This document shows positions 1 to 34,319 of a DNA stretch of 34,319 nt, one piece after another. The stretch covers positions 1 to 34,319 of the forward strand of contig JADLBZ010000257.1 in assembly GCA_020847415.1 (NCBI GenBank). The letters run 5' to 3'. A program made the translations under genes and the position numbers. Position 1 is the stretch's first letter; the number at the start of each line of letters is the position of its first letter. This DNA comes from Planctomycetota bacterium (GTDB lineage: Bacteria; Planctomycetota; UBA8742; UBA2392). The notes below the pieces were generated by a model. That model saw nothing but the letters and a program-made list of their open reading frames with translations, ran no database searches and was not told where the DNA came from.

Positions 1-317
1 CTGCCGCGCTGCCAGTACACGTTCAGGCGGTAGCGGCCTGCGCCGCGCCGCCCGAACGAAAGGTCCAGCTCGCGTTCGTGCTCCAGCTTGGCCATCTGCT
101 TCTCATCCAGCAGTTCCATGGCCAGGCTGCGCGTGTCGGTTGGGGTCAGCGGCTTGAAGCCTTCAATGGCGCGCAGCTGCCCGTCAATGCGCAGTACCGG
201 CGGCACGCCCACCGTGAGGTGCAGGTCCGAGACCTCGGCCCGCCGCGTGAAGACAAGAAGGTCGTCCAGCCGCACGGCGGCTTGGGCAGGAGCGGATGTC
301 TGTTGCTGGTTCGTCAC
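1..317 (-). CDS. pilT: Type IV pilus retraction ATPase PilT, N-terminal part (runs off left edge)
   Basis: The first 105 residues are visible. After a short polar leader comes the PilT N-terminal domain: a stretch reading SDLHLTVGVPPVLRIDG, then a region ending in LDLSFGRRGAGRYRLNVY. This is the PAS-like domain that precedes the ATPase core in PilT/PilU, matching the family consensus for DLHL, the R-DG loop and the F-R-N strand. PilT powers pilus retraction as a cytoplasmic hexamer. The start is a GTG, chosen because an in-frame TGA lies five codons upstream. The Walker motifs would lie beyond the left edge. It follows pilB by 48 bp on the same strand, so the two are probably co-transcribed. 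PilU is the main alternative. Confidence 0.85.
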   Translation of the reverse strand, partial: MTNQQQTSAPAQAAVRLDDLLVFTRRAEVSDLHLTVGVPPVLRIDGQLRAIEGFKPLTPTDTRSLAMELLDEKQMAKLEHERELDLSFGRRGAGRYRLNVYWQRG

Positions 318-365
318 GGGGTGGCTTCTTCAGGGTAAGCGGGTCCGTTGAATTGGCGCCTTCGG

Positions 366-2396
366 CTAGTGGTCCTCGTAGAAGAGGCTGACGGCCTCTT
401 CCACGGTGGTCAAGCCGTCCAGCAGCTTCATGAAGCAGCTCTGTCGCAGGTTGCGCATGCCCATGCGCGCGCACTCTTCTTCCAGCTCGCCTTCCGGGCG
501 CTTGTCCAGGATCATCTCGCGCAAGCGAGGCGTCATGGTCATGTACTCGTGCACGGCAAGACGGCCTTTGTAGCCCGAGTTGTTGCAGAACGTGCAGCCC
601 TTGCCGCGAAACAGGTCAATCTCGACGCTGGGCTGCCGGAAGCTCTCCGCCAGCTGCTGCACCAGCGCCGGGCTGGGCGTATAGGGCTCCTTGCACTTGG
701 GACAGATCATGCGGATCAGGCGCTGGCTGATGGCGCAGATCAGCGAGCTGGTGATCATGTAGCGTTCCAGGCCCATGTCCGCCATACGGGTCACGGTGGC
801 GCAGGCTGTGTTGGTGTGGATGGTGCTGAACACCAAGTGACCGGTCAGTGCCGCGCGCACGGCGATTTCCAGCGTCTCCTGGTCGCGCATCTCACCGATC
901 ATGACCACGTCCGGGTCCTGGCGCAGGATGCTGCGCAGGGCGCTGGCGAACGTCATGCCGATGTTGGCGCGCACCTGCACCTGGTTGACGCCCGGTAACT
1001 GGTACTCGACCGGGTCTTCCACCGTGACGATGTTGATCTCGGGCGAGAAGATGTACTTCAGGAACGAGTACAGCGTGGTGGTCTTGCCGGAGCCGGTAGG
1101 TCCGGTCAGCACAATCACGCCGTGGGGCGAGTTCAACACCCGCTTCATTTCCTTCAACGTCATGGGGTCAAAGCCGCAGCTTTCGAGCTCCATGGCGGTG
1201 GCGGACTTGTCCAGGATACGCATCACCACCTTCTCGCCGTGCACCACGGGCAGAGAAGAGACGCGCATGTCGATGCCCCGGTCGCCCACCTTCAGCTTGC
1301 AGCGACCGTCCTGGGGCAGGCGCCGCTCGGCGATGTCCAGGTTGCTGATGATCTTGATGCGGCTGACCACCGCGTTGTACAGGCGCTTGGGCGGGGCCGT
1401 CACCTCGCGCAAGGCACCGTCAATACGGAAGCGCACCGCCACCTCGCGCTCGAACGGCTCGAAGTGAATATCGCTGGCGCGCTGCTTCACAGCTTCCATC
1501 AGCGTGGCGTTCACGTATTTCACCACCGGCGCGTTGCTGGCCGCGTCCAGGGCTTCCTTGTCCACGCCGCCCTGGTCCTCTTCCTCGGCGACCAGCTCGG
1601 CGTCCACGCTCTTGAGGTCCTCGCCCATCTGGTCGAGGCTGTACTGCTGCTGGTAGTGCTTGTCGATCGCGTCGGCAATGGCCACGCGGGTGGCAATGTA
1701 GACCTTCACGCTCTTGCCGGTGATGGACTTGAGCGTGTCCACGGCAATCACGTCGGCCGGGTTGGCCATGGCGACATGCAGGTTGTCGTCTTCCAGCTTG
1801 AAGGCGATCAGGTTGAAGCGGCGGGCCTGGCGCTCGGGAATCAACAGCACCGCGTCGGCCTGGAACTGGAAGCCCTCGGCGTTCAGGTCCTGGGCGTCCA
1901 CGCCCAGGTTGATTGCCAGGTACTTGATCAGCTCCGATTCTTCTACAAGGTTGGTGTCCACCAGCACGCGGCCCAGCTGCTTGCCGGTCTGCTTGTGGAT
2001 CTTCAGGGCGTGGTCAAGCTGATCTTCGTCCAGCACGCCCGCTTCCACCAGCAGTTCGCCCAGGCGCTTGCGCTGCCCGCCGGGCCGGGCAACGCCCGGG
2101 CGCGAAACCCTAGGCGCGCGACGCTGCACGCCGGCCTGCTGCGCAGCGGCCCCCGCCGCCGCATTGGGCGCGGCCGGCGGTGCCACCTGTGGCGGCTGTT
2201 GCGGGCCGGTGGGCTTGACGGGCGCCTGGGCCGCGCCGGGCCGCACCGGGACTGCCCCGGAAACGGGCCGGGCCGGCGGATTGCCGGCCCCGGTCTTGTC
2301 CTGTTGTTCGCCGGCGACGGCAACACTTCGCACGTAGCGCACGCTGGTCGTGGGCTGCTTGGCCCCCTGGTTACCGTTTGGCGTAGGTCCCGCCAT
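366..2396 (-). CDS. pilB: Type IV pilus assembly / type II secretion ATPase PilB/GspE
   Basis: A 676-residue secretion ATPase that would drive pilus extension or pseudopilus assembly at the inner membrane. Residues 1 to about 110 are Pro/Ala-rich and look disordered. A T2SSE N-terminal domain follows (about 110-260), then the ATPase core with Walker A GPTGSGKTT near residue 430, the Asp box around VTVEDPVEY, and Walker B DPDVVMIGEMRD near 495-505, where Met replaces the usual Ile of GEIRD. A His box (HLVFSTIHTN) and a C-terminal zinc site (CPKC and CTFC) are present, as is usual for PilB/GspE rather than PilT. A GGAG lies about 12 nt before the ATG. The pilT start follows immediately and a TPR lipoprotein gene precedes it, favouring PilB over GspE. 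Confidence 0.92.
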   Translation of the reverse strand: MAGPTPNGNQGAKQPTTSVRYVRSVAVAGEQQDKTGAGNPPARPVSGAVPVRPGAAQAPVKPTGPQQPPQVAPPAAPNAAAGAAAQQAGVQRRAPRVSRPGVARPGGQRKRLGELLVEAGVLDEDQLDHALKIHKQTGKQLGRVLVDTNLVEESELIKYLAINLGVDAQDLNAEGFQFQADAVLLIPERQARRFNLIAFKLEDDNLHVAMANPADVIAVDTLKSITGKSVKVYIATRVAIADAIDKHYQQQYSLDQMGEDLKSVDAELVAEEEDQGGVDKEALDAASNAPVVKYVNATLMEAVKQRASDIHFEPFEREVAVRFRIDGALREVTAPPKRLYNAVVSRIKIISNLDIAERRLPQDGRCKLKVGDRGIDMRVSSLPVVHGEKVVMRILDKSATAMELESCGFDPMTLKEMKRVLNSPHGVIVLTGPTGSGKTTTLYSFLKYIFSPEINIVTVEDPVEYQLPGVNQVQVRANIGMTFASALRSILRQDPDVVMIGEMRDQETLEIAVRAALTGHLVFSTIHTNTACATVTRMADMGLERYMITSSLICAISQRLIRMICPKCKEPYTPSPALVQQLAESFRQPSVEIDLFRGKGCTFCNNSGYKGRLAVHEYMTMTPRLREMILDKRPEGELEEECARMGMRNLRQSCFMKLLDGLTTVEEAVSLFYEDH

Positions 2397-2540
2397 GCCG
2401 TTGCGCTCCGGTTGCTGCCACGCGCCTGTGCGCTCTAGTGCTGCATGCCCATGGAAGCCGGAGCGTCCTTTGCGTTTCGCCGCCGCGGATATCCCGGCAG
2501 CGATGCTTCGAACAGCCCCTGAATCAACTCGTATGAACCA

Positions 2541-3287
2541 CTAGCCGTTGTTGCCTTCTGCCGCTTCCGGCTTGGGCGCGTCGTCCAGGCGAGCCCGCAG
2601 GTCCGCCGGGACCTCGGCCTTGCACTGCTGCTCAATGCGCTTGACGCACTCGCCGGCTTTGTCGAACTCGCCGCGCTCGATGTGGCACTCCGCCTGACGG
2701 GCCAGGTAGCGCGCCAGCTGGGCGCGGTCCACGCTCTTGGCCAGGCCGGACTCGTTGCGGGCGTCCGGCACCGAGGCCAGGTCCACCGCGATGTCCGTGT
2801 GCATCAGCGCTGAATCAAAGTTCTTCTGCGTCATGTACGCAGCCGCCAGGTTGTAGTGCAGCTGGGGGTTGTAGGGGTCCTGCTCGGCGGCTTTCTCCAG
2901 CGTCTGCACGGCTTCCTTGGTCAGGTTGGCGCGCAGGTAGGCCGTGCCGAGGTGCAGATTGTAGCGACCCACACCCGGGTCAAGCTGGGCGGCCTGCTCG
3001 TAGTGCTCGATAGCCTCCGGCACCAGGTTGAGCTGGTCGTAGACCTGGCCGATGTTGAAGTGCCCCAGGGCAAAGCGGGGCTCGTCTTCCAGCACGACCT
3101 TCCAGGACTGGATGGCCTCGAAGTACCGGCCGTTGTCGGTGTGCGACAGGGCCTCGTAGTAGGCGTCCGCCTTGATGGACAGTTCTTCGTTGCCCTGACG
3201 CACCTGCTTGCTGCTGGCGCATGCGCCCGCAACGAAGCCAGAAGCCACAAACGCCACCGTCAGCGCGATCTTCCTGTATGCACTCAC
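2541..3287 (-). CDS. TPR-repeat lipoprotein, possible type IV pilotin (PilF/PilW-like)
   Basis: 248 residues. A hydrophobic N-terminus ends in VAGAC at Cys23, an acceptable though not classical lipobox (Ala at -3), followed by ASSK, so outer-membrane lipidation is likely. Residues about 40-180 hold four tandem TPRs (for example FALGHFNIGQVYDQLN and YNPQLHYNLAAAYMTQ), then a further helical pair around ARYLARQAECHIERGEF and a low-complexity acidic tail. TPR lipoproteins of this size include PilF/PilW, which helps secretin assembly in type IV pili. The position directly upstream of pilB makes that role attractive, but TPRs are common and the role is inferred. A 144-bp spacer separates it from pilB. 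Confidence 0.75.
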   Translation of the reverse strand: MSAYRKIALTVAFVASGFVAGACASSKQVRQGNEELSIKADAYYEALSHTDNGRYFEAIQSWKVVLEDEPRFALGHFNIGQVYDQLNLVPEAIEHYEQAAQLDPGVGRYNLHLGTAYLRANLTKEAVQTLEKAAEQDPYNPQLHYNLAAAYMTQKNFDSALMHTDIAVDLASVPDARNESGLAKSVDRAQLARYLARQAECHIERGEFDKAGECVKRIEQQCKAEVPADLRARLDDAPKPEAAEGNNG

Positions 3288-3369
3288 CTCGACCCCCGAG
3301 TTCTAGTCCGGCTCGTCATCCCCGGATCCGTGCCCGGGGCAACCGCCAAGCATAGTCCTGCCTCTTTGC

Positions 3370-3396
3370 CCCGGTCAAGCGCCGCGCCGGACCGGG
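3370..3396 (-). terminator. Weak hairpin after the Ig-like protein gene
   Basis: Inverted repeat CCCGGTC/GACCGGG with a 13-nt loop, just past the stop of the Ig-like secreted protein. There is no T-run. A second short inverted repeat (CCCCGG/CCGGGG) lies near 3340. Either could end transcription before the TPR gene. Confidence 0.3.
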
Positions 3397-3404
3397 TCTG
3401 CCTT

Positions 3405-5654
3405 CTAGTTCCGCGCCCTGTGTGTAACCCGCACCGCGGCCAGCAGCGCCAGCAGCAGTACAGCCACCGCCGCAGGCCACGCCGGGCCGCCGCGGGTGGA
3501 CAAGTCGCAACCTTCTTCGTCATCGTCGTCAGCAAACGGGTCGTCGGGCAGGGACTCAATCAGCGTGATCTGCCCGCCGGTGACTGCCGTACCGCTTAGC
3601 ACTGCCGAGCCGGTGACGCCGGCAGTCTGGATGCTGGCGGTATAGCGCGGGTTGGGCACCGGAACGCTGGCGCCGGTGAAGCTGATCGCCAAGGCGTAAT
3701 CCGCTGAGGTGCCCGCCGTAATGTTGTTGCTGAGGCCGCTCAGGCTGACCGTGACGTTGTCGCCCACAGCCGACCAGCCGGTGCCGCCGTTAGTGACCGT
3801 GCCCAGCACGGTGCTACCCCGCACAAAACTGACCGACGAGATGCGGGCAATTGCAACGCCGGCAGTATTGTTCACCGTGGCCACTGTGGCAGAGAGGCCG
3901 GTAACCGTGTAGGCCGTGCCGCCGCCCGTCTCGGTGACGCGGAAGACCAGGGCCGTGCGGCTGGTGCCCGGGTTAGCACTTTGAACGCCGGGGTTGGAGG
4001 GGCTGGCAGCCATGGAGCCCGCCGCCGGTGCGGTGATGCTGCCGCTGCACGCCTGGTTTTGTGTCGTCGCACTTGAACTGGCGTGGGTGATGTTGCCAGT
4101 GTGAGGCGAGCTGGTGTTGCTGGGGTTGTAGCGGACGAAGATCGTGGTCGAGGCGACAGTGCCACCTGCCGGGGTCAGCGTGATTGGGTTCGTTGCAGCA
4201 AAACCGCCTCCGCCCGTGAGGCTGATCTCAAAGTGCGAAGGGGGCGTAACGGTGATGTTGGCCGCCAGGTTGGCGCCAGCAACCGTGTACGACTGCTGCG
4301 CGCTGGGAACGCTTACGCCCGTCGTGTTGAACGCCGTCAGGGTGCCGGTCACCGTGATAGTCGGTGTGGGCGTCGCCGTAATGTCGAATGTGGCCGAGGT
4401 GTCGTTCGTCAGCGCGCCGGAGCTTGCCACCAAAGTATAGCCGGTGCCCGCGTTGTTCAGGCTAACGCCGGCAAACGTTGCCAAGCCTGCCGAAGCGGCC
4501 GTCGCGCCGCCGCCGCTGAGCGTGCTGCCGCCCGGGTTCGTGCCGATCACCAGCGACACGTTGGCGCTGCTGCTGGTGCGGTTACCGAACTGGTCAACGA
4601 TCTCCACCGTGATGGCCGGAGAGATCGCAACGCCCGTCTGCGCGTTGCTGGGCTCCTGCACAAAGCGGACCGCACTGTCTGACGCCGGATTAATCGTGAA
4701 CGCGGAAGAGATGGCCGAAGTCAGGCCTGCGAACGAGAAGGTGAGTTCCTTGTCGGTGCCGATCAAGTTGATGCTGAGGTTGCTGAAATCTGCTGCGCCC
4801 AGCACAGCGTTCACCGGCGTTGTACCGCTGAGAGTTCCCGAGCCTGTGGTAAGCGTAACCGCAACGCTGCCGGTGAAGGTCGTGTCCGTGTTCCCTGAGC
4901 CGTCCTGTGCTTCTACTGTGATGGTCGAGATGCTTGCGCCAGCGACGGTTGTCGTTGGACCAGCCGTGATGATAAGGCGGTCCGCGGTAACGTTGAAACT
5001 GTTGGACGTGGCTGTGGTGAGGTTCGTCGCCGTGAAACCCAGCGTCTTGGAGCCCACAGTAGAGACAGTCAGCGCGCTGAATGTGGCCTCGCCGGCAACT
5101 GCGTTTACGCTTGTGGTGCCGCCGGTGGCTCCGCTGCCAGTGGCTACTGCCGCCGAAACGCTGCCCGTAAACGATGTGTCAACAGTGCCAAGGCCATCGC
5201 GGGCCTCGACCAAAATATCCGGGGCAATGCTGGTGCCAACCTTCACTGTCGTGGGCTGCTGGGTAATGACAAGCCGATCGGCGGTGATATTAAACGATGT
5301 CGAAATCGCAGTCGTCAAAGCCCCCGAACTGAAAGTCAGCGTGTAACCCGTTCCGATCTGGGCAACCGAGAATGTGAATATCACCTCTCCGGAGCTCGGA
5401 GTCGTGGGGTTGCCGGGGCTTGCGCTCAACTGTAACGGGTTCGCCGACAACACAGCCGTGAAGTCCGTGCTCCAAGTCGTGTCAGTCACATTACTGCTGT
5501 CTTGCGCTGCAACCGTTACATTGAACGTCTGGTTGGCCCGGTAGCTGCCGGCCAGACTACCCGACGTAATCACCAGCTGTGTCGCCGTCTGGGCAGACAG
5601 GCCCGCTGCACCCGCAATCACGGCAAAGACTGTAGCCAGCCACAATACCCGCAT
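3405..5654 (-). CDS. Secreted protein with tandem Ig-like modules and C-terminal membrane/sorting tail
   Basis: 749 residues. A clear signal peptide (about residues 1-21, ending GLSA). Four tandem modules of about 95 residues follow, each opening with a phrase like RLVITQQPTTVKVG or RFVQEPSNAQTG and closing with SxSFNITADR. These are beta-rich, Thr/Ser-rich Ig-like modules typical of bacterial surface proteins. A different beta region spans about 430-700. The C-terminus is a DDDDEE run, Cys716, Gly722-Gly723, one transmembrane helix (about 725-741) and a basic end (R742, H745, R746, R748). This layout resembles the sortase-like C-terminal tags (GlyGly-CTERM, MYXO-CTERM) but I cannot match it to one. 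GGAG precedes the ATG. Base composition is less GC-rich than its neighbours. A surface or exported adhesive role is likely. Confidence 0.8.
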   Translation of the reverse strand: MRVLWLATVFAVIAGAAGLSAQTATQLVITSGSLAGSYRANQTFNVTVAAQDSSNVTDTTWSTDFTAVLSANPLQLSASPGNPTTPSSGEVIFTFSVAQIGTGYTLTFSSGALTTAISTSFNITADRLVITQQPTTVKVGTSIAPDILVEARDGLGTVDTSFTGSVSAAVATGSGATGGTTSVNAVAGEATFSALTVSTVGSKTLGFTATNLTTATSNSFNVTADRLIITAGPTTTVAGASISTITVEAQDGSGNTDTTFTGSVAVTLTTGSGTLSGTTPVNAVLGAADFSNLSINLIGTDKELTFSFAGLTSAISSAFTINPASDSAVRFVQEPSNAQTGVAISPAITVEIVDQFGNRTSSSANVSLVIGTNPGGSTLSGGGATAASAGLATFAGVSLNNAGTGYTLVASSGALTNDTSATFDITATPTPTITVTGTLTAFNTTGVSVPSAQQSYTVAGANLAANITVTPPSHFEISLTGGGGFAATNPITLTPAGGTVASTTIFVRYNPSNTSSPHTGNITHASSSATTQNQACSGSITAPAAGSMAASPSNPGVQSANPGTSRTALVFRVTETGGGTAYTVTGLSATVATVNNTAGVAIARISSVSFVRGSTVLGTVTNGGTGWSAVGDNVTVSLSGLSNNITAGTSADYALAISFTGASVPVPNPRYTASIQTAGVTGSAVLSGTAVTGGQITLIESLPDDPFADDDDEEGCDLSTRGGPAWPAAVAVLLLALLAAVRVTHRARN

Positions 5655-5817
5655 GTTCGCTCCTCTGGGCGGCCAACCATCGCCGCCACCGAACGCTTGT
5701 CAGGGCACTATTCCAGATTTGAAGACCAGAAGCCTAGCGTTGCGGGCGGCAACACGCAAGCACTTGCGCGTAAAGCGCTTCGACTGGCCCGGCAGGTTCT
5801 GCACAGGCCCTCAGGCT

Positions 5818-6240
5818 CTATACCGGCACGGGCGGCAGACGGTCGGAACTGCCGATGCGGCGGCGGCGCTTCAGGGCGGCATCCACCATTGCGGCAAGTT
5901 GCGAAATGCGGAATGGGCTCTGTAGCACGGCGTGAACACCGAGGGTCTGGAACTGCTCCTGTTCCCATTCGCTCACGTCGCGCACGATCAGGATCACCGG
6001 AGCATCCACTTCTGCCATCAACTCCGCCAGCGCAAACACACCCGCCGCACCACACAGCTCATAGTCCAGCAGGATCACCCGCGGATGGTGGTCAGCCAGG
6101 TACTCCCGCGCCTCTTGCAGGTAGGCGAAGCACTCCAGCTTGACCAGCGCCATGTCGGCCAGCGGCTGTGCAAGCAGCGCAGCCTGCTCGCTGCGCGCGA
6201 TAGCCACGCCGTGCTTCAGCCGCAAATTCTTGCGTTGCAT
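5818..6240 (-). CDS. Degenerate response-regulator receiver-domain protein
   Basis: 140 residues from the ATG at 6240, chosen because AGGG lies 8 nt upstream, whereas the ATG at 6273 has no ribosome binding site and overlaps a possible -10. The fold signature is receiver-like: a strand ending VILLDYEL with Asp59 in the phospho-acceptor position, a second strand APVILIVRD, then LQSPF near 106-110. The acidic pair expected after strand 1 is absent (AIARSEQ), and the conserved Lys before Pro-Phe is Ser108. No output domain follows. It may therefore be a phosphorylation-independent pseudo-receiver, or a CheY-like protein that has drifted. The target is unknown. Confidence 0.7.
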   Translation of the reverse strand: MQRKNLRLKHGVAIARSEQAALLAQPLADMALVKLECFAYLQEAREYLADHHPRVILLDYELCGAAGVFALAELMAEVDAPVILIVRDVSEWEQEQFQTLGVHAVLQSPFRISQLAAMVDAALKRRRRIGSSDRLPPVPV

Positions 6241-6268
6241 GGTGAGCCCTGTGCAGATCAAGGCGGGA

Positions 6269-6296
6269 ACCATACATGGGCGCGCAAGTGTGACAA
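6269..6296 (-). promoter_or_regulatory. Possible sigma-70 promoter of the receiver-domain gene
   Basis: On the minus strand TTGTCA (6291-6296) and TATGGT (6269-6274) are separated by 16 nt. Transcription would begin about 20-25 nt before the ATG at 6240, leaving room for the AGGG ribosome binding site. Each hexamer has two mismatches to consensus. Confidence 0.35.
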
Positions 6297-6469
6297 CAGT
6301 TCATTTCAGGAAAAACGCTAAGCTCTTTCAGGCATTGAAGTTACAGAGACATACTCCCTGTAGTGGTGTGTCCTGATGTTACTACAACGCAGCAATTACG
6401 TGCAATTTACTAACTCAAGCCACTTTGCGCTCACGCATGAAAGTCAGTTCGGTATCGTACTGAAATGAA
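6297..6469. other. AT-richer non-coding stretch
   Basis: Together with its flanks this is the only gap above 300 bases (6241-6676). This part is clearly less GC-rich than its surroundings and contains no convincing coding frame. Another promoter-like pair lies here on the minus strand, TTGCAC followed 18 nt later by TAACAT. It probably serves as the upstream regulatory region of the receiver-domain gene. The rest of the gap holds a terminator hairpin (6470-6493) and copy A of a dispersed repeat (6541-6663). Confidence 0.4.
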
Positions 6470-6493
6470 AGGCCCGGCGCAGGGGCCGGGCCT
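6470..6493 (-). terminator. Intrinsic terminator hairpin of the moeB-rhodanese transcript
   Basis: Perfect 9-bp stem AGGCCCGGC/GCCGGGCCT with a 6-nt loop. On the minus strand it is followed by TTCATTT, a weak U-tract. It lies 184 nt beyond the moeB-rhodanese stop codon. Confidence 0.65.
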
Positions 6494-6540
6494 GTTCGCT
6501 GAATGGGCTGGGCCAGTGTTTCGTCCAGCCGAACCTATGG

Positions 6541-6663
6541 GTTCCATGCAACGCTTGCGGTCGTTGCCGCGACAGCGAGAGACAGAAGCCCGAAGGGCGC
6601 GTGTCGCGAGCGTCCGTCGCAGCCTGCCGCTGCGGCGGGGCGGAGTGGACGCCCCAAATTCAA
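6541..6663 (-). repeat. Dispersed intergenic repeat, copy A
   Basis: Read on the minus strand, this stretch aligns over about 120 bp with copy B (16443-16578, plus strand), at roughly three quarters identity by eye. Shared blocks include CGCTCGCGAC, GCGCCCTyCGGGCTTCTGT and GACCGCAAGC. It begins about 12 nt after the moeB stop codon, in the same orientation as that gene. It can fold as an outer stem CGCGACA/TGTCGCG around an inner GCCC-TTC-GGGC hairpin. Confidence 0.65.
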
Positions 6664-6676
6664 CAGGCATGGCGCA

Positions 6677-7861
6677 CTAATACTTGGGCGAAGTGGGGTC
6701 CACCTCGTCGCTCCAGCGCAGCATGCCGCCCACCATGTTGCGGGCATTGGCAAAACCCATCTGCTGCAGGTGCTTCACGGCCTGACCAGACCGGTTGCCG
6801 GAACGTCAGTAGATGACGAGTTCCTTGTCCTTGTGCGCCGACAGCTCCTGCCAGCGCTGGCCGAACTCGGGCAATGGAATCCAGGCGTCGTAGGGCAGGG
6901 CACAGATGCCCAGCTCGTTGTGGTTGCGCACGTCCACCAGGAAAGGCTTGTCACCGGCCTTGATGCGCGCCGCCAGTTGCACGGGCGTGATCTCGTCGGA
7001 TCTCACGGCAGCCCTGGCTTCGGCCTCCTTGGCCTTGCGGGCTTCCTCGTCCGTGGGCACGCCGCAGAACTGGTGATAGTCAATCAACTGGTGAATGCTG
7101 CGCTTGGGGCCGCAGATGGGGCACTCGGGGTCCTTGCGCACCTTCAGCTCGCGGAACTTCATGCCCAGGGCGTCAAACACCAGCAGGCGGCCCTTCAGCG
7201 TCTCGCCGATGCCGGAGAGCACCTTCAGGGTTTCCAGGGCCTGCAGGCAGCCCACGATACCCGGCAGCACGCCCAGAACGCCGCCCTCGGCGCAACTGGG
7301 CACCATGCCCGGCGGCGGGGGGTCAGGGTACAGGCACCGGTAGCAGGGCCCGTCTTTCATGCCGAACACTGTGCACTGGCCGTCAAAGCGGAAGATGCTG
7401 GCGTAGGCATTGACCTTGCCCTCCAGCACGCAGGCGTCGTTGACCAGGTAGCGCGTAGGGAAGTTATCGGTGCCATCCGCCACGACGTCGTAGTTGCGCA
7501 CAATCTCGCGGGCGTTCTGGCTGGAAAGGGCCACTTCGTGGATCTCGACCTCGACGTGGGGGTTGAGGTCCTTGATGCGGTTGCGGGCGCTGATGACCTT
7601 GCGCTCGCCGACGGTGCTGGTGCCGTGGATGATCTGGCGCTGCAGGTTGCTGCGGTCCACGACGTCAAAGTCCACGATGCCGATGCGGCCCACGCCGGCT
7701 GCCGCCAGGTACAGGGCAAGCGGGCTGCCCAGACCGCCCGCGCCCACGCAAAGCACGCTGGAGCGCTTGAGCTTCTCCTGCCCCTCGCGCCCGAACTCGG
7801 GCAGGATGATGTGCCGCGCGTAGCGCTGCAGCTCTTCGTTGGACAAGACCGCCTGCGTCAT
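6677..7861 (-). CDS. moeB: MoeB/ThiF-type adenylyltransferase fused to rhodanese domain; probable selenoprotein (in-frame TGA at Sec352)
   Basis: 394 residues if TGA at 6806-6808 is read as selenocysteine. Residues 1 to about 255 are an E1-like MoeB/ThiF domain that adenylates the C-terminus of a sulfur-carrier protein: nucleotide loop GAGGLG (40-45), the DFDVVDRSNLQRQ segment, ADGTDNFPTR, and zinc cysteines C173, C176, C247, C250. A rhodanese domain follows (about 282-394), with VDVRNHNEL and then VIY-TGA-RSGNRSG, where the family has the catalytic Cys of CRSGxRS. Past the TGA the frame continues with a normal rhodanese end (QMGFANARNMVGGMLRW) to TAG. A SECIS-like hairpin lies just downstream. 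The start at 7861 has GAGG 11 nt upstream; an in-frame ATG at 7921 would add 20 non-conserved residues. Role: sulfur transfer for molybdopterin, thiamine or thiocarboxylate cofactors. The alternative is a premature stop. Confidence 0.85.
6778..6793 (-). promoter_or_regulatory. Bacterial SECIS-like hairpin for UGA recoding in moeB-rhodanese
   Basis: In the minus-strand mRNA, 12 nt after the UGA begins a 6-bp stem CGGUCU/AGGCCG closed by the tetraloop GGUC. The loop starts exactly 18 nt after the UGA. In E. coli fdhF, as I recall its sequence, the SelB-binding loop is also GGUC and also starts 18 nt after the UGA. A lower pairing UUC/GAA (6800-6802 with 6774-6776) can extend the stem. The hairpin lies inside the coding sequence, as bacterial SECIS elements do. 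Confidence 0.75.
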
Positions 7862-7924
7862 AGATTGGTCCTCAGTGCCGGCCCGTGCTTGGGCGGCCAA
7901 TGTAGATCGGGCTGACTGCAAACA

Positions 7925-7954
7925 CAGGGGGCGAGGACCGGTCCTCGCCCCCTG
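7925..7954 (-). terminator. 30-bp perfect palindrome directly after the rne stop codon
   Basis: A gapless 30-bp inverted repeat (half-site CAGGGGGCGAGGACC) that abuts the rne TAG on its 3' side. It would fold as a very stable GC hairpin with a minimal loop, followed on the minus strand by TGTTTG. Most likely it ends transcription or protects the 3' end of the rne mRNA. Confidence 0.65.
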
Positions 7955-10900
7955 CTATCGCTTCCGGCCGCCGTGCACCAAAGCCTTCTTGCGCGCGGGC
8001 TTGCGGGTGGCACCGGCCTTCTTGGCTGGACGGGCCGCCTTCTTCTCGCCATCGGCCTTGGCCTTTGGCTTGGCCGGCCTGGCCGGCTTCCTGGTACTTT
8101 CGCCCTTGGCCGCCTTGGGCTTGGCAGCCTTGGGTTGTGCCGGCTTGCGGCTGGGCGGCCTGCGGCGTCCACCCTTGGCTGCCGGCGCCACGGCGCTGCC
8201 GGCCGCAGGTTGCGGGTGCGGCTCGGGCCGCGCTGCGGGCTCGGGTCGCGCTGCGGGCTCCGGCTGGGCGACAGCCGCCGGTTGCGGCTGGCCCTGTGGC
8301 TGTGGCTGCCGCTGTTGCCGGGGTTGGCCCTGCGGCTGGCCGGGCTGACGGTCCCGTCCGCCACGACGGCGCCCGCGGCGATGGCGGCCACGGCGGCCCT
8401 CGCCGTGACGACCGGGCTCGCCCTGACGCGGCTGGCCCTGCGGCTCGCCTGCGGCGCTCTCCACGGCTTCGGCCTGAGCGGCAGGCTCGTGCTCGCGGCG
8501 CGGCTGGGGCTCGCGGATCACTTCCAGGGGCGGCAGCTCCGGCAGGGTGGCCCCGAAGCTGACCGCCTTCTGGGACTCGGCCTGGATGCGCGCCTGGCGC
8601 TGCTGGCGTTCCTGCTCCTGCTCGCGCTGACGGCGCCCGCCACGACGGCGCTTGCGGCCGTTGCGCGGCTCGCCGCCGCCAAAGGTGCCCCCGGCACCGC
8701 CGGAGGCCGCCAGCGGAGCGGCCACGTTGCTCTTGCTCTTGTCGTGCTCGTCGCGCACGAAGGTGTTGATGCGCTGGTCAATGTCGTACAGCACGCGCAC
8801 GGCGCGGTCGTTCACGTAGTAAAAGCGCGTCTGGCCCAGGGTCAGGTCGCGGGCGTATTCAAAGGCGATGCGCTTGCCGAACTCCTCTTCCAGGTCGTCA
8901 ATGTCGGTGCGGAATTCGCTGTGCAGGTGCGAAAGCACATGGGGGTGCACCTGTACCGCCAGCTCGCGCACACGTTCTTCGCACAGGGCCAGCTTCATGC
9001 GCCGGATCAGCGACAGGCACATGGTCTCCGCCGAGTGCACCATGCCGAAGCCCGCGCAGGTGGGACAGGCCACGTAGGTGTAGGCCTTGATGCTGGGTCG
9101 CACGCGCTGGCGCGTCATCTCAATCACGCCAAAGGGGCTCATGCGGGCCACCTTGGTGCGGGCGCGGTCACGGCGCAGTTCGCGCTTCAGTGCGTTCTCG
9201 ACATCGCTGCGGTGCTTGGCGTTCATCATGTCAATGAAGTCGCAGCACACGATGCCGCCCAGGTCGCGCAGGCGCAGTTGCCGGCAAAGCTCCGGAACAG
9301 CCTCCATGTTGGTAAGGTAGGCTGTGCGCTCGGCATCGCCCGCCGAGGTGAAGCGGCCGCTGTTGATGTCAATGCTGACCAGGGCCTCGGTCTGCTCGAC
9401 GTACAGGTAGCCGCCGGACTTCAGGTTCACCTTCTTGTCGAAGATGTGGTCAATCTGGCCTTCCACGCCCGCCGAGTAAAACAGCGGCACCTCGCCCTCA
9501 TAGAGCTTCACGCGGTCGCGGAAAGTGGGCATCAGGGTGTCAAAGAAGGCCAGCACGCGCTCGTAGACCGCCTTGTCGTCAATGACGATCTCGGCGGTTT
9601 CCGCCGTGAAGTAGTCGCGCACGGCCCGGATAGCCGGGTCGCTGTCCGAATACAGCAGCGCCGGCGCCGGGGCCTCGTGCAGCCGCTGGGTAATCACGTT
9701 CCAGATGCGCAGCAGGTAGTTCAGGTCACGCCGCAACTCGTCGATGCTGCGGTCAATGGCCGCGGTGCGGATAATGACGCCCATGCCCTCGGGCACCGGC
9801 AGGCGGTCCAGGATACGGCGCAGCTCCTCGCGGGCCGAGCCGTCCTCGATCTTGCGGCTCACGCCGCCGCGCTGGCTGTTGGGTGTCAGCACCATGTAGC
9901 GGCCGGGCAGGCTGACAAACGTGGACAGGCCGGGGCCTTTGCCGCCCTGGCTGGCCTTGGTGACCTGCACGACGACTTCCTGCTGGCGGCGCAGCAGGTT
10001 CTGGATCTTGGGCAGGGGCCCGCGGTGAAAGCGCAGGGCCGGCCCGTTGGGCGGCGCTGAGCCGTCGCCGCCTGTGGCGGGCGGCGCGGGCGGCTGTACT
10101 GGTTCCGCGGCCGGCGTGTTCTCGGCCTGGGGCTGCTGCTCGCCTTGGGTCTCGTCCAGGACGCGCTTGGGGATGCGGCCTCCGCGCATCTTGGGCATGC
10201 GGCGGCGCCTCTCGCGGGGTGCTTCTGCCGTCTGGGGTGCGTCTGCGGGTGCGCTTTGTGTCTGCGCACTTTCTGCAGGCGCGCCTGCCATCGGCCTGCC
10301 GGCAGCCGGCGCGCTTTCAGCCGGGGGTGCCGCCTGCGGGACAGGTTGCGCGGCATGTTCGACCAACGCAGGCGCTGCCGCGGCGGTTGCCTCCTGCCGG
10401 GGCTGGGCCACGGGCTGCGCGGCTGTGCCGTTTTGCGGCAAGGGCGATCCGCCCTGCTGGGCCGCTCGCTCGGCGGCTTCGCGGGCTTCACGGCGGCGGC
10501 GACCGCCGCGGCGGCCGCGACGACGGCGCTTGCGACCCTCACCCTCGGGGGAACCCGCGGCACCGGGCACGCCCGGCGGCAGGCCCGGGGCCTCGGTGTC
10601 GTCGCCCTCGTCTTCGTCTTCGTCATCCTGCTGCGCGCCCTCGGCGTAAGGCGCGGGGCGCGGGGCAGGCGCCGGCGCAGGCCGTAACGCGCCGTCTTCG
10701 CCCTCGCCCGCGTCATCGGGCAGGGCGGGCGCGTGCTCGGCACCCTCCACAAAATCCGCATGTGGTGCCGCGGGCACCGGCTCGCTGCGGGGCGGCTCAA
10801 CATTCAAGGGCGACTCGGTCAGGCGATGCCCGGGGGCGGGCTCGTTGACATGATCCAGAAATTCGTCCTCGCGGCCGGGGGCGCCCTCTTGGTGCGCGGG

Positions 10901-11281
10901 CTCGTGGGGCACCTCGTGGCCGCCCACAAAGTCCTGCACTTCCTCGACGTCGCGCTCGGCACCGGAGGCCGCCACCGCGTCCTCGGGCAGCGGCTCGCGG
11001 ATTCGCAGGCTGCGCGGGAACAGGTCGGTCAGCGCCGGGTTGTTCTCGTAGGCGTACAGCACATCACTGATGTGCAGGAAGCCGTTGCGTTCCAGGCCGA
11101 TGTCCACAAAGGCGGCCTGGATGCCCGCCTCCACGTTCTCGATCAGGCCCTTGTAGATGTTGCCGACGTGCTTGAGCTGCGAGGGCCGGTCCACGAAGTA
11201 CTCGTAGAGCTTGTTGTCCTCCAGCACGGCGATACGGCATTCGTCGCCGTCCGCCACATTCATCAGAATCTTGCGTGTCAT
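7955..11281 (-). CDS. rne: Ribonuclease E/G with a large disordered insertion in the S1 domain
   Basis: 1108 residues. The S1 domain starts at about 37 (VGNIYKGLIENVEAGIQAAFVDIG) but is interrupted after HISDVLYAYE (about residue 78) and resumes at KIQNLLRRQQEVVVQV (about 425). The roughly 350 residues between are Pro/Ala/Glu-rich with an Arg-rich block (KRRRRGRRGGRRRR). The catalytic core is intact: VSIDINSGR with Asp638 and CCDFIDM with Asp681 are 43 residues apart, matching E. coli D303 and D346. The zinc-link CPTC (C739, C742) is 58 residues further, matching C404 and C407. From about 865 the tail is disordered, with RNA-binding-like Arg/Gly and Gln/Pro stretches and a histone-H1-like Lys/Ala/Pro end. 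It would process rRNA and degrade mRNA. It lies 12 bp after the DUF2344 gene. Confidence 0.92.
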   Translation of the reverse strand: MTRKILMNVADGDECRIAVLEDNKLYEYFVDRPSQLKHVGNIYKGLIENVEAGIQAAFVDIGLERNGFLHISDVLYAYENNPALTDLFPRSLRIREPLPEDAVAASGAERDVEEVQDFVGGHEVPHEPAHQEGAPGREDEFLDHVNEPAPGHRLTESPLNVEPPRSEPVPAAPHADFVEGAEHAPALPDDAGEGEDGALRPAPAPAPRPAPYAEGAQQDDEDEDEGDDTEAPGLPPGVPGAAGSPEGEGRKRRRRGRRGGRRRREAREAAERAAQQGGSPLPQNGTAAQPVAQPRQEATAAAAPALVEHAAQPVPQAAPPAESAPAAGRPMAGAPAESAQTQSAPADAPQTAEAPRERRRRMPKMRGGRIPKRVLDETQGEQQPQAENTPAAEPVQPPAPPATGGDGSAPPNGPALRFHRGPLPKIQNLLRRQQEVVVQVTKASQGGKGPGLSTFVSLPGRYMVLTPNSQRGGVSRKIEDGSAREELRRILDRLPVPEGMGVIIRTAAIDRSIDELRRDLNYLLRIWNVITQRLHEAPAPALLYSDSDPAIRAVRDYFTAETAEIVIDDKAVYERVLAFFDTLMPTFRDRVKLYEGEVPLFYSAGVEGQIDHIFDKKVNLKSGGYLYVEQTEALVSIDINSGRFTSAGDAERTAYLTNMEAVPELCRQLRLRDLGGIVCCDFIDMMNAKHRSDVENALKRELRRDRARTKVARMSPFGVIEMTRQRVRPSIKAYTYVACPTCAGFGMVHSAETMCLSLIRRMKLALCEERVRELAVQVHPHVLSHLHSEFRTDIDDLEEEFGKRIAFEYARDLTLGQTRFYYVNDRAVRVLYDIDQRINTFVRDEHDKSKSNVAAPLAASGGAGGTFGGGEPRNGRKRRRGGRRQREQEQERQQRQARIQAESQKAVSFGATLPELPPLEVIREPQPRREHEPAAQAEAVESAAGEPQGQPRQGEPGRHGEGRRGRHRRGRRRGGRDRQPGQPQGQPRQQRQPQPQGQPQPAAVAQPEPAARPEPAARPEPHPQPAAGSAVAPAAKGGRRRPPSRKPAQPKAAKPKAAKGESTRKPARPAKPKAKADGEKKAARPAKKAGATRKPARKKALVHGGRKR

Positions 11282-11293
11282 AGGCTCCCGTCT

Positions 11294-11959
11294 TCACGAA
11301 AGGGGCGGGGCCGTCGGGAGGTCTTCTTCCAGCAGGGTTCGGGTCTTGGTCACCAGATGGGCCAGCGGGTCCAGCCCCAGCAGCGCCAGCAGGTCGGAGG
11401 GCTTCATGCCCCCCTCTGCCGTGGACTTCAGCCGCATGCGCAGCGTGCTGCCGTGCAGCACCGCCCCCAGCACATAGGCCCGGGCGTCAAAGCTGCGCGC
11501 GGCCTTGCCTTCGCCGCGGCTGCGCGTGTAGGGGATGCCGGCTTTGGCCAGCAGCTCCGCCAGGCGCTGCACTGTCTGTTCGAGAAGCTCCGGCACGGGC
11601 GGCAACTCGCAGGAAAACTCCTGGGCTGCCACGCGCGGCCTGCCTGATGCCAGGACAGCATCTTTCAGCCGCAGCCCGGCGGGCATCTGCGCCGCCAGGA
11701 CCGCCAGTACCCCGGAAGGATCCGGGGGGCCGGCCTCGTGCTGCAGGTCAATGTCTACCAGCTCGTCCAGGCTTTCCACGCCCAGGGGCAAAGCCAGTGC
11801 AAAAGAGACCCTTGGGTGGGGATTGAAGCCCTGGGTGAAGGCCACTCCCAGTCCTGAGCGCCTGAGTGCAAGCTCAAAGACGCGCATCAGGTCATGGTGC
11901 GAGATGAACCGCAGCGCGTCGCGCTTCTCAAAGCGCATCCGGTAACGGCTGATGTTCAT
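11294..11959 (-). CDS. DUF2344 / TIGR03936-type radical-SAM-linked protein
   Basis: 221 residues. The N-terminus RYRMRFEKRDALRFISHHDLMRVFELALRRSGL, the phrase FTQGFNPHPRVSFALALPLGVES and the following D-hydrophobic-D stretch are the hallmark of the DUF2344 family. In many bacteria this is fused or adjacent to a radical SAM protein and lies just upstream of rne/rng. No radical SAM gene lies next to it here, but rne follows by 12 bp, reproducing the usual linkage. Its biochemical role is unsettled; the position suggests an RNA or translation-related function. GGGA precedes the ATG very closely. Confidence 0.85.
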   Translation of the reverse strand: MNISRYRMRFEKRDALRFISHHDLMRVFELALRRSGLGVAFTQGFNPHPRVSFALALPLGVESLDELVDIDLQHEAGPPDPSGVLAVLAAQMPAGLRLKDAVLASGRPRVAAQEFSCELPPVPELLEQTVQRLAELLAKAGIPYTRSRGEGKAARSFDARAYVLGAVLHGSTLRMRLKSTAEGGMKPSDLLALLGLDPLAHLVTKTRTLLEEDLPTAPPLS

Positions 11960-12023
11960 TCCCGCGTTGTGCCTTCTGGACCTGCGAACCTCTCCGGGGC
12001 AGGCTTCTCGAAATCCGGTTGTC

Positions 12024-12126
12024 GGCCCTGCCGGGCCATTTCGCGAAGGGGCGTTACTGCCCTTTCGCGCCTCCCGGGCGGCATGCGCCCGGTACTGCCA
12101 TTCTCCTTGCGGCCGCCAGGCGGCCG
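12024..12126. repeat. Cluster of four consecutive hairpins
   Basis: Four inverted repeats in 103 bp: GGCCC/GGGCC (12024-12037), an 11-bp stem CGCGAAGGGGC/GCCCTTTCGCG with one G-T pair and loop GTTACT (12042-12069), CCGGGCG/CGCCCGG (12074-12092), and CGGCCGC/GCGGCCG (12110-12126). They fill the gap between the secreted-protein gene and the DUF2344 gene. GGCGTTACTGC recurs at 12133-12143, overlapping the stop codon of the upstream gene. They may be terminators or a REP-like element. Confidence 0.6.
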
Positions 12127-12136
12127 TATCCCGGCG

Positions 12137-13234
12137 TTACTGCGGTTTCTCGTCCTCACTGGCACGTTGCAGCGACGCCCTGAAATCAAACTCGACCTCG
12201 AAGGTCGAACGCAGCGTCGTGCCCGGCTGCGCAATCACGCCCGGCACGACGTACTTCCAGCGCACATCGGCGCTGACGCCCTTGACCAGGTCCAGCAACA
12301 GCTCGCCGTCCTTGATCTCGGGCGCTTCAAACTCGGCCTGCAGCGCGCCCTGCTTCACGGTCTGCGCCCTGGCCACCGGCACCGCGCTGAAACTGAACCG
12401 CGCCGCAGTCGGCTCGGCCGCGTTGCCATACAGCTTCTCCAGCTTGTAGGTCACTTCGTAGTCCACCGTGGCGCCTGCCAGCACGCCCATGGGGAAGCGC
12501 CGGGTGACCTTGACGGTCTCGCCCAGCTTCAGCTTCGCGTCCTGCGGGAACTCGGGCTGCAGGCCCAGCATCAGGTGCACCGGGTCCAGCAGCTGGCCCG
12601 GGTAGTTGCGCTGGTCCGCCGCGGCAAAGTCCGCGAAATAGGCCTCATCGTGTACACGGCCGGCCTCCGAAATGCTGAACCACGCACTGGCCGAGCCATC
12701 GCGCGACTGCGTCTCGCGGTTGCTGTTCAGGGTACGCGCGTTCATGCCGGGCCAGCCGGGGATGTTGTTGGCTTCCTTGCGCTCGCCGCCGGGCAGAACT
12801 TCAAAAAAGGCCGACTTGCGCGGGCCGGCCTCGGGGCCGATGTAGCCCGCATACCGCGAGTGGCCGTCGTCTACCAGGAACTCCATCTGCTCGAACGACA
12901 GCGCGCCCCGCAAGTCCGGGCGCCCGTCCAGCTCATCTTCTTCCAGGCGCAGGTCCGCCACCACGATCCAGTTCTCGCGGCGCGAGAAGGCGCCGGCGGG
13001 CTTGCCTTCTTCGGTGATCTGGCCGCTGCGGCGCGAGTTGGTGTAGATCTCGTAGCGGAACAGATCCCCCGCCACGGCCCGGAACGCGGGCTTGATCTCT
13101 GTGGCGGCAGCCTGCTGGGTCACATCCGTGCCCAGCTTGAATTTGTAAGGAGTCACACCCTGGGCCAGGGCGGCGATGCCCAGCGCCAATGCCAGCGCCA
13201 GGGCCGGTACTGCCATCCGCAATGCACGCTTCAA
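12137..13234 (-). CDS. Secreted protein of unknown function
   Basis: 365 residues with a clear signal peptide (MKRALRMAVPALALALALG, cleavage near ALA-QG). I do not recognise the mature part. It is rich in beta-strand patterns, with two similar-looking halves each ending in a conserved-looking phrase on scaling or summation (RFPMGVLAGATVDYEVTYKLEKLYG and PGTTLRSTFEVEFDFRASL), as in periplasmic proteins of all-beta fold. No catalytic motif is visible. It is the third gene of a run with DUF58 and BatA-like genes, 60 bp behind the latter, so it may belong to the same envelope-associated module. A cluster of hairpins follows its stop codon. Confidence 0.75.
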   Translation of the reverse strand: MKRALRMAVPALALALALGIAALAQGVTPYKFKLGTDVTQQAAATEIKPAFRAVAGDLFRYEIYTNSRRSGQITEEGKPAGAFSRRENWIVVADLRLEEDELDGRPDLRGALSFEQMEFLVDDGHSRYAGYIGPEAGPRKSAFFEVLPGGERKEANNIPGWPGMNARTLNSNRETQSRDGSASAWFSISEAGRVHDEAYFADFAAADQRNYPGQLLDPVHLMLGLQPEFPQDAKLKLGETVKVTRRFPMGVLAGATVDYEVTYKLEKLYGNAAEPTAARFSFSAVPVARAQTVKQGALQAEFEAPEIKDGELLLDLVKGVSADVRWKYVVPGVIAQPGTTLRSTFEVEFDFRASLQRASEDEKPQ

Positions 13235-13294
13235 GTCTCTTCCCCGCTGAACCTTACTATAAGGGGGCGAATGCTAGTGCAGGCTTGCCCCCTG

Positions 13295-14686
13295 TCAACC
13301 GGGGTTCCGGACACTTCCTGCCGAAGCCAGTGCCGCCCCCAGCGCCAGGAGCGCTGCCAGCACAGCCGCAAGCGGCGCAAGTTCTGTCACTGCGGGCGGC
13401 GCCGCCCGCAACTCCAGTGCGCCAGTCGGCTCAAACGGGACAGCCAGTGCCGCCCGCCGCGATGGCAGGACCGGGCCGTTGGTCTCATAGGCCGGGCGGC
13501 GGCTGGGGCGCACGCCCATCACTACGCCAATGGCGTTGTCCAGCAGCAGGGCGCCGGCGGTCACCGGCGCTCGGGCAAAAGGGTCGCCGGCAAAACGCAC
13601 CACTCGCCCGTCGGCCGACACGGTGACCAGTGCTCCCAGCACTTCTCCGCGCCGGGAGGCGGTGACCACCGGCTGTACGGAGCTGTCTGCAGGCAGCAGG
13701 CGGTTGTCGGCGACGAAGTCAAGTCCCGCCAGGGGCAGCTCGGCAAACAGGGGATGGCGCGAGTCAAAGCTGGTCTCGGCGCCTGACAGGTCAGCAACCT
13801 CGCCCGCATTCACGCGCACGGCGGGCGTACCTTCGCGGGCCCCCAGCCACAAGTCCGGCAGGCCATCGCCGGTGGCTTGCAGGGCGGCAAACAGCGCCTT
13901 GTGGTTGGCGCCGGACCAGTCCGGGCCCAGGCCCACCCGCAGCTCGCGGCGCGAGAGGATGTACTCGCGGCCCAGGCCGTCGCGCACGCTGATGTCGCCG
14001 GCGCCGGGCGTGAACTCCAGCACCGCCTCGCCGTTGCGAACGCTGGAGCCCGCCGGAACTGCCCCGCTCACGGTCACCGGCCCCGCGCTGGAACGCACCA
14101 CCAGGCGCTCGCGCCCGGCCTCGATGTTGAACACGCAACCGGGCAATGGCTTTGGCAGGCGCGGCAGCACGCGGCCAAGCCGCGCGGCAGCGGGTTCGGG
14201 CGTGGCCAGGAACAGCAGGCGTGCCGAAGCATGGCGCGAGGCGGCTTCAAATTGGGCCAGCTCGGCCGCCAGGGTGCCGGGGTTGAGGGCGGTCATGCCC
14301 TCTGCCCCGCCTGCGGTGAAGAACTCCAGGGCAGCACCGCCCCCCTCGCGCTCGGCGCTGGAGCGCACCTGCGGCAACTGCGGGTCCTCGCCGGAAGGCA
14401 GCAGGCGTTCTACATAGACCGCCACCACGGGTGCCGGGGCGGCGCCGGGCAGCACGGGCCGCGCGCTCGCCAGCGCCCCCACTGCCAGGGCAGCCAGCGC
14501 CAACCACAGCAGCAGGTCCAGCCGATGGCGCCGCGCCGCGGGGGCGGGAGCCCTGGCCGCCACCCGCCGCCAGATCAGCAACGTGCCCGCCGCCAGCACC
14601 ACCGGTCGCGCCCGGCGCAGGGCCAGCCACAACAGCACCGGCACTGCCGCCAGCAGGGACAGCGCGGCTGGTGAAAGCAGGTTCAT
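13295..14686 (-). CDS. BatA-like membrane protein (N-terminal double-TM domain)
   Basis: 463 residues. The N-terminus NLLSPAALSLLAAVPVLLWLALRRARP followed by a second hydrophobic helix (about 56-75, LLLWLALAALAVGALASARPVL) is the BatA N-terminal domain seen in aerotolerance-type operons. The middle resembles a von Willebrand-like or glutamine-amidotransferase-like domain of such proteins, but the MIDAS residues are not evident. Another helix lies near the C-terminus (about 433-455). Its ATG overlaps the TGA of the DUF58 gene by four bases (ATGA), so the two are translationally coupled. Such pairs usually work with a MoxR ATPase; none is in this window. Confidence 0.8.
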   Translation of the reverse strand: MNLLSPAALSLLAAVPVLLWLALRRARPVVLAAGTLLIWRRVAARAPAPAARRHRLDLLLWLALAALAVGALASARPVLPGAAPAPVVAVYVERLLPSGEDPQLPQVRSSAEREGGGAALEFFTAGGAEGMTALNPGTLAAELAQFEAASRHASARLLFLATPEPAAARLGRVLPRLPKPLPGCVFNIEAGRERLVVRSSAGPVTVSGAVPAGSSVRNGEAVLEFTPGAGDISVRDGLGREYILSRRELRVGLGPDWSGANHKALFAALQATGDGLPDLWLGAREGTPAVRVNAGEVADLSGAETSFDSRHPLFAELPLAGLDFVADNRLLPADSSVQPVVTASRRGEVLGALVTVSADGRVVRFAGDPFARAPVTAGALLLDNAIGVVMGVRPSRRPAYETNGPVLPSRRAALAVPFEPTGALELRAAPPAVTELAPLAAVLAALLALGAALASAGSVRNPG

Positions 14687-15540
14687 GGCGCCCCCAGTGC
14701 CAGCTCGCCCAGCAGCAGGCTTGAGACATCGGCCGCGCTGTCGGCCACAGCCAGCGTCCAGCCGTTGCGGCGCGCCAGCAGGGCAAGGTCAGCCAGGTGG
14801 CGGTCAAGTTCCTGCCGGTAGGCGGCCACCAGGTCGGCGTCCAGGTTGAGGGGCAGGGTCTCGTTTTCTTCAGCGCCGGTCACCAGCACGGGCCCGGCCA
14901 GGGGCGGCGAGAACTCCTGCGGCGCCAGCAGCAGGGCCAGCGTCACCTGGGTGCGCCGCCCGGTAAGCTCGGCCAGCGGGGCAAAGGCCTCGGCGGGTTC
15001 CAGACCGTCGCTGATCACGAACAGGTCGCTGGGCGCGCGGCGCAGCGCGGCCAATGCCGCCAGTGCCGAACCGAGGCTCGCCCCCGACAAGGGGCTGGCA
15101 GCACGCAGAGCATCCAGCAGGCGCGGGAAGCGTGCCTGGCCCTCAATGGCCGGCTGGCCCGCCAGGGCCGCCGAGCCGCCCCCGGCCAGGGCCAGGTAGC
15201 CGATGGCCGCTGCCAGTCGGCGGGCGGCAGCGTGTTTGGGGGGCTCGCCTGCCGCCATGGAAAGCGACTGATCCACCAGCAGGGTCACATGCTCGGTGCG
15301 TTCACGCTCGAACTCGCGCAGGTAAAGCCGCCCCAGCCGGCCGTAGGCATTCCAGTCCAGGCGCCGGATGTCGTCGCCCTGCGCATAGGGCCGGTTGCCC
15401 CGGAAGTCGGCGTTGCCCTGGCTGCGGCCGCGGCGAGCCACGCCCTCGCCGGCGCTGCCACGCAACCGCAGCAGGGCGGCCTCCAGCGCCTGCAGGCGGC
15501 GCAGAAAGTCGGCACCGAAGATGTCCTCGCTGTCTGCCAT
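14683..15540 (-). CDS. DUF58 domain protein (VWA-like, MoxR-associated)
   Basis: 285 residues. Residues 43-76 carry the family signature: FRGNRPYAQGDDIRRLDWNA followed by a YLREFERER-type segment. Then LLVDQSLSM gives a MIDAS-like DxSxS (D90, S92, S94), consistent with a metal-binding VWA fold. DUF58 proteins are usually encoded with a MoxR AAA ATPase and membrane VWA proteins, and are thought to help assemble or activate envelope or metal-dependent complexes. Here the next gene is BatA-like (4-bp overlap). The gene upstream runs in the opposite direction, so this gene is first in its transcript. The 92-bp divergent spacer should hold both promoters, though I could not make out clear hexamers. 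Confidence 0.87.
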   Translation of the reverse strand: MADSEDIFGADFLRRLQALEAALLRLRGSAGEGVARRGRSQGNADFRGNRPYAQGDDIRRLDWNAYGRLGRLYLREFERERTEHVTLLVDQSLSMAAGEPPKHAAARRLAAAIGYLALAGGGSAALAGQPAIEGQARFPRLLDALRAASPLSGASLGSALAALAALRRAPSDLFVISDGLEPAEAFAPLAELTGRRTQVTLALLLAPQEFSPPLAGPVLVTGAEENETLPLNLDADLVAAYRQELDRHLADLALLARRNGWTLAVADSAADVSSLLLGELALGAP

Positions 15541-15632
15541 CCCAAGAGAGTCCCGCCCGCGGCGCGTTTCTGCCCGGAATCCTGACGCGGCTTTCGCTTG
15601 AATGCCCCCTGTCGCAACTTACCCTTCCCGCC

Positions 15633-16430
15633 ATGGCGGATACTAACAGCGATGCCTATGCGCCACAGGAGATTGCCCAGCGCGTAGCCACCGTGGGCGT
15701 GGCCAAGGCACGCCGCAACCTCCTGTCCATGCTGGTGCTGGCGGTGCTGGCGGGCGCGTTCGTCGCCCTGGGCGGACTCTTCTACGCGGTCACTGTAACC
15801 GGCTCGGAGCTTGGCTTTGGCATCACCCGCCTGCTGGGCGGCATGGCCTTCAGCCTGGGCCTGATCCTGGTCGTGGTCGCGGGCGCCGAGTTGTTCACGG
15901 GCAATAACCTGATCGCTATGGCCTGGGCCAGCCGCCTGATCACCACGCGCGAACTGTTGCGTGGCTGGGTGATCGTCTACGCCGGCAACGCCATCGGCGC
16001 GATCGCAACGGCAGCGGGAATCTACCTCGCCGGCGTGCATGACTTCGGCAAGGGCGCCGTCGAGGAAACCCTGATGGCAGTGGCCACGCACAAGGCCGGC
16101 CTGGCGCCCTTGGAGATGTTCGTGCTGGGGGTGATGTGCAACGCCCTGGTGTGCCTGGCCGTGTGGCTTGCCATGGCCGGTCACACCGTCACCGACAAGA
16201 TCCTGGGCATCGTGCCGCCCATCACGGCATTTGTGGCCATCGGCTTTGAGAACTCGATCTCCAACCTGTTCTTCCTGCCCCTGGCCCTGATGCTGAGGCC
16301 GGACACCCCAGGACTGCTGCAGGGTTCACTGCTGAACATCGCGCTGGTTACCGCCGGCAACATCGTGGGCGGCACGGTGCTGGTGGCCGGCGTGTACTGG
16401 CTGGCCTACTTGCGCGACACAAAGAAGTAG
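15633..16430 (+). CDS. Formate/nitrite transporter (FNT) family channel with Asn at the central His position
   Basis: 265 residues, the usual FNT length, with six membrane helices. Family signatures are clear: AGAELFTGNN (83-92), LGVMCNALVCLAVWLA, GFENSISNLFFLP (204-216) and the C-terminal GNIVGGTVLVAGVYWLAYLR, which parallels FocA. FNT pentamers move formate, nitrite, hydrosulfide or lactate. At the place of the conserved pore His (FocA His209, in GFEHS) this protein has Asn207, so proton coupling and substrate choice may differ. The ATG at 15633 gives the natural FNT N-terminus; the longer upstream frame is not FNT-like. No clear ribosome binding site precedes it. Substrate cannot be told from context. 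Confidence 0.9.
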   Translation: MADTNSDAYAPQEIAQRVATVGVAKARRNLLSMLVLAVLAGAFVALGGLFYAVTVTGSELGFGITRLLGGMAFSLGLILVVVAGAELFTGNNLIAMAWASRLITTRELLRGWVIVYAGNAIGAIATAAGIYLAGVHDFGKGAVEETLMAVATHKAGLAPLEMFVLGVMCNALVCLAVWLAMAGHTVTDKILGIVPPITAFVAIGFENSISNLFFLPLALMLRPDTPGLLQGSLLNIALVTAGNIVGGTVLVAGVYWLAYLRDTKK

Positions 16431-16442
16431 TGTCGCGTCCGC

Positions 16443-16578
16443 ATTGAAATTGGGGGTGTCCGCCCCGCTGCCGCGCCAGGCCGCGATGGGCGCTCGCGAC
16501 GCGCGCCCTCCGGGCTTCTGTTGCTCGCTATCGCGGAAAAGACCGCAAGCAATGGATGGAGCCACCCCCGAACTCAAT
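16443..16578 (+). repeat. Dispersed intergenic repeat, copy B, with inverted ends
   Basis: This 136-bp stretch lies between the convergent FNT and glnE genes, and its internal part matches copy A (6541-6663). Its two ends form an 18-bp imperfect inverted repeat: ATTGAAATTGGGGGTGTC (16443-16460) against the reverse complement of 16561-16578, with four mismatches. Each end starts about 12-17 nt from a stop codon of the flanking gene. It looks like a MITE/REP-like element or a bidirectional 3'-end structure. No protein is proposed. Confidence 0.65.
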
Positions 16579-16594
16579 CGTGATGCACCAGTAG

Positions 16595-19500
16595 TCACGG
16601 CTGAACAATGCGCTGCACGGCGGCCTGCACCCTGCCCCGGTGATACGCCAGCTCCTGCAACAGTTGGGCCCCGGCAGCCATGCCGCCGGACGCCGCGTAG
16701 CCCAGGCGCCGGGCATAGGCCTCAAGCTCTTCGCCCTCGGGCACCGCATCCAGCGGCTGTCCTGAGTGCAGTTGCAGGCGGTTGATGGCCTGGCGCAGAA
16801 AGGTGTAGCTCTCGGTCAGTTCGTCGGAGGTGCGGGCGTCCAGCAGGCCCGATTGCCGCGCCGCCTCCAGCAGGGCCAGCACGTCCGGGTTGCGCAGGGC
16901 CGGCTGTTCGCGGCCGTGGCGCATCTGCAGGTGGGCCAGCACGAACTCGATGTCCATGGTACCGCCGGCGGCGCGCTTGAGGTCACCAGCCGCGGCCTCG
17001 CGCTGCACGCGGGCGCGCATGTCCAGCATCTGGGCGGCGTCGGCGGGCGCGCCATAGACAAAGCGCTCCAGGATGCCCGCCACGCGAGCTGCAATCGCGC
17101 CCGAGCCGGGCAGCACGCGCGCCCGGCAGGCGGCGATGCGTTCCCAATATCCCGCATCGCCCTGCAGGTAGCGCTCCAGTTCCTCGGGCGTCGTGGCCAG
17201 AGTCCCGGCCCTGCCGCGGGGCCGCAGGCGCAGGTCCACGTCGCACAGCTTGCCGCGCTCGCCGGCGGCAGTCAGCAGGTCCAGCACCCTTCGCACGACA
17301 CGGGCGTAGAAGGTCTGGGCCTGGGCGGGGTCCGCCATCGCCGCCGGGTCATAGACAAATACCAGGTCCAGGTCGCTGGCATAGTGCATGGCGCCGCTGC
17401 CCATCTTGCCCAACCCCACCACGGCCAGCCGCTCGCGGGGGGCATCCTGCAACAGGTCGCGGGCCGGGCGGCCGTCCAGGTCGCGGCTCAACTCGACGCG
17501 CAGAGCCTCGTCCAGGGCGGCATCCAGCAGCGTCTCGGCCAGCACACACAGTTCCCGCAGGGTCTCCGGCAGGGGTGTGCGACCGGTGATGTCCAGCAGG
17601 CCAATGCGCAGCACCTCGGCGTCTCGCTGGCTGAAGAGCCCCTCGGCCGGTTCGCGGGCAGAGGCCATGCGGCTGTGCAGGTCGGCGCGCAGGCGGGCGG
17701 GGTCCAGTGCCGTGAAAGTCTGCAGCTCGTCAATGAACTCGTCCACCATGCCGGGGCGGCCGGCCAGCATGCCGGACAACCAGTCTGACTGTGCCGCAAT
17801 GGTGCCAAAGATGCGCAAGGCCCGGGGGTCTTCGGCGATCAGCTCGAACAACATCGTCTTGGCGCCCAGGTTGGCCACGATGCGCTCAAAGTTGCGCAGG
17901 GTGGCGTCCGGGTCCGGCGTGGCAGCCACAAACTCAAGCAGGTGGGGCATGATCGAGGCCAGGTACTTGCGGGCACGGGGCGCGTACAGCCGGTTCTCGG
18001 GCGACTCCTCGGCCAGCTCACGAATCGCGTGATAGGCCCCGGAAAGGTCCCGGAAGCCGTAGCGCCCCAGCACCGGGGCGGCTTGGGCCTGCTCAAGGTC
18101 CGGGTCCAGCACCAGCTCACTCTCGGCATGGGAGGCTGATGAGAACAAGCCGGCAAACAGCCGCACCATCAGCCCGCGCGAGCGCAGGGTGTGGGCGCGC
18201 AGCCGGGTGGCCAACTGGCGGGCGGCATCCAGCCTGCGTTCGCCGCCCAGGCCCAGGCAGCGACCGATGCGCGCCAGTTCAGCGGGGGCCGAGGGCAGGG
18301 TGTGGGTCTGGACGCCTTCCCACAGTTGCAGGCGGTGCTCCACGGCGCGCAAGTACTCGTAGGCCTGGGCCAGTTCGCCCGCTTCGGCCTGCTTCAGCAC
18401 GCCGTGGGCCGCCAGGGCGCGCAGGGCAGGCAGGGTGCCGCGCTCACGCAACTGGGGCAGACGCCCGCCGTTCAGCAGTTGCAGGAACTGGGTGATGAAC
18501 TCGATGTCGCGGATGCCGCCAAAGCCGGTCTTTACATCGAGAAAGGTCTCGGCCCGCAGGTCGGTGCGCTTTTCAATGACGCGCTTCACCTCCTGCATGC
18601 GGTTGATGTCCTCGACGCTCAAGTACTTGCGAAACACCCAGGGCTGCAGCTTCTCCAGCATGGCCTGGCCCAGTTCCAGGTCGCCGGCGCAGGCGCGGGC
18701 CTTGAGCAGGGCCTGGCGCTCCAGGGTGGTGCCATAGCTGTGGTAGTAGTCGAGGGTGGATTGCACGCTGCGCGCCAGGCGCCCGCGCTTGCCCTCGGGC
18801 CGCAGGCGGGTATCCACGCGAAAGACCAGGCCCTCCTCGGTAACCTGGTCGAGCAGGGGAATCAGGCGCTCCGCCAGCTTGACCGCCCAGGCCTGCGCGC
18901 CGGGGTGCTCGCCGGAGAACACAAACATCACGTCAATGTCCGAGCTGTAGTTCAACTCCTCGGCGCCGTGCTTGCCCAGGGCGATCACGCAGAAGCGCAG
19001 GCCCGGCGGCTCGGCGGGGCTGCCCCGGGCGCGCAACTCGGCGGCGGCACAGCAAAGGGCCGCCTGCAGGGCGCCATCGGCCGTGGCGGAAATGCCCCGG
19101 GCCACTTCCTCCATCGGGCGCTTCAGCACAGCCTCCTGGTACAGCACTCGCAACAGGAAGGAATGGTGGTTCTCGCGAAGGGCAGGCAGCACGGGCCGGC
19201 CGGAGGCAATGAGGGCCCGGGCGGCATCGGCCACGGCGTGCGCGGTTACGGGGGCAGCCAGGGCAGCTTCGTCGGCGGCCAGGAACCACCGCCACCCACC
19301 GGCCTCGAGGTAACGGCCCAACAGCCGCGAGTGCCCCAGCACGACGAACAGCCGCAAGAAGGCGGCGGGGGCTTTGAGGGCAACGGTGACGAACTCGCCC
19401 ACGGCGGCGGCATCGCGACGCAAGAGGCGCTCGACGGCGGTCACGGATTCCTCAGGTGCGGGCGAGCCGTCGAAGGCGCGGGCCAGCAAGTCCACAAAGT

Positions 19501-19651
19501 TGGCCGCGTCGCTGTCGGGAACGCGTTGCAGGTCCTCGCGGATGCCCTCAGCTGCTGCCTGCAGCACTTCGCCGGCGGTGGGCGCCGGCTCGTCGGCCGC
19601 CTCGGGGGCGGGCATGGGCCAGTCGAGCGTCCTGGGATCGGGCTCGTTCAC
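16595..19651 (-). CDS. glnE: Bifunctional glutamine synthetase adenylyltransferase/adenylyl-removing enzyme GlnE
   Basis: 1018 residues with the two nucleotidyltransferase domains typical of GlnE. The N-terminal (deadenylating) domain has GKHGAEELNYSSDIDVMF near 226-243. The C-terminal (adenylating) domain has GLGKMGSGAMHYASDLDLVF near 746-766. Each is followed by further conserved segments, such as VDTRLRPEGKRGRL and VDLRLRPRGRAGTL, and a helical domain. The enzyme adjusts glutamine synthetase activity to nitrogen status under PII control. The N-terminal 60 residues are acidic and weakly conserved. The start is a GTG with no clear ribosome binding site; TACACT lies 6 nt upstream, so a leaderless transcript is possible. 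The gene upstream (NYN) ends 33 bp away. Neither glnA nor glnB is in the window. Confidence 0.93.
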   Translation of the reverse strand: MNEPDPRTLDWPMPAPEAADEPAPTAGEVLQAAAEGIREDLQRVPDSDAANFVDLLARAFDGSPAPEESVTAVERLLRRDAAAVGEFVTVALKAPAAFLRLFVVLGHSRLLGRYLEAGGWRWFLAADEAALAAPVTAHAVADAARALIASGRPVLPALRENHHSFLLRVLYQEAVLKRPMEEVARGISATADGALQAALCCAAAELRARGSPAEPPGLRFCVIALGKHGAEELNYSSDIDVMFVFSGEHPGAQAWAVKLAERLIPLLDQVTEEGLVFRVDTRLRPEGKRGRLARSVQSTLDYYHSYGTTLERQALLKARACAGDLELGQAMLEKLQPWVFRKYLSVEDINRMQEVKRVIEKRTDLRAETFLDVKTGFGGIRDIEFITQFLQLLNGGRLPQLRERGTLPALRALAAHGVLKQAEAGELAQAYEYLRAVEHRLQLWEGVQTHTLPSAPAELARIGRCLGLGGERRLDAARQLATRLRAHTLRSRGLMVRLFAGLFSSASHAESELVLDPDLEQAQAAPVLGRYGFRDLSGAYHAIRELAEESPENRLYAPRARKYLASIMPHLLEFVAATPDPDATLRNFERIVANLGAKTMLFELIAEDPRALRIFGTIAAQSDWLSGMLAGRPGMVDEFIDELQTFTALDPARLRADLHSRMASAREPAEGLFSQRDAEVLRIGLLDITGRTPLPETLRELCVLAETLLDAALDEALRVELSRDLDGRPARDLLQDAPRERLAVVGLGKMGSGAMHYASDLDLVFVYDPAAMADPAQAQTFYARVVRRVLDLLTAAGERGKLCDVDLRLRPRGRAGTLATTPEELERYLQGDAGYWERIAACRARVLPGSGAIAARVAGILERFVYGAPADAAQMLDMRARVQREAAAGDLKRAAGGTMDIEFVLAHLQMRHGREQPALRNPDVLALLEAARQSGLLDARTSDELTESYTFLRQAINRLQLHSGQPLDAVPEGEELEAYARRLGYAASGGMAAGAQLLQELAYHRGRVQAAVQRIVQP

Positions 19652-19674
19652 GCCGCGAGTGTAGTACCTGATTG

Positions 19675-19696
19675 GCCGGCCGCGCTACTGGAGGCG
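19675..19696. repeat. 22-bp direct repeat, left copy
   Basis: Exact copy of 20646-20667. It covers the last codons (Arg-Leu-Gln-stop) of the NYN gene and the bases after it. The two copies are 971 bp apart and enclose the NYN gene. Confidence 0.8.
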
Positions 19697-20515
19697 CTTC
19701 CGGCACTCGTCAAGGAAGGCCGAGCGGAGCTGGCGCTTTTGTGCGGGATTCAGCGAGGTGCCGCCAAGCGCTTGACTGCCCGTAAGCAGCAACTGTCGAT
19801 CCAGCTGAGACGGGACAGCGCCGCCCTCTGACTCGCGGATCACGGCCGTCACTTCCTCAAGGCTGAGCCGTCCGGCAATGTGCCGTGCGGTAGCCTTGAT
19901 TCCGTCTTGTCCGGCATCCGTTGAGGCAGGGCTTGAGGGCGAAGCCGGTTGTACAGCCAACTGCAACGCTGTCGCCGGCGGAGCGACCCGACTCAGGAAT
20001 GTCTCGACTTCTGCCAGGGTCAACTCGCGAACGCTGTCTGCCTCTTGCACCAGAAAGCCGGATTGATTTTCGCGCGCCGGGGCAACTCCTAGCAGGTGCA
20101 CACGGACACCGAACTCCTGAGCCTGTTGGACACCGACCCGAATGTCTTCGTCTCCGGTCAAGAGCAGCACGTCCGCCATTGCCCGATTGCGCGCCAAGTT
20201 GATGAGATCGGTAACGATGAGCGAGTCCACGCCCTTCTGTTGTCCCTGCTGATTTACGAACCCCAGGCGGAGCTTCACGCTGGGCCGGTATGCAAGGGCA
20301 AGTTGCTGCGGTGTCGGCCCCGTGGAAGTGCCGTCGTACCAGTAAACCCTCAGAAGCGGCAGCTCTGTGATGTCAGCAACGAGGCCGGTGAGCAATTTCA
20401 GCACCGCATCGTAGTTGAGGTTCAGCTCGCCGCGGGGCAGCTTCTCATTGCTGATCAGCTTCGACCCGGCAGCAAAGAGGTACCCCGCGTCAACAAAGAC
20501 AGCCGTGCGATCCAT
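19685..20515 (-). CDS. NYN-domain (PIN-like) protein, possible ribonuclease
   Basis: 276 residues. Residues 1-150 are a NYN domain of the LabA/TTHA-type PIN superfamily: FVDAGYLF (Asp9), YWYDG (Asp61), KGVDSLIVTDL (Asp97, Asp103) and LLLTGDEDIRVGVQQAQEFGVRVHLLG (Asp122, Asp124), which supply the acidic metal-binding cluster. A linker rich in Ala/Pro/Ser follows. The C-terminal 70 residues are helical (KATARHIAGRLSLEEVTAVIRES), resembling accessory domains of NYN proteins, and their role is unknown. Members cleave RNA, but the target here cannot be inferred. Codon choice is less GC-rich than in glnE. The gene sits inside a 971-bp unit bounded by 22-bp direct repeats. Confidence 0.85.
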   Translation of the reverse strand: MDRTAVFVDAGYLFAAGSKLISNEKLPRGELNLNYDAVLKLLTGLVADITELPLLRVYWYDGTSTGPTPQQLALAYRPSVKLRLGFVNQQGQQKGVDSLIVTDLINLARNRAMADVLLLTGDEDIRVGVQQAQEFGVRVHLLGVAPARENQSGFLVQEADSVRELTLAEVETFLSRVAPPATALQLAVQPASPSSPASTDAGQDGIKATARHIAGRLSLEEVTAVIRESEGGAVPSQLDRQLLLTGSQALGGTSLNPAQKRQLRSAFLDECRKRLQ

Positions 20516-20540
20516 GGTCTACGTAACCGTTGGAATCAAT

Positions 20541-20570
20541 AAGAAGGCCCCGGATTACGGGGCCTTTTTC
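20541..20570. terminator. Bidirectional-looking terminator between anti-sigma-like and NYN genes
   Basis: Perfect 8-bp stem AAGGCCCC/GGGGCCTT with a 7-nt loop (20544-20566). On the plus strand TTTTT spans the stem end; on the minus strand CTTATT follows. For the minus-strand genes it would end the anti-sigma-like transcript upstream of the NYN gene. Confidence 0.7.
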
Positions 20571-20645
20571 AATACGCCGCCCCATTGCTCCATAGTCGGG
20601 ACGACAATTACTAAGGATGCCGCTGCGCTGCATGCGGGTCAAGTA

Positions 20646-20667
20646 GCCGGCCGCGCTACTGGAGGCG
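20646..20667. repeat. 22-bp direct repeat, right copy
   Basis: Exact copy of 19675-19696. Here it spans the Arg-Leu-Gln-stop end of the anti-sigma-like gene and ten bases beyond, so both flanking genes end in the same codons. Confidence 0.8.
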
Positions 20668-22188
20668 GACGCGCAGGCGCACGGTGCGGCCTGGTGCAGC
20701 ATTCTCGGCAGCCTCCCCGTCCGCTTCTTCGGCGGGCTTCGTGGCAGCCTGGGTCTTGGTCGCACCCGGCCGCAGGGACTCCGGCAGGTAACCGTTGCCC
20801 GGGCCCGCGGCGGGCTCGGCCTTCACGCCGGCCGGAATCTTGAGGTTGCCCAGTTCCTGCTCGCCGGCCAGGCGCTTCAGCGCACCCAGCAGCTCCGGCA
20901 GGCGCGACTCATCCAGCTCAATCACCACGCTCTCGGTCTCTGCGTCCGGGTCCAGCTGTGCCTTGCCGTGCAGCGCGCCCACCCGCAGCACCTCGGCCTG
21001 GGCAGCCAGGGCCATGGCGGTTTCCAGAGTCACCGTCACGTCGCCTGCGTCGTTGCTGTCCTCGTTCTGCTCCTCAGCGGCGCCGCCTGTGCCGCCGCCC
21101 AGGGCCGGCTGGGCCGGGGGCTCGGGCTGGGGCTTGCCCTTGGCTCGGCCGAAATCAGAGCCGTCCTTGGAGTCGCCGCCCTGAGGCTGCTGGTTGGGCT
21201 CACCCTGCACGCCGCCCAGGCCCTGCTTGTCGTCGGTCGGGCCGGCAACGGACTTCTTGGGAGCCTCGCGGTCGTCTTCGCCCTTGGATTCCCGGGCGCC
21301 TTCCTCGACCTTCTCCTCTGAGTCATTGCGCGAGTTGCTGGAATCGTCCCAGGTTTCGTTCTTCTTCTTGCCCCTTGCCACGCCGCCGCCACCGCCCGTG
21401 TCGCCGCCAGCGCGCTCGCGCTCAGTGCCGTGCTTTGGTGCCGGCTCGCTGCCGCCCGCTGCACCGGTGCGGCCCGTGGATTCCACCTTGCGGACTTCCT
21501 CTGCCAGCCCGTCTGTATTTGCACCAGGCGCCGGGGCAGGGTTGGCAGGGTCTGAAGCAGCAGGGTCCTCGCCTTCCGCCTCGCGACGCAGGGCGGCACC
21601 TTCCTTAGCCAGCTCCTTGCCCAGATTCTCGCCGTAGTCCTTCTTCAGGTCGCCGGTCTTGGCCCCGTCTTCTTCCAAGGCTTCCAGCGCGTAGACATCC
21701 TTGGCGGGCTTGTCTGCCGTGCTGCTTTCCGGCTCCGGCACGCGCGCCTGAACTGCCGTATCCAGGCCCGGCAACTCACGGGCGATACCGGTGCCGCGCT
21801 CGGGCGCGGGCTCAAGCAACGACGGCCCGAACATGATGCCCAGGCTGATGACGAGGGCCGCCGCAGCCGCCACAAAGGGCATGCGCCAGGTGGTGGTGGG
21901 CAGGGCGTGAACCTTGCCGCCTTCCTGTTTCCGGTTGGTGGGGCGCGAAATGCCGTCTACATCACTATCCAGGGCGACCAGAACGCGGCTGGCCAGGCCC
22001 ACCGGGGCGCGCAACGCACCGTGGCGCTGCACCAGCCCGCTCAGGGCCTGCACGCAACGCAGATACTCGGCGGCCTCGGGCCGGGCCAGCAGGGCTTCTG
22101 CCTGCCGGGCCTCGGCGCCGGCCAGCTCGCCGTCCGCGTGGGCGGACAGCAGCTCGCGTTCAGCCTGGTTCAGCTCGCTGCGTTCCAT
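20656..22188 (-). CDS. Anti-sigma-factor-like single-pass membrane protein with long disordered region
   Basis: 510 residues from the ATG at 22188. The N-terminus LNQAERELLSAHADGELAGAEARQAEALLARPEAAEYL matches the putative zinc-finger/anti-sigma N-terminal helix pattern of Planctomycetes-type anti-sigma proteins. Only His17 and Cys45 are present, so a full HxxxCxxC zinc site is missing. One membrane helix lies at about 103-121. Residues 150-400 are acidic, Gly/Lys-rich and low-complexity. The last 130 residues form a folded domain beginning DVTVTLETAMALAAQAEVLRVG, possibly periplasmic. No sigma factor is adjacent (the upstream gene is exonuclease III). Role: probably regulation, unproven. A longer frame upstream exists but lacks family similarity. 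Confidence 0.65.
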   Translation of the reverse strand: MERSELNQAERELLSAHADGELAGAEARQAEALLARPEAAEYLRCVQALSGLVQRHGALRAPVGLASRVLVALDSDVDGISRPTNRKQEGGKVHALPTTTWRMPFVAAAAALVISLGIMFGPSLLEPAPERGTGIARELPGLDTAVQARVPEPESSTADKPAKDVYALEALEEDGAKTGDLKKDYGENLGKELAKEGAALRREAEGEDPAASDPANPAPAPGANTDGLAEEVRKVESTGRTGAAGGSEPAPKHGTERERAGGDTGGGGGVARGKKKNETWDDSSNSRNDSEEKVEEGARESKGEDDREAPKKSVAGPTDDKQGLGGVQGEPNQQPQGGDSKDGSDFGRAKGKPQPEPPAQPALGGGTGGAAEEQNEDSNDAGDVTVTLETAMALAAQAEVLRVGALHGKAQLDPDAETESVVIELDESRLPELLGALKRLAGEQELGNLKIPAGVKAEPAAGPGNGYLPESLRPGATKTQAATKPAEEADGEAAENAAPGRTVRLRVRLQ

Positions 22189-22307
22189 GGCGCACCATCC
22201 AGCCTGCCCCACCGTGGGGCCTGCAACTTTGACGCCTTGGGTTGCGGGCTGGTTCCACCCATTTGCGGGCAGGGCCGCCACTATGCAAGGGGTTGGCAGA
22301 TTTGGGG

Positions 22308-23102
22308 TTATTCCGCCAGCTCGCACAGCACGGGGGTGTGGTCGCTGGGGCGCTCCCAGGTGCGGGGGTCCACGTCAATCCAGGCCTTCTTCACCGAGCC
22401 CTTCAGGCCTTGCGAGACCCAGATCTGGTCAATGCGCATGCCCCGATTCTTGCCATAGCCGAACCCGCGGTAGTCCCACCACGAGTACAGGCCCGGCCGC
22501 TGGTCCACCAGCCGCAGGCTGTCGTGCAGGCCCCAGTCCGCGAGGTGCCTCAGCCACTGGTGCTCGCGGGGATGAAACCCCACGCTGCCGGCGCACCCCT
22601 CCGGGTCCCACACGTCGCGGGCCTCGGGGGCAATGTTCGTATCGCCGCACAGGGCCAGCGGCGCGCCGGGCTTGGCCAGCCCGTCCAGATGGGCGCGCAG
22701 GGCAGCAAAGAACCGCTCTTTGTACTCGAACTTGTCGCTCTTGGGGTCCTGGCCGTTGGGGCAGTACACCGACAGCACATGCACGCCCTGGATCACAGCC
22801 TCCAGCAGCCGCGCCTGCCCTTCTTCGCCGGCAAAGCCGGGAATGACCTCCTCAATGGGCAGCCGCGAGATCACCGCCACGCCGTTGTAGGTGGGCTGGG
22901 CGTGCACGGCGGCCTCGTAACCCAGGGCCCCCAGTTCATCGAAGGGGAACTCCTCCTCGCGCACCTTCAGTTCCTGCAGGCACATGACGTCGGGCTTGGC
23001 GGTGGCCAGCCAATCCAGCAAGTGTTGCTTACGGGCGCGGATGGAGTTGACGTTCCAGGTGGCAATCAGAATCGGGGCCCCGTCTATGAGCCTGTCCGGC
23101 AA
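22308..23102 (-). CDS. xth: Exodeoxyribonuclease III / AP endonuclease
   Basis: 264 residues of the exonuclease-endonuclease-phosphatase superfamily, close to the 268 of E. coli XthA. Motifs: ATWNVNSIRARKQHLLDWL, the metal-binding Glu in MCLQELKV, YNGVAVISR, SVYCPNGQ, LALCGDTNIAPEARDVWDP (Thr in place of the common Phe/Tyr before Asn), RIDQIWVS and the C-terminal RPSDHTPV His. It repairs abasic sites and trims 3' ends. The start is weakly supported: TTG at 23102 is the only usable start codon just before ATWNVNS in frame, preceded by GAACGGG. An intergenic gap of 119 bp separates it from the next minus-strand gene. Confidence 0.92.
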   Translation of the reverse strand: MPDRLIDGAPILIATWNVNSIRARKQHLLDWLATAKPDVMCLQELKVREEEFPFDELGALGYEAAVHAQPTYNGVAVISRLPIEEVIPGFAGEEGQARLLEAVIQGVHVLSVYCPNGQDPKSDKFEYKERFFAALRAHLDGLAKPGAPLALCGDTNIAPEARDVWDPEGCAGSVGFHPREHQWLRHLADWGLHDSLRLVDQRPGLYSWWDYRGFGYGKNRGMRIDQIWVSQGLKGSVKKAWIDVDPRTWERPSDHTPVLCELAE

Positions 23103-23145
23103 CCCGTTCGCGGGCGCTTTCGGGCGGTGAACTTCGCGTTACGGC

Positions 23146-23192
23146 GGCTGCCTCACCCCATGTGGCTCCAGCCACACCTCGGCTCGGCAGCC
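23146..23192. other. Nested hairpin between beta-barrel gene and exonuclease III gene
   Basis: Outer stem GGCTGCC (23146-23152) with GGCAGCC (23186-23192), enclosing a second hairpin TGTGGCT/AGCCACA (23161-23176). It lies downstream of the beta-barrel gene on the minus strand and could stop that transcript. There is no T-run. Confidence 0.35.
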
Positions 23193-23249
23193 TTGTCTCG
23201 CTCGTTCGGCGCTCCGGAATCGCCTGCGCTCAGAGGTGCCGGACGGGCT

Positions 23250-24662
23250 CTAAAAGTAGTAGGTGTAGCCCACCACCAGAGCCAGCGAGAAGTACGAGAC
23301 GGCCTTGTTCTGGCTGGCGCCCAGCAGCCGGCCGGTTTCCATGGGAGAGTCCAAGTTCACGGGCTGCTTGCCCTTGCCGGCGCCAAAGCCCAGCGCAATG
23401 CCGATCAGGAACTCGTGTTTGGGGCTGCCGTCGTCCTGGCGGGTGGTGTAGGCAATGCCGTGGGTGACATGCCAGAGGTCCCAGCTTGAGATGCCCAGGG
23501 CTGTCTGGCTGTCCCACAAGTAGTCCGCGGCATAGTCGCTGCGGAAGCTCCACAACGCACTCCAGTCCTGCAGGAAGCGGTGCTCGCCGGACAGCCCGAA
23601 GTTGAAGGCGCCCCGCCGGCCGTCGTACACGGTCAGAAAGTCCCGCGCCCCGCCCGTGGACAACCCGCCGCGCAGGTAGGGTGCGTCGTGTGCGGGCTTG
23701 GCGGCGGCGTACTTGCCCACGGGCAAGAACCACTCCCAGGCAAAGGCCAGGGTGTTGATGCCGAAGCTCCAGTCCACGCCCGAGGCAAAGGACCAGGGCG
23801 AGCGGAACTGGCTGGGCACGCTGCTTTGGCGGGCGTTGGCCTCAAGGTTGTCGGCGGTGCCGTCGCCGTTGATGTCCAGGTCGTTGACCGTGACCTGCCG
23901 CCGTACCGTGCTGTAACCCAGCAACTGCAGGCTGGGGGTGGTCACCGTGAAGCCCAGCTTCACCGCCCCCAAGTCCAGCGCCACGCCCAGCTTGTTGACG
24001 ACGCGGACGTCCCAGTAGTCGAGGCCGAAGTTCACGTCGGCGCCATAAGTCTGGGTGCCCGCCACCGCGCGGGTGGACACCGAGTTCTCGATGTCCTCGA
24101 AGCGCAGGGCGCCGAAGTGACTTACGCCCACCGAGATCCAGTCCGTGATCGCCCACGAGTAGCACAGGCCCGCCCAGTACTCCTCGGTGGCGGTGTACAT
24201 GTCAAAGGTGCCGATGTAGTCCTCGGACCCCGGCGAGCGGGTGTCGTCAATGACGTTCAGCAGGGCCTCGCGCCGGGCCGACGCGCGGGCGTTAAAGAAC
24301 TGCCGGGCCATGATCTGGAAGCCCAGGGCGTGGCCGGGCGCGCCATCGAACAGGAACACGCCTGCCGCAGCCAGGGGCACAATGTCGCCCTCCAGCGAGC
24401 CCAGGTCCTGCCCCTTGCCGGCACCATCGGGCATGGAAAGCACCGATAGCTGGTAGGCGTCAGCGCTGACCTTGAGCGCGTCGTTGGTCAGCCAGCCCAC
24501 CCGCCCGGGGTTGTAGTAGACGGCGCTGGTGTCCTCACAGCCGCCCAGCACAATGCCGCCGCGCAGGCCGCTGCGCGTGCCAAACTGGTGCGTCCAGTAC
24601 TGGCGGTCCTGTGCGCCTGCGGCACAGGCCAGCACCACCATCAGCAGAGCCAGTCGAGCCAT
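23250..24662 (-). CDS. Outer-membrane beta-barrel protein (PorV/FadL-like)
   Basis: 470 residues with a signal peptide (MARLALLMVVLACAAGAQ) and alternating hydrophobic strands throughout, ending in ALVVGYTYYF; the terminal Phe with the aromatic YTYYF run is the usual beta-barrel assembly signal. Early conserved text (SAVYYNPG, then SADAYQLSVL) recalls FadL/PorV-type barrels. The start at 24662 has a strong GGAGGGG 5 nt upstream and gives the signal peptide; the longer frame that crosses into the sigma gene is an artefact. It is transcribed divergently from the ECF sigma gene, which may regulate it. The substrate is unknown. Confidence 0.8.
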   Translation of the reverse strand: MARLALLMVVLACAAGAQDRQYWTHQFGTRSGLRGGIVLGGCEDTSAVYYNPGRVGWLTNDALKVSADAYQLSVLSMPDGAGKGQDLGSLEGDIVPLAAAGVFLFDGAPGHALGFQIMARQFFNARASARREALLNVIDDTRSPGSEDYIGTFDMYTATEEYWAGLCYSWAITDWISVGVSHFGALRFEDIENSVSTRAVAGTQTYGADVNFGLDYWDVRVVNKLGVALDLGAVKLGFTVTTPSLQLLGYSTVRRQVTVNDLDINGDGTADNLEANARQSSVPSQFRSPWSFASGVDWSFGINTLAFAWEWFLPVGKYAAAKPAHDAPYLRGGLSTGGARDFLTVYDGRRGAFNFGLSGEHRFLQDWSALWSFRSDYAADYLWDSQTALGISSWDLWHVTHGIAYTTRQDDGSPKHEFLIGIALGFGAGKGKQPVNLDSPMETGRLLGASQNKAVSYFSLALVVGYTYYF

Positions 24663-24668
24663 AACCCC

Positions 24669-24685
24669 CTCCCGTGTGACGGGAG
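24669..24685. promoter_or_regulatory. Inverted repeat overlapping the beta-barrel gene promoter/leader
   Basis: CTCCCGT-GTG-ACGGGAG, a 7-bp perfect inverted repeat. It overlaps the possible -10 (24684-24689) and the Shine-Dalgarno sequence of the beta-barrel gene. It could be an operator or an mRNA hairpin masking the ribosome binding site. Confidence 0.5.
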
Positions 24686-24714
24686 TATAGCCGGATCTCT
24701 CACTGCCGTGGCAA
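24684..24714 (-). promoter_or_regulatory. Possible promoter of the beta-barrel gene
   Basis: On the minus strand TTGCCA (24709-24714) and TATACT (24684-24689, one mismatch to TATAAT) are separated by 19 nt, slightly long. Transcription would start just ahead of the ribosome binding site. A separate 12-bp perfect palindrome, CCGGAATTCCGG (24738-24749), lies further up in the same divergent spacer and might be an operator for either gene. Confidence 0.4.
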
Positions 24715-24803
24715 GCACCCGCAAAACGGGGCCAACGCCGGAATTCCGGTTTTTCGTGCCACCTTTCGCGCGCCCGGTTGCTTGTGGGATGATGGAAGCG
24801 CTC

Positions 24804-25307
24804 ATGACCCGCGAAGAACAGCTCACCAGCCTGATGAACCGGCACCAGGCCGACGTCTGGCGCTACCTGCGCATGCTGGGTTGCGAGCCCGCCCAGGCCG
24901 ACGACCTGACCCAGGACGTCTTCCTTTATGTGCTGGACCACCCCTTCACGGACCTTGGCCCCGCCGCGACGGGCACCTACCTGCGCAAGTGCGCCCGGCA
25001 TCTGTTCCTGAACACGCTCAAGCGCGAGCGCCGGATGCTTCCCTTTGGCTGCGAAGAAGAAGCCGAGGCCGCCTGGGAGGCCGCCACCCCCGACGGCGAC
25101 AGCGATGAACGGCTGGAGCGGCTGGCGCGCTGCCTGGAGAAGCTGGAGGGCCGCTCGCGGCAGGCCATTGAATTGCGCTATCGCGACGAAGCCGCCGAGG
25201 CCCAGGTTGCCGCGGCCCTGGGCACCACGCTGGAGGCCGCCAAGGCCCTGCTGAAGCGCGTGCGCGCCCGCCTGCGTGAGTGCGTGGAAAGGCAGGTGGC
25301 ACCATGA
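24804..25307 (+). CDS. ECF-type RNA polymerase sigma factor
   Basis: 167 residues. Region 2 reads LMNRHQADVWRYLRMLGCEPAQADDLTQDVFLYVLDH, with the sigma-70 region 2 DDLTQDVF core. Region 4 reads CLEKLEGRSRQAIELRYRDEAAEAQVAAALGTTLEAAKALLKRVRARLRECVE, a helix-turn-helix like ECF sigma-4. The ATG at 24804 is preferred: GGAAG lies 8 nt upstream, and the ATGs at 24789 and 24792 only add a short tail. The gene overlaps the next one by ATGA, and that gene encodes a membrane protein with an anti-sigma-like N-terminus, so the two form a sigma/anti-sigma pair. A divergent beta-barrel gene may be a target. Confidence 0.9.
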   Translation: MTREEQLTSLMNRHQADVWRYLRMLGCEPAQADDLTQDVFLYVLDHPFTDLGPAATGTYLRKCARHLFLNTLKRERRMLPFGCEEEAEAAWEAATPDGDSDERLERLARCLEKLEGRSRQAIELRYRDEAAEAQVAAALGTTLEAAKALLKRVRARLRECVERQVAP

Positions 25308-27559
25308 ACTACCGCGAACGCCTGGTGGAAAGCGACCTGCAGGAGCTGCTGGGTGGACACCGCCCGCCGGACCTTACCCTGCGCGCCCTGCAGCGCCTGA
25401 AGGGGGCACCCGCCCCTGAAACAACGCACGAACCTGCCGCCCTGCCCCTTGCCCGGGAGTCCCGCGCACGCTGGTGGCTGCGTGCCGCCACCATCGTGCT
25501 GGCGCTGGGCCTGCTTGGCTGGCTGGCCACGCGGCCCCAGCCGCTGCCCGCCGCCGTGAAAGCAACCGCCGGCGCCCGCTACAGCACATCGCAGCACAGC
25601 CTGCAGCTTTCGGAGGGCTGGCTGTTGCTGACCGATGGCGCGCCCGAAGTGCGCGTAGGCCCGGATCGTGTATCCGGCGTGCAGGGCCGCGCGGTGGCGG
25701 GCGTCGGCACACCCGCAGAAACTGAACTGGCCGCTCTGGCCGCTGAACTGGAACTGACCAACACGGAGACTGAGATGATTGCCACGCCTTCCCGCTGGCT
25801 TGCAGCCGGCGCCCTGGCCCTGTGTGTGCTTACAGGGCAGGCCTTGCTGAATGACGAACTGGTGAAGGCCCAGGCTGTGCCGGAGACCCCGGCGCCGACA
25901 GACACGCCAAAGCCCCAGGACTTGCAGGCCGTGTGCCGGCTGCTGTCCGGAGCGTCGGAGGCGCGGATTCGCACGCTGGTCAAGGGCGGTTTCTCCGGCT
26001 GGCTGCGCCTGCGCGACCAGGCTGCGCTGGATTCCCTGAAGGCGGCCCTGCCCGGCGCCCTGACCGCACTGCGCCCGGAAACCCGCCGCGAGGCGCATGT
26101 CACCGAACTGCTGTTGACCCTGAAGGACGGCACGACGGCGCACTTGGGGATGAACAGTGCCGGCGCGATTGCCTCGCTGCGCGTTCCCGGCTGGCTGGAC
26201 TACTCGCCCTACGACGTATCCCCGGCACTTTGGGACGCACTGAAGCCGCACCTGGAGGCAGCCCGGAGGCTCCAGCGCTACCCCATGCCCGACTGGCAGG
26301 CCATGCGCGACCAGATGGAGCTGGCCGACGAAGTCGAGTTCCGCGACGAGTACAAGCGCGGCTTCGTGCGCACCGGTGCCCTGACGACCCGCGCCGACAT
26401 TGCCCGCCTGGCGGCCCTGGTGTGGCCCGACGACATGGGCATGTCCAAGACGCATATCAGCGAGTACGAGCCCTTTGAATTGCACTGGCGCATGCCCGAC
26501 GGCGCGGTGTTCGATGTTCATGTGAGCATCGGCAACGCCGGAAAACTCAGCCAGACGATAGGCGTGGACAGCCGGGGCGGACCGGAAGTGCTGCCTGACA
26601 GCAGCCTGCCCGCGATTCACGAGTTGTTGCAGGGTGCCGCCGAGGCACCGGGGTTTGGCGTGCGGGGCTACTGGTACGGAGCCTACAGCAAGGTTGAGAA
26701 AGCTCGCACCCAGTTCATCACCGACGAAGCCGAGTGGTGGCAGGTATGGGTCGAGCACAAGACGGGCTCGCGCCCCGGCGACCGGCTGCCCGACATTGAC
26801 CTGCCCGCCGTGGACTTCCGCAAGCACGTCGTGCTGGCTGTCTTCGGCGGCAAAGGCCGGAAGACCAATGCCTTCCTGCCGGTCGAGTGCCTTGCCGGGA
26901 GCCACCACCATGTGGTGCGGCTGGCGGCACCCAAGTACCAGACACTGACTGATTACGAAGGCGCGGAGGTGGATACTTGTCCCTTCAGCTTCGTGTTGCT
27001 CCCCCGCGGCGGAGCCTCGATTCATGCCGAACTTTTGTCGGCGTTGATTCCGGGGCAGTCGCCGGCCTGGGAATGCGCCGCAACACTTCACGGAATGGGC
27101 AAAGGCCCGGACCTGCACGCCTGGGCGCCCCTGCAGGAATGGCGCGGCGGCAACAGCCGCATCGAGACCGAGTGCAGCTACCTCATCACCGATGCCGAGT
27201 CCTGGCGCAACCTGTGGAAGCGCCACGCCGGTACCGAAGCACCCGAGCTGGACTTCGGCAAAGTGACCGTGGTGGCGGTGTTCGGCGGCAAGCAGACCCG
27301 CGAGCATTTGGTGCCTCAGGACTTCCGCTTTGTCGAGTCGCTGCTCAGTGAGAAAGGACCGGTAGTGTGCATTGCCGGGCAGGCCACCAACAGCGGCATG
27401 GGCCTGACGCCCTATGGCATCTTCGTGATGCCGGCCGGGCCGGGCGCCAAAGGAAAGGGCACGCGGCTGGAGCTGCGCGAGCACCCGCTGGCACCCCCCA
27501 ACAGCGAGGTGGACTACAGCCAGACCCCGCGCTGGCTGGAGCGCGACTGGACGAGGTAG
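25304..27559 (+). CDS. Large membrane protein with anti-sigma-like N-terminus and two PrcB-like C-terminal domains
   Basis: 751 residues, coupled to the sigma gene by a 4-bp overlap. Residues 1-55 are cytoplasmic and resemble a short anti-sigma domain (MNYRERLVESDLQELLGGHRP-type start); a membrane helix follows at 57-75 and a FecR-like beta stretch to about 130. A second hydrophobic segment (about 158-180, MIATPSRWLAAGALALCVLTG) looks like a signal peptide. It begins with an ATG at 25775 that has GGAG 6 nt upstream. The C-terminal half holds two similar PrcB-C-like domains (about 504-560 and 652-710; HVVLAVFGGKG and TVVAVFGGKQT). It may be one protein, or an anti-sigma factor plus an internally initiated secreted protein. 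Confidence 0.72.
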   Translation: MNYRERLVESDLQELLGGHRPPDLTLRALQRLKGAPAPETTHEPAALPLARESRARWWLRAATIVLALGLLGWLATRPQPLPAAVKATAGARYSTSQHSLQLSEGWLLLTDGAPEVRVGPDRVSGVQGRAVAGVGTPAETELAALAAELELTNTETEMIATPSRWLAAGALALCVLTGQALLNDELVKAQAVPETPAPTDTPKPQDLQAVCRLLSGASEARIRTLVKGGFSGWLRLRDQAALDSLKAALPGALTALRPETRREAHVTELLLTLKDGTTAHLGMNSAGAIASLRVPGWLDYSPYDVSPALWDALKPHLEAARRLQRYPMPDWQAMRDQMELADEVEFRDEYKRGFVRTGALTTRADIARLAALVWPDDMGMSKTHISEYEPFELHWRMPDGAVFDVHVSIGNAGKLSQTIGVDSRGGPEVLPDSSLPAIHELLQGAAEAPGFGVRGYWYGAYSKVEKARTQFITDEAEWWQVWVEHKTGSRPGDRLPDIDLPAVDFRKHVVLAVFGGKGRKTNAFLPVECLAGSHHHVVRLAAPKYQTLTDYEGAEVDTCPFSFVLLPRGGASIHAELLSALIPGQSPAWECAATLHGMGKGPDLHAWAPLQEWRGGNSRIETECSYLITDAESWRNLWKRHAGTEAPELDFGKVTVVAVFGGKQTREHLVPQDFRFVESLLSEKGPVVCIAGQATNSGMGLTPYGIFVMPAGPGAKGKGTRLELREHPLAPPNSEVDYSQTPRWLERDWTR

Positions 27560-27584
27560 CGCGCCAAGTTCAGCGGCAATGGAA

Positions 27585-27606
27585 AGGGGCCCCCAACGGG
27601 GCCCCT
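27585..27606. terminator. Hairpin terminator between convergent genes
   Basis: Perfect 9-bp stem AGGGGCCCC/GGGGCCCCT with a CAAC loop, placed between the plus-strand PrcB-like gene and the minus-strand NIL gene. No T-run follows on the plus strand; on the minus strand TTCC follows. It could serve both directions. Confidence 0.55.
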
Positions 27607-27710
27607 GATCCTGTTTCACAGGCACACACAGGCGCATTCTCAGTGCGCTCGTTGCTCCCACGCTTTGGCGGACATGCGGGCGCCCCGGTCAGCTACTTCT
27701 CTTTTTCCGT

Positions 27711-27938
27711 CTATTTCTCTTCTACCGTTACACCCAGGTCGTGGAGGTACTTCAGCGCCCGCTCCAGCGCGTCGTTGTCGCCCTCCAGCGAGAGCTCCAG
27801 GTAGCCGTGCTCATCCGACACGTTGGCTTTGCTGATGTTGAACACCACGCCGTAACGGGTCGAGATGTTGTGCAGGATCGGCTCCCGGATCAGCTTCTGC
27901 GGGAACGAGAGCGTGAGTTTGCGGATCGTTGCAGCCAT
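27711..27938 (-). CDS. Stand-alone NIL-domain protein
   Basis: 75 residues. The sequence IRKLTLSFPQKLIREPILHNISTRYGVVFNISKANVSDEHGYLELSLEGDNDALERALKYLHDLGVTVEE matches the NIL domain found at the C-terminus of MetN ABC transporters (R-L-x-F start, N-I-x-x-A-x-V middle, G-x-L-x-x-x-L-x-G, then a yL-x-x-x-G-V-x-V end). Such domains bind small molecules, in MetN methionine. Stand-alone forms also accompany homocysteine/sulfur-assimilation proteins. AAGGA lies 8 nt before the ATG. No methionine transporter or sulfur gene is nearby, so the ligand is unknown. Confidence 0.85.
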   Translation of the reverse strand: MAATIRKLTLSFPQKLIREPILHNISTRYGVVFNISKANVSDEHGYLELSLEGDNDALERALKYLHDLGVTVEEK

Positions 27939-28058
27939 GGGAGGTTCCTTCTGCCGCCCCTCGTGAGCACCACCATCTTAAACGCAATCGGCGCCAAATT
28001 GCAGTGGGGAATCCGGCTTCCGGAGCCCCTTGAAGCCGCCTGTACCGCCCAATTGGGC

Positions 28059-28343
28059 CTACTCCAGTAGGTGCACCATTGTGCCGGCAGGCACTTCGCC
28101 CTTGAAGTTGCGCATGGTGATGCGCGCGTCCGCGGCAGCCTCTGCCCCCTTGGCAAAGCCCACGTTGGCCTCAAACGTGTTCCCGTCCGGCAGCTCAAAC
28201 CGCGCGCGGTAGGGCTTGACCAGATGCTTGGTCATGCTGAGAAACTCGGCGTACGAGATCTTCAGGTCAATGTTCAGGATCTCGTTGCCGGGCGTCAGCT
28301 CTGTGCGCTTGGTGCCCGAAACCTTGAACTCAAGTAGCGCCAC
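28059..28343 (-). CDS. Small beta-rich protein of unknown function
   Basis: 94 residues from the GTG at 28343, chosen because GGAGG lies 7 nt upstream; the longer frame from 28457 starts in sequence without coding character. I do not recognise it. It appears mostly beta (FKVSGTKRTELTPGNEILNIDLKISYAEF and later FELPDGNTFEANVGFAKG), with a short helical link KHLVKPY. A 12-bp palindrome (GCCCAATTGGGC) abuts its stop codon and may terminate transcription. It lies 120 bp upstream of the NIL gene on the same strand. Confidence 0.6.
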   Translation of the reverse strand: MALLEFKVSGTKRTELTPGNEILNIDLKISYAEFLSMTKHLVKPYRARFELPDGNTFEANVGFAKGAEAAADARITMRNFKGEVPAGTMVHLLE

Positions 28344-28475
28344 CGTTGCCTCCGTGCGTTTTGTAACCACCGCCGGGGAACTTCCTACGTTTGCCGCGCG
28401 GCTGTGCAACCCACTTCTGCCGGGGCGCCGAAAAAGACGGTCCTTCAACGCCGACACTGCACGACCGGCGCCCGA

Positions 28476-28847
28476 TTACTGTGACGGCCGGGGGCGGCGG
28501 GACTCCTGGATGCGCTTCACCGTCTCGGCGCGCGCCGCTTCTATGCCGACGTCCTCTACGCGCCCCAAGGCCAGGTTGATGAACGCACCAGCCACGGGGC
28601 CAGGCAGGGCGGCCAGCTCCTCGAACAGCCGGTCGTAGAACGTGTCGCGCAGGATGCGCCGCGCGGTGTCCACGACGATCTCCAGCACCTGTTCGCGGTG
28701 CGCCGCAAGCAGGGCCTTGGCCTCGGCAACGGGCAGGGACGTGGCTGCAGCCAGGCGCTCGGGGCCAAAGATGAAGCCCAGGGCGCGCTCGTCCAGCTTC
28801 AGGTACTGCTGGTCCAGAAAAGCATGAACAAATGCGGTCTCGTTCAT
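28476..28847 (-). CDS. Small helical protein of unknown function
   Basis: 123 residues from the ATG at 28847; the upstream ATG at 28877 adds ten residues. No clear ribosome binding site. Sequence patterns are helical throughout (AEAKALLAAHREQVLEIVVDTARRILRDTFYDRLFEEL), with no signal peptide, membrane helix or metal site. It ends RRPRPSQ. I do not recognise it. Divergent from icmF across about 160 bp. Confidence 0.55.
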   Translation of the reverse strand: MNETAFVHAFLDQQYLKLDERALGFIFGPERLAAATSLPVAEAKALLAAHREQVLEIVVDTARRILRDTFYDRLFEELAALPGPVAGAFINLALGRVEDVGIEAARAETVKRIQESRRPRPSQ

Positions 28848-29007
28848 GGCGCCAGCATAACGCGAGACCACGGGCACAGCAGGGGCAGGCTGCCGCCACT
28901 GGCGGTGGCACCGGCGGGAGGGCTAGAATCCGGGCCATTGCCACTACTTGCTGCCGCCCCGTTGCGGGGGCGTCTTTGTTGAAGGCGGGCTGCAGGCGGG
29001 ATCAGCC

Positions 29008-32000
29008 ATGAAAGAACCATTCCAGGTGAAGCACCGGGTGCGTTTTGTGACTGCTGCGTCGCTGTTTGACGGGCACGACGTGTCCATCAACATCATCCGC
29101 CGCCTGCTGCAGGCCCACGGGGCCGAAGTCGTCCACCTGGGCCATAACCGCAGCGCCGAGGAAGTGGTGGACGCCGCCATCCAGGAGGATGCCCAGGGCA
29201 TCGCCCTTTCGTCGTACCAGGGCGGGCACATGGAGTTCTTCAAGTACATGCACGACCTGCTGCGCGAGAAGGGTGCCGGTCACATCCGCATCTTTGGCGG
29301 CGGCGGCGGCGTGATCGTGCCCGAGGAAGTCCGCGAGCTGCACGAGTACGGCATTGCCCGCATCTTCAGCCCTGAAGACGGCCGCCAGCTCGGCCTGGAG
29401 GGCATGATCCGGCACATGATGCACGAGTGCGACTTCACGCCGGCAGCCCAAGGCAACCTTGAGATCGGCCACCTGGACGTGAAGCACCCGGGCTCGGTGG
29501 CGCAGGTGATCTCGCTGGTCGAGCAACAGGCCGAGAAACCCGAAGCTTCGGGCACCGACCTGCTGCGCCGGGTGAAGGACAAGGCCGCCGGCCGCGGCAC
29601 GATACCGGTCATCGGCATCACCGGAACGGGCGGCGCCGGCAAGTCCAGCCTCACCGACGAGCTGCTGCGCCGCTATCTGCTGGATTTCCCGGAGGCCTGC
29701 GCGGCGGTTATCTCGATTGACCCCACCCGTCGCCGCACCGGCGGCGCTTTGCTCGGCGATCGCATTCGCATGAATGCCTTGCGCAGCCACCGAGTCTATA
29801 TGCGCAGCATGGCCACCCGCGAAAGCGGCAGTGAAATCAGCGCCGCGCTGGACGAAGCGGTGCAGGTGTGCAAGGCCGCGGGCTACAGCCTGGTGCTGGT
29901 CGAGACCTCGGGCATCGGCCAAGCCGATGCCGGCATCGTGGACCGCGTGGATGCCTCCATCTACGTGATGACCGCCGAGTACGGCGCCGCCTCGCAGCTC
30001 GAGAAGATCGAGATGCTGGACTACGCCGACTTCGTTGCCTTGAACAAGTTCGAGCGCCGCGGGGCCAAAGACGCCCTGCGCGACATTCGCAAGCAGGTCT
30101 GGCGCAACCAGGGGGCGCCCATGAACAAGCGCCCCGAGGACATGCCCGTGTACCCCACCATGGCGGCGCAGTTTGCCGACACCGGCGTGAACGCCCTCTA
30201 CCAGGCCCTGCTGGGCAAGCTGTCGGAGGTTACCGGCCGCGAGCTGAAGTCGCGCTGGGCCACCGAGACCTGCGGCCCCGACGGCCCCGGCTCGCGCTCG
30301 GTGGTGCCCGGCAACCGCTCGCGCTACCTGTCCGAGATTGCCGATTGCGTGCGCGGCTACCACAAGTGGGCCGCCCAACAGCGTGACCTGGCCGAAAAAC
30401 TGGGCGCCACCGCTACCGTGCTGCAGGACCTGGGAGATGCGCCCGCCAGGCCCTTTGAGAAGCTGCCCGAGGCCGCAAGCCCGAACCCGATCGTGGCGGG
30501 TCTGCGCAAGCGCTACAACGAGCTTCTGGCCCAGCTTGACCCCGCCTGTGTGCGCGAGCTGGCCTGCTGGCCTGAGCTGCGCCACAGCTACGAGGATGCC
30601 GAGAACGTCTACACCGTCCGCGACCGCGAAATCCGCGTCCAGAACTACACCGGCACGCTTTCCGGCACCCGCCTGCCCAAGGTGGCCCTGCCCGGCTATC
30701 GCGGCTGGGGCGACGTGCTGTTCTGGCTGTTGCAGGAAAACACGCCGGGGCGCTTTCCCTTCACGGCCGGCGTGTTCCCCTACAAGCGCACGGGCGAAGA
30801 CCCCACCCGCATGTTCGCCGGCGAAGGCCCGCCGCGCCGCACCAACGCGCGCTTTCACCTGGTCAGCCGCGGCCAGCCGGCGGCCCGCCTGAGCACCGCC
30901 TTTGACAGCGTGACCCTGTACGGCGAAGACCCCCACGAGCGCCCGGACATCTACGGCAAGATCGGCGAAAGCGGCGTCAGCATCTGCACGGTGGAGGACA
31001 TCGAAGACCTCTACGCGGGCTTTGATTTGTGCTCGGCCAACACGTCGGTCAGCATGACCATCAACGGGCCGGCACCCATCATGCTGGCGTTCTTCATGAA
31101 CGCCGCCACGCGCCAGCAGGCCCGCAAGCGCCTGATGGAGCAAGGCCGCCTGAAGCCGGCGCGCCCGCCCCAGCGGCTGTACGGCCAGCACAAGGACGCC
31201 TTGGCCCAGGCCTGGCAGGACCGCGCCTGCTTTGACCAGGACTGGGAGCAGATCCGCGGCCTCTTGAGCGACGACGAGTTTGGTTCCATCCGCGACGGCA
31301 CCGTCAGCGTGGTCCGCGGCACGGTGCAGGCCGACATCCTTAAGGAAGACCAGGCCCAGAACACCTGCATCTTCGGCATCGAGTTCGCGCTCAAGATGAT
31401 GGGCGACGTGCAGCAGTGGTTTATCGAGCACGATGTGAAGAACTACTACTCGGTCAGCATCAGCGGCTATCACATCGCCGAAGCCGGGGCCAACCCCATC
31501 AGCCAGCTGGCCTTCACCATGGCCAACGGCTTCACCTATGTGGAAGCCTGGCGCGCCCGGGGCATGGACGTGAACGACTTTGCCCCCAACCTTAGCTTCT
31601 TCTTCAGCAACGGCATGGACGCCGAGTACAGCGTGATCGGCCGCGTGGCCCGGCGCATCTGGGCTGTGGCCATGGCGCGGCTGTACGGCGGCAACGAGCG
31701 CAGCCAGAAGCTGAAGTACCACATCCAGACCTCCGGGCGCTCGCTGCACGCCATGGAGATTGACTTCAACGACATCCGGACCACGCTGCAGGCGCTGTAC
31801 GCCATCTACGACAACTGCAACAGCCTGCACACGAACGCCTACGACGAGGCGATCACCACCCCCACCGACGAAAGCGTGCGGCGGGCCCTGGCCATCCAGC
31901 ACATCATCAACAAGGAGCTGGGCGAGGCCCGGAACGAGAACCCGCTGCAGGGCAGCTTTGTCATGGAGCAGCTCACGGCGCTGGTCGAAGAGGCGGTGCT

Positions 32001-32415
32001 GGCCGAGTTTGACCGCATTACCGAGCGCGGGGGCGTGATCGGCGCCATGGAAACGCAGTACCAGCGCGCCAAAATCCAGGACGAGAGCATGCACTATGAG
32101 CAGCTTAAGCACTCGGGCGAGCTGCCGATTATCGGCGTGAACACGTTCCTGAACCCCAAGGCCTCCGGCGAGCCCCGCAAGGTGGAGCTGGCCCGCGCCA
32201 GCAAGGCCGAGAAGGACAGCCAGATTACGAGCCTGCGCGGCTTCCAGAAGCGCCACGAGAAGGGCACGGCGGCGGCGCTGGAGCGCCTGAAGAAGGCGGC
32301 GCTGGTGGGCGGGAACATCTTTGCCGAGCTGATGGAGACGGTGCAGCACTGCAGCCTGGGGCAGATCAGCGCGTCGCTGTATGAGGTCGGCGGCCAATAC
32401 CGCCGCAGCATGTAA
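29008..32415 (+). CDS. icmF: Fused isobutyryl-CoA mutase IcmF
   Basis: 1135 residues, the IcmF fusion. Residues 1 to about 150 are the B12-binding domain with LFDGHDVS (His23 as cobalt ligand). Then a MeaB-like G-protein chaperone with Walker A GITGTGGAGKSS (203-214) and VETSGIGQ. Then the mutase barrel: FPFTAGVFPYKRTGEDPTRMFAGEG (about 580-605), LSTAFDSVTLYGEDP, MTINGPAPIMLAFFMNA, the adenosyl-side region ISGYHIAEAGANPISQLAFTMANGF, and a helical end. IcmF uses coenzyme B12 to interconvert isobutyryl-CoA and n-butyryl-CoA (related acyl-CoAs in some members). The GVFP segment fits IcmF rather than methylmalonyl-CoA mutase. An ATG start is preferred over the upstream TTG at 28948. TAGAAT at 28924 may be a -10 element. 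Confidence 0.93.
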   Translation: MKEPFQVKHRVRFVTAASLFDGHDVSINIIRRLLQAHGAEVVHLGHNRSAEEVVDAAIQEDAQGIALSSYQGGHMEFFKYMHDLLREKGAGHIRIFGGGGGVIVPEEVRELHEYGIARIFSPEDGRQLGLEGMIRHMMHECDFTPAAQGNLEIGHLDVKHPGSVAQVISLVEQQAEKPEASGTDLLRRVKDKAAGRGTIPVIGITGTGGAGKSSLTDELLRRYLLDFPEACAAVISIDPTRRRTGGALLGDRIRMNALRSHRVYMRSMATRESGSEISAALDEAVQVCKAAGYSLVLVETSGIGQADAGIVDRVDASIYVMTAEYGAASQLEKIEMLDYADFVALNKFERRGAKDALRDIRKQVWRNQGAPMNKRPEDMPVYPTMAAQFADTGVNALYQALLGKLSEVTGRELKSRWATETCGPDGPGSRSVVPGNRSRYLSEIADCVRGYHKWAAQQRDLAEKLGATATVLQDLGDAPARPFEKLPEAASPNPIVAGLRKRYNELLAQLDPACVRELACWPELRHSYEDAENVYTVRDREIRVQNYTGTLSGTRLPKVALPGYRGWGDVLFWLLQENTPGRFPFTAGVFPYKRTGEDPTRMFAGEGPPRRTNARFHLVSRGQPAARLSTAFDSVTLYGEDPHERPDIYGKIGESGVSICTVEDIEDLYAGFDLCSANTSVSMTINGPAPIMLAFFMNAATRQQARKRLMEQGRLKPARPPQRLYGQHKDALAQAWQDRACFDQDWEQIRGLLSDDEFGSIRDGTVSVVRGTVQADILKEDQAQNTCIFGIEFALKMMGDVQQWFIEHDVKNYYSVSISGYHIAEAGANPISQLAFTMANGFTYVEAWRARGMDVNDFAPNLSFFFSNGMDAEYSVIGRVARRIWAVAMARLYGGNERSQKLKYHIQTSGRSLHAMEIDFNDIRTTLQALYAIYDNCNSLHTNAYDEAITTPTDESVRRALAIQHIINKELGEARNENPLQGSFVMEQLTALVEEAVLAEFDRITERGGVIGAMETQYQRAKIQDESMHYEQLKHSGELPIIGVNTFLNPKASGEPRKVELARASKAEKDSQITSLRGFQKRHEKGTAAALERLKKAALVGGNIFAELMETVQHCSLGQISASLYEVGGQYRRSM

Positions 32416-32487
32416 GCGCTCTCGCAGACCGGAGGGCTCACCCTGCTCAACAACAATGCCAACTTTGGATGGACGAGATCTCTGCCA

Positions 32488-33768
32488 ATGGCTCTAGGCA
32501 TTACCGGGGCGCTGCTGTCGCTGTGCATCACCACGTTCTATGGCAGCTCCGGCCCGGAAGGAGGCGACTTCTATGTTTACTACGACAGCTTCCACAGATT
32601 TGAGCAGGAGCCCGACAAGCTGTACGAGTGGCTGGAACCTGACGCCCCTGAACATGTCAAAGCCCGTCCGTTTCTGTATCCGCCATTTGCGCTACTGCCG
32701 GTTGGTCTATTCGCGAAATTGCCAAGGGCGGCAGCGTGGCCGTTATGGGCATTGCTTGAAACCACGCTTATTGTGCCGCTTGTTCTGCTGGCAATGCGCG
32801 CGGCGCGACCACCCACTAGGTCCGCACGAATCCACTCGGGACTGGCAATAGCAAGTATACTGACGCCGCTGGCTTGGTGGGAGCTGTCCATTGGCCAGAT
32901 CAATATCCTGGTGATTACATTGGTTGCAGCAGCGCTAGTGCTTCATCAGAAGCGGCGCACGCCGTTGGCCGTCTTCGTACTCATGCTGGCCGGCGGAATC
33001 AAGCTGTTGCCTTTCGTGCTTGTGCCTGTCTTCGTGTGGTGGGCGGGGCCAAAACAGCGACTGTGGGCCATCGCCCTTGCGCTGCTGGGCGGCTTGGTAA
33101 TCGCAATCGGTCCCGCACTCTGGGTCACCGGAACTCATGGTCCTAGGGGTGCACTGGAGGCCACTTTCAGATTGAATCAAACGTACTTTGGGAGAGCGTT
33201 GCCGCGCGGTACATCCCCGGGCAGCTTCTACTACGGCAGTGACGCAGCCGGGAACTTCTCGATACCCGCTACGACATCGCGTGTTGTCAACAAAGTGGCT
33301 CGCCGGTTTACCGGCGCGGGTCTGACTGCATCGCAAGACCACACTGTGCGCCGCGTCGCTATGGGCGCGACCCTCGGGTTCTCCGGCCTGTTCGCCCTAC
33401 TTGCGCTGCGGGCCATGCGCGCGAGACGCACACAGTTGTCGCTGGCAGGAGTCCTGCTGTGCCTGATCTTGTTCGCAAATGTCTCTACGTGGGCGTACCA
33501 CTTGGTCGGACTCGTGTTGCTGGTCCCAGCCCTAGGCTGGTCGAATAGAGTCTCTTCGCGCGTGCCTTGGGCAGGCTTGACTGCTGCGGTCTGCAATTGG
33601 GGTGTCGCAGTGCCTTACGCAATATGGGCGTTGGGGTTGGACGTTCCGGTTCTTTCCGGCATGGCCGATCGCGGCTTCTCCACGCTTGCTGCCGCGGCAT
33701 GGGTCGCCACGCTACTGCTCATGCTATCGCGCCGAGTGTGGAAACGACGTACCAGCCCAGCACCCTGA
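32488..33768 (+). CDS. GT87/DUF2029-type integral membrane glycosyltransferase
   Basis: 426 residues with about ten membrane helices. The N-terminus shows GGDFYVYYDSFHRF, the Asp-containing loop of GT87-type (DUF2029) polyprenol-phosphate mannosyltransferases, followed by FLYPPFALLP and LSIGQINILV, all family hallmarks. Such enzymes transfer a sugar from a lipid-phosphate donor on the outer face of the membrane to glycan or lipid acceptors. The start ATG has no obvious Shine-Dalgarno sequence at close range; GGATGGA lies about 15 nt upstream. It begins 72 bp after icmF, which is probably coincidental in function. Base composition is lower in GC than icmF. Confidence 0.82.
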   Translation: MALGITGALLSLCITTFYGSSGPEGGDFYVYYDSFHRFEQEPDKLYEWLEPDAPEHVKARPFLYPPFALLPVGLFAKLPRAAAWPLWALLETTLIVPLVLLAMRAARPPTRSARIHSGLAIASILTPLAWWELSIGQINILVITLVAAALVLHQKRRTPLAVFVLMLAGGIKLLPFVLVPVFVWWAGPKQRLWAIALALLGGLVIAIGPALWVTGTHGPRGALEATFRLNQTYFGRALPRGTSPGSFYYGSDAAGNFSIPATTSRVVNKVARRFTGAGLTASQDHTVRRVAMGATLGFSGLFALLALRAMRARRTQLSLAGVLLCLILFANVSTWAYHLVGLVLLVPALGWSNRVSSRVPWAGLTAAVCNWGVAVPYAIWALGLDVPVLSGMADRGFSTLAAAAWVATLLLMLSRRVWKRRTSPAP

Positions 33769-33885
33769 GCCCGCATGTTGGCACCCGCTGACCACAGCCG
33801 CATCGCAGAGTGACTTGCTGTCGACGCCATGCCCAAGTAGTTCGTAACTGGACAGATGCGAGTGCCAGCATCCGCGCATGATTGC

Positions 33886-34319
33886 ATGACAGGCAAGTCA
33901 CGCCGCGGCCGGTGGCGGAATGTCATCATCGCCTGTTGCGGGTGCGCGCTTGCATATCTGCCCTTTTGGGCTCTCATGTCGTGGCTTTCAGGCTGCATGG
34001 CGTTTCACCGCAATGCGCGGGTCACGGCTGAACCGCAGCCCGCGAACCCGGAAGCCGGTTGGACGATTCGCGCGGACTGGGCGTGGCAGAGTGGCGGCCA
34101 GGAACGGTCGTCGCTGGTGCCCATTGTTACAAGTGACCAGCCGCCCCTGCTTGCGGGGGTGCGGGTACATGTGGGCTCACCGGAAAGTGCCGCGTCTAAG
34201 GCTTGCACAGTTCGCGTCACCTTGACTTGCGCCGATGGTGAGGTGCTGACCTATGGGGCGCGGTGGGAACGTGGTTGCACATCTGCCGGGGCGACGCCTG
34301 ACAGCAGAACGCTAACGCA
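33886..34319 (+). CDS. Membrane-anchored or exported protein, truncated at right edge
   Basis: An open frame of 144 codons from the ATG at 33886 to the end of the window; it carries no stop before the edge. It starts MTGKSRRGRWRNVIIACCGCALAYLPFWALM, a basic end followed by a hydrophobic helix, then SWLSGCMAF, so it is a membrane anchor or a lipoprotein-like signal. The mature part is Pro/Gly-rich (EPQPANPEAGWTIRADWAW). I do not recognise it. It follows the GT87 gene by 117 bp on the same strand and might be functionally linked. GC content is lower than in the centre of the window. Confidence 0.6.
   Translation, partial: MTGKSRRGRWRNVIIACCGCALAYLPFWALMSWLSGCMAFHRNARVTAEPQPANPEAGWTIRADWAWQSGGQERSSLVPIVTSDQPPLLAGVRVHVGSPESAASKACTVRVTLTCADGEVLTYGARWERGCTSAGATPDSRTLT

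Follow-up and report, generated by a model that had tools for sequence, protein, structure and literature searches.

The gene moeBR, on the minus strand of a 34,319-nucleotide stretch of Planctomycetota DNA (the window), encodes an enzyme of the MoeB-rhodanese family that, judged by its sequence, is very probably a selenoprotein. We are fairly confident that its product is a selenocysteine (Sec) enzyme of the MoeZR/Uba4/MOCS3 type that thiocarboxylates ThiS-fold carriers by means of Sec-bound sulfane sulfur. The case for a selenoprotein is carried by the interchange of Cys and Sec among relatives and by the Sec machinery of the genome. The position of the TGA codon is far stronger evidence than the hairpin that follows it, which by itself is modest evidence. 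Predicted Sec coding, the machinery, the Cys/Sec exchange and the conservation of the catalytic residues can all be read directly from the genomes.

An in-frame UGA at the rhodanese catalytic position

A preliminary description of the window had placed an in-frame TGA at the rhodanese catalytic Cys, and this proved correct: the frame of moeBR is broken solely by a TGA at 6808-6806 (residue 352), in the context ELVIY-U-RSGNRSG. The frame then continues, as had also been described, through 42 conserved codons to a TAG (6679-6677). The features of the gene are as follows.

6677 to 7861, minus strand: moeBR, MoeB/ThiF adenylyltransferase with a C-terminal rhodanese domain; 394 aa, predicted Sec at residue 352
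7118 to 7822, minus strand: ThiF/E1-like adenylation domain, residues 14-248 (Pfam PF00899, E 8.8e-84)
7292 to 7294, minus strand: codon of Cys190 in the crossover loop, aligned with Uba4 Cys202 (the thioester Cys); invariant in 40 homologues; role taken from PMC7527816
7064 to 7066, minus strand: codon of Cys266 in the linker; invariant in 40 homologues; role taken from PMC7527816
6707 to 6985, minus strand: rhodanese domain, residues 293-385 (Pfam PF00581, E 7.9e-13)
6806 to 6808, minus strand: UGA codon 352, predicted Sec, at the rhodanese catalytic Cys position by alignment (equivalent to Uba4 Cys397)
6778 to 6793, minus strand: SECIS-like hairpin CGGUCU-[GGUC]-AGGCCG with a 6-bp stem; the GGUC loop (6787-6784) begins 18 nt after the UGA

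By Pfam, moeBR has the domain order of MoeZR, Uba4 and MOCS3, a ThiF domain followed by a C-terminal rhodanese domain, and it contains two zinc CxxC motifs (C173/C176 and C247/C250). Its closest solved relatives by sequence are Uba4 (6YUB) and E. coli MoeB (1JW9), and the same two proteins were closest by fold when an AlphaFold model (mean pLDDT 84.5) was compared with the PDB. Across the 40 homologues in which C190 and C266 are invariant, the column of U352 holds Cys or Sec throughout. From its position and from the spacing Y262-x3-C266, which equals Y301-x3-C305 of Uba4, we infer that Cys266 is the equivalent of Uba4 Cys305.

Selenocysteine machinery and other predicted selenoproteins

The window belongs to a Planctomycetota metagenome-assembled genome (MAG) of 3.58 Mb in 327 contigs that is 85% complete. 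A search of this genome for the sel genes, which the preliminary description had proposed as a check, recovered all four: selC, a tRNA-Sec with a UCA anticodon, lies downstream of selA on one contig, and selB and selD were found as well. Within the family, selA and selC are present in 16 of 16 genomes. FdhA is a second predicted selenoprotein of the window's genome (HQCAATUHAPTE), with candidate loops 18-19 nt after its UGA, and SelD is predicted to be another (GAGUGCK; loop 26-27 nt after the UGA).

The gene for Sec-FdhA (UHAPTE) is located at L183:4289-7015 on the minus strand. FdhA needs molybdopterin, the sulfur of which is probably supplied by the moeBR enzyme. In the window itself, positions 15633-16430 on the plus strand encode a probable formate/nitrite transporter of the FocA/NirC type, as judged by eye from the translation.

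Exchange of cysteine and selenocysteine within the family

The family, one of uncultured Planctomycetota, was sampled by 16 genomes from 6 genera, and a moeBR homologue could be recovered across the site in 15 of them. Codon 352 is TGA in six (the window's genome, G010, G012, G011, G007 and G014, each assembled separately) and TGC or TGT in nine, which is the Cys/Sec interchange among close homologues that had been proposed as a check. Every member of a wider set of 80 relatives drawn from a genome collection has Cys at the site (79 TGC, 1 TGT); three of these are Cys members of the same family and the rest come from Acidobacteriota, Rhodothermota and other groups. Since all of the examined relatives outside the family carry Cys, Sec would have arisen inside it. 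A tree built without the Sec column calls for at least four Cys/Sec changes, which are forced by well-supported branches.

The tail that follows the UGA comprises 42 residues and has an identical end point in all 15 family proteins. Comparison of the three related genus g4 genes with Sec gives this tail a pN/pS of 0.09-0.11. Disabling mutations downstream of the TGA, which the preliminary description had named as a sign against Sec, were absent: the tail is undamaged and under purifying selection.

Several observations are signs of Sec-to-Cys reversion within the family, where we infer the direction of every change. Two Cys genes of genus g4, those of G013 (L021) and G003 (L024), have a 7-bp GGUC hairpin at 18 nt, as does the Sec gene of G010. 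The hairpin is encoded by CGA-TCT-GGT, a combination with a joint frequency of about 1e-4 to 7e-4 by local codon usage, and standing after a TGT codon it is likely a relic SECIS left by a Sec-to-Cys change. The Cys codon at the site is TGT in 5 of the 9 Cys genes, compared with 11 of the 146 other Cys codons in the same genes (Fisher p 6e-4, with the five genes not all independent). Sec-to-Cys change has been called rare and is known mainly from FdhA and SelD (2026 review, PMC13188914); the moeBR family looks like a further case besides these two.

The hairpin downstream of the UGA

The hairpin reported in the preliminary description, a 6-bp stem with a GGUC loop 18 nt after the UGA, was located at 6793-6778. 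Its shape agrees with the SECIS pattern of a G in a small apical loop downstream of the UGA. The likeness to E. coli fdhF, which had been pointed out earlier, was borne out in the K-12 sequence NC_000913, where a GGUC loop likewise starts 18 nt after the UGA. The two elements differ in stem sequence and in stem length, with 4 continuous bp for fdhF in the same scan versus 6 bp for moeBR.

Among synonymous recodings of the same peptide, 1.7% matched or bettered the moeBR hairpin (p 0.017), and the same shape test gave p 0.02-0.24 for the other Sec genes of the family. Several Cys genes of the family have hairpins comparable to those of Sec genes. The minimum free energy of the hairpin did not differ significantly from that of synonymous shuffles in most family genes, and an Rfam search returned no SECIS family near the moeBR UGA. 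Synonymous conservation of the hairpin codons was mostly not significant between family pairs, with an upstream comparison that was disturbed by an indel for some pairs. The earlier argument that codon and hairpin together make chance or a simple nonsense mutation unlikely thus stands in its conclusion, through the Cys/Sec interchange and the Sec machinery, but the hairpin alone is weaker than that argument implied.

Alternative readings of the UGA codon

If the TGA were a nonsense mutation, the mark of a decaying gene or an assembly error, the gene would end at 6806 and the remainder would be a remnant. Under this code TGA formally means stop, and the window comes from a fragmented MAG; however, the same codon occurs in six separately assembled genomes at one functionally special column, the tail is whole and ends at the same point in 15 of 15 proteins, related Sec genes show purifying selection on it (pN/pS about 0.1), and the genome has the full Sec machinery. 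We therefore reject this reading as highly improbable. A general reassignment of UGA to Trp, Gly or Cys in the window's genome would supply the readthrough that the gene requires, but its probability is close to nil and we reject it too: UGA is a normal stop in this genome, where fdhA ends in TGA, and in the relatives G005 and G009, which have TGT (Cys) at the site and TGA as the normal stop of the gene, and a tRNA-Sec(UCA) is present.

Two further readings accept the Sec codon and assign it another purpose. Sec decoding is generally inefficient and dependent on selenium, so UGA 352 might act as a selenium switch, yielding, when selenium is low, a 351-aa MoeB that has only half of its rhodanese domain and takes its sulfur from elsewhere, and the full enzyme when selenium is ample. 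Consistent with this, the ThiF domain is finished before the UGA, and E. coli MoeB functions without a rhodanese domain (PMC3227635). However, a stop at the UGA would leave a truncated rhodanese fold, relatives with Cys constitutively produce the whole enzyme, and we saw no sign of selection for the short form, which makes a switch unlikely. Alternatively, the enzyme might load selenium in place of sulfur and produce selenocarboxylated carriers, destined for a seleno-cofactor or a seleno-tRNA. In favour of this, rhodanese-type proteins can bind selenium as a perselenide and SelU uses its rhodanese domain to make selenouridine. Against it, Sec is here the catalytic residue and not the cargo, Cys relatives do the same job in genomes that use selenium equally, and the carriers are those of ordinary sulfur metabolism; we regard selenium delivery as very unlikely.

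Proposed mechanism and carriers

The reading that we prefer, a Sec-dependent sulfur relay, takes its chemistry, the carriers served and any kinetic advantage of Sec from homologous enzymes. In Uba4, the carrier is adenylated and passed to a thioester on the crossover-loop Cys202, which is attacked by the Cys397 persulfide to give the thiocarboxylate, while the linker Cys305 has been implicated in the removal of sulfur intermediates (PMC7527816). Cys202, Cys397 and Cys305 correspond to C190, U352 and C266 of moeBR. In moeBR, SelB with Sec-tRNA would decode UGA 352 as Sec, presumably directed by the hairpin whose loop begins 18 nt after it. By analogy with Uba4, the ThiF domain would adenylate the C-terminal Gly-Gly of ThiS-fold carriers, which would probably be held as a thioester on Cys190. 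A desulfurase or sulfurtransferase would hand sulfane sulfur to Sec352, forming Se-S(-), which would attack the thioester. The resulting acyl selenosulfide would be resolved, probably via Cys266/Cys190 and then thioredoxin, freeing the carrier thiocarboxylate and leaving an easily reduced S-Se bond. Selenium would thus improve the sulfur relay as nucleophile, as leaving group and as redox partner, and would not itself be cargo. The Cys190 thioester step is uncertain because PMC8561144 describes bacterial carriers as activated without passage through a thioester, and the crossover-loop thioester of bacterial MoeB-rhodaneses is disputed.

Three ThiS-fold carriers were found in the window's genome: a MoaD, a ThiS whose gene immediately precedes that of ThiG, and a CysO-like carrier. 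As no ThiF-family gene other than moeBR was found in this 85%-complete MAG, its product is probably the common activator of all three. Mycobacterial MoeZR acts on both MoaD and CysO (PMC3227635). Across 14 family genomes moeBR has no conserved gene neighbourhood and no link to carriers, so that no operon partner can be named.

The gene for the CysO-like carrier (L178:5791-6138, minus strand) adjoins two others, one for a homoserine dehydrogenase and one for a GHMP kinase that is probably a homoserine kinase. These neighbours suggest thiocarboxylate-dependent chemistry in the homocysteine or threonine branch.

Through the proposed relay, selenium would take part in supplying sulfur to central cofactors, namely the molybdenum cofactor and thiamine. 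Its enzyme, apparently the only carrier activator of the genome, probably feeds the molybdenum cofactor of FdhA, itself a predicted selenoprotein. Because nature provides, within this family, a single enzyme in matched Cys and Sec forms, an old question becomes testable: the gain of Sec over Cys in a sulfur-transfer role, outside the peroxidases.

Predicted selenocysteine at two positions in N-terminal-rhodanese fusions

Other Planctomycetota encode MoeB fusions in which the rhodanese domain is N-terminal. Among 392 genomes, TGA occupies the crossover-loop Cys position (APSUxEAGVLG) in 11 of the 30 best matches to this fusion. On the tree, crossover Sec in these fusions requires at least three changes. 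The selA gene was present in all five crossover-Sec fusion genomes tested for it, and in the tested genomes without full selA (G078 and G028) the fused homologue that was inspected has Cys.

Three of these genes, L200 (G144), L201 (G256) and L202 (G097), carry a second TGA at the rhodanese Cys (UGGGSRS), which makes them candidate double-Sec forms; their crossover motif is APxUxEAGVLG, and a hairpin of 7-11 bp follows each TGA. Five genes from one genus (L203-L207, in G158, G129, G218, G238 and G288) combine crossover Sec with Asp (GAC) at the rhodanese Cys position, so that the crossover Sec has been kept next to a rhodanese site that looks inactive. Sec at the crossover loop and Cys at the rhodanese site are found in L208 (G020), L221 (G258) and L223 (G016). 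In the double forms, the hairpins at the rhodanese site have 7-9 bp and outdo 98-99.9% of synonymous recodings, compared with a median of 4 bp at this site in non-TGA genes. Crossover-site hairpins reach 7-11 bp in 10 of 11 genes and are less distinctive against recodings. A scan of viral contigs contained no double-Sec form, and we found no report of one in the openly accessible literature. In G131, a Cys version of the N-terminal fusion stands in an apparent operon with a CysO-like carrier and a cysteine synthase-like gene (L238 with L192), an arrangement that points to CysO-type cysteine synthesis in Planctomycetota.

The exchange of both catalytic residues for Sec within one phylum is consistent with contact between the two during turnover, and the Sec that related enzymes have at the second site points to the step of their interaction. 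We propose tentatively, at slightly less than an even chance, that Planctomycetota run this relay on selenium at both positions, with rhodanese Sec in C-terminal fusions such as moeBR, crossover Sec in N-terminal fusions, and both in at least three genomes. If this is true, the two residues would meet as a selenenylsulfide or diselenide during carrier release, and the double-Sec form would be a diselenide-capable E1-like enzyme. That form, and repeated Sec-to-Cys reversion with a relic SECIS, would then be new.

Comparison with known systems

The preliminary description had mentioned Sec-containing MoeB and rhodanese proteins from marine surveys, and both were indeed predicted in Sargasso Sea and Global Ocean Sampling (GOS) data (PMC1088965, PMC2398784). 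For Sec-MoeB these predictions comprised 11 Sargasso Sea sequences in 2005 (Zhang et al., PMC1088965) and 19 GOS sequences in 2008 (PMC2398784); current lists, in reviews of 2022 and 2026, give it one Sec and the motif '-' (2026 table, PMC13188914). Sec-MoeB as such has therefore been predicted since 2005, and moeBR is a variant of it. The marine proteins (COG0476/PF00899) share with moeBR a Sec in a MoeB/ThiF protein, predicted in each case from an in-frame UGA, a hairpin resembling a SECIS and the existence of homologues with Cys. They differ, as compared by table entry, in that no motif is listed, whereas moeBR has the rhodanese-loop motif URSG (UxxG). Because entries with a rhodanese-loop Sec are given as UxxG or UxxS and MoeB as '-', the Sec of the listed MoeB probably lies at a position other than the rhodanese loop, perhaps in the crossover loop.

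The Sec-containing rhodaneses and rhodanese-related sulfurtransferases (forms 1-5, PMC13188914) resemble moeBR in having Sec at or near the rhodanese loop, some with UxxG or UxxS, but they are listed separately and not as E1-like MoeB fusions, with no function given. The N-terminal-rhodanese MoeB fusions (NCBIfam NF006444 / PRK08762 type) share the same two domains, carrier activation and, in Planctomycetota, the use of Sec; their domain order is reversed, and their Sec stands mainly at the crossover-loop Cys, with both sites occupied in three. Mycobacterial MoeZR/MoeBR, human MOCS3 and fungal Uba4 (6YUB) share with moeBR the architecture, the catalytic residues and the predicted ThiS-fold carrier substrates, and differ from it in having Cys at the rhodanese site where moeBR has a predicted Sec.

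Follow-up and report, generated by a model that had tools for sequence, protein, structure and literature searches.

A planctomycete RNase E/G-family enzyme with a very long, predicted mostly disordered loop inside its S1 domain

Inserts in the S1 domain of RNase E have been described in alphaproteobacterial and plant enzymes, where, according to extracts of one report, they measure approximately 50–150 residues, are charged and are predicted to be disordered (PMC4245959). In these extracts the Caulobacter insert is partly helical, with an acidic helix that reaches the predicted RNA-binding site in the crystal and has been proposed to compete with RNA for the cleft, and deletion of the S1 insert of Arabidopsis RNase E is stated to lower the activity of the enzyme (PMC4245959). 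An insert of around 50 residues appears for Wolbachia in the extracts of another study (PMC5436854). With the yardstick employed here, the net insert of the Wolbachia/Rickettsiales enzymes was 47–50 residues in 8 of 9 loci and 27 in the ninth, while a tenth, L056, was too short to measure; the agreement of these values with the published figure of about 50 residues serves as a check on the yardstick.

Disordered regions are also associated with the C-terminal tails of RNase E. Excerpted accounts report that Arg-rich motifs in the tail of the Pseudomonas enzyme bind RNA, one of them binding RhlB as well (PMC11964227), and that charge patches in disordered tails are tied to condensates (PMC12691583). 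With regard to planctomycetes, the extracted table of a 2011 review lists RNase E/G proteins of 509–588 residues and predicts no ability of theirs to form a degradosome-like complex; the accompanying text extract states that such small enzymes appear to be devoid of scaffold regions (PMC3071783). None of the matches listed in a search of the open-access literature dealt with an S1 insert in the RNase E of planctomycetes.

The window, that is, the whole stretch of 34,319 nucleotides analysed here, contains on its minus strand an open reading frame without internal stop, whose parts are as follows, with the upstream neighbour added.

7955..11281, minus strand: Rne/Rng-family RNase E/G open reading frame, 1108 residues, ATG at 11281
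11048..11281, minus strand: N-terminal part and first S1 half, residues 1–78 (phmmer, 2bx2 9–84; AlphaFold strands 42–51, 56–60 and 67–70)
10016..11047, minus strand: S1-loop insertion, residues 79–422, 344 residues (phmmer; mostly pLDDT below 50)
10802..10873, minus strand: island C, E-x-x-F-L-x-x-[LV]-...-G-H-...-S-P, residues 137–160 (short weak helix 137–143)
10592..10636, minus strand: acidic run DDEDEDEGDDTE, residues 216–230
10454..10534, minus strand: Arg-rich patch RKRRRRGRRGGRRRREAREAAERAAQQ, residues 250–276 (helix 260–275, block 261–270 at pLDDT 80)
10163..10213, minus strand: second basic island RRRRxPKxRGGxxPKR, residues 357–373 (motif match in relatives)
8798..10015, minus strand: second S1 half and remaining catalytic core, residues 423–828 (phmmer, 2bx2; VIA-align Z 32.1 to 5f6c_A)
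7958..8797, minus strand: low-conservation C-tail, residues 829–1108 (basic island near 874–912, Lys/Ala/Pro-rich end)
11294..11959, minus strand: upstream neighbour, DUF2344 / TIGR03936 family protein (context)

The protein matches the Pfam family RNase_E_G (PF10150) with an E-value of 9e-97 and 324 bits against a cut-off of 25.5, PF20833 with an E-value of 3e-12, and NCBIfam TIGR00757 with 466 bits against a cut-off of 326. It scores below the cut-offs of both the RNase E equivalog PRK10811 (397.6 bits against 908) and the RNase G equivalog PRK11712 (367.9 bits against 594), and is thus assigned at the Rne/Rng level only. The whole protein had no match in PHROGs. Residues D638, N640, D681, C739 and C742 are present, and their columns are invariant in 45 aligned sequences; we take D638 and D681, together with N640, to be the catalytic residues and C739/C742 to be the CPxC of the zinc link. 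The 43 residues from D638 to D681 and the 58 from D681 to C739 fall in a stretch that aligns without gaps to the E. coli enzyme (phmmer against 2bx2), where the equivalents are D303, D346 and C404 at equal spacing. The description of the core as normal in the first-pass annotation, which had pointed to Asp638, Asp681 and zinc-link cysteines at E. coli spacing, is thereby borne out.

The same annotation had placed the break of the S1 domain after residue 78 or so and its resumption near 425, and phmmer puts these points at 78 and 423. E. coli RNase E (2bx2) is matched in two pieces, residues 3–78 to chain positions 9–84 and residues 423–799 to 94–471, so that 344 residues (79–422) replace 9 of the E. 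coli protein, a net insertion of 335 residues. The inserted sequence is of low complexity, GC-rich and rich in Pro, Ala and Glu (17% acidic, 11% basic and 12% ILVFYWMC residues), and the Arg-rich patch that had been ascribed to it corresponds to residues 250–276, with a second one at 357–373. Searched against Pfam up to an E-value of 0.1, neither the loop nor the C-tail, nor the still longer loop of another planctomycete locus, L079, matched a known domain. Expansion of tandem repeats was rejected as a source of the loop, as both arrays found in the gene lie in the C-tail and none in the loop.

An AlphaFold2 model of residues 1–828, built from 45 aligned sequences, has a mean pLDDT of 72. Across residues 1–90 and 421–828, all blocks of ten residues reach a pLDDT of at least 80, except for one of 74 at 641–650, while values below 50 cover 109–136, 148–157, 160–259, 276–329 and 331–413. 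Two helices within the loop depart from these low values, a weak one at 137–143 and a fairly confident one at 260–275. The earlier description of a disordered loop therefore stands for most of its length and has to be amended in that the loop is not uniform, given this helix and the conserved islands discussed below. In the structural comparison, model residues 40–461 match all 81 residues of the E. coli S1 domain 1smx_B (Z 12.4, rmsd 2.4); since both halves are aligned, the model appears to form a single S1 barrel that closes around the loop. The Caulobacter structure 4oxp matches model residues 36–552 over 184 of 200 residues (Z 18.9, rmsd 4.0). Against most whole E. coli chains the rmsd is 14.7–16.8 Å, with 3.7 Å over 378 residues for 2vrt_A; the large whole-chain values are probably due to domain placement in the model, and domain matches alone were therefore used. 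The upper rows of both Foldseek and VIA consist of RNase E, RNase W/FAU-1 and S1 entries. Judged from its sequence and model, the enzyme is an ordinary Rne/Rng endoribonuclease; the very long loop that separates two of its S1 strands is real and for the most part disordered.

That such a loop might be an assembly or frameshift artefact had to be considered, since the window forms one contig of a genome in draft state (3.58 Mb in 327 contigs, 85% complete). The family of this gene, f1, comprises 16 genomes including its own, 15 of them with an RNase E match and one (G005) without. Each of the 15 measurable genomes has its first S1 part and its core on a single contig and a net insert in the range of 223–335 residues (335 in G000, 297 in G004, 281 in G007, 297 in G008 and 255 in G015), which is what the comparison with related genomes proposed in the first-pass annotation has yielded. 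The insert is in one unbroken frame in 13 of the 15, the source genome included. As for the two others, it is divided between reading frames in G008, and in G014 it changes frame for a stretch and then returns. These broken frames in relatives could speak for an artefact, but G008 and G014 are the least fragmented assemblies of the family (5 and 6 contigs) and the PNPase match of G014 comes as two overlapping pieces, for which reason sequencing indels are the likely cause; the breaks could also mean that the loop sequence is tolerated rather than needed. Relatives without the insertion, combined with a frameshift-like junction in this assembly, had been named beforehand as the sign of a sequencing problem; instead, the insertion is found in 15 of 15 and frame breaks only in G008 and G014. 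With the insertion and its open frame conserved family-wide, and with the conserved islands and the dN/dS of the insert also against it, an artefact was rejected and is considered extremely improbable.

Conservation within the family is uneven. In an alignment of 13 members, from which L005 and L007 were left out, the mean pairwise identity is 0.83 for residues 1–78, 0.24 for the insert, 0.81 for the core and 0.34 for the tail. In the C-tail, conservation is 0.34 over residues 830–1108, rises to 0.67–0.71 at 875–894 and 905–914, and is poor beyond approximately residue 845. Nevertheless, the insert contains 11 invariant columns in these 13 sequences, six of which fall in 141–158 (F141, L142, G151, H152, S157 and P158, with E138 beside them). 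The corresponding motif, island C, was found in all 15 family genomes with a match, in another frame in the case of G008, and in none of 71 rows from elsewhere, which include some duplicates and of which just 25 have a loop longer than 60 residues. Among the 14 family genomes measured in one frame, the basic island at 357–373 was matched in 10 and is missing in G002, G009 and G012, and G014 is out of frame there. As the basic patches are weaker in these same three genomes (3 of 13 aligned members), a capture of RNA by the basic islands would not be universal even within the family.

The dN/dS of the insert, estimated by the Nei–Gojobori method, is 0.15–0.48 in the eight pairs whose frame is intact and 0.49 in the one pair that has a break. 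The first S1 part and core together give 0.03–0.21 in the same eight pairs, and the core and the tail 0.02–0.21 and 0.15–0.42, respectively, in all nine; these values are rough, several pairs being close to saturation at synonymous sites. They indicate that the insert is under purifying selection, although it is no better kept than the tail by either identity (0.24 against 0.34) or dN/dS (0.15–0.42 for the tail over nine pairs). Such figures bear on a neutral origin of the loop, in which low-complexity, GC-rich sequence would have grown at a permissive site and selection would have acted only on closure of the barrel. The composition of the loop, its low conservation and the out-of-frame stretches in G008 and G014 would all be expected under neutral growth. 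Nonetheless, an insert dN/dS well below 1, the presence of island C in 15 of 15 genomes and a length of at least 223 residues in every measured family member make it unlikely, and the S1 loop is probably, as far as these comparative data go, a working part rather than an error.

To place the family in its phylum, 392 genomes were searched, with a first and a second match in 364 and 358 of them, respectively, and both among the matches listed for 87. Among the best-scoring matches listed, two same-class genomes outside f1 have inserts of 11 and 23 residues, and in 70 other genomes the median is 9 and the largest value 168; being the best-scoring ones, these matches are no fair sample. Twenty genomes chosen for their long open reading frames were added, plus G016, G018 and G252. 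Net inserts of 44–286 residues were found in family f34, 195 in f48, 293 in f44, 162 in f76 and 615 in f99 (extra loci counted in), as well as 168–225 in three genomes of f86, in one of which (G234) the first S1 half is cut by a contig end and the value comes from a weak partial match (E 0.001). The remaining 5 of the 20 long-frame genomes have inserts of 4–17 residues and owe their length to other parts, such as the N-terminal extension of 1165 residues in G067. Members of f34 also possess long N-terminal extensions and almost no C-tail. In G016, the one genome of the sister family, the S1 start and the core are on separate contigs, and the core contig ends within an insert containing an Arg/Gly-rich stretch. 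Three genomes of the same class as f1 (G017, G018 and G019) have inserts of 11–23 residues. Similar loops of unrelated sequence in several planctomycete families are a further observation that neutral growth would accommodate.

On a quick core tree of 77 rows, the character 'insert of 150 or more' requires seven changes, four of them forced by starred branches. One origin common to every long and middle-length insert was rejected (AU test, p 0.0005, 73 rows), as was a clade of f1 with L079 of f99 (p 0.012), and on these two grounds the gene tree supports the view that long S1 inserts arose more than once. The test allows f1 to be joined in one clade with f34, f86 and f48 (p 0.62), a tree that scores 5.5 log units above the free quick one, so that a shared origin of their loops is compatible with the gene tree. 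Grouping f1 with f3, a short-loop family of the same class, is not rejected either (p 0.81), and the short inserts of G017, G018 and G019 would speak for a separate gain in f1, or for a loss in those genomes.

A feature that recurs across these loops is their charge layout. When L005, L007 and duplicate loci are set aside, 36 of 37 inserts from seven lineages become more positive from their first third, which is net negative, to their last. Within f1, this polarity has a p-value below 0.05 in 12 of 13 members when residues are shuffled and in 8 of 13 when blocks of ten residues are. Such a layout could point to an autoinhibitory gate, in which the acidic first part would lie in the cleft as a mimic of RNA until released by a partner or RNA bound to the basic part. 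The acidic insert helix in the RNA site of the Caulobacter crystal, known from extracts of the report (PMC4245959), would fit a gate, as would the model of L079, the enzyme with the 615-residue loop. In the latter, both S1 halves are confident (blocks of 78–95 in 31–80 and of 85–94 in 701–760) and the loop has low pLDDT except for a fairly confident predicted acidic helix at 656–676 (blocks of 74–88), just before re-entry into the domain. Yet L079, which has the longest insert, is oppositely polarised (−17), the block shuffle leaves just 8 of 13 family members below 0.05, and none of the models places the loop in the cleft. Moreover, the C-tails of f1 follow the same acid-to-base trend in 13 of 13 members, which means that the loop shares its layout with the tail and that this layout may be common to such disordered parts in general; the polarity was therefore dismissed as proof of a gate. 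Taken as the main role of the loop, a gate seems quite unlikely.

The position, composition and constraint of the loop lead us to favour, as moderately probable, a role as an RNA- and partner-binding arm that is tethered beside the active-site cleft and supplements the C-tail. An arm held next to the RNA-binding cleft could capture RNA through its Arg-rich patches, by analogy with the motifs of other RNase E tails, while the conserved islands would bind a putative partner. The acidic first part may in addition compete with RNA for the cleft, in the manner suggested for the Caulobacter insert with its acidic helix. The decay machinery, to which PNPase, encoded in these genomes, could belong, might be scaffolded jointly by the loop and the C-tail. 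In the order to which the family belongs, PNPase was matched in 17 of 17 genomes, 16 of them above the cut-off, and RNase Y was above the cut-off in 17 of 17. With both present, a degradosome is possible and RNase E may not be the sole decay enzyme; given RNase Y in all 17, it need not be the main decay scaffold either.

Compared with the described systems, the closest resemblance is to alphaproteobacterial RNase E (Caulobacter crescentus, PDB 4OXP; Wolbachia), in which the same S1 loop is interrupted, at approximately 77–87 in E. coli numbering, by an insert that is likewise charged and predicted to be disordered. Nonetheless, that insert has 50–150 residues, is partly helical and lies within a RhlB-binding fragment, whereas the planctomycete loop has 335 residues, is rich in Pro, Ala, Glu and Arg, carries islands of its own and belongs to another phylum; on account of its length it is regarded here as a long variant rather than as an insert of that very type. 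Plant chloroplast RNase E (Arabidopsis) has an S1 insertion too, one that affects activity, and is likened to the present loop by its description in the extracts (PMC4245959). The C-terminal scaffolds of E. coli, of Pseudomonas (AR, REER and NDPR motifs) and of the BR-bodies of Caulobacter and Sinorhizobium share with the loop a disordered, charged character and short Arg-rich motifs, but they follow the catalytic core, while the loop lies inside the S1 domain of an enzyme that has a C-tail as well. The other planctomycete enzymes (f34, f86, f48, f44, f76 and f99) have the same insert site, with loops of 44–615 residues that lack island C.

As S1 inserts are established in alphaproteobacterial and plant RNase E, the kind of insert is already known, and what is new is the phylum, the length (more than twice that published), the conserved islands and the recurrence. 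A more far-reaching possibility, which we put forward only tentatively, is that the RNase E scaffold of Planctomycetota has repeatedly shifted from the C-tail to the S1 loop. Giant loops of up to 615 residues would then have more than one origin and, mostly acidic first and basic last, would combine an RNA-mimicking gate with an RNA- and partner-binding arm, island C being the putative partner dock of the family.

The planctomycete enzymes reach 1000 residues and more and carry disorder within the RNA-binding domain itself, compared with the 509–588 residues of the extracted review table (PMC3071783). Should the loop act as a gate for the active site or feed it, these enzymes would offer a test system for the role of the S1 insert in chloroplasts and alphaproteobacteria, as a single phylum provides relatives with short and with long loops for comparison.

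The RNase E gene of the window is surrounded by ordinary neighbours, and the part of it that encodes the C-tail contains two short tandem arrays, with periods of 15 and 18, respectively:

366-2396, minus strand, PilB-like ATPase with a MshEN domain
6806-7921, minus strand, MoeB/ThiF-like adenylyltransferase
8105-8161, tandem array of period 15
8220-8264, tandem array of period 18
16595-19651, minus strand, GlnE-like adenylyltransferase

The RNase E reading frame is broken in two relatives from the same family, G014 (a 6-contig assembly) and G008 (a 5-contig assembly), and the PNPase match of G014 is also split, which suggests that these assemblies contain indel errors. With regard to the only genome of the sister family, G016, its RNase E (L072 and L017) is distributed over two contigs: the start of the S1 domain lies on C245, where it continues into sequence that does not resemble RNase E, while the contig carrying the catalytic core, C37, terminates within an Arg/Gly-rich stretch of the insert. 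This arrangement may reflect a misjoin or a rearranged gene.

The RNase E ORF of the planctomycete G067 (L080) encodes 1684 aa, including an N-terminal extension of approximately 1165 aa ahead of the S1 half. This extension may stem from a fusion or form a disordered head of great length. In another planctomycete family, f34 (L034-L046 and L090-L098), RNase E combines long N-terminal extensions and S1 inserts with a nearly absent C-tail, and thus the disordered part is placed elsewhere than in the E. coli enzyme.

Follow-up and report, generated by a model that had tools for sequence, protein, structure and literature searches.

Type III toxin-antitoxin systems (ToxIN, CptIN and TenpIN) have a structured RNA and a terminator-like hairpin directly before an RNase gene. 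The toxins themselves, ToxN, CptN and TenpN, have a fold unlike that of the NYN nucleases. Phage morons are single-gene transcription units found between phage genes. The NYN/LabA-like proteins (DUF88) are PIN-fold ribonucleases, and one such NYN protein, associated with CRISPR, cleaves single-stranded RNA in a Mn-dependent manner (PMC11346440). The prophage defence gene of BstA has a conserved element, aba, at its 5' end, and aba acts as DNA (PMC8585504). Integrase-type islands at gene 3' ends, and CIMEs, are flanked by direct repeats and restore the gene end.

The locus described here shares some feature with each of these. The window, the whole stretch of 34,319 nucleotides that was analysed, carries a single NYN gene between an anti-sigma-like gene and glnE, in a unit bordered by two copies of a 22-bp repeat. 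Both the repeat and the insertion are real, and they are specific to this lineage. Taken as a whole, the probable explanation is a recently acquired unit of moron type that encodes a putatively leader-gated NYN RNase and entered by a one-off illegitimate insertion, duplicating 22 bp of its target. Of more interest is what was inserted, an NYN gene of scattered occurrence whose leader RNA covaries and lies outside Rfam. The initial annotation of this DNA was silent on the conserved leader and on the wide distribution of the unit.

Layout of the Locus and the 22-bp Repeat

All genes here lie on the minus strand. In reading order they are the anti-sigma-like gene (22326-20656), the NYN gene (20515-19685) and glnE (19651-16595). 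The features are:

20656..22326, minus strand: anti-sigma-like gene, left neighbour of the unit (linked to glnE in most relatives)
20646..20667, minus strand: upstream 22-bp copy, the native anti-sigma-like 3' end, Arg-Leu-Gln-stop plus CGCGGCCGGC (C-terminus VRLRVRLQ* matches VVIRLK*/VKFK*/VRVR* of relatives)
19697..20645, minus strand: inserted unit, 949 bp, with promoter region, leader RNA and NYN gene (missing from the anti-sigma/glnE junction of relatives)
20637..20642, minus strand: TTGACC, a hexamer resembling a -35 box, at the unit's left edge (TTGAC conserved in most homologous units; -10 weak in the window)
20536..20606, minus strand: leader RNA of two hairpins, conserved (55.8 bits with covariance model R1)
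20576..20605, minus strand: leader hairpin 1, GTCGTCCC / GGGGCGGC with loop GACTATGGAGCAAT (folding and covariance)
20544..20566, minus strand: leader hairpin 2, terminator-like, AAGGCCCCG-TAATC-CGGGGCCTT then CTTATTGATT (covariance alignment and scan)
19685..20515, minus strand: NYN-domain (PIN-like) nuclease gene, 276 aa (Pfam PF01936, 5.1e-11; alignments; AlphaFold model)
19675..19696, minus strand: downstream 22-bp copy, which gives the NYN gene its last three codons and stop (sequence identity)
16595..19651, minus strand: glnE, right neighbour of the unit (Pfam GlnE, 7e-90)

No letter differs between the 22-mers at 19675-19696 and 20646-20667, and the match stops at once beyond both ends. 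Their starts are 971 bp apart, and 949 bp lie between the copies. On the minus strand each reads CGC CTC CAG TAG followed by CGCGGCCGGC, or Arg-Leu-Gln-stop and 10 nt. The initial annotation had reported the identical pair with these ends and this spacing, and had placed Arg-Leu-Gln-stop in both copies, one closing the NYN ORF (19685-20515) and the other the anti-sigma-like ORF (20656-22326); both statements are confirmed. The 22-mer is the longest exact direct repeat of the 34-kb window, where the runner-up is 17 bp; across 60 sequences of equal length drawn from a third-order Markov model, the longest repeat had a mean of 16 and a maximum of 19 bp. A search of the 3.58-Mb genome for extra copies, proposed as a check in that annotation, gave none even with up to three mismatches allowed, and an exact search of IMG/VR gave zero copies.

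The NYN gene has a GC content of 61.5%, compared to 70.2% for glnE and 70.1% for the anti-sigma-like gene, so the lower value relative to glnE that had been noted earlier is borne out. The corresponding GC3 values are 70, 87 and 81%. The unit was also said to hold no recombinase, which is correct, NYN being the sole gene encoded. Ten window ORFs scanned against Pfam gave housekeeping-type matches or none, with no recombinase among them. There is no tRNA and no CRISPR neighbourhood in the window, and the ends of the unit show neither an inverted repeat that would pair them nor a transposase gene. In the short stretch between the downstream 22-mer and glnE (19652-19674, minus strand), a TACACT-like -10 box lies within about 10 bp of glnE and is conserved in relatives. 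A box so near the gene suggests that the glnE transcript may be near-leaderless.

Empty Sites in Relatives

None of the 15 same-family genomes encodes a relative of the NYN protein, and most of them have the anti-sigma-like gene linked to glnE. In ten of these (G001, G002, G003, G006, G007, G010, G011, G013, G014 and G015) the distance from the anti-sigma-like stop to glnE is 46-102 bp, with no gene between. The anti-sigma-like C-terminus is conserved in those ten (e.g., VRVVIRLK, VTVVIRLK, VRLIVKFK and VSVVVRVR), and the VRLRVRLQ of the window matches it; it follows that Arg-Leu-Gln-stop belonged to the anti-sigma gene from the start and that the NYN end is the copy. The comparison is with diverged relatives (glnE 57-64% identical at the protein level), and what it shows is the C-terminus and the absence of NYN rather than the letters present before insertion. 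These empty sites, together with the family-wide absence of NYN, support the earlier proposal of an insertion that struck a gene 3' end and regenerated it. Both the insertion and the direction of copying, from the anti-sigma end to the NYN end, are shown.

A strong hairpin of 11-15 pairs, often with a T-rich tail, occurs in the anti-sigma/glnE spacer of seven of the ten relatives. In G003, for example, it is GCGGCCGGC-GACAT-GCCGGCCGC. At the end of the window 22-mers stands CGCGGCCGGC, similar to the left arm of this spacer hairpin. Just a GCGGCCGGC half-arm is left in each 22-mer, and the right arm follows neither copy. The simplest reading is that the insertion took place inside an old terminator, and that 22 bp including the left arm would have been duplicated and the right arm lost. 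Because of that loss the event would not have been a clean target duplication. Alignments of NYN homologues are conserved to about LRxAFxxxLRxR and freely variable beyond it, so loss of the old NYN tail would have cost little.

The NYN Protein

The window protein matches the Pfam NYN family (PF01936) with 43.7 bits, compared to a cut-off of 24.2 (5.1e-11). Residues D9, D97, D103, D122 and D124 are invariant in 23 family members, and all are intact in the window protein. The AlphaFold model has a pLDDT of 91.7 and shows an extra C-terminal helical domain on the NYN/PIN fold. Its best match among PDB structures is 2qip (E 7e-8); a sequence search of the PDB gave no relative. From the predicted structure, the NYN/PIN fold can be assigned with confidence. 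The PADLOC candidate HEC-09 is weakly matched by two of the 23 family members (best 3.4e-5) and not by the window protein. The nearest homologue is a fragment in a Polyangiaceae genome that is 78% identical over 116 aa and groups with the window protein with tree support of 100/99.

The Leader RNA

About 40 homologues from Acidobacteria, Verrucomicrobia, Pseudomonadota and prophages, in varied neighbourhoods, have in common the NYN gene and a leader made up of a hairpin, a linker and a terminator-like hairpin. The usual order before the gene, on plasmids and in prophages as well, is a TTGAC box, the first hairpin, the linker, a GC-rich short-loop hairpin and the start codon. TTGAC stands at the left edge in most copies and is accompanied by a good -10 in many. 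In the window copy the -10 is weak, and a consensus promoter scan of that copy found no promoter. The loop of hairpin 1 has 12-16 nt and is often GACTA...AAT; the T-tract behind hairpin 2 is weak.

Several lines of evidence indicate a conserved structure. For hairpin 1 the mean folding z over 32 leaders is -2.7, with 31 of them better than the shuffle mean, and the window leader as a whole has a folding z of -3.3. A covariance model built from nine leaders finds unseen ones in the correct place, e.g., that of L056 at 45 bits. When ten sequences are aligned, 89% of cells pair and both sides have changed in 11 of 16 pairs, counts that lean in favour of the structure since the alignment (a trimmed core set plus the covariance model) was fitted to it. 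The observed pairing is reached in none of 500 shuffles, and sliding the partners abolishes it. Divergent hairpin arms can also be read by eye, as in GUCGUCCC/GGGGCGGC versus GCAGCUUCG/CGAAGCUGC. A candidate pseudoknot, in which the hairpin-1 loop would pair with the linker, was dropped, since some leaders allow the pairing and others do not.

No Rfam family matches the leader above its gathering score. The R1 model matches the genome of the window once, and the window has this single two-hairpin leader and no tandem RNA repeats. In 347 Acidobacteria genomes, all R1 matches above 50 bits precede NYN genes or, in L225, an NYN remnant. Weaker matches in Acidobacteria (27-40 bits) with no NYN gene after them resemble, where inspected, ordinary terminators or chance. 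In L225 (1501-1600) the leader RNA (56 bits) is followed by the first seven NYN codons alone, a decayed unit. On an Azospirillum thermophilum plasmid (L104), two matches to the leader model (3751-3815 and 3923-3987) stand in tandem before one NYN gene. A search of papers available without subscription found no account of an NYN gene preceded by a leader of this kind.

Distribution and Mobility

NYN units were detected in 9 of 347 Acidobacteria genomes, 1 of 388 Verrucomicrobia and 10 of 399 Pseudomonadota, and phyla are partly intermixed in the NYN protein tree. Plasmids of Sinorhizobium and Azospirillum also carry them. In four loci (L089, L090, L095 and L096, around 4001-4860) the units occur as morons among lambda-like prophage tail genes (gpM, gpL, gpK and gpI). 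Of 80 viral loci that share a related phage tail gene, just one has an NYN unit. When gpK relatives were examined for a precise empty site, the boundaries could not be read, the gpK-gpI gap being a variable cargo region.

In L061 (4860-5870) an NYN unit fills the spacer between dnaK and dnaJ, and the NYN stop overlaps the dnaJ start codon (ATGA). The 3' edge of this unit, like that of the window unit, ends inside host sequence. Several copies are truncated (L062, L064, L083 and L225), which fits rapid gain and loss of NYN units. On pNGR234a (L103, 4001-4846) the NYN frame, counted from the usual start, is broken after 59 codons; it is intact in the near-identical unit of pSS05631a (L106). By its layout and distribution, the unit is to all appearances moron-like, a self-contained one-gene transcription unit that moves between genomes.

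Flanking Repeats and Mode of Insertion

Flanking repeats beyond chance are found in two of about 48 copies of the unit, the window (22/22) and L056 (116 bp, 90.5% identical). In a search of the other copies, about 47, only L056 had such a repeat; those of L105 (11 bp) and L095 are marginal. Because just two copies show it, the duplication is evidently not a regular product of unit insertion. In L056 (4780-5986) the NYN unit lies between two versions of an aldehyde dehydrogenase 3' end. The unit starts one base past the repeat that holds the dehydrogenase end, and the second copy comes after the unit. Differences between the two are mostly synonymous, and the second copy may be derived from another allele. 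Several relatives of L056 have a glutamine-synthetase-like gene after the dehydrogenase instead. In the window and L056 alike, the left edge precedes the TTGAC box by 1-3 nt. Two cases are too few to define a mechanism; they suggest that insertion at gene 3' ends is tolerated.

We infer that a one-off illegitimate insertion with target duplication fits these data better than insertion of the integrase type. The incoming unit, recently acquired and of moron type, would have consisted of a promoter region, the two-hairpin leader and the NYN (PIN-like) ribonuclease gene. It would have landed in the anti-sigma-like/glnE spacer, at the 5' half of the probable anti-sigma terminator. The join would have duplicated 22 bp of the target, leaving the anti-sigma gene with its own end, and the NYN frame, cut at its variable C-terminus, would have taken Arg-Leu-Gln-stop from the copy. 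The process may have been a staggered break with fill-in, or template switching, rather than the work of a dedicated recombinase. The integrase-like insertion put forward in the initial annotation would make the 22-mers attL and attR of a tiny recombinase-dependent element, either cis-mobilizable or an island remnant, that restores the anti-sigma-like 3' end with an integrase supplied in trans or since lost. Exact repeats at both edges and a restored gene end are what such an element would leave, and in L056, too, the unit is flanked by two versions of a gene 3' end, the appearance expected of a replacement end carried by an att site. However, there is no integrase in the unit or the ten scanned window ORFs, no flanking repeat in all but one of the 47 or so other copies, which occupy unrelated sites with no common target, and no recurrence of the 22-mer, unique in the genome and in searches of IMG/VR. 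With no recombinase, inverted ends, transposase or recurrent att site found, integrase-type insertion is not supported and is quite unlikely.

Homologous or homology-assisted recombination has also to be considered. The incoming DNA might already have carried an anti-sigma end acquired from a relative with the same arrangement, and a single crossover or unequal exchange would then give two copies. The L056 repeat, diverged yet coding-like, favours such an exchange since pure fill-in would not give that at once, but the window repeat is exact and, at just 22 bp, short for homologous recombination, and no relative with the unit at the anti-sigma/glnE junction was found; for the window this origin is unlikely. 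The assembly is fragmented (327 contigs, 85% complete), which leaves room for supposing that the NYN gene is old here and the 22-mer a later gene conversion, a chance match or an assembly artefact. That supposition is disfavoured as very improbable: NYN is missing from the family (15 genomes), the repeat is far beyond what the Markov sequences give by chance, a 22-bp repeat alone would not lead an assembler to put in a foreign gene at both edges, and the NYN unit is intact with its leader. Illegitimate insertion with duplication of the target is thus the preferred reading.

Possible Function and Significance

The leader would probably gate NYN expression by ending transcription early, an effect that either the nuclease itself or a signal would relieve or enforce, and the RNase would be switched on under stress such as phage infection. 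The most economical proposal is that a potentially harmful RNase is either autoregulated or subject to signal-gated attenuation. A role in defence is proposed because prophages and plasmids carry NYN units; most likely, we infer, the gene product is an RNase that its own leader RNA gates, and phage defence may be its purpose. Whether leader and NYN gene form an RNA-gated RNase module of an undescribed kind (toxin/antitoxin-like or anti-phage), spread across phyla as a single-gene unit by prophages, plasmids and chromosomes, can be answered in the affirmative only tentatively. A more specific version, in which the pair acts as a type III-like toxin-antitoxin system, with a short RNA ending at hairpin 2 to bind and silence the RNase and read-through to make the toxin, is rather doubtful. 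The order of promoter, structured RNA, terminator and RNase gene is the same, the covarying RNA is found just with NYN, and carriage is by prophages and plasmids; but tandem RNA repeats are missing, the NYN fold differs from the ToxN, CptN and TenpN toxins, and hairpin 2 is followed by a weak T-tract.

Little is understood about the entry of single moron-like genes into genomes, and a recent insertion whose join can still be read is a useful case. This one displays a 22-bp target duplication; a terminator arm was probably lost, and the stop codon of a neighbour was captured. The covarying leader, absent from Rfam and tied to a scattered NYN RNase, provides a testable candidate for an RNA-regulated nuclease of prophages and plasmids.

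Comparison with Known Systems

With transposons and insertion sequences the contrast is simple, since the window unit has no terminal inverted repeats and no transposase. Integrase-type islands and CIMEs resemble it in the flanking direct repeats and the restored gene end, but it has no recombinase or recurrent site and most of its copies have no repeats. Homologous NYN units are, like BstA with aba, prophage-borne with a conserved 5' element (PMC8585504). In contrast, the proteins are unrelated, and the NYN leader covaries in the manner of an RNA whereas aba acts as DNA.

The protein resembles NYN/LabA-like (DUF88) PIN-fold ribonucleases in its Pfam NYN match, conserved acidic residues and a fold nearest 2qip. 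It differs in its extra C-terminal helical domain, and its gene is solo, with a dedicated leader RNA and no CRISPR neighbours. Type III toxin-antitoxin systems likewise place a structured RNA with a terminator-like hairpin immediately ahead of their RNase gene; the window unit has no repeat array and a different RNase fold, and an antitoxin role for its RNA is putative.

Phage morons offer a further parallel. The window unit has one gene with its own promoter region and hairpin, its composition is foreign, it is an extra gene between genes that are adjacent in relatives, and homologous units are found among lambda-like prophage tail genes. It lies, however, in a chromosomal operon region with housekeeping neighbours and no prophage, and it has a conserved structured leader, a border of 22-bp duplication and no 3' terminator. 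The unit is best described as moron-like, and not as a moron.
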